Shown here: piece by piece, positions 1-64,000 of the stretch
Layout: every line of letters starts with the position of its first letter
Position numbering within the stretch: position 1 is the stretch's first letter
Assembly: GCA_902558095.1 (NCBI GenBank)
Contig: CACECP010000002.1
Coordinates: 62,001-126,000, forward strand
DNA: 64,000 nt
Reading direction: 5' to 3'
From: an uncultured SAR86 cluster bacterium
Lineage (GTDB): Bacteria > Pseudomonadota > Gammaproteobacteria > Magnimaribacterales > D2472
Notes under the pieces: model-generated
What the model was told of the DNA's origin: nothing
What the model saw: the letters and a program-made list of their open reading frames with translations, nothing else
The model's database searches: none
Made by a program: the position numbers and the translations under genes

Positions 1-1491
1 ATGCCTCCCATCATAATTCATGTCCTGCCATTGTTTAACCATTCCTAAAGATAGGTTATTTATATTAAATATCTTAATTGGTAGTTTGTATTGTGAACAG
101 GTTGATAACTCCTGAATACACATTTGAATACTTCCCTCTCCAGTTATACAAACGACTTCTTCATCAGGGTATGCAAGCTTCACTCCCATAGCTGAAGGCA
201 GTCCGAATCCCATTGTTCCAAGACCCCCAGAATTTATCCATTTTCTTGGTTCATCAAAATGATAATACTGTGCAGCAAACATTTGATGTTGACCAACATC
301 AGAAGTAACAAATGCATTACCTTTGGATGCATGATATATATGTTGAACAACTGCCTGAGGTAGTATTGGTTTGCTATCTGATTTATCTTTATAAAGATCA
401 TGATTAAGGCCATGATTATTTTTCCATTCAGCAATTTGAGAGTGCCATTTTTGGATTTTGGAGTTATCTATATCGTTTAATCTTTCTTTGATTAATGAGT
501 TAATTGCTTGAAGAGAATTCTTAACTTGTCCAAAAACAGCAATATCAGCTTCTATGATTTTAGATACAGATGAATGATCAACATCAAAGTGAACGATTTG
601 TGCATTAGGTGCAAATTTATCTGGTGTATTAGTAATTCTATCATCAAATCTTGCTCCAATAGCTAATATTAAATCAGCATTATGCATCGCCATATTAGCT
701 TGAAAAGTTCCATGCATACCGAGCATTCCCAGAAACTTATCATCAGTTGCTGGATAAACTCCTAGACCCATGAGAGTATTTGTAACTGGAAAGTTTATAT
801 AACTATTAAGCTCTATCAACTCTTTAGAGGCGTTACTAGAAATAGTACCACCACCAGCATATATTACTGGTTGATTAGCATTTAATATTGCTTCGACAAC
901 TCTCTCAATTTGTGAAAGTTCAGGATCTAGGGGTGGGTTATAAGATCTAATATTGACCTCTTTAGGATATTCATAATCAAATAAATCATCCGGATTAGTT
1001 AGGTCTTTGGGAATATCTATTACTACCGGGCCTTGTCTGCCGGATGTTGCTATATGAAAAGCCTCTTTTACTATTTGAGCAATATTACTCTGATGATCTA
1101 CCGTGAAACTATGTTTTACAATAGGTCTTGAAATTCCAATCATGTCTGTTTCCTGAAAAGCATCAGTTCCAATTAAATGACTTTGTACTTGGCCGGATAT
1201 TACAATCATGGGTATTGAATCCATAAATGCAGTAGCTATTCCTGTAATGGCGTTTGTTGCACCTGGTCCTGATGTAACCATAACTACCCCCGGTTTTCCC
1301 GTTGCTCTTGCATACCCATCAGCTGCATGAGTTGCACCCTGTTCATGTCTAACAAGAATATGCTGCATCTCTTTTTGTTTGAAAATTGAATCATAGATAT
1401 GAAGAGCAGCTCCTCCAGGATACCCAAAAATATATTCAACGCCCTCATTAATAAGCGATTGGATTAAAATATCATTTCCGGCTAACTTCAT
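1..1491 (-). CDS. ilvI: Acetolactate synthase large subunit (3' end outside window)
   Basis: Manual translation from ATG at 1491: [37 protein letters not shown]...[54 protein letters not shown], a ThDP enzyme AHAS signature; ends ...[13 protein letters not shown] at the window edge. Absent from the ORF track because it is open at the edge. ilvI vs ilvB not resolved. Confidence 0.93.
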
Positions 1492-1557
1492 AATAAATAC
1501 CTAAGAGTGAGGTTTATACATTATTCTTACTTATAAAAACAAGTTTTTTTTATATTT

Positions 1558-2493
1558 TTAAATATGTTTTTTGAAACTATCAATTAAATTTTTCATATCC
1601 TCATGCATTGGCGCATTAAAAGTAAGCACTTCATTGGAGTTAGGGTGCTCAAATGACAGTTGAGAAGAATGAAGAGCTTGTCTTGGAAAATTTCTAATTA
1701 CGTCAACTAAATCATTTGGTGTATCTTTTGCAATATGCTTTGAGGGGTTATATGTTTTGTCTCCAATAATAGGAAGCTTCTTGCTGCTTAGGTGAACTCT
1801 TATTTGGTGAGTTCTACCTGTTTTAATTGAAATATCCAACAAGGAATAATTTTGATAACTATCTTCTAATTTTACAAATGAATATGCTTCTTTTCCATCA
1901 GGCCTTACCGACATTTTCGTTCTATTTTTTATATCTCTACCTATGGGTTCATCAATCTCAAAACTTCCAATTATTTTTCCTACCACAATTGCTTTATAAT
2001 TTTTTTTAACTTTTCTTTCTTGAAGCAAGTGTACAAAGTAATTTCTAAATTTTTCAGTTTTAGCTACTATAACTATACCTGAAGTATCTTTGTCTAATCT
2101 GTGCACTATCCCAGCTCTAGGGATATTTTTTAATTCTGGATATCTAAAAAGAAGTCCATTTGCAAGAGTGCCTTGATCGCATCCAGCCCCAGGATGCATT
2201 ATTAAATTACTTGGCTTATTAACAATTAGATATTCTTTTTCTTCTTTTATGATATCGAAATTAATATCTTCAGGATCCCAAGACGTTTTTATTTCTGAGA
2301 TGGGGTTTATTTCAATCTCATCATTGGTTGAAACTGTTTCTCTGGGAGACGCCAACTCATTATTTAATAAGATTCTTCCCTCAAGAATCCATTTTTTAAG
2401 TTGGGTTCTAGAATAATCTCCAAAAATCATTGAAGAAACCTTATCAAGTCTCATTCCTGATAATTCTTTAGATACTTTTTTTACTATTTCCAT
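1558..2493 (-). CDS. rluD: 23S rRNA pseudouridine synthase RluD
   Basis: S4-like N-terminus, HRLDKDTSGIVIVAKT and GRTHQIRVHL motifs. Confidence 0.92.
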   Translation of the reverse strand: MEIVKKVSKELSGMRLDKVSSMIFGDYSRTQLKKWILEGRILLNNELASPRETVSTNDEIEINPISEIKTSWDPEDINFDIIKEEKEYLIVNKPSNLIMHPGAGCDQGTLANGLLFRYPELKNIPRAGIVHRLDKDTSGIVIVAKTEKFRNYFVHLLQERKVKKNYKAIVVGKIIGSFEIDEPIGRDIKNRTKMSVRPDGKEAYSFVKLEDSYQNYSLLDISIKTGRTHQIRVHLSSKKLPIIGDKTYNPSKHIAKDTPNDLVDVIRNFPRQALHSSQLSFEHPNSNEVLTFNAPMHEDMKNLIDSFKKHI

Positions 2494-2576
2494 ATGAACT
2501 TATCAAAAAAAAATTGTTCTAATTTTATGTTTTTAAAGAACAAAATGTAATTATGCAGGTAAAATAAGCAATCTTA

Positions 2577-3392
2577 ATGAAAAATAAAAATAATAAACAT
2601 AGCATTTTGCTCTTTTTAATAGCTTTTGTGATATCTGGATGTAATTCCGATGGTCCTGAAATTGAGCAACCAGAAAAAATATACTACGATCAAGCACAAA
2701 AGAGAATGAATGCAAAAAATTTCTACGGTGCAATCGAATCTTTAGAGGCAATAGAAAGTAGATACCCTTTTGGGAAATATGCTGAACAAGCACAAGTTGA
2801 ATTAATATATGCTCATTTTATGAATTCAGAAACTGAAGCATCTCATTCAGCAGCTGAAAAATTTATTCGCCTTCATCCAAGACATCCAAATATTGACTAT
2901 GCATATTTTATGAAAGGTCTTTCAAGTTATACGAGAGATAGAGAGTTTTTAACAAGAGTTTCAGATACTGATTTATCAAACAGAGATATTTCAGGAGCAA
3001 AAGAGTCATTTGCAGAACTAACTGAATTTTTGACAAGATTTCCAGATAGCCAATATGCCCCATATGCAAAGCAAAGAAATGTATATCTTAGAAATATGAT
3101 TGCAAAAAGTGAGCTGGCTGCAGCAGATTATTACCTTACAATTGATGCATATGTTGCTGCAATAAGAAGAGCTAACTATGTTATAGAAAATATTCCAAAT
3201 TCTAGTGAAAACTACAGAGCGCTTAAAATATTAGAAGTTAGTTATGAAGCTCTTGGATATACCAGCCTACTAGAAGATTTGAAGGTTGTAATCAATATAA
3301 ATTATCCTGATCAAGAGTCCATCCAAAAGTCTAGTCGAAGAAACTGGTCATGGAATTTCTTAAACAATACAAAACCAACTAGAAAAGAATAA
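2577..3392 (+). CDS. bamD: Outer membrane assembly lipoprotein BamD
   Basis: Lipobox ISGC, TPR-like YYDQAQKRMNAKNFYGAIESLEAIESRYPFGKYAEQAQVELIYAHF; divergent from rluD as is common in gammaproteobacteria. Confidence 0.92.
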   Translation: MKNKNNKHSILLFLIAFVISGCNSDGPEIEQPEKIYYDQAQKRMNAKNFYGAIESLEAIESRYPFGKYAEQAQVELIYAHFMNSETEASHSAAEKFIRLHPRHPNIDYAYFMKGLSSYTRDREFLTRVSDTDLSNRDISGAKESFAELTEFLTRFPDSQYAPYAKQRNVYLRNMIAKSELAAADYYLTIDAYVAAIRRANYVIENIPNSSENYRALKILEVSYEALGYTSLLEDLKVVININYPDQESIQKSSRRNWSWNFLNNTKPTRKE

Positions 3393-3397
3393 GATTA

Positions 3398-3604
3398 GTG
3401 ATACTAAAATTAATTTTGCCTTTTTTAATTTTTTTCATTATTGGGCTCGCTAGAATATACCTAACAAAAGTTTTGCCTTCAAAACGAAATAAAAGATCTG
3501 AGCAAATGTTAAGTTGTTCTGCTTGTGGAACTTTTGTTCACGAATCTTTAGTAGTTAAAAAAAATGGGGACAGTTTCTGTTCAGAAGATTGTTCTATGTC
3601 TTAA
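3398..3604 (+). CDS. Small PP0621-like membrane protein with Cys-rich C-terminus
   Basis: N-terminal TM helix plus CSACGTFVHESLVVKKNGDSFCSEDC. Confidence 0.7.
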   Translation: MILKLILPFLIFFIIGLARIYLTKVLPSKRNKRSEQMLSCSACGTFVHESLVVKKNGDSFCSEDCSMS

Positions 3605-6600
3605 TCTTTTTCAACAAAATAAACATAGCAGGAATATACAACAAAGCCGTCATTGTTGCTCCCAAAACTCCTATACTCATTGCCCATGCTAGTGGCCTAA
3701 AAAAGATATTGGCAAATATAAGCGGCAAGAATCCACCTAAAGTTGTAAGTGAAGTAGTTATGATATGTCTAGTTGATCTTATAACAACCTCAATTAAATC
3801 AGATTTTGTCATTGAAACTTGATTAGCTTTTTCTTTTATATGTGATAAGACAATAATAGAGTCATTGATTGAAAGACCTATTAAACCTAGAGCACCAACT
3901 GTACCAATAAATCCATAATTCTGCTGACCAAGTTTTAACCCTAAGAAAGAAAGTCCTATAGAAAAAATAGCTACAGATAAGATTAATAAGGTTTGCCTGA
4001 AAGAGTTAAGTGCAAAGACTAAACCAAAAGTAATTAACAAAAGATATATTATTGCAGATGAATATATTTGAGATTGAGATTGGCCCCTAGATTCAGCCTC
4101 ACCACCAACAATTATTGAATATCCTGGAGGCAAGTTGCTTTCAAATTCATTAAATTTTTCTTCTAGATATTGTTCAGTTTTATGTGGAAGTGTTCCTGTC
4201 CATATCCATCCTTCTACTTGATTAACTCTTTGACTATTTCGTCTTGTTACGTATGAGGAAGTTTTATTAATTGTTGCTTGTCCATAATTACCTATAAAGT
4301 CAATTCCATCCTTGGAGGGAATAGAAAGATAGCCAGTATTGCCTATGATATCTGAGGACTCTCTTATACCTTTAACTCTTATTGGTATTTCTTTATTTGA
4401 GTCAAGCATTGAGCTTACAACAATTCCATTATTTTCTGCATATAACTCATTAACTAATAGCTCAGTATTCTTTCCAGAAAGGGAAACATTAGAACTATTA
4501 AATTCAAATTCTATATTAGTATTTGAATAGCCTGCTAAGGACTTTGTATGACTCACATCTGGTGCATCATTAATAATTAATTCTAATTCAGAGCCAATAG
4601 CCCTCAAAACGTTTTCATCGTCTCCAATAATAGAATATTGAATATCAGAAAATACTGGTGGTCCGGTTTGAAAACTATCTACAAAAATAATCAAATCTGA
4701 ATTTTGAGCAACCAACATCTTTGAAAGTTTTGGTAAATTTTCAATCATTTCATAGTAATCTTTTGCAAAGAAAACTGCCTGTGCATGATTATTGCCACCA
4801 TTTTTCTCCTCTCCGCCTACAATATTCATGAGCACTCTAGGCATCCATCTTCCAATAAACCAATAGTCTTTATCTAATTCAATAAGATTACTATCAATTA
4901 CCTGATTTCTTATTTCTTGAACTTTTTCAAGAGTCTTTGTTGAAGACGAATTTGTTGGAAGTTCTATATGAATTCGAAACATATCCCTATCATTTGCAGG
5001 AAAGAAATCTTTCGGAATAGAACCAAATATTAAAAATCCTAATAATGGTAAACAGATTGAAATCAATATTGCTCGCCTGGGTACATCAAAAGCCCAGGTA
5101 AGAAATTTTCTATATTTTTTAAGAATCTTCTGGTTTTTATATCCTTCTTCATGGACATTAATATTTGCAAAATAAGGTATGCGCTCCATATAGCTCATCA
5201 AGACAGGAACCATTATTAATGCTAATACTAATGATGAAATAATTGACATTATTACAGTCAACGCCATGCCGCCAACAAATTCAATACTGGAGCCCTCTCC
5301 AGTGACTATAGGCATAAACGCAAAAACAGTAGTTGCTGTTGCAGCTAATAAAGGTGTTGATATATGAACCAATGTTTGATTGATAGACTCTCTAATTGAA
5401 AGTCCAATTGATCTTCTATATTTATAATCTTCAACAACTATTATCCCATTGTCAATTAAGAGCCCTAAGGCAATAATTATTCCGGTAATAGATGTTTGGT
5501 GAAGAGGTAAATCTATTAATCTGCAACCAAGCAAAACCAAAGATACTGAAAATGGCAAAATAGCAGTTACTATTATTCCTGGCCTTATTCCTAAAAAAAA
5601 GAAACTGAGACTTAATACAAAAAAAGTTGCTAATGCAAAGCTTTTAATTAATTCTCCAAATTTACTGGATACGTATATCGACTCATCGTATATTCTTTCA
5701 ATTTGGAATTCTTCAGGTAATGTTAGTCGCATTTTATCAACTTGATCATCTACATTTTCAACATATTCAAATACCCTTTGTGAAAATGATCCTGTGGCAG
5801 ATACAGATAAGACTCTTTTACCGTTATATAAAAATATATCTTCAATTGGATTGGCTGGTTGCATTGAAACCTCAGCTATATCTTGAAGCCTAATAATTTC
5901 CGATTGATTTATTACTTTAACTGGTATTTCACCAATCTTTTGAGGAGTCGTTATATTATCTTTTAGTCTAATTAGAAATTCAGAATATTCGTCAGAAACC
6001 ACCCCGACAGGCTTCTTATTATCATATGATTTAATAGCTGTGCTTATTTCTTGGTATGTTAATCCCAGTGACGACATTTTTGCTGAATCAACCTCAACAA
6101 CTATTTCTTCTTCTGCCTCTCCATATATAGCTGTCTTTTCTGTTCCTGGAACGGAACTCAACCTCTTCTGAAGTTGCTGTGCCAATCTAGACATCATGAT
6201 GATTGGAGTATTTCCTTCGCCCTTCCAATCAATAATGTATTCAACGGTTATAGGTGGTCCTGATGACCTTTCAAGCAACATTGTTACTCCATCAGGCGTT
6301 TCTATTTGATCTATCTTATTTTGAACTTTTGACCAAACTTCTTCTATTAATAATGGTGGTACATTTTGTTGCAATTCTACTAGTGTCTCAGAAAAGCCTT
6401 GAGTAATTACTGATGATAAATCCTCGATATCAAGCTCAACGATCTCTCTCAGTTTGTTTTCAAGATTATCTACAACTTGGGTTTCTATCCTCTCAGGAGT
6501 GGCTCCAGGATATGAAATGGTCACAGTTGCCCATCTTTCGGCTAGCTCTGGATTCTCTTGAATTGGTAAAGTAGATATTGAAGAGATGCCAGAAAGTAAT

Positions 6601-6662
6601 ATAAAAGCTAAAGTTAAAAAGAGAATTCTTGGTCTATCAAGAAATATATTTATGAATTTCAT
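3594..6662 (-). CDS. RND (AcrB/HAE1-like) efflux permease
   Basis: 1022 aa; PIQENPELAERWATVTISYPGATPERIETQV, GLLIDNGIIVVEDY, typical RND TM pattern. Confidence 0.95.
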   Translation of the reverse strand: MKFINIFLDRPRILFLTLAFILLSGISSISTLPIQENPELAERWATVTISYPGATPERIETQVVDNLENKLREIVELDIEDLSSVITQGFSETLVELQQNVPPLLIEEVWSKVQNKIDQIETPDGVTMLLERSSGPPITVEYIIDWKGEGNTPIIMMSRLAQQLQKRLSSVPGTEKTAIYGEAEEEIVVEVDSAKMSSLGLTYQEISTAIKSYDNKKPVGVVSDEYSEFLIRLKDNITTPQKIGEIPVKVINQSEIIRLQDIAEVSMQPANPIEDIFLYNGKRVLSVSATGSFSQRVFEYVENVDDQVDKMRLTLPEEFQIERIYDESIYVSSKFGELIKSFALATFFVLSLSFFFLGIRPGIIVTAILPFSVSLVLLGCRLIDLPLHQTSITGIIIALGLLIDNGIIVVEDYKYRRSIGLSIRESINQTLVHISTPLLAATATTVFAFMPIVTGEGSSIEFVGGMALTVIMSIISSLVLALIMVPVLMSYMERIPYFANINVHEEGYKNQKILKKYRKFLTWAFDVPRRAILISICLPLLGFLIFGSIPKDFFPANDRDMFRIHIELPTNSSSTKTLEKVQEIRNQVIDSNLIELDKDYWFIGRWMPRVLMNIVGGEEKNGGNNHAQAVFFAKDYYEMIENLPKLSKMLVAQNSDLIIFVDSFQTGPPVFSDIQYSIIGDDENVLRAIGSELELIINDAPDVSHTKSLAGYSNTNIEFEFNSSNVSLSGKNTELLVNELYAENNGIVVSSMLDSNKEIPIRVKGIRESSDIIGNTGYLSIPSKDGIDFIGNYGQATINKTSSYVTRRNSQRVNQVEGWIWTGTLPHKTEQYLEEKFNEFESNLPPGYSIIVGGEAESRGQSQSQIYSSAIIYLLLITFGLVFALNSFRQTLLILSVAIFSIGLSFLGLKLGQQNYGFIGTVGALGLIGLSINDSIIVLSHIKEKANQVSMTKSDLIEVVIRSTRHIITTSLTTLGGFLPLIFANIFFRPLAWAMSIGVLGATMTALLYIPAMFILLKKIKT

Positions 6663-6667
6663 ATTTT

Positions 6668-7645
6668 CTAATTAACTTTTTTGCCTTCAATAATCTTAGA
6701 TGCTCCACCTAAAACAACTAAATCACCGTTTTTTATAGTGCCGCTGACAAATGCATAATCATCTTCAAAATGGACTATTTCTACTATATCTCTTACGACA
6801 ATACTATTACTGTCGATTGTATATATTGTCCATAATCCCTGATCTGATTGAGATAAAGACTTTAAGGGCACCCAAGTACCTTTGGCTTGTTTAGATATTT
6901 TTAATTGAAGGTTCGCTATTGAGCCAGGATTAAAAAATTCACTAAATTCAAAAATTGCTAATCTACTATTTGAGCCGCCTGGCGACATTGGCGCCAGCTT
7001 AGCAAAGGTTGCTTTTACTATTTCACCATCAAACTCAAAATCATATTCTTGATTAATTTGCATATCTTCTAAATAGATAACAGGTACAGAAATATGTGCT
7101 TCAACATAATTTGAATCGATGATCTCAAGTATAGGGATCCCTGAGTTAATGACTGTACCTGTATCTAAAAACCTATTTTGTATTACGCCGTTAAATGGAG
7201 AAATAATGTTTGTTTGCTCTAACTTAACTTTAAAAAAGTCATATTGTGATTCTGCAACAATAAAATCAGATTTAGCTTTATCAAGATCCTGAATTGATAT
7301 ATGTCCTTGCAACCTTAAATCTTCAAATCTTTCAAGAACTTGTTTTGATAAATCATATTTTGCCTTTGCTTGATTTAACTGAGCATTAGACTCTCTGTCA
7401 TCTAGTTTGGCTAAAATATCTCCTTTATTTACATAGTCACCAACATCAACATAAATATTTTTAATTTTGCCTGGAATTTCAAATGCCAATTTAGATTGCT
7501 CAATTGGTAAAAGTTTTCCAGGAAAAGTTTTAGTAATCGAATAAGAATCTAATATTTTTACTTCTAAGACTTCGATTGACATGAGCTTTAAAGAAGCAAA
7601 TAAACAAAAAATTGTTATATGTTTAAATATTTTAAAATTTGACAT
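6668..7645 (-). CDS. RND efflux periplasmic adaptor (membrane fusion protein)
   Basis: GKIKNIYVDVGDYVNKGDILAKLDDRE lipoyl-like motif and HlyD/AcrA architecture; in operon with RND permease. Confidence 0.93.
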   Translation of the reverse strand: MSNFKIFKHITIFCLFASLKLMSIEVLEVKILDSYSITKTFPGKLLPIEQSKLAFEIPGKIKNIYVDVGDYVNKGDILAKLDDRESNAQLNQAKAKYDLSKQVLERFEDLRLQGHISIQDLDKAKSDFIVAESQYDFFKVKLEQTNIISPFNGVIQNRFLDTGTVINSGIPILEIIDSNYVEAHISVPVIYLEDMQINQEYDFEFDGEIVKATFAKLAPMSPGGSNSRLAIFEFSEFFNPGSIANLQLKISKQAKGTWVPLKSLSQSDQGLWTIYTIDSNSIVVRDIVEIVHFEDDYAFVSGTIKNGDLVVLGGASKIIEGKKVN

Positions 7646-7663
7646 TGTTATTTAAAAATTCTA

Positions 7664-7683
7664 ATGTGAGCAGTGTAAACATT
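7664..7683 (+). promoter_or_regulatory. Putative TetR operator, site 1 (ATGTGAGCAGTGTAAACATT)
   Basis: 20-bp repeat matching site 2 at 18/20 positions and the tolC site at 19/20; imperfect palindrome in the divergent tetR/MFP intergenic region. Confidence 0.75.
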
Positions 7684-7691
7684 AATGTATT

Positions 7692-7711
7692 ATGTTAGCA
7701 GTGTCAACATT
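7692..7711 (+). promoter_or_regulatory. Putative TetR operator, site 2 (ATGTTAGCAGTGTCAACATT)
   Basis: Direct repeat of site 1 at 28-bp spacing; palindromic frame ATGTTnnCAnTGnnAACAT. Confidence 0.75.
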
Positions 7712-7721
7712 TATATAGAAT

Positions 7722-8342
7722 ATGAAATCTTATCATCACGGAAACCTAAAACAAGAACTCATAGACTGTGCCTGCAGGTTATGTGAAAGAGATGGTTATA
7801 CAAAATTAAGCATTAGAACTTTGGCTAAAGAAAGTGGAGTTTCGCAAACTGCGCCCTATCGTCACTTTGAAACTAAAGAAGCATTATACGCATCAGTAGC
7901 ACAAGATGGTTTTAATAAACTATCAAAGGCTATCCATGTTGATGTTGATAAAAAAGTTAACAAAAAACAAATCGTTGATATGGCAATTAAATATATTGAG
8001 TTTGGTCTCAAAAATGCTAATACCTATGATCTTATGTTTGGTACTGCTGTTGGTAATTTTGCTGAATATCCTGAATTGCTTGAATCAGCAAATTCAAGCT
8101 ATGAAAATTTTAGATCGAGTTTTTCTCAATTAGCCAATGATAGCGATGAAGTTATAGCTTTTAAATGTATTACTTTATGGTCGATGGTTCATGGTCTTGT
8201 GGGAATATTAAGAAAAGCTCAAGTGGTTGCAGATAATTCCATGGTAAATCCTGAAGCTGGCCCTATGTCGTCTGCTATTCTCATAGCTGGCAATCTGGAA
8301 GATCATTTAGATAAAGTTATTTCTGGAATAATTGAAAATTAA
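7722..8342 (+). CDS. TetR/AcrR family transcriptional regulator
   Basis: N-terminal HTH: LSIRTLAKESGVSQTAPYRHFETKEALYASVA; divergent from RND operon. Confidence 0.93.
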   Translation: MKSYHHGNLKQELIDCACRLCERDGYTKLSIRTLAKESGVSQTAPYRHFETKEALYASVAQDGFNKLSKAIHVDVDKKVNKKQIVDMAIKYIEFGLKNANTYDLMFGTAVGNFAEYPELLESANSSYENFRSSFSQLANDSDEVIAFKCITLWSMVHGLVGILRKAQVVADNSMVNPEAGPMSSAILIAGNLEDHLDKVISGIIEN

Positions 8343-8807
8343 TTATTTATATTTACCATCAACATAAGTTAAAGTAGATATCTCATTAGTGTGATTTGCA
8401 TTCTCAACAAGTCCAACAACAATTGTATGGGTGTGATATGAAGTCAACTTATCTACTTTGCAAAATATATTTGCTTGAGCATTAGATAAAAAGGGTATTT
8501 CTTCTGTATCCCAATTTTCATTATTAAATCTTTCTTCATAGCTTTCTTCATCTGAACAGATATTTGACAGCTCCTCTTGATCTTTTTTCAACAAGTTGAT
8601 GCAAAACTTAGAGCCTATTTGGAGTGTGTCATGAATTCTTGAAGACTTATTAATACATATTAGTAGACTTGGAGGATCCATTGATATGGATGTAACAGAT
8701 GAGACAGTTATTGCATTTGAATTTCCATTATCATCTTTGTTAGACATGATGCTTACTGAATAAATATATCTGCGCATAGCTAGTCTAAAATTATCTTGAA
8801 TGCTCAT
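8343..8807 (-). CDS. Flavin reductase-like domain protein
   Basis: RLAMRRYIYSVSIMSNKDDNGNSNAITVSSVTSISMDPPSLLICINKSSRIHDTL, FMN-binding flavin reductase signature. Confidence 0.85.
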   Translation of the reverse strand: MSIQDNFRLAMRRYIYSVSIMSNKDDNGNSNAITVSSVTSISMDPPSLLICINKSSRIHDTLQIGSKFCINLLKKDQEELSNICSDEESYEERFNNENWDTEEIPFLSNAQANIFCKVDKLTSYHTHTIVVGLVENANHTNEISTLTYVDGKYK

Positions 8808-8840
8808 AGTATGAATTATACTTAAAGAAAAATATTATAG

Positions 8841-9410
8841 ATGAAAAATAGTATCAGAATAACTGGAGGCTATCTTAAAGGAAAAAAAATACCTTTTGAC
8901 TTTAAAAGCTCTCTAAGACCAACATCAAGTAAATTAAGAGAAGTCTTGTTTAATTGGTTGCAATTTGAAATACAAGAGTATCAATGTTTAGACTTATTCA
9001 GTGGGACTGGAGCTTTGGGAATTGAAGCAATATCTAGAGGTGCTAAAAGAACAGTCTTTATTGAATCAAATAAAAAAAATTTTTTAGCTCTTAAAAGATC
9101 GATCTCAGATCTAAATTTAAAAAATAATTCTATGATACTTTTTAAAGACGGTTTATCTTGGATTAAAGATAATAATTTATCAGAATTTGACCTGATATTA
9201 CTAGATCCTCCATTCAATGAGAATTATGAAAAAAAAGTATTAGAAGTTCTTGGTAATAATCAAAATCTCAAGTCTTCATGTAAAATTTACATCGAATTTA
9301 GTAAATTTACAGATATAGATATGCCTGATTCGTTTAAAATATATAAAGAAAAAATAATAGGTGACGTGAAAGCACTTCTTCTAAAATATGACAATCAAAA
9401 TAGCTTCTAG
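8841..9410 (+). CDS. rsmD: 16S rRNA (guanine966-N2)-methyltransferase
   Basis: RITGGYLKGKKI, LRPTSSKLREVLFNWL, CLDLFSGTGALGIEAISRGA, LLDPPF. Confidence 0.93.
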   Translation: MKNSIRITGGYLKGKKIPFDFKSSLRPTSSKLREVLFNWLQFEIQEYQCLDLFSGTGALGIEAISRGAKRTVFIESNKKNFLALKRSISDLNLKNNSMILFKDGLSWIKDNNLSEFDLILLDPPFNENYEKKVLEVLGNNQNLKSSCKIYIEFSKFTDIDMPDSFKIYKEKIIGDVKALLLKYDNQNSF

Positions 9411-10254
9411 ATCATCAAAGCTTGCCTTAGCTCAAGTAGAAGAATTTGTTCAAACTTTTTCTATCAAAGAATATGAATTAATTAATATAAGAACTCAAGG
9501 TGACATTATGAGTTCAAAAGGTGAAATATTATTTGATAAAGCGCACTTCGTATCTGACATAGAAGAATCTTTGCTAAATGGCTCAGTTGATGTAGCAATA
9601 CATTCTGCAAAAGATATGCCAGCTAAAAAAACTGCAGAATTAGATCATCTCTATTTTACAAAAGAAAATAAAAGATTCGTTTCAGACCTACTAATTTTTA
9701 ATAAGAGCCAAGGTTCTTTGTTTAAAAGCCATATGAAGTTAGGTACTTCTAGCCTTAGAAGAAGATTACAGGCTAAATTTCATCTTAATGCAAAAAATAT
9801 TTCTAGTCTTAATGGAAATATTGATACAAGAATAAAGAAACTTGATGATGGAAAATATGATTGCATCATTCTGGCCGAAGCAGGCCTCAAAAGGTTGGAA
9901 CATCTATTGGAAGGTAAAAATTTTATTAGGCTTAATCATATTTCATGCTCTGGACAAGGTGCACTTGCAGTTCAATGGAAAGATAATAATAAATTTGGCG
10001 ATCTTATTATGTCTTCAGATGTAGCATCACTTTACACAGAGCTAAATGCAAATATTGAACTAGAGAAATCTCTTCTAAAAAAACTTAAAACAAATTGTAA
10101 TTCTGCTATTTCTATTAAATCTTCACAAGGTCAAATTAATGGTGAGATTTACGGTATTGATAAGTTTATAGCTTTTAAAGGTACAAAAATTGAAACGATA
10201 CATAAAGAAATTGTTGATATGGGTGGGCTAAAATTATTAAATGATCATAATTGA
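9388..10254 (+). CDS. hemC: Hydroxymethylbilane synthase
   Basis: IASRSSKLALAQV, AIHSAKDMPA, LGTSSLRRRLQ, RLNHISCSGQGALAVQ; overlaps the end of rsmD by 23 nt. Confidence 0.95.
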   Translation: MTIKIASRSSKLALAQVEEFVQTFSIKEYELINIRTQGDIMSSKGEILFDKAHFVSDIEESLLNGSVDVAIHSAKDMPAKKTAELDHLYFTKENKRFVSDLLIFNKSQGSLFKSHMKLGTSSLRRRLQAKFHLNAKNISSLNGNIDTRIKKLDDGKYDCIILAEAGLKRLEHLLEGKNFIRLNHISCSGQGALAVQWKDNNKFGDLIMSSDVASLYTELNANIELEKSLLKKLKTNCNSAISIKSSQGQINGEIYGIDKFIAFKGTKIETIHKEIVDMGGLKLLNDHN

Positions 10255-10900
10255 TACAAAAGCTACAGATTATAAAATAATTGATGGGATAACGAATATT
10301 CCTCTATACGGTTTTAAACCTCTAAAATACAAAATAAAAAATATAGATTTTACTGATTTTATTTTCCAAAGTACTCAGGCAGTATTGCAATTTTCTAAGC
10401 ACATTAATTTATTAAAGAAAAAAAATATTAATGTATACGCTATAGGGCATACCACTAGTGAAGTTCTTAACTCTTTTGGAATAGAGTCAATAAGTCCTGA
10501 AAAGCCTGGATCAAAGCATTTAATTAAAATCATTAAAAAAAATATTGATAATAAAAAATTTCTTATAGTAAAAGGTTCTGATGGTTTAAATGATATTTAT
10601 AAATTCTTAAAAGAGAGTGATGTATTATCAGAGGAAATCAATGTTTACAAAAGAATTGAACTTAAAGACTATAAAGCTCTTGTAAATAAGTTTAAAAATG
10701 CAGATGCAATAATATTCCCAAGTGTTTATGCAATAGAAATATTCTTCAGAGAGATATATACAAAAAATACTAATACAAAATTATTTTGTGTATCAGATAG
10801 AATCTTGCAAGAGCTTAATAAAAGAGGTCAAAGTGGTTTTATTTTAGATAATTATTTTTCTAGCAATGACTTAATTAAAGAAATTAAAGAATCTATTTAG
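10241..10900 (+). CDS. hemD: Uroporphyrinogen-III synthase
   Basis: Directly follows and overlaps hemC; weakly conserved HemD-like sequence ([21 protein letters not shown]). Confidence 0.78.
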
Positions 10901-12170
10901 ATTTTTTACCATTGCCATTCTTCATTGAAGAGAAGAATTCATCGTTGGTCTTATGGGTTTTAATTCTATCGATTAAAAACTGAATGGCTTGAGCATCTTC
11001 CATTTCATCTAGAATTTTTCTTAATACCCACATTCTTTGTAATTCGTCGTCTGTAGTAAGAAGATCCTCCCTTCTTGTACCGGATCTCCTTATATTAATA
11101 GCTGGATAGATTCTTTTTTCAGCAATTTTTCTTTCTAGGTGAATCTCCATATTACCTGTGCCTTTAAATTCCTCATAGATCACTTCATCCATTTTTGAGC
11201 CAGTTTCAACTAAAGCAGTAGCAAGAATAGTGAGGCTTCCGCCCTCCTCTAAGTTTCTAGCAGCACCAAAGAACCTTTTCGGTCTTTCAAGAGCATTTGA
11301 GTCTACACCACCACTCAGTATTTTTCCTGATGCGGGTTGTACAGAGTTATAAGCTCTACCTAACCTGGTAATTGAATCTAATAAAATAACAACATCTTTC
11401 TTGTGTTCAACAAGTCTTTTGGCTTTTTCAATAACCATATTTGCAACCTGAACGTGTCTTGTTGGAGGCTCATCGAATGTACTCGCAACAACCTCACCTT
11501 TCACAGTTCTAGACATATCAGTAACCTCTTCAGGTCTTTCATCAATCAACAAAACAATCAATTCAACTTCTGGATTATTGCTTTTTATTGAGTGAGCAAT
11601 ACTCTGAAGCATTAATGTCTTACCTGCTTTGGGTGGTGATACTATTAATCCTCTTTGTCCTTTTCCAATAGGAGCAATCAAATCAATTATTCTTGAGGAT
11701 AGATCTTCATTTGAGCCACTACCTTGTTCAAGCATTAATCTTTCATTTGGAAAAAGTGGTGTTAGGTTCTCAAAAAGTATCTTATTTTTTGTTTTAGCTG
11801 GTTCTTCACCATTTATGGTATCAACCTGAATTAATGCAAAATATCTTTCTTTATCTTTTGGGGTTCTAATCTTTCCTGCTACAGAATCTCCTTTTCTTAA
11901 TCCAAACTTTCTAATCTGACTTGGTGATACGTAAATATCATCTTCACCAGCGCAATAAGAACCTTGTGGAGATCTCAAAAATCCAAAGCCATCATTAAGT
12001 ATTTCTAGGACGCCTCCACCAAATATATCAATTCCCTCTGAAGCTTTATGCTTAAAGATACGAAAAATTATTTCTTGTTTTTTGAGACGACCAAGATCTT
12101 CGAGACCTAACTCGGTTGCGATCTCTACTAACTCGCTTATTGGTTTATCTTTTACTTCACTAAGATTCAT
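10893..12170 (-). CDS. rho: Transcription termination factor Rho
   Basis: [54 protein letters not shown]. Confidence 0.98.
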
Positions 12171-12281
12171 AAAAATATTCCGGTATAACTAACATGAAAT
12201 GATTGAAACTGGTAGGTTTTTAAACTCTGGATTGGAAATGATAACTCTTTTTATAAAAGATGCAAAGCTATATTAAATAAA

Positions 12282-12608
12282 TTAAATCTTCGATCTTATA
12301 AATTGATCTAATTGTTGTTTAGATAAAGCCCCTATTTCTGTACCAATATTTTCGCCATTTGCAAATATCATTAGTGTTGGAATTGATCTAATTCCATACT
12401 CTGCAGCAGTTTCCCTATTTGCATCTACATCCATTTTGCAAACTTTAATTGTATCTTTAAATTCTTCAGCTGCTGCTTCAACTAGTGGAGCAAGTTGCTT
12501 ACAAGGTCCACACCACTCTGCCCAAAAATCAACCAAAACTGGTTGTTCAGAATTAACAACTTCATTTATAAAGTCGTCTTTGTTTTGAACTTCTACAACG
12601 TTACTCAT
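12282..12608 (-). CDS. trxA: Thioredoxin
   Basis: PVLVDFWAEWCGPCKQLAP active site. Confidence 0.97.
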   Translation of the reverse strand: MSNVVEVQNKDDFINEVVNSEQPVLVDFWAEWCGPCKQLAPLVEAAAEEFKDTIKVCKMDVDANRETAAEYGIRSIPTLMIFANGENIGTEIGALSKQQLDQFIRSKI

Positions 12609-13603
12609 TTGTTTTGTATCTCCTTTGATATTTCTTTAGCAGCATAAGTAAGGATAGCATCTGCTCCTGCTCTTTTAATACCGATTAGTGATTCTAGCAT
12701 AACCCCTGAATCTAGCCATCCCTTGCTTATTGAAAGTTTTAACATACTATATTCGCCACTAACTTGATATGCGAAGGTGGGAATCTGAAAACTATCTTTG
12801 ATGCTATGAATGATATCCAAGTATGGCATTGCTGGTTTAACCATAACAATATCTGCACCTTCATTTATATCCAAAGCAACTTCATGAAGTGCTTCTTGCT
12901 TATTTTTAAGAGACATTTGATAAGAGGACTTAGATGATTCGCCTAAATTTGATGATGAACCAACCGCATCTCTAAATGGTCCATAAAATTTAGAACTAAA
13001 TTTAGCAGCGTAAGATAGCAAAATTGTATTTTTAAAGTTTTGACTTTCAAGAGCTTCTCTGATCAGCCCTATTCTTCCGTCCATCATATCTGATGGCGCA
13101 ATAATATCGGCACCTGCATCTGCTAAAATTAATGACTGCTCAATTAATATCTTATTTGTTTCATCGTTATCAACATCACCATTAACAATAATTCCGTCAT
13201 GTCCGTGATCTGTATATGGATCTAGTGCAACATCTGCAATCAGAACAAGATCAGGAAATTGTCTTTTGATTTCTTTAATTGATTTAGAGATAAAATTATT
13301 AGTCTTTGTAGCTTGGCTGCCTTTGTGATCCTTGTTTTCTGAATCAATTACTGGAAAGATTGCTAAGGAGTTAATGCCGGATTTGATTATGTCCTCTATT
13401 TCATTAAGAGCTTGATTTATACCATACCTATAAATATTTGGCATAGATTCAATTTCTTCTTCTCCATCAAAATTTTCTTTTACAAAAATAGGTTGTATTA
13501 GATCATCTTTTGTTAAGTTTGTTTCAGACACTAAATTAATAAGATTATTATTTCTTCTTAATCTTCTTAATCTAGTATTTGGAAATTTTCTTTGAATAAA
13601 CAT
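12605..13603 (-). CDS. hemB: Delta-aminolevulinic acid dehydratase
   Basis: DVALDPYTDHGHDG, GADIIAPSDMMDGRIG, ADIVMVKPAMPYLDII. Confidence 0.97.
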   Translation of the reverse strand: MFIQRKFPNTRLRRLRRNNNLINLVSETNLTKDDLIQPIFVKENFDGEEEIESMPNIYRYGINQALNEIEDIIKSGINSLAIFPVIDSENKDHKGSQATKTNNFISKSIKEIKRQFPDLVLIADVALDPYTDHGHDGIIVNGDVDNDETNKILIEQSLILADAGADIIAPSDMMDGRIGLIREALESQNFKNTILLSYAAKFSSKFYGPFRDAVGSSSNLGESSKSSYQMSLKNKQEALHEVALDINEGADIVMVKPAMPYLDIIHSIKDSFQIPTFAYQVSGEYSMLKLSISKGWLDSGVMLESLIGIKRAGADAILTYAAKEISKEIQNK

Positions 13604-13606
13604 AAA

Positions 13607-15265
13607 TTAATCAGTTATCGCTCCTAAACTTGCAGATTTTACACTTTTTGCATACTTAGATAAGACGCCTTTTTTTGGCCTTGTGATTGGTGACTTCCAA
13701 GCTACCCTTCTTCTCTCAATCTCATCATCATTTACTTTTAGAGTTAGTTGATCTGTTTTTGCATCAATTAAAATTTGATCTCCGTCTTCTATTAAGGCAA
13801 TTAAACCCCCATCCGCAGCCTCGGGAGATATGTGGCCAACTACAAAACCATGTGTTCCACCAGAAAATCTTCCGTCTGTTATAAATGCAACTTTATCTCC
13901 TAAACCCAGCCCCATAATTGCAGAAGTTGGTTTCAGCATTTCTCTCATACCAGGACCACCCTTTGGACCTTCGTATCTTATAACAATTACATCTCCCTCT
14001 TCTATTTGATTCCCTAGTATTGCTTTAACACCATCCTCCTCAGAATTAAATACTTTGGCTTTGCCTTCAAAAGATGTCCCTTCTTTGCCAGTAATTTTTG
14101 CAACAGCACCATCACTTGCTAAATTTCCATAAAGGATTCTTAAATGGCTGTCACTTTTAATAGGGCTTTCAAAGCTTTTGATAATTTTATTATCTTTATA
14201 CGGTTCGATGTCTTTCAAATTGTCTTCTAAAGTCTTGCCAGTAACAGTCATACATTCACCATTTAAAAGCCCTTTTTCTAATAACGATTTCATTAAAGGT
14301 TGTATGCCACCTGAAGAATTTAACTCTGACATATAATGACTTCCAAAAGGTTTTAAGTCTGCTAAAACTGGCGTTTTTTTACCAATATTTGTGAAGTCAT
14401 CTAATTTTAACTTTACTCCAATAGAGTGAGCCATAGCTAAAATATGAAGAACTGCGTTTGTTGATCCACCCAGAGCGATAACTATTGTTATAGCATTTTC
14501 AAAAGCTTCTTTTGTCATAATATCAGATGGTTTTATATCTTTTTCAAGTAGATCCATTATTGCAATTCCAGCATCTACGCAATCTTGATTCTTTGATGAA
14601 GAGACAGCATCTTGACTAGAGCTTCCTGGCAGACTCATTCCTAATGCTTCTATAGCAGAAGCCATAGTATTTGCAGTATACATACCTCCACACGAGCCAG
14701 GTCCTTCAACTGATATTTCTTCAAAATGAATTAATTCTTCTTTACTGATTATTCCTTTTGAAAATTCACCAACTTTTTCTGAAACAGTCACATAGTCAGT
14801 ATTTTCCTTACTTGGTTTTATTGATCCTCCATATATAAATATTGAGGGCCTATTTAGCCTAGCCATGCCTATAAGACAACCTGGCATATTTTTATCACAA
14901 CCACCTATAGTTATTAACCCATCATATCCAAGACAGCCAACCACAGTTTCAATTGAGTCTGCAATAACTTCCCTAGAAACCAAAGAATACTTCATACCTT
15001 GTGTTCCCATTGAAATACCATCTGATACAGTAATCGTATTAAATAAGACTCCTTTTCCTCCAGATGCATTAATTGAATCTTCAACAACTTCTGAAAGTTT
15101 ATTTAAATGCATATTACATGGAGTTACTTTAGCTCCAGTAGAAGCGACACCCACAAGAGGCTTAGTAAAATCCTCAGTTGTAAATCCGACACCACGAAGC
15201 ATTGAACGTGAAGCTGCTTGGTTAGGTCCATCAACTAGATCTTTGGAGTATTTTCTTGAACTCAT
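13607..15265 (-). CDS. ilvD: Dihydroxy-acid dehydratase
   Basis: GCDKNMPGCLIGMARLNRPSIF, GPGSCGGMYTANTMASAIEALGMSLPGSS, TDGRFSGGTHGFVVGHISPEA. Confidence 0.97.
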   Translation of the reverse strand: MSSRKYSKDLVDGPNQAASRSMLRGVGFTTEDFTKPLVGVASTGAKVTPCNMHLNKLSEVVEDSINASGGKGVLFNTITVSDGISMGTQGMKYSLVSREVIADSIETVVGCLGYDGLITIGGCDKNMPGCLIGMARLNRPSIFIYGGSIKPSKENTDYVTVSEKVGEFSKGIISKEELIHFEEISVEGPGSCGGMYTANTMASAIEALGMSLPGSSSQDAVSSSKNQDCVDAGIAIMDLLEKDIKPSDIMTKEAFENAITIVIALGGSTNAVLHILAMAHSIGVKLKLDDFTNIGKKTPVLADLKPFGSHYMSELNSSGGIQPLMKSLLEKGLLNGECMTVTGKTLEDNLKDIEPYKDNKIIKSFESPIKSDSHLRILYGNLASDGAVAKITGKEGTSFEGKAKVFNSEEDGVKAILGNQIEEGDVIVIRYEGPKGGPGMREMLKPTSAIMGLGLGDKVAFITDGRFSGGTHGFVVGHISPEAADGGLIALIEDGDQILIDAKTDQLTLKVNDDEIERRRVAWKSPITRPKKGVLSKYAKSVKSASLGAITD

Positions 15266-15280
15266 TTTTAAAACATTTTC

Positions 15281-16867
15281 TCAATCGGATGCGTATCTTA
15301 ACGCAGCTGAGAGCAATTTTTTAGTATATTTTTCTTTTGGATAGTCAAAAACCTGATCAGAAAGACCAGATTCTACTATTTTTCCGTCTTTCATAACAAA
15401 TATATAATCTGACATAGATCTTATTACTTTTAAATCATGACTTATAAATAGATATGTTAATTTATATTCATCCTGGATATCTTTTAATAAATTAATAACT
15501 TGTATCTGTATTGATCGATCTAGAGCTGAAGTCGGTTCATCTAAAATCATAAAAGATGGATTCATTATTAATGATCTTGCAATTGCAATTCTTTGCCTCT
15601 GTCCTCCAGAAAACTCATGAGGGTATTTATTTTTTGCATTTAAATCAATCCCAACATCTGTAAGAACCTTATCAATTCGTTTTTGAGTTTCAGCTTTTGA
15701 TAATTTGAAATGAACGCCAAGGCCCTCTCCAATAATTTCTCCAACTGTCATTCTTGGCGACAATGAGCCATAGGGATCCTGAAAAACTATTTGTATGTGT
15801 TTTTTTATTTCCTTTGATGAATCCTTGATTTGCTTTCCATTGAAGCTAATCTCTCCTTCAAATTTTGTTAAATTTGCTATCGCTTTTCCAAGTGTGGATT
15901 TACCAGATCCTGATTCACCTACTAATCCTATGGTTGTATTCTTATATATATTTAATGAAGTATCTTTTACGGCATGGAACCTATTTTTCTTAAAGAAATT
16001 TATGTTTGGCATGTTGTAATAAACATTTAAATTCTTTATTTCAATAAGAGGATCTTCATTGTTATTAATATCTTCTTTTGGCTCAGGTTCAGCACTTAAT
16101 AATTTTTGGGTATAAGTATGTTGAGGATTATCAAATACACTTTGAGTATCTCCATTTTCAACTATTTTTCCATTTTGCATTACACATACCTGATCAGAAA
16201 ACTCCTTAACCAAACCCAAGTCATGAGTAATAAATAAAATTGACATGCCTAAATCTTTTTTTAATTTTGACATTAGGTCAAGAATTTGAGCCTGAATGGT
16301 AACATCCAGAGCTGTTGTTGGCTCGTCTGCAATTAATAGTTTTGGTTTATTTACCAACGCCATTGCTATCATAATCCTTTGTCTTTGTCCTCCTGATAGT
16401 TCATGAGGGTAAGAATTAAATCTTCTTTGCACTTCATCGATTTCAACTAATTTCATTAGCTCTATTGCTTCATCTTTAGCTTGTTTTTTTGAAACATTGG
16501 TATGTAAAAGTACTGATTCAGTAATTTGATTTCCAACTTTGTGATAAGGATTTAGTGAAGTCATTGGTTCCTGAAATACCATTGAAATTATGTTGCCTCT
16601 TATTGATAGGAGTTCTTTCTTTGAAGCATTAATTATTTGTTTACCATTGAACTTAATAGATGAATCTTTTAAATACATTGCTTGAGGAATTGGTAAGAGT
16701 TGCATAATGGACATTGCGGTTACTGATTTACCAGACCCAGATTCTCCTACTAAAGCTAAAGTTTTATTTGTTTGAATATCAAAACTAATATTATCTACAG
16801 CTCTAAAGAATCCATCCCTAACTTTAAAATCAATGCCTAAATTCCTAACTTCAACAATATTTTTCAT
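15281..16867 (-). CDS. Dipeptide/oligopeptide-type ABC transporter, duplicated ATP-binding protein (YejF-like)
   Basis: Two complete ABC ATPase domains (GESGSGKS x2, LSGGQRQRI/FSGGQRQRIA signatures). Confidence 0.93.
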   Translation of the reverse strand: MKNIVEVRNLGIDFKVRDGFFRAVDNISFDIQTNKTLALVGESGSGKSVTAMSIMQLLPIPQAMYLKDSSIKFNGKQIINASKKELLSIRGNIISMVFQEPMTSLNPYHKVGNQITESVLLHTNVSKKQAKDEAIELMKLVEIDEVQRRFNSYPHELSGGQRQRIMIAMALVNKPKLLIADEPTTALDVTIQAQILDLMSKLKKDLGMSILFITHDLGLVKEFSDQVCVMQNGKIVENGDTQSVFDNPQHTYTQKLLSAEPEPKEDINNNEDPLIEIKNLNVYYNMPNINFFKKNRFHAVKDTSLNIYKNTTIGLVGESGSGKSTLGKAIANLTKFEGEISFNGKQIKDSSKEIKKHIQIVFQDPYGSLSPRMTVGEIIGEGLGVHFKLSKAETQKRIDKVLTDVGIDLNAKNKYPHEFSGGQRQRIAIARSLIMNPSFMILDEPTSALDRSIQIQVINLLKDIQDEYKLTYLFISHDLKVIRSMSDYIFVMKDGKIVESGLSDQVFDYPKEKYTKKLLSAALRYASD

Positions 16868-17874
16868 AGTATCTTTTTATATTCATGTAAAAAATCATTC
16901 ACTGCTTTTTTTGCAGCCTTCAATCGTGTCATGGATGCAAATCCATGAAACAAAGATGGATAATGTAATTGTTTCACAGAAGTGCCACTTTGATGAAGTA
17001 AAAAAGCATAATTTTCACCTTCATCTGACAAAGGATCAAAACCAGCCGTAACTATAATTGTTTTTGGTAATTTTGGCACTCCTTTATATAACAATAAATT
17101 GAAAGTATTCATTGACTCATTTTTATGGTTGTATTTAAATTTTTCCCAGAACCATTGCATAGCCTTTTTTGTTAATAAATATTTATCTTTAAACAATTCG
17201 AAGGATTCATTATTACAACTAGGGTCGCACATTGGATATATTAAAAATTGGCTATGAATATTTTCTTGATTTTTATTTATTAGATAATGAGTTATAGATG
17301 CAGCAAGGTGAGCACCAGCGCTATCTCCACACAAACTTATATTTCTAATATTTGTTCCACGTTTTTTTAACCAATCTATGGCTAAAATGCCTTCATTTAA
17401 TGCATGAGGAAATTTATATTCTGGTGATAAGGAATAGTCTAAAGAATAGATTTTTGTTCTAAGCTTTTCTGAAAAATATGCCACAGTGGGATCATGGGTT
17501 TCAACAGAATTTAATACGTACCCACCGCCATGAAAAAATAAAATTATGTTTTCATTATCTGTTTGATAGGGAATGTACTCTCTGATTAAAAGACTTTTAT
17601 TTTTTCCAATAAGATGGTCATTCCTTTGAACAGGCCTTTTGGTTTTTTTAGAGAGATTTAAATTTTTTCTTTTTTCTTCTATTAGATTTCTTATTGTTGA
17701 AATTTCTTCATCAGCAACCTCGTGTATATCAAACTTAGGCATAAGAGATAAAAAAATTTTAGACTGAGTGTCAAAAATAAATTTTCTTTTAATATCTTTA
17801 TTAAAGATAGATATTAGCTCTAAAAGCCATACAGGAATTAAGAAAAAAAGATTTATAAGAAGATTTCTAATCAT
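16864..17874 (-). CDS. Alpha/beta hydrolase (HSL-like esterase/lipase)
   Basis: FFHGGGYVLNSVETHD oxyanion motif and GDSAGAHLA nucleophile elbow. Confidence 0.88.
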   Translation of the reverse strand: MIRNLLINLFFLIPVWLLELISIFNKDIKRKFIFDTQSKIFLSLMPKFDIHEVADEEISTIRNLIEEKRKNLNLSKKTKRPVQRNDHLIGKNKSLLIREYIPYQTDNENIILFFHGGGYVLNSVETHDPTVAYFSEKLRTKIYSLDYSLSPEYKFPHALNEGILAIDWLKKRGTNIRNISLCGDSAGAHLAASITHYLINKNQENIHSQFLIYPMCDPSCNNESFELFKDKYLLTKKAMQWFWEKFKYNHKNESMNTFNLLLYKGVPKLPKTIIVTAGFDPLSDEGENYAFLLHQSGTSVKQLHYPSLFHGFASMTRLKAAKKAVNDFLHEYKKIL

Positions 17875-17940
17875 GACTTGTTAATTATAATCAAAAGTTT
17901 CGCTTCACTTTGTATTTGGTGAAGTTTATCCTACATATCA

Positions 17941-18357
17941 GTGAAACAATTAATATTTATATTCTTTATTTTTATAAGTAGTTTAGGAATACTTGCTGAC
18001 AAAAGTTTTATATTTTCAGAGAAAAATAATGAGATTCTTCCAGCAGAAGAAGCTTTTGGACTTAATTTTAGTAAAAAGGATGGAAATATTATAGCTTTAT
18101 GGGATATAAAAGAGGATTACTACTTGTATCTAAATTCAATATCAATCAAACAGGAAGAAAATGAAATTGCCTTCAAGTCTCTTGAGGGAAATATATTAGA
18201 ACATGAGGATGAGTTTTTTGGAAAAACTAAGATAATAAAAAATCTATACAAAATATCTTTTAAAGCTCCACAAAGTGGTACCAAAACAAAATTATTTTAT
18301 CAGGGTTGTTCAGAAAAAGGTTTTTGTTATCCAGTTCAAAGCATAAATATCTACTAA
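17941..18357 (+). CDS. Stand-alone DsbD N-terminal (alpha) domain protein
   Basis: Signal peptide plus DsbD-N-like fold ending in YQGCSEKGFCYP; no following TM or thioredoxin domains before the stop. Confidence 0.8.
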   Translation: MKQLIFIFFIFISSLGILADKSFIFSEKNNEILPAEEAFGLNFSKKDGNIIALWDIKEDYYLYLNSISIKQEENEIAFKSLEGNILEHEDEFFGKTKIIKNLYKISFKAPQSGTKTKLFYQGCSEKGFCYPVQSINIY

Positions 18358-18397
18358 ATTCCTATAATTTCCATTAAATTCTGTTAAAATCAGTCAT

Positions 18398-18832
18398 ATG
18401 AAAATATTAGTTTTAAATGGTCCCAATCTCAATATGCTTGGATTAAGAGAAAAAGATATATATGGGTCTGATTCTCTTAATGATATTGAAAAAAGGCTTG
18501 CGATAATTGCAGAAAAAAATAACTGTGTAATTGATTTTTATCAAAGCAATGCGGAACATGAACTAATTGATGTAATACAAAATTCATTAAACAAGAAGGT
18601 CGATGCAATAATTTTTAATCCTGCTGGATACACTCATACAAGTGTAGCTTTAAGGGATGCTCTATTGGCAGTAAAGATTCCATTTTTTGAAGTTCATATT
18701 TCAGATGTTGAATCAAGAGAGGATTTTAGAAAAAAATCATATTTTAGCGATATAGCTGAGAAAGTATTTAGCGGTCATGGAGTTAAGGGATACGAGCTTG
18801 CTTTAAATGAAGCATTAAATTTTAATAGGTAG
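18398..18832 (+). CDS. aroQ: 3-dehydroquinate dehydratase type II
   Basis: [67 protein letters not shown]. Confidence 0.97.
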
Positions 18833-18836
18833 AACT

Positions 18837-18995
18837 ATGGATATAAGAAAGATTAAGACGCTTATCGAAATGTTAGAGGAATCAAATCTGAAAGAAATTG
18901 AAGTAAGTCAAGGAGATGAGTCTGTAAGAATATCAAAGCAATCAAATGATATTAAAATTGCAAAAGATAATAATTCTCAGGATAGTTCAGACTAG
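18837..18995 (+). pseudogene. accB: Truncated accB (biotin carboxyl carrier protein) N-terminus, 52 aa, no biotinyl domain
   Basis: Manual translation: [52 protein letters not shown]. Matches the AccB N-terminal helix/strand in the canonical position after aroQ, then stop; leuS starts 41 bp later. Below the ORF-track size cut-off. Could instead be an expressed small protein. Confidence 0.8.
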
Positions 18996-19036
18996 ATACA
19001 AGCAAAATATAGCAACATCATAAAATAATTATAAAA

Positions 19037-21442
19037 ATGAGTTCAAATTACAACCCTCAATCAATTGAAAAAGATATCCAAGATAAATGGGATAAGCAAA
19101 ATAAATATGTCACTAGGGTGGATGAAAGAAAAAAGTATTATTGTCTATCAATGTTTCCATACCCATCTGGAAAACTTCACATGGGGCATGTAAGAAACTA
19201 CACCATTGGAGATGTAATTTCTCGATATAAGAGAATGAGAAATTTTAATGTATTTCAACCTATGGGTTGGGATGCATTTGGGCTACCAGCAGAAAATGCG
19301 GCTATTGCAAATAAAGTAAGCCCAAAAGAGTGGACAAATCAAAATATAGAAAATATGAAAGTCCAACTTCAATCTCTTGGGTTTAGTTATGACTGGTCAA
19401 AAGAACTAAAAACCTGTGAACCAAATTACTATAAATGGGAGCAGCTGATATTTAAAAAATTGTTTGATGCTGGTCTAGTTTATCGAAAAAAATCCTTAGT
19501 GAACTGGGATCCTGTTGATGAAACAGTTTTGGCAAATGAACAAGTAATTGATGGGAAAGGATGGAGATCTGGTGCACAAATAGAAATTAAAGAAATTGAT
19601 CAATGGTTTATAAAAATCACTAAATATGCAGAAGAGCTTCTTGATTCATTGGAAAATCTTGATTGGCCTGAAAACGTTAAAAGAATGCAAAGAAATTGGA
19701 TTGGCAAATCTAATGGGGCAGAAATTAAATACAAGATAGATAATTCAAAAGAATTTCTAACTACTTTTTCTACAAGACCAGACACTATATTTGGAGTTTC
19801 CTTTCTTGCTATTTCTCCAAATCATCCGCTCGCAGTTAACTTAGCAAAAAGCAACAAAGAGATATATGAATTTTTAGAAAAATGTAAAGAGATTAAAGCT
19901 GCAGAGGCAGATATTGCTAAAGCAGATAAATTAGGAATAGATACCAATATAAAAGTTATTCATCCTTTAACTGGTAAAAAAATTCCTGTATGGATTGGGA
20001 ATTTTGTTTTGCTAGAATACGGTACTGGGGTTGTCATGGGCGTTCCTGCTCACGATGCTAGAGATCATGAATTTGCAACTAAATATAATTTGGACATTAA
20101 ACAAGTAATTGAAACTGATAATAATGATTTCCCTATTTTGCAAAAAGGAAAACTTATAAATTCTGAAAATTTTAATGGTATGCAATCTGATAGCGCCTCA
20201 AATGAAATAGTAAATGAACTTACAAAATTAAAGTTAGGTGAAGAACTAATTCAATTTAGACTAAGAGATTGGGGCGTAAGCAGACAAAGATACTGGGGTT
20301 GTCCAATTCCTGTTATATATGATGGTGATGTTCCAAGTGTTCTAGGCGAGAATGATATACCTATTGAACTTCCAGAATTAGAAGAGAATGAGCCTCCAAC
20401 CCCGCTAAGTCAAAATGAAAAATTTTTAAAATTAAACAAGGGTTTTAGAAGAGAAAGTGATACTTTTGATACTTTTATGGATTCTTCATGGTATTACGCA
20501 AGATTCACATCAGCTGACAATGAAGATGAGATATTTGATGAAAAAACCAAATACTGGCTCCCAGTGGATCTTTATATTGGTGGAATTGAACACGCTATAT
20601 TACATCTCTTATATTCAAGATTTTTTCATAAAGCTTTGAGAGATATTGGTTTGGTCGAAGGTGATGAGCCATTTAAAAGGCTGTTAACTCAAGGAATGGT
20701 ATTGAAAGATGGGGCAAAAATGTCGAAATCAAAAGGTAATACAGTCGACCCACAACCATATATCGAAAAATATGGGGCTGATACTGTTAGGCTTTATATG
20801 ATGTTCACATCTCCCCCAGAGCAAAGTCTTGAATGGAGTGAATCCTCTGTAGAGGGTTCAGCTAGATTTCTAAAAAAAGTGTGGAATCTAATTAGTGCAA
20901 GAAAATATAGCAAATTAGATGGTCGATTTGATTTTTCTAAAGAGGAGCTTGCTTTAAGAAGGAAATCTCATGCAACATTAAAAAAAGTAGAAAACGATTA
21001 TGAGGTTAGATTTTCTTTCAACACAGCAATTGCTGCAATAATGGAACTATTAAATTCTATACCTGAGGATTTTAAAGATTCTATGGCACCTGATTCAAAA
21101 AAATATTGCCTTGATGAAGCTATATTATTCATATTACAAATGCTTTCTCCAATTGCTCCTCATATTTGCGAATATTTATGGAGTAACTTTTACGGAGAAG
21201 ATTTTGACATTGAGAGCTCATGGCCAGAGGTAAATGAGAATTTGTTAGAAATTGAGGAATTTGAATTAATTATTCAGGTTAACGGAAAAGTAAGAGGTAA
21301 ATTAAAAGTAAATAAAAGCACCGAACAAGAAGAAATTGAAGAAATGGCGCTAAACGTAGAAAATGTAAATAATTTCATAGGTTCATCAAAGCTGAAGAAA
21401 ACGATATATGTTCAAGAAAAACTTATAAATTTTGTAATCTAA
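19037..21442 (+). CDS. leuS: Leucyl-tRNA synthetase
   Basis: [48 protein letters not shown]. Confidence 0.98.
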
Positions 21443-21480
21443 GCTCTAACCCGCAATTTCTAATATACTTATTATAAAAA

Positions 21481-21954
21481 ATGAGAAAAAAAATAAACTT
21501 AAGCATTCTTTTGATGGCTCTAATATTTTTTCAAGGCTGTGCCATGAATCAATATCAACAAGCAAAAATTAATGATAATAGTTATTTGATTACTTTTGAT
21601 TCAGGTACTCCTAAATCATTACAAACCAAAATCAACTCAACATTAAAATTAAAACCTGAGAATAGCCAAGATAAGAATATACAGATTTACATAAGTAGTT
21701 ATACATCAAACCAATATGATTTATATTCAGGTAATTCCTTGAGAGCGTTAGAAAGCGAAATTAAATCCTCTATTAATATATCAATAAATAATAATGATAA
21801 GGTTAAAAACAAAACATTAATGAGCATCAAAAGATTTGGTTCAATTGAATTAAACCCTCTTGCAGAACAGGAAATGATATCTTTTATAGAAGATGAAATA
21901 CTTGAAGACTTGTTTAATCAAATTATTTTAGAGGTGAGCCTAATTGATATGTGA
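21481..21954 (+). CDS. lptE: LPS-assembly lipoprotein LptE
   Basis: Lipobox FQGCAMNQYQQ; conserved leuS-lptE-holA order. Confidence 0.8.
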   Translation: MRKKINLSILLMALIFFQGCAMNQYQQAKINDNSYLITFDSGTPKSLQTKINSTLKLKPENSQDKNIQIYISSYTSNQYDLYSGNSLRALESEIKSSINISINNNDKVKNKTLMSIKRFGSIELNPLAEQEMISFIEDEILEDLFNQIILEVSLIDM

Positions 21955-22924
21955 GGCAGCTGCATTAAAAAAATATATCGATAAGTCCAATAAAATATTT
22001 TTTATATTCGGATCAGAAATTGTATTAAAAAATAATTCCGTTGATCTAGTTAATGAATATTTTCAAGAAAAGGGTTACACAGAAAGAGAAACTATTTTTG
22101 AACAAGATTTTAAAAATATTGAAGAAACCATAATTAAAAATGCAGGCGGTTCATTATTTGGTTCAAAAACGATCATAGAAATTCTTCATAATGGTGGAAA
22201 GATTCCTAAAGAAATTTCAAATATCTTTGAAATCGAAAATATAGATAAATTAGATAACATTGTTATCGTCATAAGATCAGCTTTAGAAAAAATTAATCAA
22301 AAAACAAAATGGGTAACTAAAATGAATAACTCAGCTTTGATTGTTCAATGCAGTAAGCTCAAATCTTTTGAGGAAAAGATATGGATAAAAAACAAATTAA
22401 ATTTTATGCCTGAAAGAACTGCAAAAGAGTATGCTGAAAGGATTTCAGATATGTATTCTGGAAATTTGATTGCTCAAAATAATGAAATTAATCTCCTAAA
22501 ATTAACTTATTCTGAGGAAAGTGAAAATCAAAATATAAGCTCAGAAAACGCTGAATTTTTACCATATCAATTAGAAGATAAGGTAATAGAATTAGATACG
22601 GATTTTGCTTTAAGAATTGCTAAATCTATAAAGAAAAATGATGAACATTATGGCCCATTACTAGTTTTTATTATGGGGAAAATAATTACTACTTCCATAA
22701 GCTATTATCAAAATAAAAATGCTGCTTTTGAAAAAGCTGGAATTTGGAAAAGCAAAATACCAGCATATATAAATTTTATAAAAAAAAATACGCTAAAAAA
22801 ATTAATGCCGCTTCAAAAAAAAATATATGAGTTAGATTTAGCATCAAAGGGTTTGTCAGGAATAACAAAAGATCAGTTCTGGCAAGAGATTGATAATATG
22901 ATTATTGATTTAACTTCCGCTTAA
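21944..22924 (+). CDS. holA: DNA polymerase III delta subunit
   Basis: HolA-like sequence (IFFIFGSEIVLKNNSVDLV, LFGSKTIIEI) downstream of lptE. Confidence 0.82.
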   Translation: MICEAAALKKYIDKSNKIFFIFGSEIVLKNNSVDLVNEYFQEKGYTERETIFEQDFKNIEETIIKNAGGSLFGSKTIIEILHNGGKIPKEISNIFEIENIDKLDNIVIVIRSALEKINQKTKWVTKMNNSALIVQCSKLKSFEEKIWIKNKLNFMPERTAKEYAERISDMYSGNLIAQNNEINLLKLTYSEESENQNISSENAEFLPYQLEDKVIELDTDFALRIAKSIKKNDEHYGPLLVFIMGKIITTSISYYQNKNAAFEKAGIWKSKIPAYINFIKKNTLKKLMPLQKKIYELDLASKGLSGITKDQFWQEIDNMIIDLTSA

Positions 22925-23743
22925 AAACTTTTTAAAAAATATTTGTTCGCATTTCTTGAAAAGATTATGATCCTCAACAACTTTGGTCTCTAAATTAATA
23001 ACGTCTGTTACTTGTGCAAGGCCTTTTGTTGAGCTAGTAAGCCAAATTGAATGAGCAGTCTCTAATTCTTTCAATTCAAAATTGCCCTCCACAACTTTTA
23101 TACCCAAGTTCTTTATTTCATTTATCAATAACTCTCTAGTAATACCAGGCAAAATATTATTCGATAATGATGGAGTAAAAACTGTGTCATTATTCGCAAA
23201 AAAAATATTTGATGCTCCACCCTCAGTAATTAAATTACTTTTATGCATAATTACCTCATCACAACCATGATTCCTTGCTTCATTCATGCTCAATACATTT
23301 CCAAGTAATGAAGTAGATTTAATGTCGCATCTTTGCCACCTTAAATCTTCGCAAATCATTACTTTTAATTTCTGAGATTTAAAAGTATGGTCTACTACAT
23401 AACCGAATGTTTCGGCAGTAAGTGATTCATCAAAAATATGTGATCTTATTGGATCAATTCCTCTTGATACTTGATAATAAACATAGCCATCAATCAATTT
23501 ACTCCTAGAAATTAAATCAATTATTTCACTAGAAGTTTTTTTTGTATCTAATGATAAATTCAAAGCGTCACAACTTTTTTCAAGTCTATCAATGTGGCTT
23601 TCAAAAGCTATCAAATTAGAATTACAAAAAGGTATGACCTCATAAACGCTGTCAGAAAAGGTATAAGCTCTGCTTAGAGGTGATATTTTTATTTCATTAA
23701 GATAATTAAATCTGCTGTTATAAACAGCATGGATTTTATCCAT
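22910..23743 (-). CDS. Class IV aminotransferase (D-amino-acid or branched-chain type)
   Basis: PLB-dependent aminotransferase IV motifs: MNEARNHGCDEVIMHKSNLITEGGASNIFF, LPGITRELLI. Confidence 0.88.
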   Translation of the reverse strand: MDKIHAVYNSRFNYLNEIKISPLSRAYTFSDSVYEVIPFCNSNLIAFESHIDRLEKSCDALNLSLDTKKTSSEIIDLISRSKLIDGYVYYQVSRGIDPIRSHIFDESLTAETFGYVVDHTFKSQKLKVMICEDLRWQRCDIKSTSLLGNVLSMNEARNHGCDEVIMHKSNLITEGGASNIFFANNDTVFTPSLSNNILPGITRELLINEIKNLGIKVVEGNFELKELETAHSIWLTSSTKGLAQVTDVINLETKVVEDHNLFKKCEQIFFKKFLSGS

Positions 23744-24892
23744 TTAAGATATTCCAAAAAGTCCGTAAAGCCATAGAACAAATCTAGACCACAATCTACC
23801 AAAAAAACCTTTTGCTTCAACGTCTTCTAAAGCAACAAGATTAGAAGTTGTGATCACCTCATCATTGCTTATAATTTCAAGTATTCCGATTTCTTGTCCT
23901 TTGTTGATAGGTGCTTGAATATTATTTTTTATATTGTAATTGACTTTTACATCCTTAAAACTCGTTCTTGGTAGAGTTATAGAAATGTCCTCTGCAACAC
24001 CCAAACTTACAGTGTCAGACTTGCCACCCCAAACTTCAGAAATTGTATATTCTTTGTCAACTTCAAAGTATTTTTGAGTAGCATAAAATCTAAATCCATA
24101 TTCAAGCAATCTTTGTGTATCTGAAAAACTATTATTAGCACTATCACTTCCAGCTACTACGGTTATTAATCTCATATTTGCCCGTTTAGCAGAACCAATT
24201 AAGCAGTAGCCTGCAGATGACGTATGACCAGTCTTTACACCATCAGAGGTTTCATCTCTCCAAAGAAGTTTGTTTCTGTTATATTTATTTCCAGAAATTC
24301 CACCATATTCAAATTCTTTCTCTTTAAATAACAGATATATATCTGGAAAATTTGTTATAAATTCAGAAGTTAAAAGAGCTAAATCACTTGCAGAAGTTAA
24401 ATGACCCTCGCTAGGTAAACCTGTTGAGTTTTTAAAATTAGTGCTTTTCATTCCTATTGCTGTTGCATAAGAATTCATGAGATCTACAAAGCCATCTTCA
24501 CTTCCTCCAACATATTCTGCAATAGCCACAGACGCATCATTTCCAGATTGAATCATAATTCCTTTTAAGAGATCTAGAACAGTAACTTTTTTACCGACTT
24601 CAATAAACATTTTTGAGCCACCCATCTTCCAGGCTTTTTCACTAACAAGAACTTCATCATCCAGGCTGATTAAGTTATTTTTAATCTGATCAGCTACAAC
24701 ATAGGCTGTCATAACCTTTGTCATACTTGCAGGCTCTATTTGGCCATCTGAATTAGATTCTGCTATGACATAGTTGGTGTTTGGATCGATCAGAATATAG
24801 CTTTTTAAGTTAAGATCAGGTGGGTTTGGAACAAAGCTCTGACTTAAAATAAAATTTGTCGAGATTAACGCTAATAATAATAATTTTTTCAT
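23744..24892 (-). CDS. dacA: D-alanyl-D-alanine carboxypeptidase (PBP5/6 family)
   Basis: EPASMTKVMTAYV (SxxK), SGNDASVAIAE (SxN), DGVKTGHTSSAGYCLIGSA (KTG). Confidence 0.95.
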   Translation of the reverse strand: MKKLLLLALISTNFILSQSFVPNPPDLNLKSYILIDPNTNYVIAESNSDGQIEPASMTKVMTAYVVADQIKNNLISLDDEVLVSEKAWKMGGSKMFIEVGKKVTVLDLLKGIMIQSGNDASVAIAEYVGGSEDGFVDLMNSYATAIGMKSTNFKNSTGLPSEGHLTSASDLALLTSEFITNFPDIYLLFKEKEFEYGGISGNKYNRNKLLWRDETSDGVKTGHTSSAGYCLIGSAKRANMRLITVVAGSDSANNSFSDTQRLLEYGFRFYATQKYFEVDKEYTISEVWGGKSDTVSLGVAEDISITLPRTSFKDVKVNYNIKNNIQAPINKGQEIGILEIISNDEVITTSNLVALEDVEAKGFFGRLWSRFVLWLYGLFGIS

Positions 24893-24900
24893 TTTAATTT

Positions 24901-25794
24901 CTATATTTTTTTAAATTCTTCTGACAAATAATACACCGCCATTGCATAAACATCACTAATATTATATCTAGCAATAGCGTAAAAATTATCATCAGCAATA
25001 AAATGCAGTTCTTTACCGTTCTCATTAAATGATAATGGCAAAAATCTTGTCAAAGACTCGTGCGGCTTATAAAACTTTCTTACATTATTTGGATATACCT
25101 CAGTGACAATATTTCCATCTCTTTTCCAGCCATGTATTTTTAGATAATTTGCAATGCTGCCAATTGCATCATCAACAGAATTAAATAAGTCTGCATACTG
25201 ATCGCCATCATAATCAATTGCATAAGCTCTATAACTAGAGGATATAAATTGACCATAGCCCATGGCGCCAGCATAAGATCCTTTAGTTTCAAAAATGTCT
25301 AGATTGTTTTCTCTAGTAAGAAGAAAAAATTGTATCAATTCACTTCTGAAAAACTTTGATCTTCTAGGATCGTCAAAGCCTAAAGTTGCAAGGCTATCAA
25401 TGACTCTATATCTTCCCATAATTCGACCATATCGAGTTTCAACACCTAAAATTGCAGTTATCACTTCTTTGGGAACACCAAATTCTTTTTCAGCTCTTTC
25501 AAGAGTTTTAATATTTTCTTTTATAAATTTTTTTCCATTTGCAATTCTTTTTTTCTCTAAAAAAATTGCTTTATACTCATCCCATGTTTTAGTTTTTTCG
25601 GCAGGATTTGCTACCGATACAAGCATTTCATTTCTTTTCTTTGCATTTTTTAAAACTTCGATAACAAAAGATTCTTCAAATCCATGAACATTAACAAGCT
25701 CATCTATAACTTCTTTGCTATCCTCATGATTAGAATAATCAGCAGTGCTAATAGAGCTTATTGTTATTGATATAAATAATAGTAATATTTTCAT
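24901..25794 (-). CDS. mltB: Membrane-bound lytic murein transglycosylase B
   Basis: GVETRYGRIMGRYRVIDSLATLGFDDPRRSKFFRSELIQF, GSYAGAMGYGQFISSSYRAYAIDYDGD. Confidence 0.95.
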   Translation of the reverse strand: MKILLLFISITISSISTADYSNHEDSKEVIDELVNVHGFEESFVIEVLKNAKKRNEMLVSVANPAEKTKTWDEYKAIFLEKKRIANGKKFIKENIKTLERAEKEFGVPKEVITAILGVETRYGRIMGRYRVIDSLATLGFDDPRRSKFFRSELIQFFLLTRENNLDIFETKGSYAGAMGYGQFISSSYRAYAIDYDGDQYADLFNSVDDAIGSIANYLKIHGWKRDGNIVTEVYPNNVRKFYKPHESLTRFLPLSFNENGKELHFIADDNFYAIARYNISDVYAMAVYYLSEEFKKI

Positions 25795-26891
25795 TTTTGC
25801 ATTAATTTTTTATGAGTAGCCATAGAAATTATAATCCCAAATGCTATATAGAATGATAACAAAGATGAGCCGCCTTTGCTTATAAATGGAAGTGGCATAC
25901 CCACTACTGGAATTATTCCAACAACCATAGCCAGGTTAATAAATATTGTTGATATAAATAAAAGGCTTAATCCTCCAATTGTTAGTCTACAGAATCTATC
26001 TCTAGCATTTACTGCTAAGTAAAAACACCTAAGTATTATGAAAAAGAATGTAAACATTAATATACATGCTCCAATAAAACCAAATTCCTCTGCTATAACC
26101 GCAAAAATAAAATCTGTTTCTGTTTCAGGCAGAAAATTAAGGTGTGCTTGAGACCCCGATCCATATCCCTTTCCTTGAATTCCTCCAGATCCAATTGCAA
26201 TTTTTGATTGAGTTATATTCCATCCAGATCCATATGGATCAGCGGTTGGATCTAATAATGTAAGAATTCTTTGCCTTTGAAAAGGCTCCAGAAAGTTGTT
26301 CCAAATAAAAGGAATAGATAGGATTAAGATAGTAAAAGATGCGCCAATAAATCTCCAGCTTAGGCCAGCCAAAAATAATATATAAAGACCAGCTATGAAA
26401 ATGACTAAACTAGTTCCAAGATCTGGTTGGATTCTGACAAGATTAACTATAATAATTATCACAATCATGCTTATAAAAGTATTTAATAAGCTAATTGGTA
26501 GGGGTTTGTTGTATAGATAAGCTGCCAAGAAAACTGGCAATGTAATTTTAACAATCTCTGATGATTGCAGTGTAAAAAATCCAAGGTCTAACCATCTTTT
26601 TGCGCCATTAACCTCTTTGCCAAATGCCATAGTAAGAAGAATTAATGCAATTGATATTATCAAAAATAATAAAGCATTATTTTTATAAAAATCTGGTTCT
26701 ATTTGACTTAAGATAAACATAAGAATCAAGCCAAAAACAACAAACAAAGATTGCTTAACTATGGTTTCGACATTTTCTTGAGAAGCACTATATAAAAACA
26801 ACAAACCCATGATCGATAATATGGTTATAGAGATAAAAAGATATTGATCGAAATAGATTTTGGATTTTAATTTTTTTAATAATCTATTCAT
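25791..26891 (-). CDS. rodA: Rod shape-determining protein RodA
   Basis: SEDS family: RIQPDLGTSLVIF, GKGYGSGSQAHLNFLPETETDFIFAVIAEEFGFIG. Confidence 0.96.
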   Translation of the reverse strand: MNRLLKKLKSKIYFDQYLFISITILSIMGLLFLYSASQENVETIVKQSLFVVFGLILMFILSQIEPDFYKNNALLFLIISIALILLTMAFGKEVNGAKRWLDLGFFTLQSSEIVKITLPVFLAAYLYNKPLPISLLNTFISMIVIIIIVNLVRIQPDLGTSLVIFIAGLYILFLAGLSWRFIGASFTILILSIPFIWNNFLEPFQRQRILTLLDPTADPYGSGWNITQSKIAIGSGGIQGKGYGSGSQAHLNFLPETETDFIFAVIAEEFGFIGACILMFTFFFIILRCFYLAVNARDRFCRLTIGGLSLLFISTIFINLAMVVGIIPVVGMPLPFISKGGSSLLSFYIAFGIIISMATHKKLMQK

Positions 26892-28725
26892 TTTTTATAA
26901 GGCTATTTAAAACCTCAATAGCTACCGGACCTGCAACCGAACCACCGCTTTCGCCATTTTCGATTACAACACTGATTGCATATTTTGGATTTGGTATTGG
27001 AGCGAAAGCGATAATTATTGCATGATCTCTCTGGTCCTCAACTTCTCTTATCGTTTGATAATCTTCTTTAGTTTCTGTACTTACAAGCTCAACAGTTCCT
27101 GATTTTGCAGCAACAGTATAATTCTTTAAATTTCTTAACCGCCGTGCGGTTCCTTTAGGATTTTCTATAACTCCTATCATACTTTTATGAATATTTTCCC
27201 AATCCTCATCTTTAATATTATTACTAATGAAGATATCTTTTTTTGCTGAATTGGTATTTTGAATAAATGAAAATCTGTCTAAATTTCCTTTTTTTGCTAA
27301 GAACGCAGAATAATATGCTAGCTGGATTGGAGTAGCACTTAAATATCCTTGGCCAACACCCATATTAACAGTATCACCTTTAAACCATCCAAAATTGAGT
27401 TTATTTATTTTCCATTCTGGATTAGGCAATAACCCATTATCAGGTATAAAGCAGTCTATACATACATTTCTTCCAAAACCAAAATAAGATAAATGATCTA
27501 CCAAATCATCTATTTCTGATTTATATGCTAATGAAAAAAAGAAAGTGTTAGAACTTTCGATTATTGCATTCATGAGATCAATTTTCCCATGTCCTCCTTC
27601 CTTCCATCCTCTATAAACACGGTTATCCTCTGGAAGAACAAAAAAACCAGGATCATCAATAGTATATTTCCAATCTATAATCTTATTTTCTATTCCATAT
27701 AATCCAATTGCTGGTTTAATGGTTGATGCTGGGGAATATCTTCCCTGGCCTGCTCTATCAAAAAACGGCTTATTCTTGTCATTTGTTAATTGATTGAACT
27801 CATCTGATGACAAACCATTAGCAATTGCATTGATAGGAAATGATGGCGAACTAACATAAGTTACTATTGCGCCTGTATCTATTTCAACAGCAACCACAGC
27901 CCCCCTTCTATTATTTAATTGTTTATAAGCAACCTTTTGACTTTTTAAATCTAAAGAAGTATACAAATCTTCTCCATCTTTAGCTGGTATCTCTTCTAAT
28001 TCATTTAATAATTTACCAGAAGCATCTACCTCATAGATTTTTTTACCAAAATAACCTCTAAGCCTTTTATCATAAACCTTTTCAATTCCTGTCTTGCCGA
28101 CTATAAATCCATTAGAGTATTTAAAAATTGTTTCTCCTAGATTAAGGTCTTGATCTTTTAGGATCTGATCTATATTTTGATCACTCATGCCTCCTACATA
28201 CCCAATAGAGTGAGAAAATAATTCTGAATAAGTATTTTCTCGTGAATATCTTTCACCAATAAAAGTACTAGGGAACCTGTATCTCCTGGCCTCAAATTTT
28301 GCAATTTCCTCTTGACTAAGATTCTGCTTTAATACAATTTCTCTATTTAATTTAGCCTTATTTTTAAAGTTTTCTTTTACAAATAAAATATCCTTTTCAG
28401 ACAAATTAATTATTTCTGCTATCTCAGATAGATGTTCTTCAATATCTTTTATTTTTGATGGATTTAATATTAAGTTATATTTTGGATTATTGTTTACTAT
28501 AATCTCGCCATTTCTATCATAAATTATTCCCCTTCTCGGCTGAATAAGTATCTCTCTTGTCTTGTTTTGTAAAGATGCAATCTCATACTCTGTATAATCT
28601 GAGACCTGAAGGGAAAAGGTTTTATATATAAAAAACGAAAACAGAATTCCAAAAAATAAATAAACCAGCGTCAATCTATTAGAGAAATTCTTTTTTTCTT
28701 TGCTTCTTTCCTTTAAGTCTATCAT
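26884..28725 (-). CDS. mrdA: Penicillin-binding protein 2
   Basis: PRRGIIYDRNGEIIVNN, GRYSPASTIKPAIGLYG, AAKSGTVEL; adjacent to rodA. Confidence 0.96.
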   Translation of the reverse strand: MIDLKERSKEKKNFSNRLTLVYLFFGILFSFFIYKTFSLQVSDYTEYEIASLQNKTREILIQPRRGIIYDRNGEIIVNNNPKYNLILNPSKIKDIEEHLSEIAEIINLSEKDILFVKENFKNKAKLNREIVLKQNLSQEEIAKFEARRYRFPSTFIGERYSRENTYSELFSHSIGYVGGMSDQNIDQILKDQDLNLGETIFKYSNGFIVGKTGIEKVYDKRLRGYFGKKIYEVDASGKLLNELEEIPAKDGEDLYTSLDLKSQKVAYKQLNNRRGAVVAVEIDTGAIVTYVSSPSFPINAIANGLSSDEFNQLTNDKNKPFFDRAGQGRYSPASTIKPAIGLYGIENKIIDWKYTIDDPGFFVLPEDNRVYRGWKEGGHGKIDLMNAIIESSNTFFFSLAYKSEIDDLVDHLSYFGFGRNVCIDCFIPDNGLLPNPEWKINKLNFGWFKGDTVNMGVGQGYLSATPIQLAYYSAFLAKKGNLDRFSFIQNTNSAKKDIFISNNIKDEDWENIHKSMIGVIENPKGTARRLRNLKNYTVAAKSGTVELVSTETKEDYQTIREVEDQRDHAIIIAFAPIPNPKYAISVVIENGESGGSVAGPVAIEVLNSLIKNE

Positions 28726-29186
28726 TTGTGATAAGGCATATTGCTTATTATTGTATGTGCTCTATATATTTGTTCTACTAATAATAATCTAAATATTCTA
28801 TGTGGAAATGTTAACCTTGAGGCAGAAAAAACTTTATTAGATCTTTTGATTACATCAGGTGACAGTCCAAATGACCCTCCGACTATAAAAATAATTTTTT
28901 GTCTTAGTTTTTGACAATCTAAAATGAAGCTGCTGAAATCCTCACTATTTATAGTATTACCATCAACATCCCAAGATATTACAAAATCATCCTTTGAGAT
29001 TTTTGAAAGAATTAAGCTTGATTCCTTTTGAAGAACCTCATTAAGCGAATAGCTTGGATTCTGTTGACTCCTTAATTCTACAAAATCTATATTTAAGCTT
29101 TTTGGTAATTGCTTTATATAAAATTCAATTCCCATAGACTCCCATTGGCTTAGTTTATTTCCAATAGTAATAATCTTTATTAACAT
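28722..29186 (-). CDS. rlmH: 23S rRNA (pseudouridine1915-N3)-methyltransferase
   Basis: FIVGGSFGLSPDVIKRSNKVFSASRLTFPHRIFRLLLVEQIYRAHTIISNMPYHK. Confidence 0.96.
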   Translation of the reverse strand: MLIKIITIGNKLSQWESMGIEFYIKQLPKSLNIDFVELRSQQNPSYSLNEVLQKESSLILSKISKDDFVISWDVDGNTINSEDFSSFILDCQKLRQKIIFIVGGSFGLSPDVIKRSNKVFSASRLTFPHRIFRLLLVEQIYRAHTIISNMPYHK

Positions 29187-29530
29187 TAGCTAAAATTCTT
29201 TAAAGGGCTGTTTTCTCCCCAGAGCCCTTCTAGGTCATAAAGATCTCTTTGATCTTTTTTCATTATATTCACAACAACATCACCACAATCAACAAGAATC
29301 CAACCAGAATCTGATTCGCCTTCAACACCTAAAATACTGATATTGTTTTTTTTTAAATTATCTACTAATTTATCTGATACTGATGATGCATGCCTATTAG
29401 AATTTGCTGTGACTATTATAATTTCATCAGCAAAAGAAGAAATATCTTTTACATTTAAGGAAAGAATATCTTCAGCCTTACTTTCATAAAGACTGTTATT
29501 GCATATTTTTAAGAGGTTTTTCTTAGACAA
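29186..29530 (-). CDS. rsfS: Ribosomal silencing factor RsfS
   Basis: EIIIVTANSNRHASSVSDKLVDNL, GWILVDCGDVVVNIMKKDQRDLYDLEGLWG. Confidence 0.94.
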   Translation of the reverse strand: MSKKNLLKICNNSLYESKAEDILSLNVKDISSFADEIIIVTANSNRHASSVSDKLVDNLKKNNISILGVEGESDSGWILVDCGDVVVNIMKKDQRDLYDLEGLWGENSPLKNFS

Positions 29531-29601
29531 ATTAAAGTAAATATTATTAATATAATAGTAATTGATATACTAAATCATAATTATAAAAAGGGTAAGCAAT
29601 T

Positions 29602-30024
29602 TTGGAAAACTTTATTGAATCTATTACTGAATTTATATCAAGTTATAAGGTTTACATATTATGGCTTGCAACAATTTCTCTTTTTGTTTTTATTTTTAGC
29701 TTACTCAGCATCAAGTGGTTAGTTGCATTAATTCCAACAAACTATTTCATTAAAAAAAAGAAGGTTAAATCAAAAAGATCATATTCTTTTATATGGTTTC
29801 TATCCATAATTGTTAAAAATTTAATTGGGTATACCCTAATACTTGGAGGTATTTTGATGTTAGTTCTTCCAGGTCAAGGACTATTTACTATACTTATGGG
29901 TTTAATATTAAGTAATTATCCCGGCAAGTATAGTATTGAGAGAAAATTTATTTCTATGCCTAGTGTTTTGAAAACAGTTAATTGGCTTAGAAAAAAATCT
30001 GATAAGCCGCCACTTCAAATATAA
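29602..30024 (+). CDS. PGPGW-motif transmembrane protein
   Basis: GGILMLVLPGQGLFTILMGLILSNYPGKYSIERKF, TM protein. Confidence 0.7.
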   Translation: MENFIESITEFISSYKVYILWLATISLFVFIFSLLSIKWLVALIPTNYFIKKKKVKSKRSYSFIWFLSIIVKNLIGYTLILGGILMLVLPGQGLFTILMGLILSNYPGKYSIERKFISMPSVLKTVNWLRKKSDKPPLQI

Positions 30025-30029
30025 TTAAA

Positions 30030-30620
30030 CTAGCCAGTTGATATTTCTTCAATATATTTTGAAAGTATCAATAATCTTTGTGATGCATCAAATGCTTCTA
30101 ATAAGCTTTGTTTATATGTCCATGGTATTGGTATTAATCCAGCCAAATTATAAGCAACAGAGTCTGCAGAATTAAAATCAATTTCGATGGGCATATTTGC
30201 TACTCTGGGATGTTTTAATATTTGAGAAAGAATATTAGAGATTTCTGGAAACTTTGCTAATAAAGCTTGGTCATCCACTTCAGGATCTATAATTGGATTT
30301 GTTTGAGCCATATTTAGACCATCCTCGAGTTGAATTAAATTTTTTATAGACACCTTGTTTAATGATTTTACAGTTATCCCAAGTAAGTTATTTGGAAGAT
30401 TATTAAAATCTATTATTTCTACATAACTTCCTTGCTGAGCGACTTCGCAATCATCTCTTTTAGTAAGTTTTTTTTGGAAAGCTATAACAAAACCGTGATC
30501 ATTTTCCATACATTTTTTAACCATATTGATGTATCTTGGTTCAAAAATTTGAAGGTTTTGTATGGTTCCTGGTAAAGCAACTATGCCTAGTGGAAAAATA
30601 GGTAGATTTTTATTTTTCAA
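30030..30620 (-). CDS. LON N-terminal substrate-binding domain protein (no protease domain)
   Basis: LPIFPLGIVALPGTIQNLQIFEPRYINMVKKCMENDHGFVIAF. Confidence 0.88.
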   Translation of the reverse strand: MKNKNLPIFPLGIVALPGTIQNLQIFEPRYINMVKKCMENDHGFVIAFQKKLTKRDDCEVAQQGSYVEIIDFNNLPNNLLGITVKSLNKVSIKNLIQLEDGLNMAQTNPIIDPEVDDQALLAKFPEISNILSQILKHPRVANMPIEIDFNSADSVAYNLAGLIPIPWTYKQSLLEAFDASQRLLILSKYIEEISTG

Positions 30621-31905
30621 TGTATTTTAGAATAGGTTTTATAAATTTCTGACTATCTTTATTAGTCATAATTAAAATAATATCATAATCCATAATCATT
30701 TCATTAAGGCTTATTAATAAAGATTCGATTTTATGATACGTGTTTTCATATTTATATACCTTCTTGTGATCTAAAAGAAGGGTCTTATCAAGCAAATTAA
30801 ATGAGTTCATTAGATTGTCTTTATGATGTCCTGATGACATAGTGTTTGAGCCAAGCTCAACTATTCCAAGTATTTTTTTATCAGGATATTTTTTTCTAAT
30901 TGCGCAAGAAGAAAAATCAATTGCTGTTGGATGATGGGCAAAGTCATCATATATCTTTATATTTAGGGTCTCTGCAATTGGCTCTAATCTTCTCATAACA
31001 CCTTTAAAAGTTTTAAGAGACTCTATTGAGTCATTTATTGAAATTTTATCTAATCTTGCTGCAAGTATTGCTGCAACATAATTTTTAAAATTATGTTCCC
31101 CTATCAAAGGCAAATCTTTAAGTGAAAATTTATTTTCGTTTAAAGTAAATTCCATATTTTTAAAATTAGTTTTGATTATGTCTGAATTAATAGCCGTTTT
31201 TTGACACCATATACCGTCATTAATTAAGTCGTTACTATTTTCATCATCTTCAAAATAAATAATATTTCCTGAGCATGGAATAATCTTAATAAGATTATGA
31301 AACTGCTTCTTTATACTCTTAATATCATCAAAGATATCAGCATGATCAAACTCAATGTTATTTATAATCAAATTCATAGGAGAATAGTGTATAAATTTTG
31401 AGCGTTTATCAAAAAAAGCAGAATCATATTCGTCAGCTTCTATAACAAATGATTTGTGTGTTCCAAGGCTTGCAGGATTATCAAAGTTTTTTGAGATTCC
31501 GCCAATTAAATAGCCGATATCTTTTCCTTGATGTTTCAATATATGAGCAAGCATATATGCTGTTGTAGTTTTTCCATGAGTTCCTGATACAGCAAAAACA
31601 TTTCGATTTTTGAGTTCTTTACCAAGCATTTCAGGACCTGAAACAAATGGAAGTCTTTTATCTAATATTTCCTCTACTGATTCATTGCCACGCGACAAGG
31701 CATTACCTATTACATAAAGATCAGATTTAGGCATAAGACTTTTTTGATAGCCTTGAATTATTTTAATGCCTATTTTTTCGAGATAATCTGACATTGGTGG
31801 GTAGTATTGGACATCAGATCCAGATACTTCATGCCCTGACTCTTTCAATATATGAGCTAATCCGGCCATGAATGTTCCGCAAACACCTAGGATATGTATT
31901 CTCAT
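30610..31905 (-). CDS. mpl: UDP-N-acetylmuramate:L-alanyl-gamma-D-glutamyl-meso-diaminopimelate ligase
   Basis: MRIHILGVCGTFMAGLAHILKESGHEVSGSDVQYYPPMSDYLE, SGTHGKTTTAYMLAHIL, DDFAHHPTAI. Confidence 0.95.
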   Translation of the reverse strand: MRIHILGVCGTFMAGLAHILKESGHEVSGSDVQYYPPMSDYLEKIGIKIIQGYQKSLMPKSDLYVIGNALSRGNESVEEILDKRLPFVSGPEMLGKELKNRNVFAVSGTHGKTTTAYMLAHILKHQGKDIGYLIGGISKNFDNPASLGTHKSFVIEADEYDSAFFDKRSKFIHYSPMNLIINNIEFDHADIFDDIKSIKKQFHNLIKIIPCSGNIIYFEDDENSNDLINDGIWCQKTAINSDIIKTNFKNMEFTLNENKFSLKDLPLIGEHNFKNYVAAILAARLDKISINDSIESLKTFKGVMRRLEPIAETLNIKIYDDFAHHPTAIDFSSCAIRKKYPDKKILGIVELGSNTMSSGHHKDNLMNSFNLLDKTLLLDHKKVYKYENTYHKIESLLISLNEMIMDYDIILIMTNKDSQKFIKPILKYIEK

Positions 31906-31958
31906 ATTAGTTATAATACGATACTTGAATTTTATTCAAAGTATTAAGTGGGGAAATA

Positions 31959-33215
31959 ATGAAAAAAAATGCTTTTTATGCCCAGTCTGGTGGAGTTACT
32001 TCAGTTATAAATGCTACTGCTTCTGCCTTAATACTTGAAGCCAAAAAGCATAAAACTAAAATTGGAAAAGTCTACGCAGGAAAGAATGGAATTCTTGGTG
32101 CTCTAAGAGAAGATCTTATCGATACCTCAAAAGAAAGCATTTCAGCAATTAAATCTCTAAAAGAAAGACCTGGTGGAGTTTTTGGATCATGCAGATTAAA
32201 GCTTAAAGATCTTAATAAAAATAAGAAAGAATATAAGAGACTTGTTGAAGTATTTAAAGCTCATAATATAGGTTATTTTTTTTATAATGGTGGGAATGAC
32301 TCTGCTGATACTGCCTATAAAGTATCTCAAATTAGTAAAGAATTAGATTACCCCATTAACTGTATTGCAATACCAAAAACTGTCGACAATGATCTTGCTG
32401 TTACTGATTGTTGTCCTGGGTTTGGCTCTGCAGCAAAATATATTGCAACTTCCACACTTGAAGCATCACTTGATGTTGAGTCAATGTCTGAAACTTCAAC
32501 AAAAGTTTTCATTCTTGAAGTTATGGGTCGACATGCTGGTTGGATGGCAGCATCTTCAGCTCTTGCAAGATCCTCAAATAATGATGCGCCCCATATTATC
32601 CTTCTTCCAGAAGTTGTCTTTAATCAACAAAAATTCTTAAATAAAATTAAATCTGCTATTAAAAAAAATGGCTTTTGTGTAATCGTCGCTTCAGAAGGAG
32701 TCAAAAATGCTAAAGGAAATTTTTTAGCTGAATCAGACACCAGGGATTCATTTGGTCATACTCAGCTTGGAGGAGTGGCGCCATATTTATCATCATTAAT
32801 AACAAAAAAATTGAAACTGAAGAATCATTGGTCCGTTTCAGACTATCTTCAAAGAAGTGCACGTCATATTGCCTCTAAAACTGATCTTCAGCATGCTGAA
32901 GCAGTTGGAATTCATGCCGTTAAATATGCAATTAAAGGTATGAATGGTGTAATGCCGGTAATTATAAGAGGCAAAGGCCCAAGATATACTTGGAAGATAC
33001 AACCAGCATCGCTATTAAAAATAGCTAATGTAGAAAAAAAATTACCAAAATCTTTTATCTCTAAAGATGGATTTAATGTAAATTTAAAAGCAGTTCGATA
33101 CCTTCAACCACTAATAATAGGCGAGGCATATCCGAAGTTCTGCAATGGAATTCCAAAACTAGAAAAATTAAAACTTGTTAATGTTAAGAAAAAACTGTCA
33201 AAGTGGGAAGTTTAA
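31959..33215 (+). CDS. pfp: 6-phosphofructokinase, probably pyrophosphate-dependent
   Basis: PFK family; GGNDSADT and PKTVDND (Lys in place of the Gly of ATP-type PGTIDND) indicate the PPi type. Confidence 0.88.
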   Translation: MKKNAFYAQSGGVTSVINATASALILEAKKHKTKIGKVYAGKNGILGALREDLIDTSKESISAIKSLKERPGGVFGSCRLKLKDLNKNKKEYKRLVEVFKAHNIGYFFYNGGNDSADTAYKVSQISKELDYPINCIAIPKTVDNDLAVTDCCPGFGSAAKYIATSTLEASLDVESMSETSTKVFILEVMGRHAGWMAASSALARSSNNDAPHIILLPEVVFNQQKFLNKIKSAIKKNGFCVIVASEGVKNAKGNFLAESDTRDSFGHTQLGGVAPYLSSLITKKLKLKNHWSVSDYLQRSARHIASKTDLQHAEAVGIHAVKYAIKGMNGVMPVIIRGKGPRYTWKIQPASLLKIANVEKKLPKSFISKDGFNVNLKAVRYLQPLIIGEAYPKFCNGIPKLEKLKLVNVKKKLSKWEV

Positions 33216-33697
33216 AAAGTTCTTAAATTTAAATTCTCAATAATAACTTTTATTTCTTCTTTTAATATTTCTTTATCTTCTTCATTTAAAAAATCACCGA
33301 TAAATATATCTTTCCCTTTTGATCTAAAACTTAATCTAATGCTTTTGTCTCTCTCTTTTTTTATATTGAAGTAAGCAAAAGTTCTAAATTCTTTCCAAGA
33401 ATATTCAGCTTTATTAATTCCTCTCTCAACCTTAACTATGTCTTGTGATATATAAATCTTTTCTTTTTTGCTACTCCATCTAAAACTTAAATAGAAAGCT
33501 GTAAACAATACCATCAGCTCAAGTCCAGCAAATGGAAGAATTAATGCAGCACCAAAATAATAAAAAATTATACCTATTCCTCCACACACTAAAGTGATAC
33601 TTGATAAGAAAATAATTCTATACATTCCTGTTAGCGAGCTATTGGGGCTTAATGAAATTAGATATTCAGAGTCGTTAAATTTTTCAATTGTTACCAA
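33212..33697 (-). CDS. DUF2244-like integral membrane protein
   Basis: Two TM helices then basic cytoplasmic domain; DUF2244-like pattern (ELMVLFTAFYLSFRWSSKKEKIYI). Confidence 0.7.
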   Translation of the reverse strand: MVTIEKFNDSEYLISLSPNSSLTGMYRIIFLSSITLVCGGIGIIFYYFGAALILPFAGLELMVLFTAFYLSFRWSSKKEKIYISQDIVKVERGINKAEYSWKEFRTFAYFNIKKERDKSIRLSFRSKGKDIFIGDFLNEEDKEILKEEIKVIIENLNLRTF

Positions 33698-33721
33698 TTT
33701 TTAGTGGGCCTTTTTAAAATG

Positions 33722-35965
33722 TTAATCTTCAGCAGACTTTAATTTTTCTGTTAATCTTTCAATATTAATCAATTTGCCTACTTTTTTGCCTCTTTTTGCT
33801 CTTGAAAGAATATATTCAGACCAATCTTTTGGCTTTAGTGTAACTGATCTCTTTCCAACTTCAATTTTAAGAGAACTATCAATTGCAAGCAATTGAGCAT
33901 GAGCCATAAACTCTTCACCAGTTGCTAATTTGGCTTTTGGTATATTTATGATCTTATTTCCCTTTCCTTTTCCAAGGGTTGGTAATTCAGATATTTCAAA
34001 TATTAATAGCTTTCCAATATTTGATACAGCTGCTATATGACTATGGTCATCTCTAACGGGGATAGCTTTTAACATTTGGGCGTTTTCAGGCAGTTTCATA
34101 AAAGCTCTTCCAGTTTTTTTATTAGAAGTCATATTTTCATAGTGTGATATATATCCATATCCACCTGTATTCATTATCAAAAATTTATCTTGCTCGCTAC
34201 CTATTATTGATGATACAAACTGAACTCCTGAATCTGCATTTAGTCTTCCAGTTATTGGCTCACCCATGCCTCTGGCAGATGGAAGAGAATGACTTGGTAT
34301 AGAATATGCTTTTCCATTTGAATCTAAAAATACTGCAAGCTGATTACTTTTTCCTCTAGCAAAATCCTGCAATGAATCATCTCCTCTATATGATAATGAT
34401 GTAGGATCAATCTCGTGCCCTTTGGCACTTCTGATCCAGCCTGCCTTTGAAAGAACAACTGTTATAGATTCGGTAACAATAGTATCCTCTTCAGAAAATA
34501 TTTTTGCATTAGTGGACTCTACAATGGGTGATTTTCTTTCTTCTCCAAAATTTTCTTTTATTTCAAGTAATTCATTTTTAATTAGAGTTTTTAATCTTGT
34601 CTTAGATTTAAGAATTTTTTCAATATCATCTCTTTCAATTTCTAATTGATCTTTTTCATCTTGAAGTTTTATTTGTTCAAGTTTTGCAAGTTGCCTTAGC
34701 TTTATTTCTAGAATTGCGTTTGCCTGAATATCAGATAATTTAAATTCTTTGATAAGATCATTTTTTGGTTCTTCAGATTTTCTAATGATTTTAATAACTT
34801 TATCTATGTCGATAAATATCATTAACAACCCTTCAAGAATATGAAGTCTGTCGTTTACTTTGTCGAGTCTGTGCTCAAGCTTTCTTTTAACAGTATCTTT
34901 TCTAAAAACAATCCACTCTTTTAATAGATCTACTAAATTAAAAACTTTTGGTCCACCCTTTAAAGAAATAAGATTCATATTTACTCTATAAGATTTTTGC
35001 AGATCAGTTGAAGCATAGAGATGATTCATTAAATCCTCAGCATTTACTCTGTTCGATTTGAGAGTGATAACAAGTCTTACAGGGAATTCATGATCTCCTT
35101 CATCTGCCAAATCTACGACCATTGGAAGTTTTTTGTTGAGCATCTGTTCAGCTATTTGTTCCAAGATTTTTGATCCTGATGCTTGGTATGGCAGTGCATC
35201 AATAATTATTTGATTTTTTTCCTGCTTCCATTTAGCTTGAATTTTGAAGCTGCCTTTTCCGTTTAAGTACATCTCTTCAAGCTCATCTCTGCTAGCTATT
35301 ATTTGAGATTTATTTGAGAAATCAGGACCTTTTATAATTTTCAAAATGTCTTTTAATTCGGACTTTGGTTTTTCCAAGATATGAATAGTCGCATCCAGAA
35401 CTTCATTAATATTATGAGAAGGAATATCTGTTGCCATACCAACTGCAATACCTGATGTTCCATTTAATAATATTGTTGGTATTTTAGATGGGAAGATAAC
35501 TGGTTCTAAAAGCGAGCCATCAAAATTAGGTTGCCAATCAACTGTGCCAGACTTCAGCTCAGAAATAAGTAGATTTGCAAAATTTGTAAGCTTTGATTCT
35601 GTATATCTCATTGCCGCAAAAGATTTGGGGTCATCTTGAGACCCCCAATTTCCCTGACCATCTACAAGAGGATATTTAAATGAAAAATTTTGAGCCATTA
35701 AAACCATTGCTTCATATGCAGCACTGTCTCCATGAGGGTGAAACTTTCCTATTACATCTCCAACAGTTCTCGCAGACTTTTTATATTTAGATGATGCATC
35801 TAAGCCTAATTCAGACATTGCATATAGTATTCTTCTTTGAACAGGTTTCAATCCATCACCAATATTAGGTAGAGCACGATCAAGAATTACATACATAGCA
35901 TAATTTAGATAAGATTCTTCTGCGTATTTCTTTAGACTTATTGAATTAAATTGATCTTTTGTCAT
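33722..35965 (-). CDS. parC: DNA topoisomerase IV subunit A
   Basis: [59 protein letters not shown]; next to parE. Confidence 0.96.
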
Positions 35966-35967
35966 TT

Positions 35968-37860
35968 TTAAATCCTCACTAATGAGCCCTTCTTTTCAAG
36001 CCATTCTTTTCTAGCAGCTGCGTTCTTTTTTGAAAGAAGAAGATCCATCATTGCGTTTGCATTATCGGTTGCTGATACCGATAATCTTACAAGCTGTCTA
36101 GTTTGAGGGTCCATTACTGTTTCTCTTAATTGAGATGGATTCATTTCTCCAAGACCTTTGAATCTTTGAATATTAATTTTAGGTTTACCTTTTTTACCCT
36201 TAAAATCCTCAACAATATCATCTTTTTGGTTCTCGTCTAATGCATATAAAACATCTTTCCCGCAATCTATTCTGTATAAAGGCGGCATTGCAATAAAAAT
36301 CCTACCTTCTTTAACAAGATTTTTGAAATGTCTTAAAAATAAAGCACAAAGAAGAGTCGCTATGTGCAAACCGTCAGAGTCTGCATCAGCAAGAATACAT
36401 ACTTTTCCATATCTCAATGAGGTGGTATCAGAACTTCCAGGCAAAACTCCAATTGCTGTTGATAAATTTTTTATTTCTTGAGATTTAATTATCTCCTCAC
36501 TCTCTAAGTCCCATGTATTAAGTATTTTCCCCCTCAATGGCATTATTGCCTGAAAAGATCTCTCTCTTGCTTGCTTAGCCGATCCTCCAGCTGAATCACC
36601 TTCAACTAGAAATAATTCTGTTTCATTCAAGTCTTCACTATTACAGTCTGATAATTTCCCTGGCAAAGCTGGTCCCTTAAAAGTTTTCTTCCTTTCAACG
36701 CTACTAGAAGCTTTTGCTCTTGCCTGAGCTGATGCTATTGCTAGTTCTGCAATTTTTTCTCCTTCTTCAGTATGTTTGTTAAACCAGATACTTAAAACAT
36801 CCTTTGTTGAGCTACTTACAAATGACATGTGATCTTTTGAATCAAGCCTTTCTTTTGTTTGTCCTGCAAATTGAGGATTCTGCATTTTAGAAGAAACAAC
36901 AAATATTGCATTTGCTATAACATCTTCAGCATTAATTTTAAGACCTTTTGGTATCAAGCTTCTATATTCACAAAACTCTTTTAAAGAATCTAGAAGACCT
37001 GATTTAAATCCATTTAAGTGAGATCCGCCTAATGCTGTGGGTATTAAATTCACATAAGTTTCATCAAGTTTGTTTTTTGGTGGTTTGTTTGTCCAGTTTA
37101 TTACGAATTCTACTTCTTGATTCTTGGAATCTTTTGAAGACAGAATTGATTCTTCAAGAATTAAATCTATACCATCAGAAGCATCTTCTAAATAACTTTT
37201 TAAGCCATCCTCAAAAAACCATTTAATTCTTTCTTTTTTCTTTTCATGATAAAAATCAATTGTTAATCCAGGACATAATACTGCTTTCGCTTTTAGAAGA
37301 TGTTTAAGATCTTTTAAGTTTATTTGATCTGATTCGAAATATTTTATATTTGGTTTAAATCTTATTGTTGTACCACTATTTCTAAGACCAACATCTCCAA
37401 TAACTTTTAGCTCACTTTTTTTATCACCATTATTAAAATGCATTTCATATTCTTTAGAGTCCCTCTTAATATTGACTTGAAGCAAATCAGATAATGCATT
37501 CACAACAGACACCCCAACTCCATGCAAACCACCAGAGAAATTATATTCATCTCCAGAAAATTTAGCGCCAGCATGTAATTTGCATAAAATTAATTCAACT
37601 CCACTTACTTTGTGCTCTGGATGAATATCAACTGGCATACCTCTTCCATCATCACTTACTTTAATGAATCCATCTTTTTCTATTTTTATTTTTATATTTG
37701 AGCAATGGCCAGATATTGCCTCATCAACAGAATTATCAAGCACTTCCTGTATTAAATGATTAGGGCATGATGTATCTGTATACATACCAGGTCTCTTCTT
37801 AACAGGATCCAGTCCAGAAAGAACTTCTATTGCTTTAGAGTCGTATGTATTCTTGGCCAA
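35968..37860 (-). CDS. parE: DNA topoisomerase IV subunit B
   Basis: [51 protein letters not shown]. Confidence 0.96.
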
Positions 37861-38031
37861 CCTAATTTGCCTTACGAATTAATTTATAAAAACCTTTTAT
37901 AAGATAGTTTTTCATAAAATTTTTTAATTATGATAGCTATTCTACTCTAAACAAATAGTTAAAAACGTTTTATTTGAATTTTTTAAAAAATTTATGGTCT
38001 TATTTATATTATAATCTTGACTAAATATTAT

Positions 38032-38051
38032 AATGTTTACACTGCTTACAT
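38032..38051 (-). promoter_or_regulatory. Putative TetR operator at the tolC promoter
   Basis: Reverse complement ATGTAAGCAGTGTAAACATT differs from the 7664 site at one position and from the 7692 site at two; overlaps TATAAT at 38029-38034. Confidence 0.72.
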
Positions 38052-38072
38052 TAATTAGGTTAAAATACACTT

Positions 38073-39407
38073 ATGAAAATTAATTTCTATAAAAAATTTT
38101 TCGTAATTTTAGTCTCCTCTTCTTATTTGTCTTCTGAGAATATTCTAGAAATATATAACGAAGCATTAGAAAATGATCCCACATATAAAGCAGCCGAATA
38201 TTCATATCTTGCAGATAAAGAGATTGTTGTTCAAGGAAGAGCTGCTCTACTTCCTAGCATTACATTAAGTGGGTCAACTAACTGGAATGAGTATTACCAA
38301 AACGATGTTTTACAACAAGAGTATAATTCTTTCTCAAAATCAGCCAGAATAACTCAACCATTGTTCAGATTAGATACATGGTTTAATTTTAAAAGATCAA
38401 AATCGTTAACAAATGCAGCTGAAGCAGACTTTGCATATGAGCAGCAAAGTCTTTTATTGAGAACTGCTGAGTTGTATTTTGGAGTCCTTAGGGCAATTGA
38501 TAATTTAAACGCTGCTATATCAGAAGAAAAAGCAATAAAAAAACAATTAGATCAAGCTCAACAAAGGTACGAGGTAGGTTTATCTGCTATAACTGGTGTT
38601 CAAGAAGCGCAACTTGCATATGATTTAAGTAAAGCATCTAAAATAAATGCTGAAGGTAATTTGTATTCTGCTAAAGAGGCTTTAAATGCTCTAATTGGAA
38701 GAGAAATATTTTCATTAAACGAATTGGGGGATGATCTTAATATCTCACCTCCATATCCTAACTCTAAAGAAGAATGGGTCGAGCTGGCCTTAAAAAATAA
38801 TTATCAATTAAAAGCCTCACAATTAAGAAAAGATGCTGCTAAAAGTAATGCAAGAAATGCTGCATCAAATCATTTACCAAAGATTGATATCGTTGGATCT
38901 GGATCAGAATCAGAAACAAACCAATTCAATTATGAAGGGTTTGAAATAAATGGTCAGGGCATACCTGTTCCTGCTGTAACTGGTAGAAGAAATTATGCAA
39001 TTCAAATGAGTGTTCCAATTTTTCAAGGCGGAGCCGTTAGCTCAAGAAGAAAGCAAGCATACTCTCAATACAATCAAGCTGACGAGAATACATTGTTTAC
39101 AGAAAGAAGGGTAATACAAGAAGTTAGATCCCAATTCTCAAATGTTGTAACGTTGGTTGCTAATGTTACTGCACAAAAACAAGCAGTTATTTCTGCAACA
39201 AGTGCTCTTGAGGCTACTCAAGTTGGATATAAGGTAGGTACAAGAAATGTGGTCGACCTTCTTCAAGCTGAAAAGAATCTTTACAGCGCAGAAAAAAATC
39301 TAGCCAATGCAAAATATGACTATATTCTTGCCAATCTTAGACTAGCATTAGCTGCAGGAACAATTAGTCCAAGCGATATTGTAGATATTAATAATCTTCT
39401 AAAATAA
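38073..39407 (+). CDS. tolC: TolC-family outer membrane efflux protein
   Basis: Signal peptide; IYNEALENDPTYKAAEYSYLADKEIVVQGRAALLPSITLSGS; RRNYAIQMSVPIFQGGAVSSRRKQA; GTRNVVDLLQAEKNLYSAEKNLANAKYDYILANLRL. Confidence 0.93.
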   Translation: MKINFYKKFFVILVSSSYLSSENILEIYNEALENDPTYKAAEYSYLADKEIVVQGRAALLPSITLSGSTNWNEYYQNDVLQQEYNSFSKSARITQPLFRLDTWFNFKRSKSLTNAAEADFAYEQQSLLLRTAELYFGVLRAIDNLNAAISEEKAIKKQLDQAQQRYEVGLSAITGVQEAQLAYDLSKASKINAEGNLYSAKEALNALIGREIFSLNELGDDLNISPPYPNSKEEWVELALKNNYQLKASQLRKDAAKSNARNAASNHLPKIDIVGSGSESETNQFNYEGFEINGQGIPVPAVTGRRNYAIQMSVPIFQGGAVSSRRKQAYSQYNQADENTLFTERRVIQEVRSQFSNVVTLVANVTAQKQAVISATSALEATQVGYKVGTRNVVDLLQAEKNLYSAEKNLANAKYDYILANLRLALAAGTISPSDIVDINNLLK

Positions 39408-39410
39408 ATT

Positions 39411-40220
39411 ATGCCAGAACTGCCTGAGGTTGAAACAACCGTTAGAGCAATTAATAAATTTGAAAACCGTATTCTAAAAGAAGTCATTATTCATAATAAG
39501 AATCTTCGATGGAAAGTTGAAAAAAAAGTTGAAACCTTAACTAGAAATCAACTTGTACATAAAATTACACGGCGTGCAAAATACATTCTTATTTATTTTG
39601 ATAAACAATGTTTGATGGTGCATTTGGGAATGTCCGGCAAACTAAGAATTCAAAAAAGTAATAATAATTATTTCAAAAAACATGATCATGCTGAGTTTAT
39701 CTTTAAAGATGAAAAGATTATATTTAATGATGTCAGGAGATTTGGATCAATTCATTTATGTGAGAATCCTGATAAACATAGATTAATCAAAGATCTCGGG
39801 GTCGAGCCATTATCAAAATCTTTTAGTAAGTCTTATATGAAAGATATCTGTAAAAATAGCAACTTATGCATAAAAAAGCTGATTATGGATCAAAAGAATG
39901 TTGTTGGTGTTGGCAATATATATGCCTCTGAAAGTCTTTTTCTTGCAAAAATTAATCCAAGTAGACTATCTAAAGAAGTTTCAGATAATGAATGTGAGAA
40001 ATTGGTTAAATCAATAAAAATTATTTTAAAAAAAGCTATTAAGATGGGTGGTACAACAATAAAAGACTTTTATTCGGCAGATGGCAATGAAGGGTATTTT
40101 AGTCTTAAATTAAATGTTTATGGAAGAGATTCCATGGTTTGTAATAAATGCAACACTAAAATAATTAAAAGTATTATTGGTCAAAGAGCTACGTATTCAT
40201 GCACTAAATGTCAGCTTTAA
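39411..40220 (+). CDS. mutM: Formamidopyrimidine-DNA glycosylase
   Basis: PELPEVETTVRAI N-terminus, C-terminal zinc finger CNKCNTKIIKSIIGQRATYSCTKCQ. Confidence 0.96.
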   Translation: MPELPEVETTVRAINKFENRILKEVIIHNKNLRWKVEKKVETLTRNQLVHKITRRAKYILIYFDKQCLMVHLGMSGKLRIQKSNNNYFKKHDHAEFIFKDEKIIFNDVRRFGSIHLCENPDKHRLIKDLGVEPLSKSFSKSYMKDICKNSNLCIKKLIMDQKNVVGVGNIYASESLFLAKINPSRLSKEVSDNECEKLVKSIKIILKKAIKMGGTTIKDFYSADGNEGYFSLKLNVYGRDSMVCNKCNTKIIKSIIGQRATYSCTKCQL

Positions 40221-40699
40221 GATGCTAGCTTAGCTTTTAAAGCCTTCTCTACAGAAGGGTGAACAAACTTGCTTATATCCCCTTTTAAATCACATATCTC
40301 TTTAATCAAGCTTGAAGATACATATATGAGACTTTCTTTTGGAGTAAGGAAAATACTTTCAATATCTGGAGCAAGTGATCTATTCATAGTAGCTAGTTGA
40401 AATTCATACTCAAAGTCGGATACAGCTCTTAGACCTCTTATAATTGCACAGGCATTTTGTTCTTTTGCAATATCTACAGTGAGTTGTCTTGGAAATCCAA
40501 CAATTTCTACCTGAGAATTATCCTTATAAATCGAATCAGCTAATTTGATCCTATCTTCAAGGCTAAATAGTGGATTTTTTGCTTCATTTTTAGCAATTGC
40601 TATAACTATTTTATCAAAAAGGCCACACGCCCTATCAATGATGTCCATGTGTCCATATGTTATTGGATCAAAAGATCCAGGATAAATTGCGACTTTCAT
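40217..40699 (-). CDS. coaD: Phosphopantetheine adenylyltransferase
   Basis: AIYPGSFDPITYGHMDIIDRA, IIRGLRAVSDFEYEFQLATMNR, YVSSSLIKEI. Confidence 0.97.
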   Translation of the reverse strand: MKVAIYPGSFDPITYGHMDIIDRACGLFDKIVIAIAKNEAKNPLFSLEDRIKLADSIYKDNSQVEIVGFPRQLTVDIAKEQNACAIIRGLRAVSDFEYEFQLATMNRSLAPDIESIFLTPKESLIYVSSSLIKEICDLKGDISKFVHPSVEKALKAKLAS

Positions 40700-40773
40700 A
40701 AATAAGAATCATACTAAACATTATTGTTTAATCAAAATTATTAATATAAGTGATTTTTTAAATGCAGTTAAAT

Positions 40774-40802
40774 TTGATACATTTTTAAGATTTTTGTATC
40801 AT
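40774..40802 (+). promoter_or_regulatory. Predicted sigma70 promoter of proteorhodopsin
   Basis: TTGATA (40774-40779), 17-bp spacer, TATCAT (40797-40802); each box is one mismatch from consensus. Confidence 0.72.
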
Positions 40803-40819
40803 ATGGACTTGTATATTAC

Positions 40820-40860
40820 GGGGGGGGAGTAATTTTTACTCCTACTTACTTATAAGGAGT
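40820..40860 (+). promoter_or_regulatory. Proteorhodopsin 5' leader with two mutually exclusive hairpins
   Basis: G8 run 40820-40827; stem A GGAGTAA(40826-40832)-TTT-TTACTCC(40836-40842); stem B ACTCCT(40838-40843)/AGGAGT(40855-40860), the latter containing the Shine-Dalgarno; ATG at 40866. Confidence 0.55.
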
Positions 40861-40865
40861 TATAT

Positions 40866-41639
40866 ATGAAATTTTTATTAACGATGGTCGGCTTACTTGC
40901 TCTTCCAGTATTTGCTGGAGAAGCTGGTACAAAAGACCTTGACGTTGGTGATATAACAGGTGTTTCATTTTGGCTTGTAACTGCTGCTATGCTTGCAGCA
41001 ACTGTTTTCTTTCTAGTTGAAAGAGACAGAGTTCATGGCAAATGGAAAACATCACTGTCAGTAGCTGCTTTAGTTACTGGTATTGCGTTCTGGCATTATC
41101 TATACATGAGAAATGTATGGGTTAATACTGGTGAATCACCAACAGTATATAGATATATTGACTGGCTAATTACTGTGCCGCTTCAAATTATTGAGTTCTA
41201 CTTAATTCTTAAAGTGTGTACTAATGTTAAATCTAGTCTATTCTGGAAATTGCTTGTTGCATCTTTAGTCATGCTTGGATTTGGTTTTGCCGGAGAAACA
41301 TATGTTTTACCAGAAGGTGTAACTGAATCATCAATGCCAATGGTATATGGTGTTATAGCAACACTGGCCTGGTTGTACATTATCTATGAAGTATTTGCTG
41401 GTGAAGCTGGCAAACTTAATGCTTCAAGTGGAAATGCTGCAGCTCAAAGCGCTTTTGGAACAATTAGATTAATTGTTACATTTGGTTGGGCTATTTATCC
41501 TATTGGATATTGGATGGCACTCCAGGGAACTGGCGACGGTTACGCAAATGCTAATATGGTTTATAACCTTGCTGATTTTCTTAACAAAATCGCATTTGGT
41601 TTAGCTATATATGTTGCAGCTGTTAGCGATTCAGAATAA
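40866..41639 (+). CDS. Proteorhodopsin (predicted blue-absorbing, Gln at position 105)
   Basis: RYIDWLITVPLQIIEFYLIL (Asp97/Gln105/Glu108 equivalents), helix G NLADFLNKIAFGLAIYVAA with Schiff-base Lys. Confidence 0.97.
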   Translation: MKFLLTMVGLLALPVFAGEAGTKDLDVGDITGVSFWLVTAAMLAATVFFLVERDRVHGKWKTSLSVAALVTGIAFWHYLYMRNVWVNTGESPTVYRYIDWLITVPLQIIEFYLILKVCTNVKSSLFWKLLVASLVMLGFGFAGETYVLPEGVTESSMPMVYGVIATLAWLYIIYEVFAGEAGKLNASSGNAAAQSAFGTIRLIVTFGWAIYPIGYWMALQGTGDGYANANMVYNLADFLNKIAFGLAIYVAAVSDSE

Positions 41640-41654
41640 TTTAATTTTATTCTT

Positions 41655-41683
41655 AAAAACCCAGCTTATTGCTGGGTTTTTTT
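41655..41683 (+). terminator. Rho-independent terminator of proteorhodopsin
   Basis: AAAAACCCAGC-TTATT-GCTGGGTTTTTTT perfect stem and T-tract. Confidence 0.92.
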
Positions 41684-42404
41684 ATGGCCCTATTTCTTCC
41701 CCATCCCACGCATAGACCTTTCCGCTGTTTTCATTAGTTAAGTTACTTATAACATCAAGAAGCTTTTCAGCGCTATAGTCAGGGGTAAATAATTTTTCTG
41801 CTTTAACATTCTTTTCAAATGGTTTGCTTAAATAACTTTTTACAGTACCGGGTTGAAGTCCAACAAAAATAGCATTATTGTTGGATCTCTTCACCTCAAT
41901 GCTAAAATTTTTTATGATTTGATTTAGAGCCGTCTTGCTAGCTCTATAAGAATACCAACCTCCTAACTTATTATCAGAAATGCTTCCTACCCTTGCGCTT
42001 AAGAAAGCAAAAACGCTTCTAGCATCTTTTCTAAGAAAAGGAATAAAGTATTTACCAACTAATGTTGGTCCTATTGTGTTAACCAAAAAAACTTTTTGAA
42101 GTTTATCAATGCTAATGTCCTTGATGCTTTTTTCAGGGAAGATATCGTTATCATTATGTAATATACCTGTAGCTACAAATATTAAATCAAACTTAATATT
42201 ACTAGGTAATTTTTCAACACAACTTTTGATTGAATTCTCATCCTCAATGTCAATTTCAATATTTTTTATCTTATCAGTATCTTCATTCTTAATAACTCTT
42301 GAGAACTTATAAACTTCTTCTACCGAGTCATCATTAATGAGCTTTTTACATATTGAATTTCCAATAGCTCCACTTGAGCCTATTACAGCAACTTTTTTTT
42401 TCAT
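41682..42404 (-). CDS. Short-chain dehydrogenase/reductase
   Basis: VAVIGSSGAIGNSICKKL Rossmann motif, YSYRASKTALNQI (YxxxK). Confidence 0.9.
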   Translation of the reverse strand: MKKKVAVIGSSGAIGNSICKKLINDDSVEEVYKFSRVIKNEDTDKIKNIEIDIEDENSIKSCVEKLPSNIKFDLIFVATGILHNDNDIFPEKSIKDISIDKLQKVFLVNTIGPTLVGKYFIPFLRKDARSVFAFLSARVGSISDNKLGGWYSYRASKTALNQIIKNFSIEVKRSNNNAIFVGLQPGTVKSYLSKPFEKNVKAEKLFTPDYSAEKLLDVISNLTNENSGKVYAWDGEEIGP

Positions 42405-42508
42405 AGTTTATGGTTTGCTTTTCACATCTATCTTTTGATAGATTTTGTTAGGTGATTTACTATAAAAATTTTAGGCGATTAATGCAATACTAAATTTTAT
42501 CGATAAAA

Positions 42509-42533
42509 AAAGCGGAGTATAAAACTCCGCTTT
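42509..42533 (-). terminator. Rho-independent terminator downstream of formate dehydrogenase
   Basis: Perfect 10-bp stem AAAGCGGAGT/ACTCCGCTTT with T-tract on the minus strand. Confidence 0.9.
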
Positions 42534-42550
42534 GATTAGAGTTCATAAAA

Positions 42551-43747
42551 CTACTTCTTGTACTTTGCGGCCTCTTCAGATCCATCAGTAGCAGTACCTT
42601 TGGTATATGAGTGCGCCCCCATTCCAGCTAAATCACCATTTTGAACAATCAAATATGGCTCTCTTATTGGTTTACCTTCAAAGAAACACTCTAATATTTC
42701 TCTTACTCCAGCAGCATATCTTGCTTGTGCAGATAATGATGTTCCAGAAGTATGAGGAGTCATACCATGATTAGGCATTGTTCTCCAAACATGGTCATTT
42801 GGTGCTGGTTGAGGAAACCAAACATCTCCAGCATATCCACTTAATTGACCAGATTCTAATCCCCTGGCTATTGCATCTTTATCACAAATTTTTCCTCTAG
42901 CAGTATTAACAATATATGCACCTCGCTTCATTTTGCTAATCATTTCATCATTGAATAAATGTTCAGTTTTTGGATGAAGCGGACAACTAATATTTACAAC
43001 ATCGCAAACAGCAACTAATGATTCAACTGAATCATGATAAGTAAGATTTAACTCAGACTCGACTTCTTCAGAAAGCCTATGAATATCAAAATAGTGTAAG
43101 TGAACATCAAAGGGTTTCATTTTTCTTAGCATATCAATCCCAATCCTTCCTGCTGCAACAGTACCAACATGCATACCTTCAACATCATAAGATCTTTGGA
43201 CAGCATCAGCTATATTCCAACCACCCTCTTTTACAATTCTATGTTGGTTATGATAGTCCCTTACCATTGAAAGAATCATCATAACTATATGTTCTGCTAC
43301 AGATCTTGAATTACAGTAAGTTACTTCAACAACATCAACGTTATTATCCATAGCCGCCTGTAAATCTACGTGATCAGAACCTATACCAGCAGTAATTGCC
43401 ATTTTTAAATTAGGAGCTGATTCCATCTTATCTCTTGTTAAATAATAAGGAAAAAATGGTTGTGATATTACTATATCAGCATCAACTAATTCCTTATCAG
43501 CTTGACACCCATCACCATCCTTATCAGAAGTAACTACAAGAGTATGGCCAGAGTCCTCTAAAAATTTTCTCAAACCTAATTCACCAGATACACATCCAAG
43601 CAATTCACCAGGCGTGAAATCAACAGAACTAGGAGTTGGTAATGACATACCATCTGGATATTTATCTAGTTCAGGAAGATCATCTCTTGCATATTTTTCA
43701 GGCATTCCATCAACAGGATCGTCATATAACACACATAAAATTTTCAT
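42551..43747 (-). CDS. fdh: NAD-dependent formate dehydrogenase
   Basis: D-2-hydroxyacid dehydrogenase-family FDH: ITAGIGSDHVDLQAA, VTYCNSRSVAEHIVMMIL, TPHTSGTSLSAQARYAAG. Start taken at MKILCVLYDDP rather than the ORF-track start at 43804. Confidence 0.93.
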   Translation of the reverse strand: MKILCVLYDDPVDGMPEKYARDDLPELDKYPDGMSLPTPSSVDFTPGELLGCVSGELGLRKFLEDSGHTLVVTSDKDGDGCQADKELVDADIVISQPFFPYYLTRDKMESAPNLKMAITAGIGSDHVDLQAAMDNNVDVVEVTYCNSRSVAEHIVMMILSMVRDYHNQHRIVKEGGWNIADAVQRSYDVEGMHVGTVAAGRIGIDMLRKMKPFDVHLHYFDIHRLSEEVESELNLTYHDSVESLVAVCDVVNISCPLHPKTEHLFNDEMISKMKRGAYIVNTARGKICDKDAIARGLESGQLSGYAGDVWFPQPAPNDHVWRTMPNHGMTPHTSGTSLSAQARYAAGVREILECFFEGKPIREPYLIVQNGDLAGMGAHSYTKGTATDGSEEAAKYKK

Positions 43748-43891
43748 AATTTTTCCCCAAATAAAATTAACTTCGATAATGTTAAAACAAAATAAATTAA
43801 ACACAACAATTAATTCAAATTAAATAAAAAACTACTTAGTTACTTAAGTCCCTAAAATATTGCTAAAAAATGTTAAAAATAGATAAATATC

Positions 43892-43992
43892 ATGAGTACA
43901 TTGTAATTTATGGGTACATATTAATAAAATAAGATTTAAAATTATTGAGATATTCATAAATAAATGTAAAATATGCGTACATTATGAGTACA
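43892..43992 (+). repeat. Four direct ATGNGTACA repeats (43892-43900, 43910-43918, 43973-43981, 43984-43992)
   Basis: ATGAGTACA, ATGGGTACA, ATGCGTACA, ATGAGTACA; last copy is the start codon region of the following CDS. Confidence 0.8.
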
Positions 43993-44433
43993 AATAACGA
44001 TAAATACCTAGTTTTAAGGGGCAAAAATAAGGACATATATTTCATACAGAAAAGGGTTTCAAAGGATATTTCTAAGATAATTGGAAAAGATTTTATTAAA
44101 AAATCTTTAGAAACTAAAAATATACATATTGCAAGACAAAAAAGAGATGAAATTCTATATGAGCTTGAAAAAATTGCTTTAAATAAGCATGATGAGGATG
44201 AAAATAATATAAAAATGCATGATTCAAGCAATATTTACAATGATCCCATAGAGTCTAAGCCTGAAAAAGAGCAAGAATTTAGTAATTCTGAAAAAATATT
44301 TAGTTCAAATCATAAAAAATATAGTATTTTTTCATTTAGAATACCAAAAAAAGAGGACTTAATAGTGAATATAGATAAATATATACCAATAAGTATTGTT
44401 ATATTAACTCTAATTGTTGCTTTTGTTGCTTAA
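43984..44433 (+). CDS. Integrase-N-terminus-like (DUF6538-like) protein with C-terminal TM helix, no catalytic domain
   Basis: YLVLRGKNKDIYFIQKRVSKDISKIIGKDFIKKSLETKNIHIARQKRDEILYELEKI resembles the N-terminal region of tyrosine recombinases; C-terminal IPISIVILTLIVAFVA is a TM helix. Confidence 0.7.
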   Translation: MSTNNDKYLVLRGKNKDIYFIQKRVSKDISKIIGKDFIKKSLETKNIHIARQKRDEILYELEKIALNKHDEDENNIKMHDSSNIYNDPIESKPEKEQEFSNSEKIFSSNHKKYSIFSFRIPKKEDLIVNIDKYIPISIVILTLIVAFVA

Positions 44434-45268
44434 TCTTCTTCTTTAAATTATTTAAGTATTCATTATTAAAGTAATTGCTTTTTGCTTGATTTATATAATC
44501 AGCCCACAAAAATTCCGTATAAGTATTCATTAGTGTCCACTTTTTGAGTTTAGTATAAATATCATTATTTAAATTTTTAATTCCATAACTATTTAACAAT
44601 TTAATTATTTCAGTTTCATTCATTTTTAATGAAGATATAAGTTTTGATAGATCACAATATCTGCTGTTGATACTTAAATATTCAAAATCAATAAAAAAAA
44701 TATCTTGTTTGTTGAACATAATATTAAATAAATTTAAATCATTATGACTAACAACATTTTCATGTTTGCATGTTTTTAATTCATTTAATAGTTCAACTGA
44801 TTCTAAATAAAACTTAGAATGAGATTCTATATTTATAGTCCTTAAATATAAATTTATTTGATCTTCAAAAGTTTTTATTTTTCCATTATTTTTTATTTGG
44901 TGTAGTTTTTGTAATTGTTTTCCTAGTTTTGTAATATTTATTAATTTTCTTTCCGATGATGTCATTTCAAAATATTTATAAATCACTAGACCTGTTGTTT
45001 TATCAATATGCATAAATTTAGTGGTGATATTTTTTTTAATGATTTGTTCAATAATATTATTTTTTAAATACTCGTTAATAATAAGTTCATGGTTTTGATT
45101 CTTTGGTAATTTAAAAATTGATTTTTTGTTCTTGAAATTTCCAATAAAAGTTTCTGATGTTTCGCTGTCACCAATCTGTTTATGTACTTCAAAATTAGAA
45201 TTTGTTTTTCGTAATATTTTTTTTAATCTTTCCATAAATGTATAAATCGAATTCTTAATTTGAATCAA
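44399..45268 (-). CDS. APH/choline-kinase-fold kinase, probably thiamine kinase-like
   Basis: VVSHNDLNLFNIMFNKQDIFFIDFEYLSINSRYCDLSKLI (HxDxxxxN and DxE motifs); co-directional with PnuC and a TPP-riboswitch TonB receptor. Confidence 0.78.
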   Translation of the reverse strand: MIQIKNSIYTFMERLKKILRKTNSNFEVHKQIGDSETSETFIGNFKNKKSIFKLPKNQNHELIINEYLKNNIIEQIIKKNITTKFMHIDKTTGLVIYKYFEMTSSERKLINITKLGKQLQKLHQIKNNGKIKTFEDQINLYLRTINIESHSKFYLESVELLNELKTCKHENVVSHNDLNLFNIMFNKQDIFFIDFEYLSINSRYCDLSKLISSLKMNETEIIKLLNSYGIKNLNNDIYTKLKKWTLMNTYTEFLWADYINQAKSNYFNNEYLNNLKKKIKQQKQQLELI

Positions 45269-45319
45269 GTAATTTGTTTATTAATTCCAAGCTTGATTTT
45301 TTATTCTTAAATTTATTCA

Positions 45320-45886
45320 TTAATAATTATTTAATTTTTTAATCCATGAACGGTATCCAAAAATAATAATTATTAGATAAATAAAAAATAAGAATGCTGT
45401 TAGATATAATTCTCTAGAAATATATAAATAAATGCTGATTGAATCTATTACAAACCAATAGATCCAATTCTCTAATATTTTTTTAGCAACCATATATGTA
45501 GTTATTATTGCTCCCCATGTTGTGAGAGCATCTAAAAATGGTAGAGCCGCTTGTGTATATTTTTCTAATGTTGCACCTGAAATATAAGATAAAATGAGAA
45601 CAATCATTATTGCAAAAAAATGATTCAATTTTTTCCATGATTTAATATTTAGAACGGTGTTGGTATTAACAATGTTTTTCCATTGTAACCATCCGTATAT
45701 TGCCATTAGCACATAGAAAACTTGAAGAATTGATTCCATAAATAGGTCTGCTTGATACATTATATATATGTATATTAGAGAGCTAATTAGTGCCGCATAC
45801 CAGCATTTTACGTCTTCTTTCGCAGCTAATACTAAATATAGAATTGCCATCAAAACAGCTATACACTCTAGTATTAGATTTACCAT
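45320..45886 (-). CDS. pnuT: PnuC-family transporter, likely thiamine transporter PnuT
   Basis: PnuC-like: ISSLIYIYIMYQADLFMESILQVFYVLMAIYGWLQWK, NWIYWFVIDSISIYLY; TPP-riboswitch context. Confidence 0.85.
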   Translation of the reverse strand: MVNLILECIAVLMAILYLVLAAKEDVKCWYAALISSLIYIYIMYQADLFMESILQVFYVLMAIYGWLQWKNIVNTNTVLNIKSWKKLNHFFAIMIVLILSYISGATLEKYTQAALPFLDALTTWGAIITTYMVAKKILENWIYWFVIDSISIYLYISRELYLTAFLFFIYLIIIIFGYRSWIKKLNNY

Positions 45887-45892
45887 TAATAT

Positions 45893-47989
45893 TTAAAAGT
45901 CGTACCTTAAAGATAAGCCAATATTTTTTGCATCACCTTGTCTTCTATACAAAGTATCTATGAAATCTGGAGCCTCATTCCCAAAGTAAAATCCTCTTGT
46001 TGAATAATATTTATCAAAGACATTTCTCATCCAGAGCTCACTTGTAAATCTGCCTTTAGAGCGACCAAGGGTAAGATTAAGAAGCTGATAACTTTTTGAT
46101 TTATTATTATGCGAGTCTGAATAAAAGAATTCACTCTTTCCATTTATATTAAGTTTAAAATAAAAATTATTCTTTAAATCTATATTTGTGCCAATTGAAT
46201 AAGTATGTTCTGGAGCATGGGCTTGTGATCTATTTTGAAGATCAGGCCTTGATTCCCAATTCTTAATTTTAGTTTTTAAAAAACCTAAATTAGCATACAC
46301 GCTTACTTGATCATTTATAAAAAAGTTAGAACTCACTTCTAATCCATAATTTTCTCCTTCGGCTGCATTTTCTGTAAGGTATGAAAATGTATTTGGATCT
46401 GAAGGATCAACCTGTCTTGAGATCAAGACCTGTTGATCTTCTCTCTTTGAAAAAAATATAACTACTGAATAATTGAAACCTAAGTTTTCTAAATTTGAAC
46501 TAATACCTATTTCATAATTAGTTAAAAACTCAGGATCATATATCAAAGATTGTTTTATTAAATTATCAGTTGCGTCAAGTCCAAGATTAAAACCACCTTG
46601 TTTGTATCCTCTTGCAATTGAGAAAAATGTATTTGAATTATTTCTATTTTTAACTAACGAAATCTTTCCACCATTCATATTATTTGAAGGTCTAAATGAT
46701 TCATTATTTGAATCTTTATATTTTGAGTCCCAATTTTCCCATCTCAAACCAAAAGCAATCTTGTAATACCGATTTAAAAAATAATCAATGTTCCCAAAGA
46801 CTGAAAAATTTTCAGCTTGATAGTCTCTTAAAATTTCTGATTCACTGACATAGGGACTGTAGGGATCATTTGGATCTCCATATATGCCATCGTCTTTTGT
46901 TAAATTTGATTCATCAAGAACACTAAATTGAAAACCGAAAATCCATTCGTATGGATTTTCAAATGAAAATTCAGTATTTTTAGATAAAAAACGTATCTCT
47001 TGGCTAAAAGTATCTCTTTTTCTAAATGTTTCAGAAAAATAATCATATATGTAGGGAAAATGTGAGTCTGCGTTACCCCAATCTGCATCGTAACTAAAAA
47101 TAACATCGGTTTTGGTAGCACTTGTTAAACTTTGAACAATAAAGTTAGAAAAATCTTTAGTAATCTTTATCCCATATGAGTTTGTATTTTGTGAATCCAT
47201 GCCTGGGCGGTCAGATAAGGTGTTTAAACTTCCATCAATAGTCCAAATATCAGCAGGATCATCCATATCAACTTTTGAAACAAAAAAATCTAAATTTGTT
47301 GTTTCATTTAATTCCCAATTTAATTTATAGCGTAAAGTTAATTCATCTTTTTTTGAGGTATCTGATTTATTTAGGTAGGTATTCTTTCTAAAGCCATCTG
47401 CATAATCAGTTCTAAGAACTAAACGATATTTAAGTTTTTTATTCTGCATTGGCCCGCCAAAAGCTATCCCAATATTTTGAGTGCCATAATCTCCAAGAGT
47501 TAGTTCGGAAGTTCCCTCGAATTTTTCAGTTGGATCTTTTGTCTTTATGTAAATCAATCCTGCGAGAGCATTTGCTCCTGACCTAGATCCTTGAGGTCCT
47601 CGAAAAACTTCAACTTGATCTACATCAAATAAAGTTGCTATTCCGCCCTGTCCAGAATAATCAATATCATCTATCAAAAATCCTACAGAGGAATTTGGTG
47701 TGCCTTGATAGCCAGATCTTTCTCCAATACCTCGAATTTGAAAATACCTAGCACGAGAATCTGAGGCAGCATAATTTAAATTTGGTACCAAATATGAAAG
47801 TTGTTGAAAATGTTTTATTGCTTGAGATTTTATTGTTTCAGAGGGAATTATAGAAATACTAGAATCTTCTTCACTTATAGATTTTTCTCTGAACTCTCCT
47901 TTGACAACTACCTCTTCAATGTTTTTTGAAAAAATAAATATTGAAAATAAAAGTGGTAATAATAATAGATTTTTTTTTCTGATATACAT
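45893..47989 (-). CDS. TonB-dependent receptor, probably for thiamine
   Basis: Plug and barrel motifs (VDQVEVFRGPQGSRSGANALAGLIYIKTKDP; terminal LSLRYDF). Start taken at MYIRKKN immediately downstream of the riboswitch; the ORF-track start at 48028 lies inside the riboswitch. Confidence 0.9.
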   Translation of the reverse strand: MYIRKKNLLLLPLLFSIFIFSKNIEEVVVKGEFREKSISEEDSSISIIPSETIKSQAIKHFQQLSYLVPNLNYAASDSRARYFQIRGIGERSGYQGTPNSSVGFLIDDIDYSGQGGIATLFDVDQVEVFRGPQGSRSGANALAGLIYIKTKDPTEKFEGTSELTLGDYGTQNIGIAFGGPMQNKKLKYRLVLRTDYADGFRKNTYLNKSDTSKKDELTLRYKLNWELNETTNLDFFVSKVDMDDPADIWTIDGSLNTLSDRPGMDSQNTNSYGIKITKDFSNFIVQSLTSATKTDVIFSYDADWGNADSHFPYIYDYFSETFRKRDTFSQEIRFLSKNTEFSFENPYEWIFGFQFSVLDESNLTKDDGIYGDPNDPYSPYVSESEILRDYQAENFSVFGNIDYFLNRYYKIAFGLRWENWDSKYKDSNNESFRPSNNMNGGKISLVKNRNNSNTFFSIARGYKQGGFNLGLDATDNLIKQSLIYDPEFLTNYEIGISSNLENLGFNYSVVIFFSKREDQQVLISRQVDPSDPNTFSYLTENAAEGENYGLEVSSNFFINDQVSVYANLGFLKTKIKNWESRPDLQNRSQAHAPEHTYSIGTNIDLKNNFYFKLNINGKSEFFYSDSHNNKSKSYQLLNLTLGRSKGRFTSELWMRNVFDKYYSTRGFYFGNEAPDFIDTLYRRQGDAKNIGLSLRYDF

Positions 47990-48072
47990 ATGCAATTCCT
48001 CCGCAACTATTGTGTTGATCAGGTTCAAAGAGTTTCATACGATCTCAGGCTTATTAAGCCACCCCTTTGCAT
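47990..48072 (-). ncRNA. TPP (thiamine pyrophosphate) riboswitch
   Basis: Minus strand ATGCAAAGGGGTGGCTTAATAAGCCTGAGATCGTATGAAACTCTTTGAACCTGATCAACACAATAGTTGCGGAGGAATTGCAT; conserved GGGGTG, CTGAGA, TTTGAACCTGATC and GCGGAGGAA; P1 ATGCAA/TTGCAT. Confidence 0.93.
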
Positions 48073-48155
48073 TCATTAACTATATTAATAAATAATTTAT
48101 AAATTTAATAGTATGGATATTGCGTAAATTTTTGTTTTATAGAAATGAAAAAATA

Positions 48156-50261
48156 TCAATTATTTATAACATCCAAGGCATATCCATAAATTTCAGCAAT
48201 CTGGTTAATTCTTTTGTCTTTAGGAGTACCTGCTCCATGACCCGCTCTGTCTTCTACTCTTATTAAAACAGGATTATCGCATGATTGATATTCTTGTAAC
48301 TTAGCTGCAAATTTAAATGAGTGAGATGGTACAACCCTATCATCACGACTTGCAGTTGTAATAAGTGTAGTTGGATAACAGACATCGGATTCAATATTAT
48401 GAAGTGGCGAATAGGCTAATAAGTTTTCAAATTCATCTTTTTTATCTGGAGAACCATAGTCACTTTCCCAAGCCCAACCAATTGTAAATTTATTAAACCT
48501 AAGCATATCTAATACGCCAACCTGAGGTATAGCTACTTCAAACAGATCTGGATTCTGCAACATCGTTGCAGCCACCAAAAGACCACCATTTGATCTTCCA
48601 TCAATAGCTGTTGTTTTTGGAGATCCAATTTTATTAGCATGTAAGAATTTTGCTGCATATGCAAAATCATCAAAAACATTTTGCTTGTTGAATAGCATGC
48701 CAGCCTCATGCCAAGTATTTCCGTATTCTGATCCACCCCTTAAGTTTGCAACTGCAAAAACTCCATCCTGATCTTTCCATGCTGTTTGGCTTTTACTAAA
48801 ATTTGGAAGAATTGATATATTAAATCCTCCGTAGCCATATATTAATAATGGTGTATTTTCATCAATTTCTAAGTCTTTTTTATGACTGATGTGAATTGGT
48901 ATTTTTGTGCCGTCTTTTGATGGATAAAACTCTAATCGTGAAACATACTCCTCTGGATTGTATCCATCAAGTTCTTCTTTCCAAAAGAGCTCAAATGAAA
49001 GATCTTTTAAGTCTATTTCATATATTTCTCTTGGGGTAACGTAATTTGTAATTGCAAAAAAAGAACTGCTGTCATCAATATCCCCACTGAAACCGCTAAT
49101 AGTTCCCTTTTTAGGTAAAGATAGCTTAGATATCAATTCACCTGAAAGATTAAAAATACTTATTTCTGAAAACGTATCTTCTAAATAATTAATTACGAAT
49201 GAGTTATTAATAATATTTGCTGATCTGATTGCATTTTTGGATTCTGAAATAACTTCGTTCCATACAAAAGAACCATTTTTAACTTCCAAATTAACTATCT
49301 TTCCATTCGGAGCATTTTCAGTTGTATAAAACCACAAAATATTATCTTTACTGTCAATAAAGCTATATGTACCAATTAGTTCATCAACAATTGGGAGAAA
49401 GCCACCATCTTTATCAACTTTTAAATAAATCTTATTTCTATCATCAGTTCCCTCAGATATAGATAATATTTTCATATCACTATCTTTTACTACGGTTATT
49501 CCAAATCCCCATCTTGGATTTTCAGGATTCTCATAAATTAATATATCTTCAGATTGATTAGTGCCAATCTTATGAAACATTAATTTTGGAGATTCGTTTA
49601 ATTCTTTTAAAAGTTCTCCATCAGGCTCTTCATATCGTCTGTAGTAAAAACCACTATCGTCATTCTCCCAAGATGCTCCAGAAAACTTTGCCCATTTAAG
49701 TTCATCTTTAAGAACCTCTCCAGTCGCTATATTCATAACTCTCCATGTTCTCCAATCTGATCCACCATCAGAGATTGAATAAGCTATATGTGATGCATCA
49801 TTGCTTATACTCGTTCCACCGAGTGAAATCGTCCCATCTTTTGAAAATGTATTAGGATCAATTAAAACTCTAGCTTCACAGGTCTCACAATCTTTAATCA
49901 TTAGCTTGCTTTGCTGAAACGAGCCATCATTAAAATAGAAAAAAGTCTTTTCTTTTACCTTATATGGAATTGATATAGATTCACTTTCCCAAATCTGATT
50001 TAAATAATTTCTTAAACGTTTTTTATATTTATTTTTTTCAATAAATTTATTGGTAAATTTATTTTGTCTTTCAATCCAATCAATTGACTCTTCACTTGTA
50101 AAGTCCTCTAGCCATCTATACGAATCAGAAATGTTATATCCATGGAGATTTTCTTCAAAATTAATTTTTTTTGAATCAGGATATTCATCAAGATTATTTT
50201 CTTGAGAGCTGCAAGAAATTATTATAAGAATAACAAGAAGGGATAAATATTTTGAGTACAT
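48156..50261 (-). CDS. Prolyl oligopeptidase (S9A) family serine peptidase
   Basis: YGYGGFNISILPNFS, NLRGGSEYGNTWHEAG, DGRSNGGLLVAATMLQNP; lipobox ISCSS. Confidence 0.95.
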   Translation of the reverse strand: MYSKYLSLLVILIIISCSSQENNLDEYPDSKKINFEENLHGYNISDSYRWLEDFTSEESIDWIERQNKFTNKFIEKNKYKKRLRNYLNQIWESESISIPYKVKEKTFFYFNDGSFQQSKLMIKDCETCEARVLIDPNTFSKDGTISLGGTSISNDASHIAYSISDGGSDWRTWRVMNIATGEVLKDELKWAKFSGASWENDDSGFYYRRYEEPDGELLKELNESPKLMFHKIGTNQSEDILIYENPENPRWGFGITVVKDSDMKILSISEGTDDRNKIYLKVDKDGGFLPIVDELIGTYSFIDSKDNILWFYTTENAPNGKIVNLEVKNGSFVWNEVISESKNAIRSANIINNSFVINYLEDTFSEISIFNLSGELISKLSLPKKGTISGFSGDIDDSSSFFAITNYVTPREIYEIDLKDLSFELFWKEELDGYNPEEYVSRLEFYPSKDGTKIPIHISHKKDLEIDENTPLLIYGYGGFNISILPNFSKSQTAWKDQDGVFAVANLRGGSEYGNTWHEAGMLFNKQNVFDDFAYAAKFLHANKIGSPKTTAIDGRSNGGLLVAATMLQNPDLFEVAIPQVGVLDMLRFNKFTIGWAWESDYGSPDKKDEFENLLAYSPLHNIESDVCYPTTLITTASRDDRVVPSHSFKFAAKLQEYQSCDNPVLIRVEDRAGHGAGTPKDKRINQIAEIYGYALDVINN

Positions 50262-50289
50262 GTCATAGATATTACATTACAATTATTAA

Positions 50290-51018
50290 ATGAATCAATT
50301 TATTTCATCATGGCGTTTTGTCTTTAAAAATTTTAAAAATTTAATTTCTTTTGGAGTGCCTTGGCTAACATTCACAATTATAAGCATTGGATTTATTTCA
50401 AAGAGGATGCCGCAAATTCTAATTGATGAAAATATTGCTCCGGATGTAGCTGTTATTGAATTAATAGAAGTCCTAAGCAAGTTTTACGAAAATAATGTAA
50501 ACCAGCTTTTTATAATTGAATTAATGATTAACGTTTTCTTCATGGTTTTTATAGCTTCATTAGCAGTGCAATTTAAAAATATAAGCAAGTCAATAAATCC
50601 TCAAAGCTTCTTTGGAATTTCAAGAATAATTTACGCTAAGATTCCTTATTTATTTATTGCATCATTTTTAACAGGCATAGTTGTACAAATTGGATTTTTG
50701 TTTCTAATTTTCCCAGGGATATATTTGTTTGCTAGATTATCACTTTATCCAATTTATATTTCGCTGGAAAATAAAGGGCCCATTGAATCCATTAAATGCT
50801 CATGGAATGCTACTGATGAATTTGGTACAAAGCTTACTATATATACTTTGATAATAGGTATTCTTCTTACACTAACAATACTCATTACCTCTAGTCTGTT
50901 AGCGCTTTCTTCAATTGGTGCTATGTTAATAGTTCCGATTATTCTTTTTGAAATAATTATCTTTTCAATGGTATTGAGTTTTATTTATTTCTCTTTGTAC
51001 AAATATTTAGAAAAATAA
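50290..51018 (+). CDS. Multi-pass membrane protein, unknown function
   Basis: Six or so hydrophobic segments; FARLSLYPIYISLENKGPIESIKCSWNAT resembles YciC-type membrane proteins. Confidence 0.65.
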   Translation: MNQFISSWRFVFKNFKNLISFGVPWLTFTIISIGFISKRMPQILIDENIAPDVAVIELIEVLSKFYENNVNQLFIIELMINVFFMVFIASLAVQFKNISKSINPQSFFGISRIIYAKIPYLFIASFLTGIVVQIGFLFLIFPGIYLFARLSLYPIYISLENKGPIESIKCSWNATDEFGTKLTIYTLIIGILLTLTILITSSLLALSSIGAMLIVPIILFEIIIFSMVLSFIYFSLYKYLEK

Positions 51019-51032
51019 AAATCAAGTCATAA

Positions 51033-51061
51033 TTGTCGAATCATTAATTCAAAGGTAGAAT
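51033..51061 (+). promoter_or_regulatory. Predicted sigma70 promoter of tRNA-Ile
   Basis: TTGTCG (51033-51038), 17-bp spacer, TAGAAT (51056-51061). Confidence 0.55.
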
Positions 51062-51076
51062 GCTCTTTCGTTAATA

Positions 51077-51155
51077 GGGCCTGTAGCTCAGTTTTGGTTA
51101 GAGCGTTCGACTGATAATCGAGAGGTCGGAAGTTCGAGTCTTCCCAGGCCCACCA
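51077..51155 (+). tRNA. tRNA-Ile (anticodon GAT)
   Basis: GGGCCTG acceptor/CAGGCCC, anticodon stem TTCGA-CTGATAA-TCGAG, T-arm GGAAG TTCGAGT CTTCC, encoded CCA. Confidence 0.95.
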
Positions 51156-51183
51156 CTTTCCTTTATTTTTTTCATGACGTAAT

Positions 51184-51516
51184 ATGCATAATATGTATCG
51201 TTTTTTAATGTTCTGTGTGGTATTTTTTCTGATTAGTAGTTGCGGGTTTGAAAATAGTCAGTCTCCATTAAAGTCTCCAATAACTGAAGCAAAGTCAGTC
51301 TATGTTTCAACTTGTTTTGAGGTTACGCCTGGAGGACAAAGCTATAAAGAGATGTGTGAATGTGGTTTTGATAGGGCTTTAGGGTCTATGACCTCTGATG
51401 AAGTAACCGCATATTTAAGGGATTTTTCTGAGATACAGGACCTCCAGTATGCAATTACAGTTCCAGCAAAATTTATAGAAGCACAAGCAGAATGTGCTGT
51501 TGAAGCCTTTGAATAA
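51184..51516 (+). CDS. Hypothetical lipoprotein (start may be 51193)
   Basis: Lipobox LISSCGF; three further Cys residues. Confidence 0.65.
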   Translation: MHNMYRFLMFCVVFFLISSCGFENSQSPLKSPITEAKSVYVSTCFEVTPGGQSYKEMCECGFDRALGSMTSDEVTAYLRDFSEIQDLQYAITVPAKFIEAQAECAVEAFE

Positions 51517-51537
51517 ATAGAAGATAAATTAACGCTA

Positions 51538-51993
51538 TCAACTTAAAATTTTTAAAAGTTCAATTTCAAAAATAAGAATAGAATTCGATGGAATTCCTGG
51601 CCTGCCTTCTTCACCATATGCCATAGTAGGATCAATATACACTACCCACTTATCACCTTCTTTCATTAATGAAATAGTTTTCTGACATCCTACAATTAAT
51701 TTTGATAATTCTATCTTTAATGGCTCAGAATCCAGTGAACTCCAAAAAACTTCTCCGTTGGTTAAGGTTCCATGGAAATGAGCAGAAATAGTGTTATTAA
51801 GACTTGGGGTAGATCCACTTGGATCTCCATTCTCAACAACAAAATATTGAAGCCCTGGTTCAATTTCAATAATTTCATTATTTTTTTTATTGTCTATAAA
51901 AAATTGCATATTCTCAATTTGTTTTATATTTGGTCCGTCTTGAGCACATGCACATAAAACAAAGAAACTAAGAACAGCTATGGAAATCTTCAT
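51538..51993 (-). CDS. FKBP-type peptidyl-prolyl isomerase, lipoprotein
   Basis: Signal with Cys; VGCQKTISLMKEGDKWVVYIDPTMAYGEEGRPGIPSNSILIFEIELL. Confidence 0.9.
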   Translation of the reverse strand: MKISIAVLSFFVLCACAQDGPNIKQIENMQFFIDNKKNNEIIEIEPGLQYFVVENGDPSGSTPSLNNTISAHFHGTLTNGEVFWSSLDSEPLKIELSKLIVGCQKTISLMKEGDKWVVYIDPTMAYGEEGRPGIPSNSILIFEIELLKILS

Positions 51994-53183
51994 TATTTAA
52001 CCTTAATTTTTAAAAATTTTCTTTTGCCAACTTGGTAAATATTCATAGATCCCTTTGAGATCTCAAGTTTTATATCTACAACTTTTTCTTGGTTAATTTT
52101 AATGCCGCCTTGTTTTATAAGCCTATTTCCTTCAGATACACTTGAAATCATTTCTGTATCTTTTAAAAGATTAACTAAAAGAATAGATTCATTTTTGATA
52201 TCTATCTCAAAAGTTTCTATGTCTTCAGGCAGCTTTCCCTTTTGAAATCTATCTAAGAAATCTTCCTTACAATCTTTTCCATCTCCTTTTTTATGAAATC
52301 TATCTACAAGCTCCTCAGCCAAAATAAATTTAATATCTCTGGGATTCCTGCCCTCTTTCATTTCATCTTTTAATTTTGATATTTCTTCTTCAGGTAAAAA
52401 ACTTAATAACTCAAACCACCTCCACATCAAGTCATCTGATATTGACATAATTTTTCCAAACATCTCATTTGGCTCTTCATCTATGGCTATATAGTTATCA
52501 AGCGATTTTGACATTTTCTTTTCGCCATCAAGACCTTCGAGTATTGGAACGGTTATAACCACTTGAGGGTCTTGATCATAATCTCTTTGAAGTTCTCTAC
52601 CAACTAATAAATTAAATTTTTGATCTGTTCCACCGCACTCAACATCAGCCTGAAGTGCTACTGAATCATAGCCTTGAACTAAAGGATACAAAAATTCATG
52701 TATCGCTATGCTTTTATTAGAACTAAATCTTTTATTAAAGTCGTCTCTCTCTAGCATTCTTGCTACGTTATATTTTGAAGCAAGTTTAATTAGCCCATCT
52801 GCTCCAAGCTGATCACACCATTCGGAATTAAATTTAACTTCAGTCAGATCTTCTTTTAAAATTTTAAAAACCTGTTCTTTATAAGTTTTTGCATTTTTTA
52901 TAAGGCTGTCTGAATCCACAGTTGGTCTTGTTTTGTTTTTACCAGATGGATCACCAATTCTTCCAGTAAAATCTCCAATTAAAAAAATAACTTTATGTCC
53001 AAGATCTTGGAAGTGCCTAAGTTTATTTAATAAAACAGTATGTCCAAAATGTAAATCAGGAGCAGTCGGATCAAAACCTGCTTTGACTATAAGTTGTTTA
53101 CCTGAATCAAGCTTTTTTTTGAGATCAGATTCAGTAAGAATTTCATCTGTACCTCTATTAATAATCTTTAATGCCTCTTCCAT
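51993..53183 (-). CDS. tyrS: Tyrosyl-tRNA synthetase
   Basis: [29 protein letters not shown]-terminal S4 domain. Confidence 0.97.
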
Positions 53184-53255
53184 ATTACTATCATAGTATT
53201 TTTATATCATTATTAGAATCACAAAGTTGCTACTTAATCCTTAAAGATTAAAATA

Positions 53256-56200
53256 ATGGCTATGCTTAATGCAAATAACAAATTTATATCGGATGCTGAA
53301 TTTTTATCATCTATCGATAATCAAATAAGGTTCTTAGGTGAAGCATCTATATCAGACAATGCGAAATTAATTATTGATCTTTGCAGAAAAAATAAAAAAG
53401 ATCGAACAATGCTTGATGCTTTTCTTAGTGAATATGGATTAGATAATCAAGAAGGCGTTGCTCTGATGTGTCTTGCAGAATCTGTATTAAGAATACCTGA
53501 TAAAAAAACAAGAAATCTAATAATTAGTGAAAAACTTTCTGAGGGAAGATGGGTGGACCATCTTAATAAAGCAGACAGTCTATTTGTAAACGCATCTACA
53601 TGGGGTTTGTTATTAGCTGGTAAAGTGGTTTCAACGCCAAATGAGTGGTCAAAAAACCCTAATAACTTCTTATCAGGATTGATATCAAAATCTGGAGAAA
53701 TGCCAATTAGAAATGCAGTTTTGGCTGCCATGCAAATCCTAAGTCAAGAATTCGTAATGGGCAAAAGTTTTGAAGATATCAAAAAACTTCCTGGATTATC
53801 TAAAGAGTCATACTCTTTTGATATGTTGGGCGAGGCTGCAAGAACAAATTCACAAGCTGAAAGTTATTTTGAATCATACTTTAATGCTATTGATGAAGTT
53901 GCAAAAATTAATGATTTAAAAAACTTATCTCATGGTGTTTCAATAAAAATATCTGCGCTTCATCCAAGATACGAAACAAGAAAAATTGATCAAGTTAACT
54001 CAGAATTAATACCAAGATTAAAAGAGTTAATTCATCATGCTCATTCAAATGATGTTGAGATTACCATTGACGCTGAAGAGCAAGACAGGCTCTCTATAAG
54101 CCTTCATATCATCGAGCAGCTAGCTTTTGAAGAAAAAATAAAAGACTGGCCTGGTTTTGGAATAGCGCTTCAGGCTTATGGTAAAAGATCGTTCGATGCT
54201 TTGAATTGGCTTAATAGCACTTTAGATAAAAGAACTGGGATGCATTTAAGACTTGTAAAAGGTGCGTATTGGGATTATGAAATTAAGCATGCTCAAGTTT
54301 CAGGCTATGCTGGTTATCCAGTATTCTCAAAGAAATCCATAACAGATATTGCGTATCTTGCTTGTGCCAAAAAGATACTAGAAAACAAAAACATTTATGC
54401 TAAATTTGCAACCCATAATGCTCATACTATTTCGTCAATCAATTATCTTGGCCAAGATTGTGAGTATGAATTCCAACGTTTGTTTGGAATGGGTGAGCTT
54501 CTATATAAGAGTGCATCAGATATTTTAAAGCTAGATAAAGCTCCATCTGTATACGCGCCAATAGGAAGCTATAAAGATCTTTTGCCTTATTTAGTTAGAC
54601 GGCTTTTAGAAAATGGTGCCAATAGTTCATTTATAAATAGGCTACTTGATCCAGAAACAGATTCAGAATATTTAGCTGAAAATCCTCTCATAAGAATGAA
54701 AAATGAAAAAAAAGATATACCTCTTCCTAAAAATATTTTTGGAAAAAGATTAAACTCTAGTGGGATGGATATTTCAGAGAAACACAATCTAGATAATCTT
54801 TCAAAAAAGTTAGAAACTTTTGAAGGAAAAAAGGTGCATGCTCATTCTTTATATATGTTTAGAGATAAAGATGATAAAAAGATTGTGGATGTAAATTCCA
54901 TTTCATCGGGTGTCAATATAGGTAGTATTCAATTTGATGATATTAAGAAAATTCAAAATTCTCTTAAAAAAAATAATGATGATGAATGGTCAAAAACTGC
55001 TGTCATAAAAAGATCAACAATCTTGAACAAAGTTGCTGATTTAATAGAGAAAGATCCTTATGAATTAATTTTTTATCTTATTAACGAGGCAGGAAAAACA
55101 ATACAAAATGCAATTGATGAAATTAGAGAAGGTATTGATTTTTTGCGTTATTACTCGGAGCAGGCTAAAGAAATAATTCAAGAAAAAGACTTAGATGGGC
55201 CAACTGGAGAGGATAATAAAATTTACTATAGCCCAAAAGGAAAATTTTTATGCATAAGTCCTTGGAATTTTCCTGTTGCTATTCTTATAGGGCAAATATC
55301 TGCAGCTCTGGCATGTGGCAATAAAGTCATAATTAAACCCTCTGAACACACTTCGATACTCGGATATCTTGTAATAAAAAAATTTCATGAGAGCGGAGTT
55401 CCAATTAGCTGTCTTGAGCTTATTCTTGGAGATGGTAAATATGGTGAAGCATTAACTCAAATAAGTTCATTAGATGGGGTTGCTTTTACTGGATCGCTTC
55501 CAACAGCAAAAAAAATACAATCTAATCTTATTCAATATCAAGATCAAATAATTCATCTTATAGCCGAGACTGGCGGCATCAATACTATGCTTGTTGATTC
55601 GAGCGCACTTTTAGAGCAAGTTACAGATGATGTGGTCAGGTCCGCATTCGATAGTGCTGGTCAGAGATGCTCTGCATTGAGAATTCTTTGTATTCAGGAA
55701 GAAATATATGAAGACTTAGTTGAAATGATTAAAGGAAATATGAGTGTTCAAAAAATTGGTGATCCTAATGAGTTTGATACAGATATTGGTCCTATAATTA
55801 GTACTGAGGCTACAAAGAAACTTAATAATTATATAGAGGAATGTAAAAAAGAAGGTTTAGATGTATTTCAATCATCAGAACCATCTGAAAAAAATTATAT
55901 TTCACCTACACTGATCTCAATTAATAAAATATCAGATATCAGCAGTGAGCAATTTGGACCAATACTTCATATTCTTAAATATGCTTCAAATGATATAGAT
56001 AAATTAATTAATGATATTAATAATACCGGGTATGGACTAACTATGGGAATTCACTCAAGAATAGAATCTCAAGCTGATCATCTTGGCAAAAATTCTAAGA
56101 TAGGGAATATATATATAAATAGGGATATGGTAGGTGCGGTTGTTGGATCACAACCCTTTGGAGGTGTTGGTCTTTCTGGAAGTGGTTATAAGGCTGGTGG

Positions 56201-56303
56201 TCCAAACTATTTATTACAGTTTTTGAATGAAAAGGTTATTTCAAAAAATTCAGTTGCCTTTGGCGGAAATACAGAACTGCTTAATCTTCAAGAAGACAAA
56301 TGA
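53256..56303 (+). CDS. putA: Bifunctional proline dehydrogenase / delta-1-pyrroline-5-carboxylate dehydrogenase
   Basis: PRODH region LVKGAYWDYEIKHAQ, ALDH region SPWNFPVAILIGQISAALACGNKVIIKPSE, SAGQRCSALR; no N-terminal RHH DNA-binding domain. Confidence 0.95.
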   Translation: MAMLNANNKFISDAEFLSSIDNQIRFLGEASISDNAKLIIDLCRKNKKDRTMLDAFLSEYGLDNQEGVALMCLAESVLRIPDKKTRNLIISEKLSEGRWVDHLNKADSLFVNASTWGLLLAGKVVSTPNEWSKNPNNFLSGLISKSGEMPIRNAVLAAMQILSQEFVMGKSFEDIKKLPGLSKESYSFDMLGEAARTNSQAESYFESYFNAIDEVAKINDLKNLSHGVSIKISALHPRYETRKIDQVNSELIPRLKELIHHAHSNDVEITIDAEEQDRLSISLHIIEQLAFEEKIKDWPGFGIALQAYGKRSFDALNWLNSTLDKRTGMHLRLVKGAYWDYEIKHAQVSGYAGYPVFSKKSITDIAYLACAKKILENKNIYAKFATHNAHTISSINYLGQDCEYEFQRLFGMGELLYKSASDILKLDKAPSVYAPIGSYKDLLPYLVRRLLENGANSSFINRLLDPETDSEYLAENPLIRMKNEKKDIPLPKNIFGKRLNSSGMDISEKHNLDNLSKKLETFEGKKVHAHSLYMFRDKDDKKIVDVNSISSGVNIGSIQFDDIKKIQNSLKKNNDDEWSKTAVIKRSTILNKVADLIEKDPYELIFYLINEAGKTIQNAIDEIREGIDFLRYYSEQAKEIIQEKDLDGPTGEDNKIYYSPKGKFLCISPWNFPVAILIGQISAALACGNKVIIKPSEHTSILGYLVIKKFHESGVPISCLELILGDGKYGEALTQISSLDGVAFTGSLPTAKKIQSNLIQYQDQIIHLIAETGGINTMLVDSSALLEQVTDDVVRSAFDSAGQRCSALRILCIQEEIYEDLVEMIKGNMSVQKIGDPNEFDTDIGPIISTEATKKLNNYIEECKKEGLDVFQSSEPSEKNYISPTLISINKISDISSEQFGPILHILKYASNDIDKLINDINNTGYGLTMGIHSRIESQADHLGKNSKIGNIYINRDMVGAVVGSQPFGGVGLSGSGYKAGGPNYLLQFLNEKVISKNSVAFGGNTELLNLQEDK

Positions 56304-57535
56304 TTGGCTTCAAAAAAACTCCTGTTAAATTAGTAATAGGCATTTTTTTAATTTCTATTTTTGCTATTGTTCTTTTATATGTAGATTCAACTCAAGAAAA
56401 ACCAAAACCAATTGAGCAAATAACTATTTCTGAAGATCTTAGCATTGCGCCTCCAACATTAAAAAATAAGTTAATTCATGAGGTAAACAGAGGTGAAAGT
56501 CTTTCAATAATATTTGAAGAAAAGAAAGTGCCTCTAAATACTGCATACAAAATCTTTGATTTTGATAAAAATAATATCTTATCCAGCATCAAGCCAGGCG
56601 ATATTATGGAATTCAGTTATATTGGTGATAATTTAGAAAATATACGAATTATTAAAGACGAAACAAATTCAATACTTATTAATCTGTCTGAGAATGTCTC
56701 AATAGAAAAAATTAAGAAAGAAATACAGTCTATAAGCTCATTTAAACAAGGAGAAATAACAACCTCATTTTATAAAGATGCATTAAAAGAAGGAATACCA
56801 GATAGCATAATAATGGACTTTGCATATATTTTTGGTTGGGATATAGATTTTGTCTTTGATGTCAGAAAAGGAGATAAATTTTCTGTTGTTTTTGAAGCTG
56901 ATTATTCTGAAGGTGAAAAAATTTCAAGTGGAGATATTATATTTGCAGAATTCATAAATCAAAATAATCGTTATATTGCCCAAAGATTTTTTGATAAAGA
57001 TCAAGGTAAGCAGTACTTCAATGAAGATGGTGATAACGTAAAGAAAGCATTTTTGAGGGCGCCCTTAGATTTTGCTTATATAAGCTCTCATTTCAATCCA
57101 AATAGAATGCATCCAATACTGCATAAAATTAAAGCTCATAATGGTGTTGATTATGCAGCTAAAAGAAATACACCAGTAAAAGCATCTGGTGATGGAGTTA
57201 TATCTTTTGTTGGCTTTAAGGGGGGTTACGGAAGAACTATTGAAATAAAACATGGCGGAAATATAAAAACTTTGTATGCACATCTTGAAAAGTACAACTC
57301 AATATCTAAAGTTGGAAATAAAGTTAGGCAAGGTGAGATAATTGGCTATGTTGGTGATTCTGGTCGAGCAACAGGACCACATCTACATTTTGAATTCTGG
57401 CAGGGCAAAACAAGAACAGACCCAGTCAAAGTAAAACTCCCATCAGCAAAACCTATTAATGAAACTCAATTAAATGAGTTTAAGGAATTACTTGAAACTA
57501 ACCTCCAAAAACTAAATGAGTATAATTCTAGTTAA
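56300..57535 (+). CDS. M23 family metallopeptidase (MepM/OapA-like)
   Basis: HNGVDYAAKRNTPVKASGDGVISFVGFKGGYGRTIEIKHG, GPHLHFEFW. Confidence 0.93.
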   Translation: MIGFKKTPVKLVIGIFLISIFAIVLLYVDSTQEKPKPIEQITISEDLSIAPPTLKNKLIHEVNRGESLSIIFEEKKVPLNTAYKIFDFDKNNILSSIKPGDIMEFSYIGDNLENIRIIKDETNSILINLSENVSIEKIKKEIQSISSFKQGEITTSFYKDALKEGIPDSIIMDFAYIFGWDIDFVFDVRKGDKFSVVFEADYSEGEKISSGDIIFAEFINQNNRYIAQRFFDKDQGKQYFNEDGDNVKKAFLRAPLDFAYISSHFNPNRMHPILHKIKAHNGVDYAAKRNTPVKASGDGVISFVGFKGGYGRTIEIKHGGNIKTLYAHLEKYNSISKVGNKVRQGEIIGYVGDSGRATGPHLHFEFWQGKTRTDPVKVKLPSAKPINETQLNEFKELLETNLQKLNEYNSS

Positions 57536-58567
57536 ATGAGTAAATACCATATAGGAATTATGACGGGAACTAGCGCGGATGCTATCGACGGATGTATTGT
57601 GTCTTTTGAAAATGATTTTAGCTTAATTGCCTCTGATTCAATTGATCATGAGCATGGATATAAAGATAATTATGAATATTGTATTGCTCAAGGTTTAAAA
57701 GAGGTTCATCAATCAAAAAAACTTGAAAAGCTTGAGAATGATCTTAATGAAAAATCTCTAGAGCTTATAGAAAACCTTCTAAGTAAAAATAACTTATCCT
57801 ATGAGGATGTAATTGCAATTGGTTTCTCTGGACAAACAGTTTTTCATTCTAGAGAAAAAAGTTACCAAATAGGCAATCCCCAGATTATAGCGAATAACTC
57901 AAAGATAAAAGTTATTTCTGATTTTAGAAATTTTGATATAGCACAAGGAGGATCTGGTGCTCCATTAATACCTGCATTTCATAAGTATTTATTTTCAGAG
58001 AACAGAAAAGAAAAAATTATTTTTAATATTGGAGGTATTTCTAACGGCACTTACCTTAAAGGTAATGAAATATCTTTGGCCTCAGATGTTGGACCGGGAA
58101 ATTGTCTTATTGATAAGATAGCAAAAAAAGAACTTGGATTATCATTTGATAATGACGGTGATTTAGCAAGAAAAGGTGAGCTTCATCATGCCCTCTTAGA
58201 TTTGTTATCAACAACATCCGATAATATAAATTTCGGATACCCAAGAGCGGATGAAAAAACTTCATATTATCGATTATTAGAATTTGATGCTCTTTTAGAA
58301 ATGAATCCAAGTGATATATTAAGATGCTTGACTGAGCTGACTGCTGAGAAAATCAAGGATTTCTTTCATTATTGCAATCAACCGGAAGAGGTTATATTTC
58401 ACGGAGGTGGAACAAAGAACTCATTTTTGATGGAGCTTATAGGTGAAAAACTAAATAGACCAATAATAACTTCAGACAATATTATTCCATCTAAATTTGT
58501 AGAAGCTGCAGCCTTTGCTTATCTAGGTTATAAAAATAAAGGTAAGGTCTTTAATACTAGATTGTAA
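57536..58567 (+). CDS. anmK: Anhydro-N-acetylmuramic acid kinase
   Basis: IGIMTGTSADAIDGCIVSF, DFRNFDIAQGGSGAPLIPAFHKYLF, NIGGISNGTYL. Confidence 0.96.
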   Translation: MSKYHIGIMTGTSADAIDGCIVSFENDFSLIASDSIDHEHGYKDNYEYCIAQGLKEVHQSKKLEKLENDLNEKSLELIENLLSKNNLSYEDVIAIGFSGQTVFHSREKSYQIGNPQIIANNSKIKVISDFRNFDIAQGGSGAPLIPAFHKYLFSENRKEKIIFNIGGISNGTYLKGNEISLASDVGPGNCLIDKIAKKELGLSFDNDGDLARKGELHHALLDLLSTTSDNINFGYPRADEKTSYYRLLEFDALLEMNPSDILRCLTELTAEKIKDFFHYCNQPEEVIFHGGGTKNSFLMELIGEKLNRPIITSDNIIPSKFVEAAAFAYLGYKNKGKVFNTRL

Positions 58568-58901
58568 ATGATTCCCCGCAGCCACAAGTTGTCTTAGCGT
58601 TAGGGTTATTAATTACAAACTTTGATCCTGAAAGATCTTCAATAAAATCAAGAGTTGATCCAAACAAATAAGGATATGACATCGAATCAAGTAAAACTGA
58701 AAAATTTTCAAATTCGATTACATCATCATCAAATGCAACATCTGAATCAAATTTAAAACCATATTGAAATCCAGAACAACCTCCTCCAGTTACATATACA
58801 CGAAACTTTGATCCTAAGCCATCATTAGCTTTCATCGCAGTCTTTATTCTGCTTACTGCAGTCTCAGTTAAGTTTAGAGATTTATCAGAAATTTGATTCA
58901 T
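58557..58901 (-). CDS. erpA: Iron-sulfur cluster insertion protein ErpA
   Basis: A-type carrier: YVTGGGCSGFQYGFKFD, FVINNPNAKTTCGCGESF. Confidence 0.95.
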   Translation of the reverse strand: MNQISDKSLNLTETAVSRIKTAMKANDGLGSKFRVYVTGGGCSGFQYGFKFDSDVAFDDDVIEFENFSVLLDSMSYPYLFGSTLDFIEDLSGSKFVINNPNAKTTCGCGESFTI

Positions 58902-58903
58902 TA

Positions 58904-59404
58904 CTATGAAATTCGTTTTACTTTTATTTTTACATTTGATGAGGTATTAATCATCCAAAAACCTCCCATATTAGCTTCTTCAATAATGATATTATTTTTT
59001 ACTCTAAAGTTATTAAGTTTAATTGATGATAAAACAGACTGAGATTCCCAAAGCTGATCATTTTCTAGTCTAAATCTGGTTTTGCCACCAACAGTCTTCG
59101 ATGAACTGGAAATAATTGACTTAAGCTGAGTTTTATTTATTTTAATGTCAGCTTCTTTCTTTTGTTTATTTGAAAGACCAAAATTAGCCTCTTCATTTGA
59201 AATGTTTTTAGAGACTGCACCAGATGCATTTTTAGACTCTATTTCTTTCAACTCATCTGAGGTTTTAGAAACGCCAGTAGTAAGATAATCATAGCAAGCT
59301 AGTCTTTTGATATCTGATTTAATAGAAGCACAATCTTCAAGTTTAACTTCAGCATTTAATTGGAAGAAACAAAACGTAAAAATTGCTAAAAAATATTTTT
59401 TCAT
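58904..59404 (-). CDS. Hypothetical periplasmic protein
   Basis: Signal peptide, DCASIKSDIKRLACYDYL motif typical of small periplasmic proteins. Confidence 0.65.
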   Translation of the reverse strand: MKKYFLAIFTFCFFQLNAEVKLEDCASIKSDIKRLACYDYLTTGVSKTSDELKEIESKNASGAVSKNISNEEANFGLSNKQKKEADIKINKTQLKSIISSSSKTVGGKTRFRLENDQLWESQSVLSSIKLNNFRVKNNIIIEEANMGGFWMINTSSNVKIKVKRIS

Positions 59405-59504
59405 ATCATGACATTATAAATTTAAATATCAGTATAAAATATAAATATGCCTAAATACTTTTTTTTCAAGAAATTCAAATAATCAATAAAAAATTAGTTA
59501 ATAA

Positions 59505-60017
59505 ATGGAAAAGACTTTAATTACATATTCTACGGTTGATGGACAAACAAAAAGAATATCTGAAAGGCTTGCAAAGCTTGCTACTCAAAGCCGGGTAGAT
59601 GTGCTGCCAATATCTAATCAAATTAACTTAGATAGTTATAAAACAATAATAATTGGTGCAAGCATAAGATATGGCAAATATAGGAATGAAGTCTTCAACT
59701 TTATTGAAAATAATATTCATACATTAAATGTTAAAGAGAATGCTTTCTTTTCTGTAAATGTTGTTGCTAGGAAACCTGAAAAAAGTGCTCCAGAAACAAA
59801 TCCATATTTAATAAAGTTTCTAGGTAAGATTAAATGGAAACCAAAAAATCTTGGTGTTTTTGCAGGTAAAATAGAATATCCAAAATATAAATTTATTGAT
59901 AAATATGCAATTAAATTTATTATGTGGTTAACAAAAGGTCCTACCGATACCTCAAAAACATATGAATTTACTGATTGGAATAAAGTTGGAGATTTTGCTA
60001 GAGATTTAAAGCTATGA
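59505..60017 (+). CDS. hemG: Menaquinone/ubiquinone-dependent protoporphyrinogen oxidase (flavodoxin type)
   Basis: LITYSTVDGQTKRISERLA FMN-binding loop, IIGASIRYGKYRNEVFNFIENN; upstream of hemL. Confidence 0.9.
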   Translation: MEKTLITYSTVDGQTKRISERLAKLATQSRVDVLPISNQINLDSYKTIIIGASIRYGKYRNEVFNFIENNIHTLNVKENAFFSVNVVARKPEKSAPETNPYLIKFLGKIKWKPKNLGVFAGKIEYPKYKFIDKYAIKFIMWLTKGPTDTSKTYEFTDWNKVGDFARDLKL

Positions 60018-61303
60018 ACAAAATTAATAAATCAATTGAGTTATTTAAAGAAGCTAAGTTACACATGCCCGGAGGAGTAAATTCACCAGTAAGGGCCTTT
60101 AAGAATATTAATGGTAATCCAATCTTTTTTAAGAAAGCAAAAGGTCCATACATTTTTGATGCTGATAATAATAAATATATAGATTACATAGGTTCATGGG
60201 GGCCGATGATCATGGGTCACTCTCATCCTGAAATTGTTAAATCAGTTTCAAAACAACTCCAACTTGGAACTAGCTATGGGGCTCCTACAAGCATTGAATC
60301 AACTACTGCTAAGCTAATAAAGAAGTGTATACCATCAATAAAAAAAATAAGAATGGTGAATTCTGGAACAGAAGCGACAATGAGTGCGGTAAGGCTTGCT
60401 AGAGGTTATACAAAGAGAAATAAAATAATTAAATTTGATGGTTGTTATCATGGTCATGTTGATTCGTTGCTTATAAAAGCAGGTTCTGGAGTTACCACAT
60501 TTGGCCTACCTGACTCTCCTGGAATCCCAAAAGAGCTGGCAAAACAAACACTAAGTTGTGAATTTAATAACAAAGATGAGTTTTTAAAAATTTTTAATAA
60601 GGTAAAGGGTGATCTTGCTGCAGTAATTATTGAGCCAATAGCCGGAAATATGGGATTTATACCTGCAGATAAATCTTTTTTAAAACTTATCAGAGAGAAG
60701 ACTTCTCAAAATAAATCGATATTGATTTTTGACGAAGTTATGTCAGGTTTTAGGGTTTCTCTAGGAGGAGCTCAAGAGATATATAAAATAAAGCCAGACT
60801 TAACAACTCTTGGCAAAGTAATTGGTGGAGGTCTTCCAGTTGGTGCCTTTGGTGGTCGTAAAGATATTATGGATTACCTAGCTCCAAATGGTCCTGTTTA
60901 TCAAGCTGGCACACTATCTGGAAATCCTTTAGCCATGGCAGCTGGCTCAAAGCTAATCAAATTACTAATTAAAAATAATCCATATAATGCTTTAGAAAAA
61001 AAGGCTAACAATTTATTAATTAAAATGAAGCAATTATTTTTAGAAAACGACATACCACTATCAGTTAATGCAAAAGGTGGAATGTTTGGTTTCTTTTTCT
61101 CAAAAAGTCTTCCAAAAAATCTCAATGATGTGGTTGCCACAAATGATAAATCTTTTAGTAGCTTCTTAAATAAATGTATTAGTGAAGGAATCTATTTTGC
61201 GCCATCAAAATTTGAGGCAGGTTTTATATCAACAAAACATACTAAACTTGAAATTAATCATACAATTAACGTTATTGAAAAAATATTAAAAAAGGGGATC
61301 TGA
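60014..61303 (+). CDS. hemL: Glutamate-1-semialdehyde 2,1-aminomutase
   Basis: MPGGVNSPVRAFKNINGNPIFF, FDGCYHGHVDSLLIKAGSG, LGKVIGGGLPVGAFGG. Confidence 0.97.
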   Translation: MNKINKSIELFKEAKLHMPGGVNSPVRAFKNINGNPIFFKKAKGPYIFDADNNKYIDYIGSWGPMIMGHSHPEIVKSVSKQLQLGTSYGAPTSIESTTAKLIKKCIPSIKKIRMVNSGTEATMSAVRLARGYTKRNKIIKFDGCYHGHVDSLLIKAGSGVTTFGLPDSPGIPKELAKQTLSCEFNNKDEFLKIFNKVKGDLAAVIIEPIAGNMGFIPADKSFLKLIREKTSQNKSILIFDEVMSGFRVSLGGAQEIYKIKPDLTTLGKVIGGGLPVGAFGGRKDIMDYLAPNGPVYQAGTLSGNPLAMAAGSKLIKLLIKNNPYNALEKKANNLLIKMKQLFLENDIPLSVNAKGGMFGFFFSKSLPKNLNDVVATNDKSFSSFLNKCISEGIYFAPSKFEAGFISTKHTKLEINHTINVIEKILKKGI

Positions 61304-61304
61304 A

Positions 61305-62306
61305 ATGAAATATGATATTAGTGCTCTTGGCAATGCTTTGGTTGATACTCAATACATGGTTGATCATGATTTTTTAAAAGATATTGGATTAGAGCCGGAT
61401 TCAATGACACTTGCTTCGGCAGAAGAACATGCCCCTATTATAAAAAAACTCAAAGAAATGGGTGTTGAGTCAATATCAGATTGTGGTGGCTCTGCAACTA
61501 ATTCTTTAGTGGCAGCATCCTACTATGGTTCAAACTGTCATCATGTATGCAGAGTTGCAGACGATGAAGATGGTGAAAAATACCTAGACAGTCTTCAAAA
61601 GGCCGGAGTAAAGCATATAGGTTTTAGCAAGGAAGAATCAGAGATGCCAACTGGGAAATGTCTAATTTTTGTTACTCCAGATGCAAAAAGAACAATGAGC
61701 AGTATGTTAGGAATAAGTGCTTATCTTGGACCAAAAGATATCGATTATGATGTGGTAAATAACTCAAAGATTTTTTACATTGAAGGCTATATGGTAACAA
61801 GCGATGAGAACTTTAATGCTGTTACCTCAGTCCTTAAAAGCATAAATAATAGCGAGACACTAAAAGCACTTTCTCTCTCAGATGCTGGAATAGTTCATGG
61901 TTTTAAAGAAAAATTTAAAGAAATTGAATCTTTTGGAATAGATTTAATATTTTGTAATGATGATGAGGCTGTTGCATTTTCAGGGGCTGATAATTTAGAA
62001 GATGCCATTGAGTATTACAAAAAACAATCTTATATGATTGCTATTACTAAGGGTGCTGAAGGAAGTATTGTTGTAAAAAATGGTGAAACTATTCATTCTG
62101 CTGCAGAAAAAATTACTCCTATAGATACTAATGGTGCCGGTGATATGTATGCTGGATCTTTTATGCATGCATACTTAAATAATCTACCTATATCTGATTG
62201 TGCAGCCTTTGGTAACTATGCCTCGTCTAAAGTAGTTGAAACATTTGGACCAAGATTAACATCCGAGGGATATGAACATGTTCTAAATAAATTAAAAAAA
62301 AGCTAG
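61305..62306 (+). CDS. PfkB-family carbohydrate kinase (adenosine kinase-like)
   Basis: GGSATNSLVAASYYGSNCHHVCRVADDEDG, PIDTNGAGDMYAGSFMHAY. Confidence 0.92.
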   Translation: MKYDISALGNALVDTQYMVDHDFLKDIGLEPDSMTLASAEEHAPIIKKLKEMGVESISDCGGSATNSLVAASYYGSNCHHVCRVADDEDGEKYLDSLQKAGVKHIGFSKEESEMPTGKCLIFVTPDAKRTMSSMLGISAYLGPKDIDYDVVNNSKIFYIEGYMVTSDENFNAVTSVLKSINNSETLKALSLSDAGIVHGFKEKFKEIESFGIDLIFCNDDEAVAFSGADNLEDAIEYYKKQSYMIAITKGAEGSIVVKNGETIHSAAEKITPIDTNGAGDMYAGSFMHAYLNNLPISDCAAFGNYASSKVVETFGPRLTSEGYEHVLNKLKKS

Positions 62307-62361
62307 TAAATTTAGCTAGTATCTGATATTTTCTCCACCCTAAAATATTTCTTATCAAACA

Positions 62362-62943
62362 ATGGCTGTAAAAAAAGCAACAAAGAGTTCAAAAAAAACA
62401 ACAAAGAAGACTGCAACAAAAAAAGTTGTATCAAAAAAAGCACCAGTAAAAAAGAAAGCAGTTAAAAAAATTCAAGTAAAAAAATCTGTTTCAAAAACTA
62501 TAAAAAAAGCAAAAACCAATACAGTTGCTAATAATAAATCTAAAATTGCGCCATACAAGCCTAAAAAAAATGAAAAATATATGAGCGCAGCTATGAAAAG
62601 ACATTTTGTTGCTGTGTTGCTTCTATGGAAAGAGCATCTTTTAGATGAAATGCAAAAAACCTTTGATCACCTAAAAGCAAAGGGAGAAACATTTGCTGAT
62701 CCTGTTGATAGAGCATCACAAGAAGAAGAATTTGCTTTTGAATTAAGAACAAGAGATAGGGAAAGAAAACTTATAAATAAAATTTCAACTTCTATAGAAA
62801 AAATTAAACAAGATGATTATGGTTGGTGTGACTCATGTGGTGACGAAATTGGCATTAAAAGATTAGAAGCCAGGCCAACTGCAACCCACTGCATAGACTG
62901 CAAAACTCTTGACGAAATAAAAGAAAGACAGCTCAGCGGATAA
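62362..62943 (+). CDS. dksA: DksA-family RNA polymerase-binding factor with Lys-rich N-terminal extension
   Basis: DPVDRASQEEEFAFELRTRDRERKLINKI, CDSCGDEIGIKRLEARPTATHCIDCKTLDE; first ~70 aa is KK/KA-rich. Confidence 0.95.
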   Translation: MAVKKATKSSKKTTKKTATKKVVSKKAPVKKKAVKKIQVKKSVSKTIKKAKTNTVANNKSKIAPYKPKKNEKYMSAAMKRHFVAVLLLWKEHLLDEMQKTFDHLKAKGETFADPVDRASQEEEFAFELRTRDRERKLINKISTSIEKIKQDDYGWCDSCGDEIGIKRLEARPTATHCIDCKTLDEIKERQLSG

Positions 62944-62970
62944 CTTTTGAATGTCTATCAAAACTAAACT

Positions 62971-64000
62971 TTGATAAATAATAAAAAAATAAGTAAATTT
63001 GCTATATCAATAGTAAAAGATCTCCAAGAAAAAAACTTTCAAGCATTCTTAGTAGGTGGGTGTGTAAGAGATCTTTTATGTGGTATTGAGCCCAAAGATT
63101 TTGATATAGCTACTAACGCAACTCCAGAGCAAATTAGAAAAATTTTTAAAGCCTCAAGAATAATTGGTAAAAGATTTAAATTAGTTCATGTTTTTAACAG
63201 ATCAGAATTAATAGAAGTAGCAACTTTTAGATCAGGAGAAGATAGCTCAAGTATTGGCAACTTAATTACAGATCAATCAGGTAAGATTATAAGAGATAAT
63301 ATATGGGGCACATTAGAAGAGGATACTCATAGGAGAGATTTCACAATTAATGCGCTTTTCTATTGTCCTTTTTCACAAAAAATTGAAGATCATAATGATG
63401 GCATGAAGCATATTCATGAAAAAACTATTGTTTCAATTGGAGATCCGCAAAAAAGATTTGCCGAAGACCCTGTAAGAAGTTTAAGAGCTATAAGATTTAG
63501 TAATAAACTGAACTTTAAAATTAACAAAGATATCAAAGAAGCCATTTACGATAAAGGTCATCTACTTTCAGACATTTCTAATGCTAGATTATTTGACGAA
63601 TTTTGTAAGATCTTCTTAAAAGGAATGGCTGAAAAAAATTTTAACAAATTATTATCTTTTGGTTTAAATAAATATTTGATAGAGACTGATCCTGAAGTAA
63701 ATGAATTTACATATAATTTAATGATCGAGGCATTTAGAAATACTGATAAACGATTAGCTAATAATCAATCCGTGACTCCAGGGTTCTTAATTGCTGCCCT
63801 TCTTTGGCCTCAGCTCATTGAAGCATCTCTTCAAAGAGGAGAAATAAACTTAAGGAAATTTTTTAGATCTATGGATAGAGTCTTGAGGAAACAACAAAAA
63901 ATTACTGCAATTCCTAGAAAGTTTCATGGCTATATAAAAGATATTTGGGTCTTACAATTAAAGCTGCATAGCAGAATTGGCAAACAGCCATACAAAACTG
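62971..64000 (+). CDS. pcnB: Poly(A) polymerase I / CCA-adding enzyme family (3' end outside window; TTG start assumed)
   Basis: Manual translation: ...FQAFLVGGCVRDLLCGIEPKDFDIATNATPEQIRKIFKASRIIGKRFKLVHVFNRSELIEVATFR; no ATG at 5' end and open at edge, so absent from ORF track. Confidence 0.88.
   Translation, partial: MINNKKISKFAISIVKDLQEKNFQAFLVGGCVRDLLCGIEPKDFDIATNATPEQIRKIFKASRIIGKRFKLVHVFNRSELIEVATFRSGEDSSSIGNLITDQSGKIIRDNIWGTLEEDTHRRDFTINALFYCPFSQKIEDHNDGMKHIHEKTIVSIGDPQKRFAEDPVRSLRAIRFSNKLNFKINKDIKEAIYDKGHLLSDISNARLFDEFCKIFLKGMAEKNFNKLLSFGLNKYLIETDPEVNEFTYNLMIEAFRNTDKRLANNQSVTPGFLIAALLWPQLIEASLQRGEINLRKFFRSMDRVLRKQQKITAIPRKFHGYIKDIWVLQLKLHSRIGKQPYKT

Follow-up and report, generated by a model that had tools for sequence, protein, structure and literature searches.

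The 64-kb stretch of SAR86 DNA analyzed here (the window) encodes the three component types of a putative RND tripartite exporter: a periplasmic adaptor, an AcrB-type inner-membrane permease and a TolC-type outer-membrane channel (matching TIGR01730, PF00873 and TIGR01844). The adaptor gene (325 aa, positions 6668-7645, reverse strand; TIGR01730, 1.1e-51) is the first of the pump operon and precedes the permease gene (1022 aa, 3594-6662, reverse strand; PF00873, 1.2e-110). Divergent from the adaptor gene lies tetR (7722-8342, forward strand), which encodes a 206-aa TetR-family regulator with a YHHGNL N-terminus, the likely operator-binding protein. Its helix-turn-helix matches TetR_N above the Pfam gathering score (PF00440, 1.8e-10) and its C-terminal ligand and dimer domain matches TetR_C_33 (PF13305, 9.1e-07, 29.9 bits vs 26.8); it scores 23.9 bits on the NCBIfam AcrR equivalog against a cut-off of 271, and the closest solved chain by sequence is PDB 3on2. 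The 3' end of tetR abuts a RutF/HpaC-like flavin reductase gene (8343-8807). Further along the window, tolC (444 aa, 38073-39407, forward strand) matches TIGR01844 above its curated cut-off (1.9e-96), and its best match, at 6e-101, is the TolC equivalog, under that model's cut-off. A preliminary description of this DNA had called tolC unlinked, which holds in that it forms a separate operon; in relatives with both genes on one contig, however, tolC sits about 30-36 kb from tetR in a conserved block.

Three copies of a 19-bp palindrome, ATGTnnnCAnTGnnnACAT, form the core of the sites that connect these genes. Two exact copies lie in the shared divergent promoter of tetR and the RND operon (7664-7710): a pump-proximal operator, ATGTGAGCAGTGTAAACAT, at 7664-7682, 18 bp from the adaptor ATG, and 28 bp from it a tetR-proximal operator, ATGTTAGCAGTGTCAACAT, at 7692-7710, 11 bp before the tetR ATG. 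This pair is conserved in most relatives. The third copy, ATGTTTACACTGCTTACAT, at 38033-38051, lies upstream of tolC, with 21 bp between its end and the ATG, and stands out as a phylogenetic footprint. The three 20-mers of the preliminary description are all present where it had placed them and, aligned in one orientation, differ at positions 5 and 14 only, as it had stated.

The exact ATGTnnnCAnTGnnnACAT frame occurs three times in the window versus 0.01 times expected, and none of 100 dinucleotide shuffles reached three. A genome-wide search, which the preliminary description had suggested, returned no further exact match in the host SAR86 assembly (1.09 Mb in 24 contigs), which is about 80% complete, so that further targets in its own genome may be missed. 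Four places match with one mismatch, two of them within long ORFs and two upstream of genes that show no sign of a role in efflux; the one at C1:63776 (L005) was rejected as an operator because it lies inside a 501-aa ORF. Across the 107 genomes of the SAR86 family, a pattern search found exact sites in 93, compared to 0-1 matches per genome for a reversed-pattern control. A chance similarity or a dispersed repeat would have to account for the excess in the window, for the lack of other copies in the assembly and for sites at the same promoters in dozens of genomes; we rejected this reading on the shuffles, the reversed-pattern controls and the conservation, and give it a vanishingly small probability. 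The operator observation is real and far above chance.

The promoter of tolC contains two candidate boxes. The TATAAT sequence noted in the preliminary description does overlap the operator (38029-38034), but it is not clearly the -10 element, as a second box, TA[AG]AAT, is nearer the ATG. In the window this box reads TAAAAT (38061-38066, forward strand), 6 nt before the tolC ATG, and could be the -10 of a leaderless mRNA. All 25 relatives compared (tolC loci L076-L104) have the TA[AG]AAT box at a constant distance of 6-7 nt upstream of the ATG, which suggests a leaderless tolC message; the operator would then lie close to the -35 region. A sigma-70 scan of both promoters revealed no excess of sites over shuffles, to within about one standard deviation.

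Conservation across the SAR86 family extends to both promoters. At least one exact site, and usually two, was present in the tetR promoter at all 30 of the best tetR loci. Before tolC, the site is exact in 70 of the 92 family genomes with tolC and present with at most one mismatch in 76, counts that come from a manual tally of listed site positions against tolC positions; the conservation check that the preliminary description had proposed thus finds the site largely kept. Exact tolC sites were found in 26 of 30 genomes of the host's own genus (with three more at one mismatch), in 18 of 20 of genus g5 (with two more at one mismatch), and in every genome of g2 (1/1), g4 (3/3), g6 (4/4), g8 (1/1), g9 (15/15) and g10 (2/2). 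None was exact in g3 (0/9) or in g7 (0/7, with one at one mismatch). The 16 losses comprise one genome without tetR (G077), the nine of g3, in which the TetR recognition helix is changed, and six of g7; for four of these six the reading was direct or relied on whole-genome counts alone, and an exact site near tolC is present in none.

These losses bear on whether the tolC site is functional at all. TetR could act on its own pump only, the tolC site being a conserved relic or weak site and tolC being constitutive for other partners. In known bacteria TolC is shared by several pumps, which fits such a role, as does the lack of a tolC site in g3 and in most g7 genomes. Against it, mean pairwise identity among 25 own-genus genomes, all with an exact site, is 0.96 over the tolC operator versus 0.44 and 0.47 over its flanks, indicating that selection maintains the site, and the operator's placement so close to the ATG puts it within the promoter region. 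We therefore regard a TetR confined to its own pump as very improbable. Six of the seven g7 genomes retain tetR and its own operator while lacking the tolC site, so the tolC link can be lost; this qualifies the regulon claim and does not refute it. The tolC link is not universal.

Several lines of evidence point to the linked TetR (7722-8342) as the likely binder of the palindrome: the sites in its own promoter, a joint loss of gene and site, a parallel shift of recognition helix and site, and distant homologs that carry the palindrome. The joint loss is a single clean case, in the 80%-complete assembly of G077, where the flavin reductase and adaptor genes lie 3 nt apart with tetR absent between them (L293); here the tolC promoter has no operator (the best match has four mismatches), and none was found in the genome. 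The parallel shift is seen in genus g3, whose TetR has the recognition helix SATAIYRHY versus SQTAPYRHF, and whose tetR-promoter sites are variants with one or two mismatches, with none at tolC.

A different, unlinked regulator, such as a global stress factor, might instead bind the palindrome, with tetR as merely one of its targets. Seven genomes with sites have no detected tetR (G043, G058, G059, G062, G092, G099 and G028), as such a regulator would allow. They also have no adjacent adaptor gene, the whole pump locus being absent from these assemblies, so they neither support nor contradict it. The coincidence of tetR absence with tolC-site absence in G077, and that of the motif shift with the recognition-helix change in g3, both speak against an unlinked factor, as does the occurrence of the motif together with this TetR subfamily in different classes and phyla, where it lies at the promoter of the regulator gene itself. 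We consider an unlinked regulator unlikely.

Outside the SAR86 family, 8 of 21 class-level TetR homologs, one of the eight from the same order, have a site within 200 bp upstream that deviates at no more than one position; p-values for these upstream sites rest on single-base shuffles and are rough. The palindrome was also found upstream of homologs in a pond metagenome bacterium and a Caulobacterales MAG (L146 and L147), and two Sorangium homologs have an upstream site with two mismatches. Proteins of this YHHGNL/YHHGDL subfamily with TetR_C_33 are alike in their helix-turn-helix, their N-terminus and the palindrome at their own promoter. Eight genomes at class level that encode such a TetR (one belongs to the same order) were examined, and five contain exact sites. 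In four of these five an exact site lies at the tetR promoter; all other exact matches fall within ORFs, and those four show no second exact site in an intergenic region. Outside SAR86 the subfamily was seen with the site at its own promoter only (four genomes), whereas SAR86 adds tolC and other genes. Judging by the eight outside genomes examined, SAR86 appears to have added the control of tolC.

Together our results suggest that the 19-bp palindrome is very probably the operator of the TetR encoded at 7722-8342, through which this protein would control its own divergent promoter, the pump and tolC. The computed evidence supports the proposal of the preliminary description that one repressor may co-regulate the pump and adaptor with tolC: the sites exist, have no other exact copy in the assembly, have been kept in evolution and go along with TetR proteins of this subfamily. 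In the mechanism that we infer, which includes physical binding, repression as its effect, a ligand and the pump's use of this TolC, a TetR dimer would bind both operators of the divergent promoter from which tetR itself is transcribed, resulting in autoregulation and repression of the adaptor and permease operon. It would also bind the single operator over the tolC promoter and block transcription there. TetR would be released by an inducer, probably a substrate of the pump, and the adaptor, permease and channel would then rise together.

Relatives of the host carry additional exact sites, which form a small recurring gene set: they precede an AurF-like diiron protein, a pair consisting of a rhodanese and a small secreted protein, and another RND adaptor. 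As this set recurs and fits efflux and detoxification, the genes do not appear to be random. The AurF-like protein has 368 aa and matches PF11583 (2.7e-11). Among 30 diiron gene loci, nearly all from the host's own genus, six have an exact site and four a site with one mismatch, and these sites share one position, shortly after a TATAAAAT-like box. The host's own ortholog, which lies outside the window (G000:C12:19513-20616, L311), has no site, the best match having five mismatches, and we rejected it as a member of the host's own regulon for lack of an operator. Over the SAR86 family, the AurF-like diiron protein (L311) is about 76-92% identical to the query.

The second recurring target is a divergent arrangement in which the operator lies between a rhodanese-domain gene and a gene for a secreted protein of about 90 aa (L036, L275 and others, in g5 and g7); in a g9 variant, a 96-aa PAN-like protein takes the place of the small secreted protein. 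Genus g9 also has a 289-aa RND adaptor under the same operator (L250, L263, L266 and L267). A further site (L241) is located within an ORF and was set aside as a likely chance match. Across the wider family, TetR probably controls a small regulon for efflux and detoxification, whose extra targets are not detectable in the host's own genome. Going further, we lean slightly towards a family-wide regulon under one pump-linked TetR that would comprise the pump, tolC, the AurF-like diiron oxygenase, the rhodanese and small secreted protein and, in some cases, another RND adaptor, with targets gained and lost between genera. Such a regulon would tie the export of a recurring marine toxic compound to its oxidation.

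By analogy, AcrR of E. coli is the nearest functional parallel, as acrAB too has a local, autoregulated TetR-family repressor divergent from the RND adaptor and permease operon. PMC9769551 describes further efflux and detoxification targets of AcrR (mdtJI and puuA) and a route by which AcrR reaches tolC via marRAB and soxRS, that is, MarA and SoxS. That route is indirect, whereas the SAR86 operator sits directly in the tolC promoter. The E. coli MarA/SoxS/Rob marbox regulon is described as one factor and one site type acting on acrAB and on a separate tolC (Zhang, Rosner and Martin 2008, listed in PMC9769551). The SAR86 arrangement is alike in that a single kind of site is common to the pump operon and a separate tolC, but it differs in its players, with a palindrome and a pump-adjacent TetR-family protein in place of AraC/XylS activators on marboxes. 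Marboxes are asymmetric sites; with a linked regulator of the TetR type and a palindromic site, the system in the window is not of the mar/sox/rob type. No SAR86 TetR/tolC regulon, nor any paper with this operator, was found in the literature searched, whose coverage excludes most subscription papers. Since regulation of pumps by TetR proteins and joint pump and tolC regulation by mar/sox/rob are already known, the novelty would lie in the direct link of a TetR to tolC.

Members of SAR86 are abundant in the sea, streamlined and for the most part uncultured, and few regulatory circuits have been described in them. The system proposed here would provide a concrete SAR86 regulon, open to in vitro tests, in which operator, regulator and targets are all defined. 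It would also offer a case of regulon evolution, in which a type of repressor seen elsewhere at its own promoter only is here found also at an outer-membrane channel gene. Many relatives add an oxygenase-like gene to the putative regulon, and natural losses serve as controls. If the family-wide regulon is real, the oxidation of a recurring marine toxic compound would be coupled to its export.
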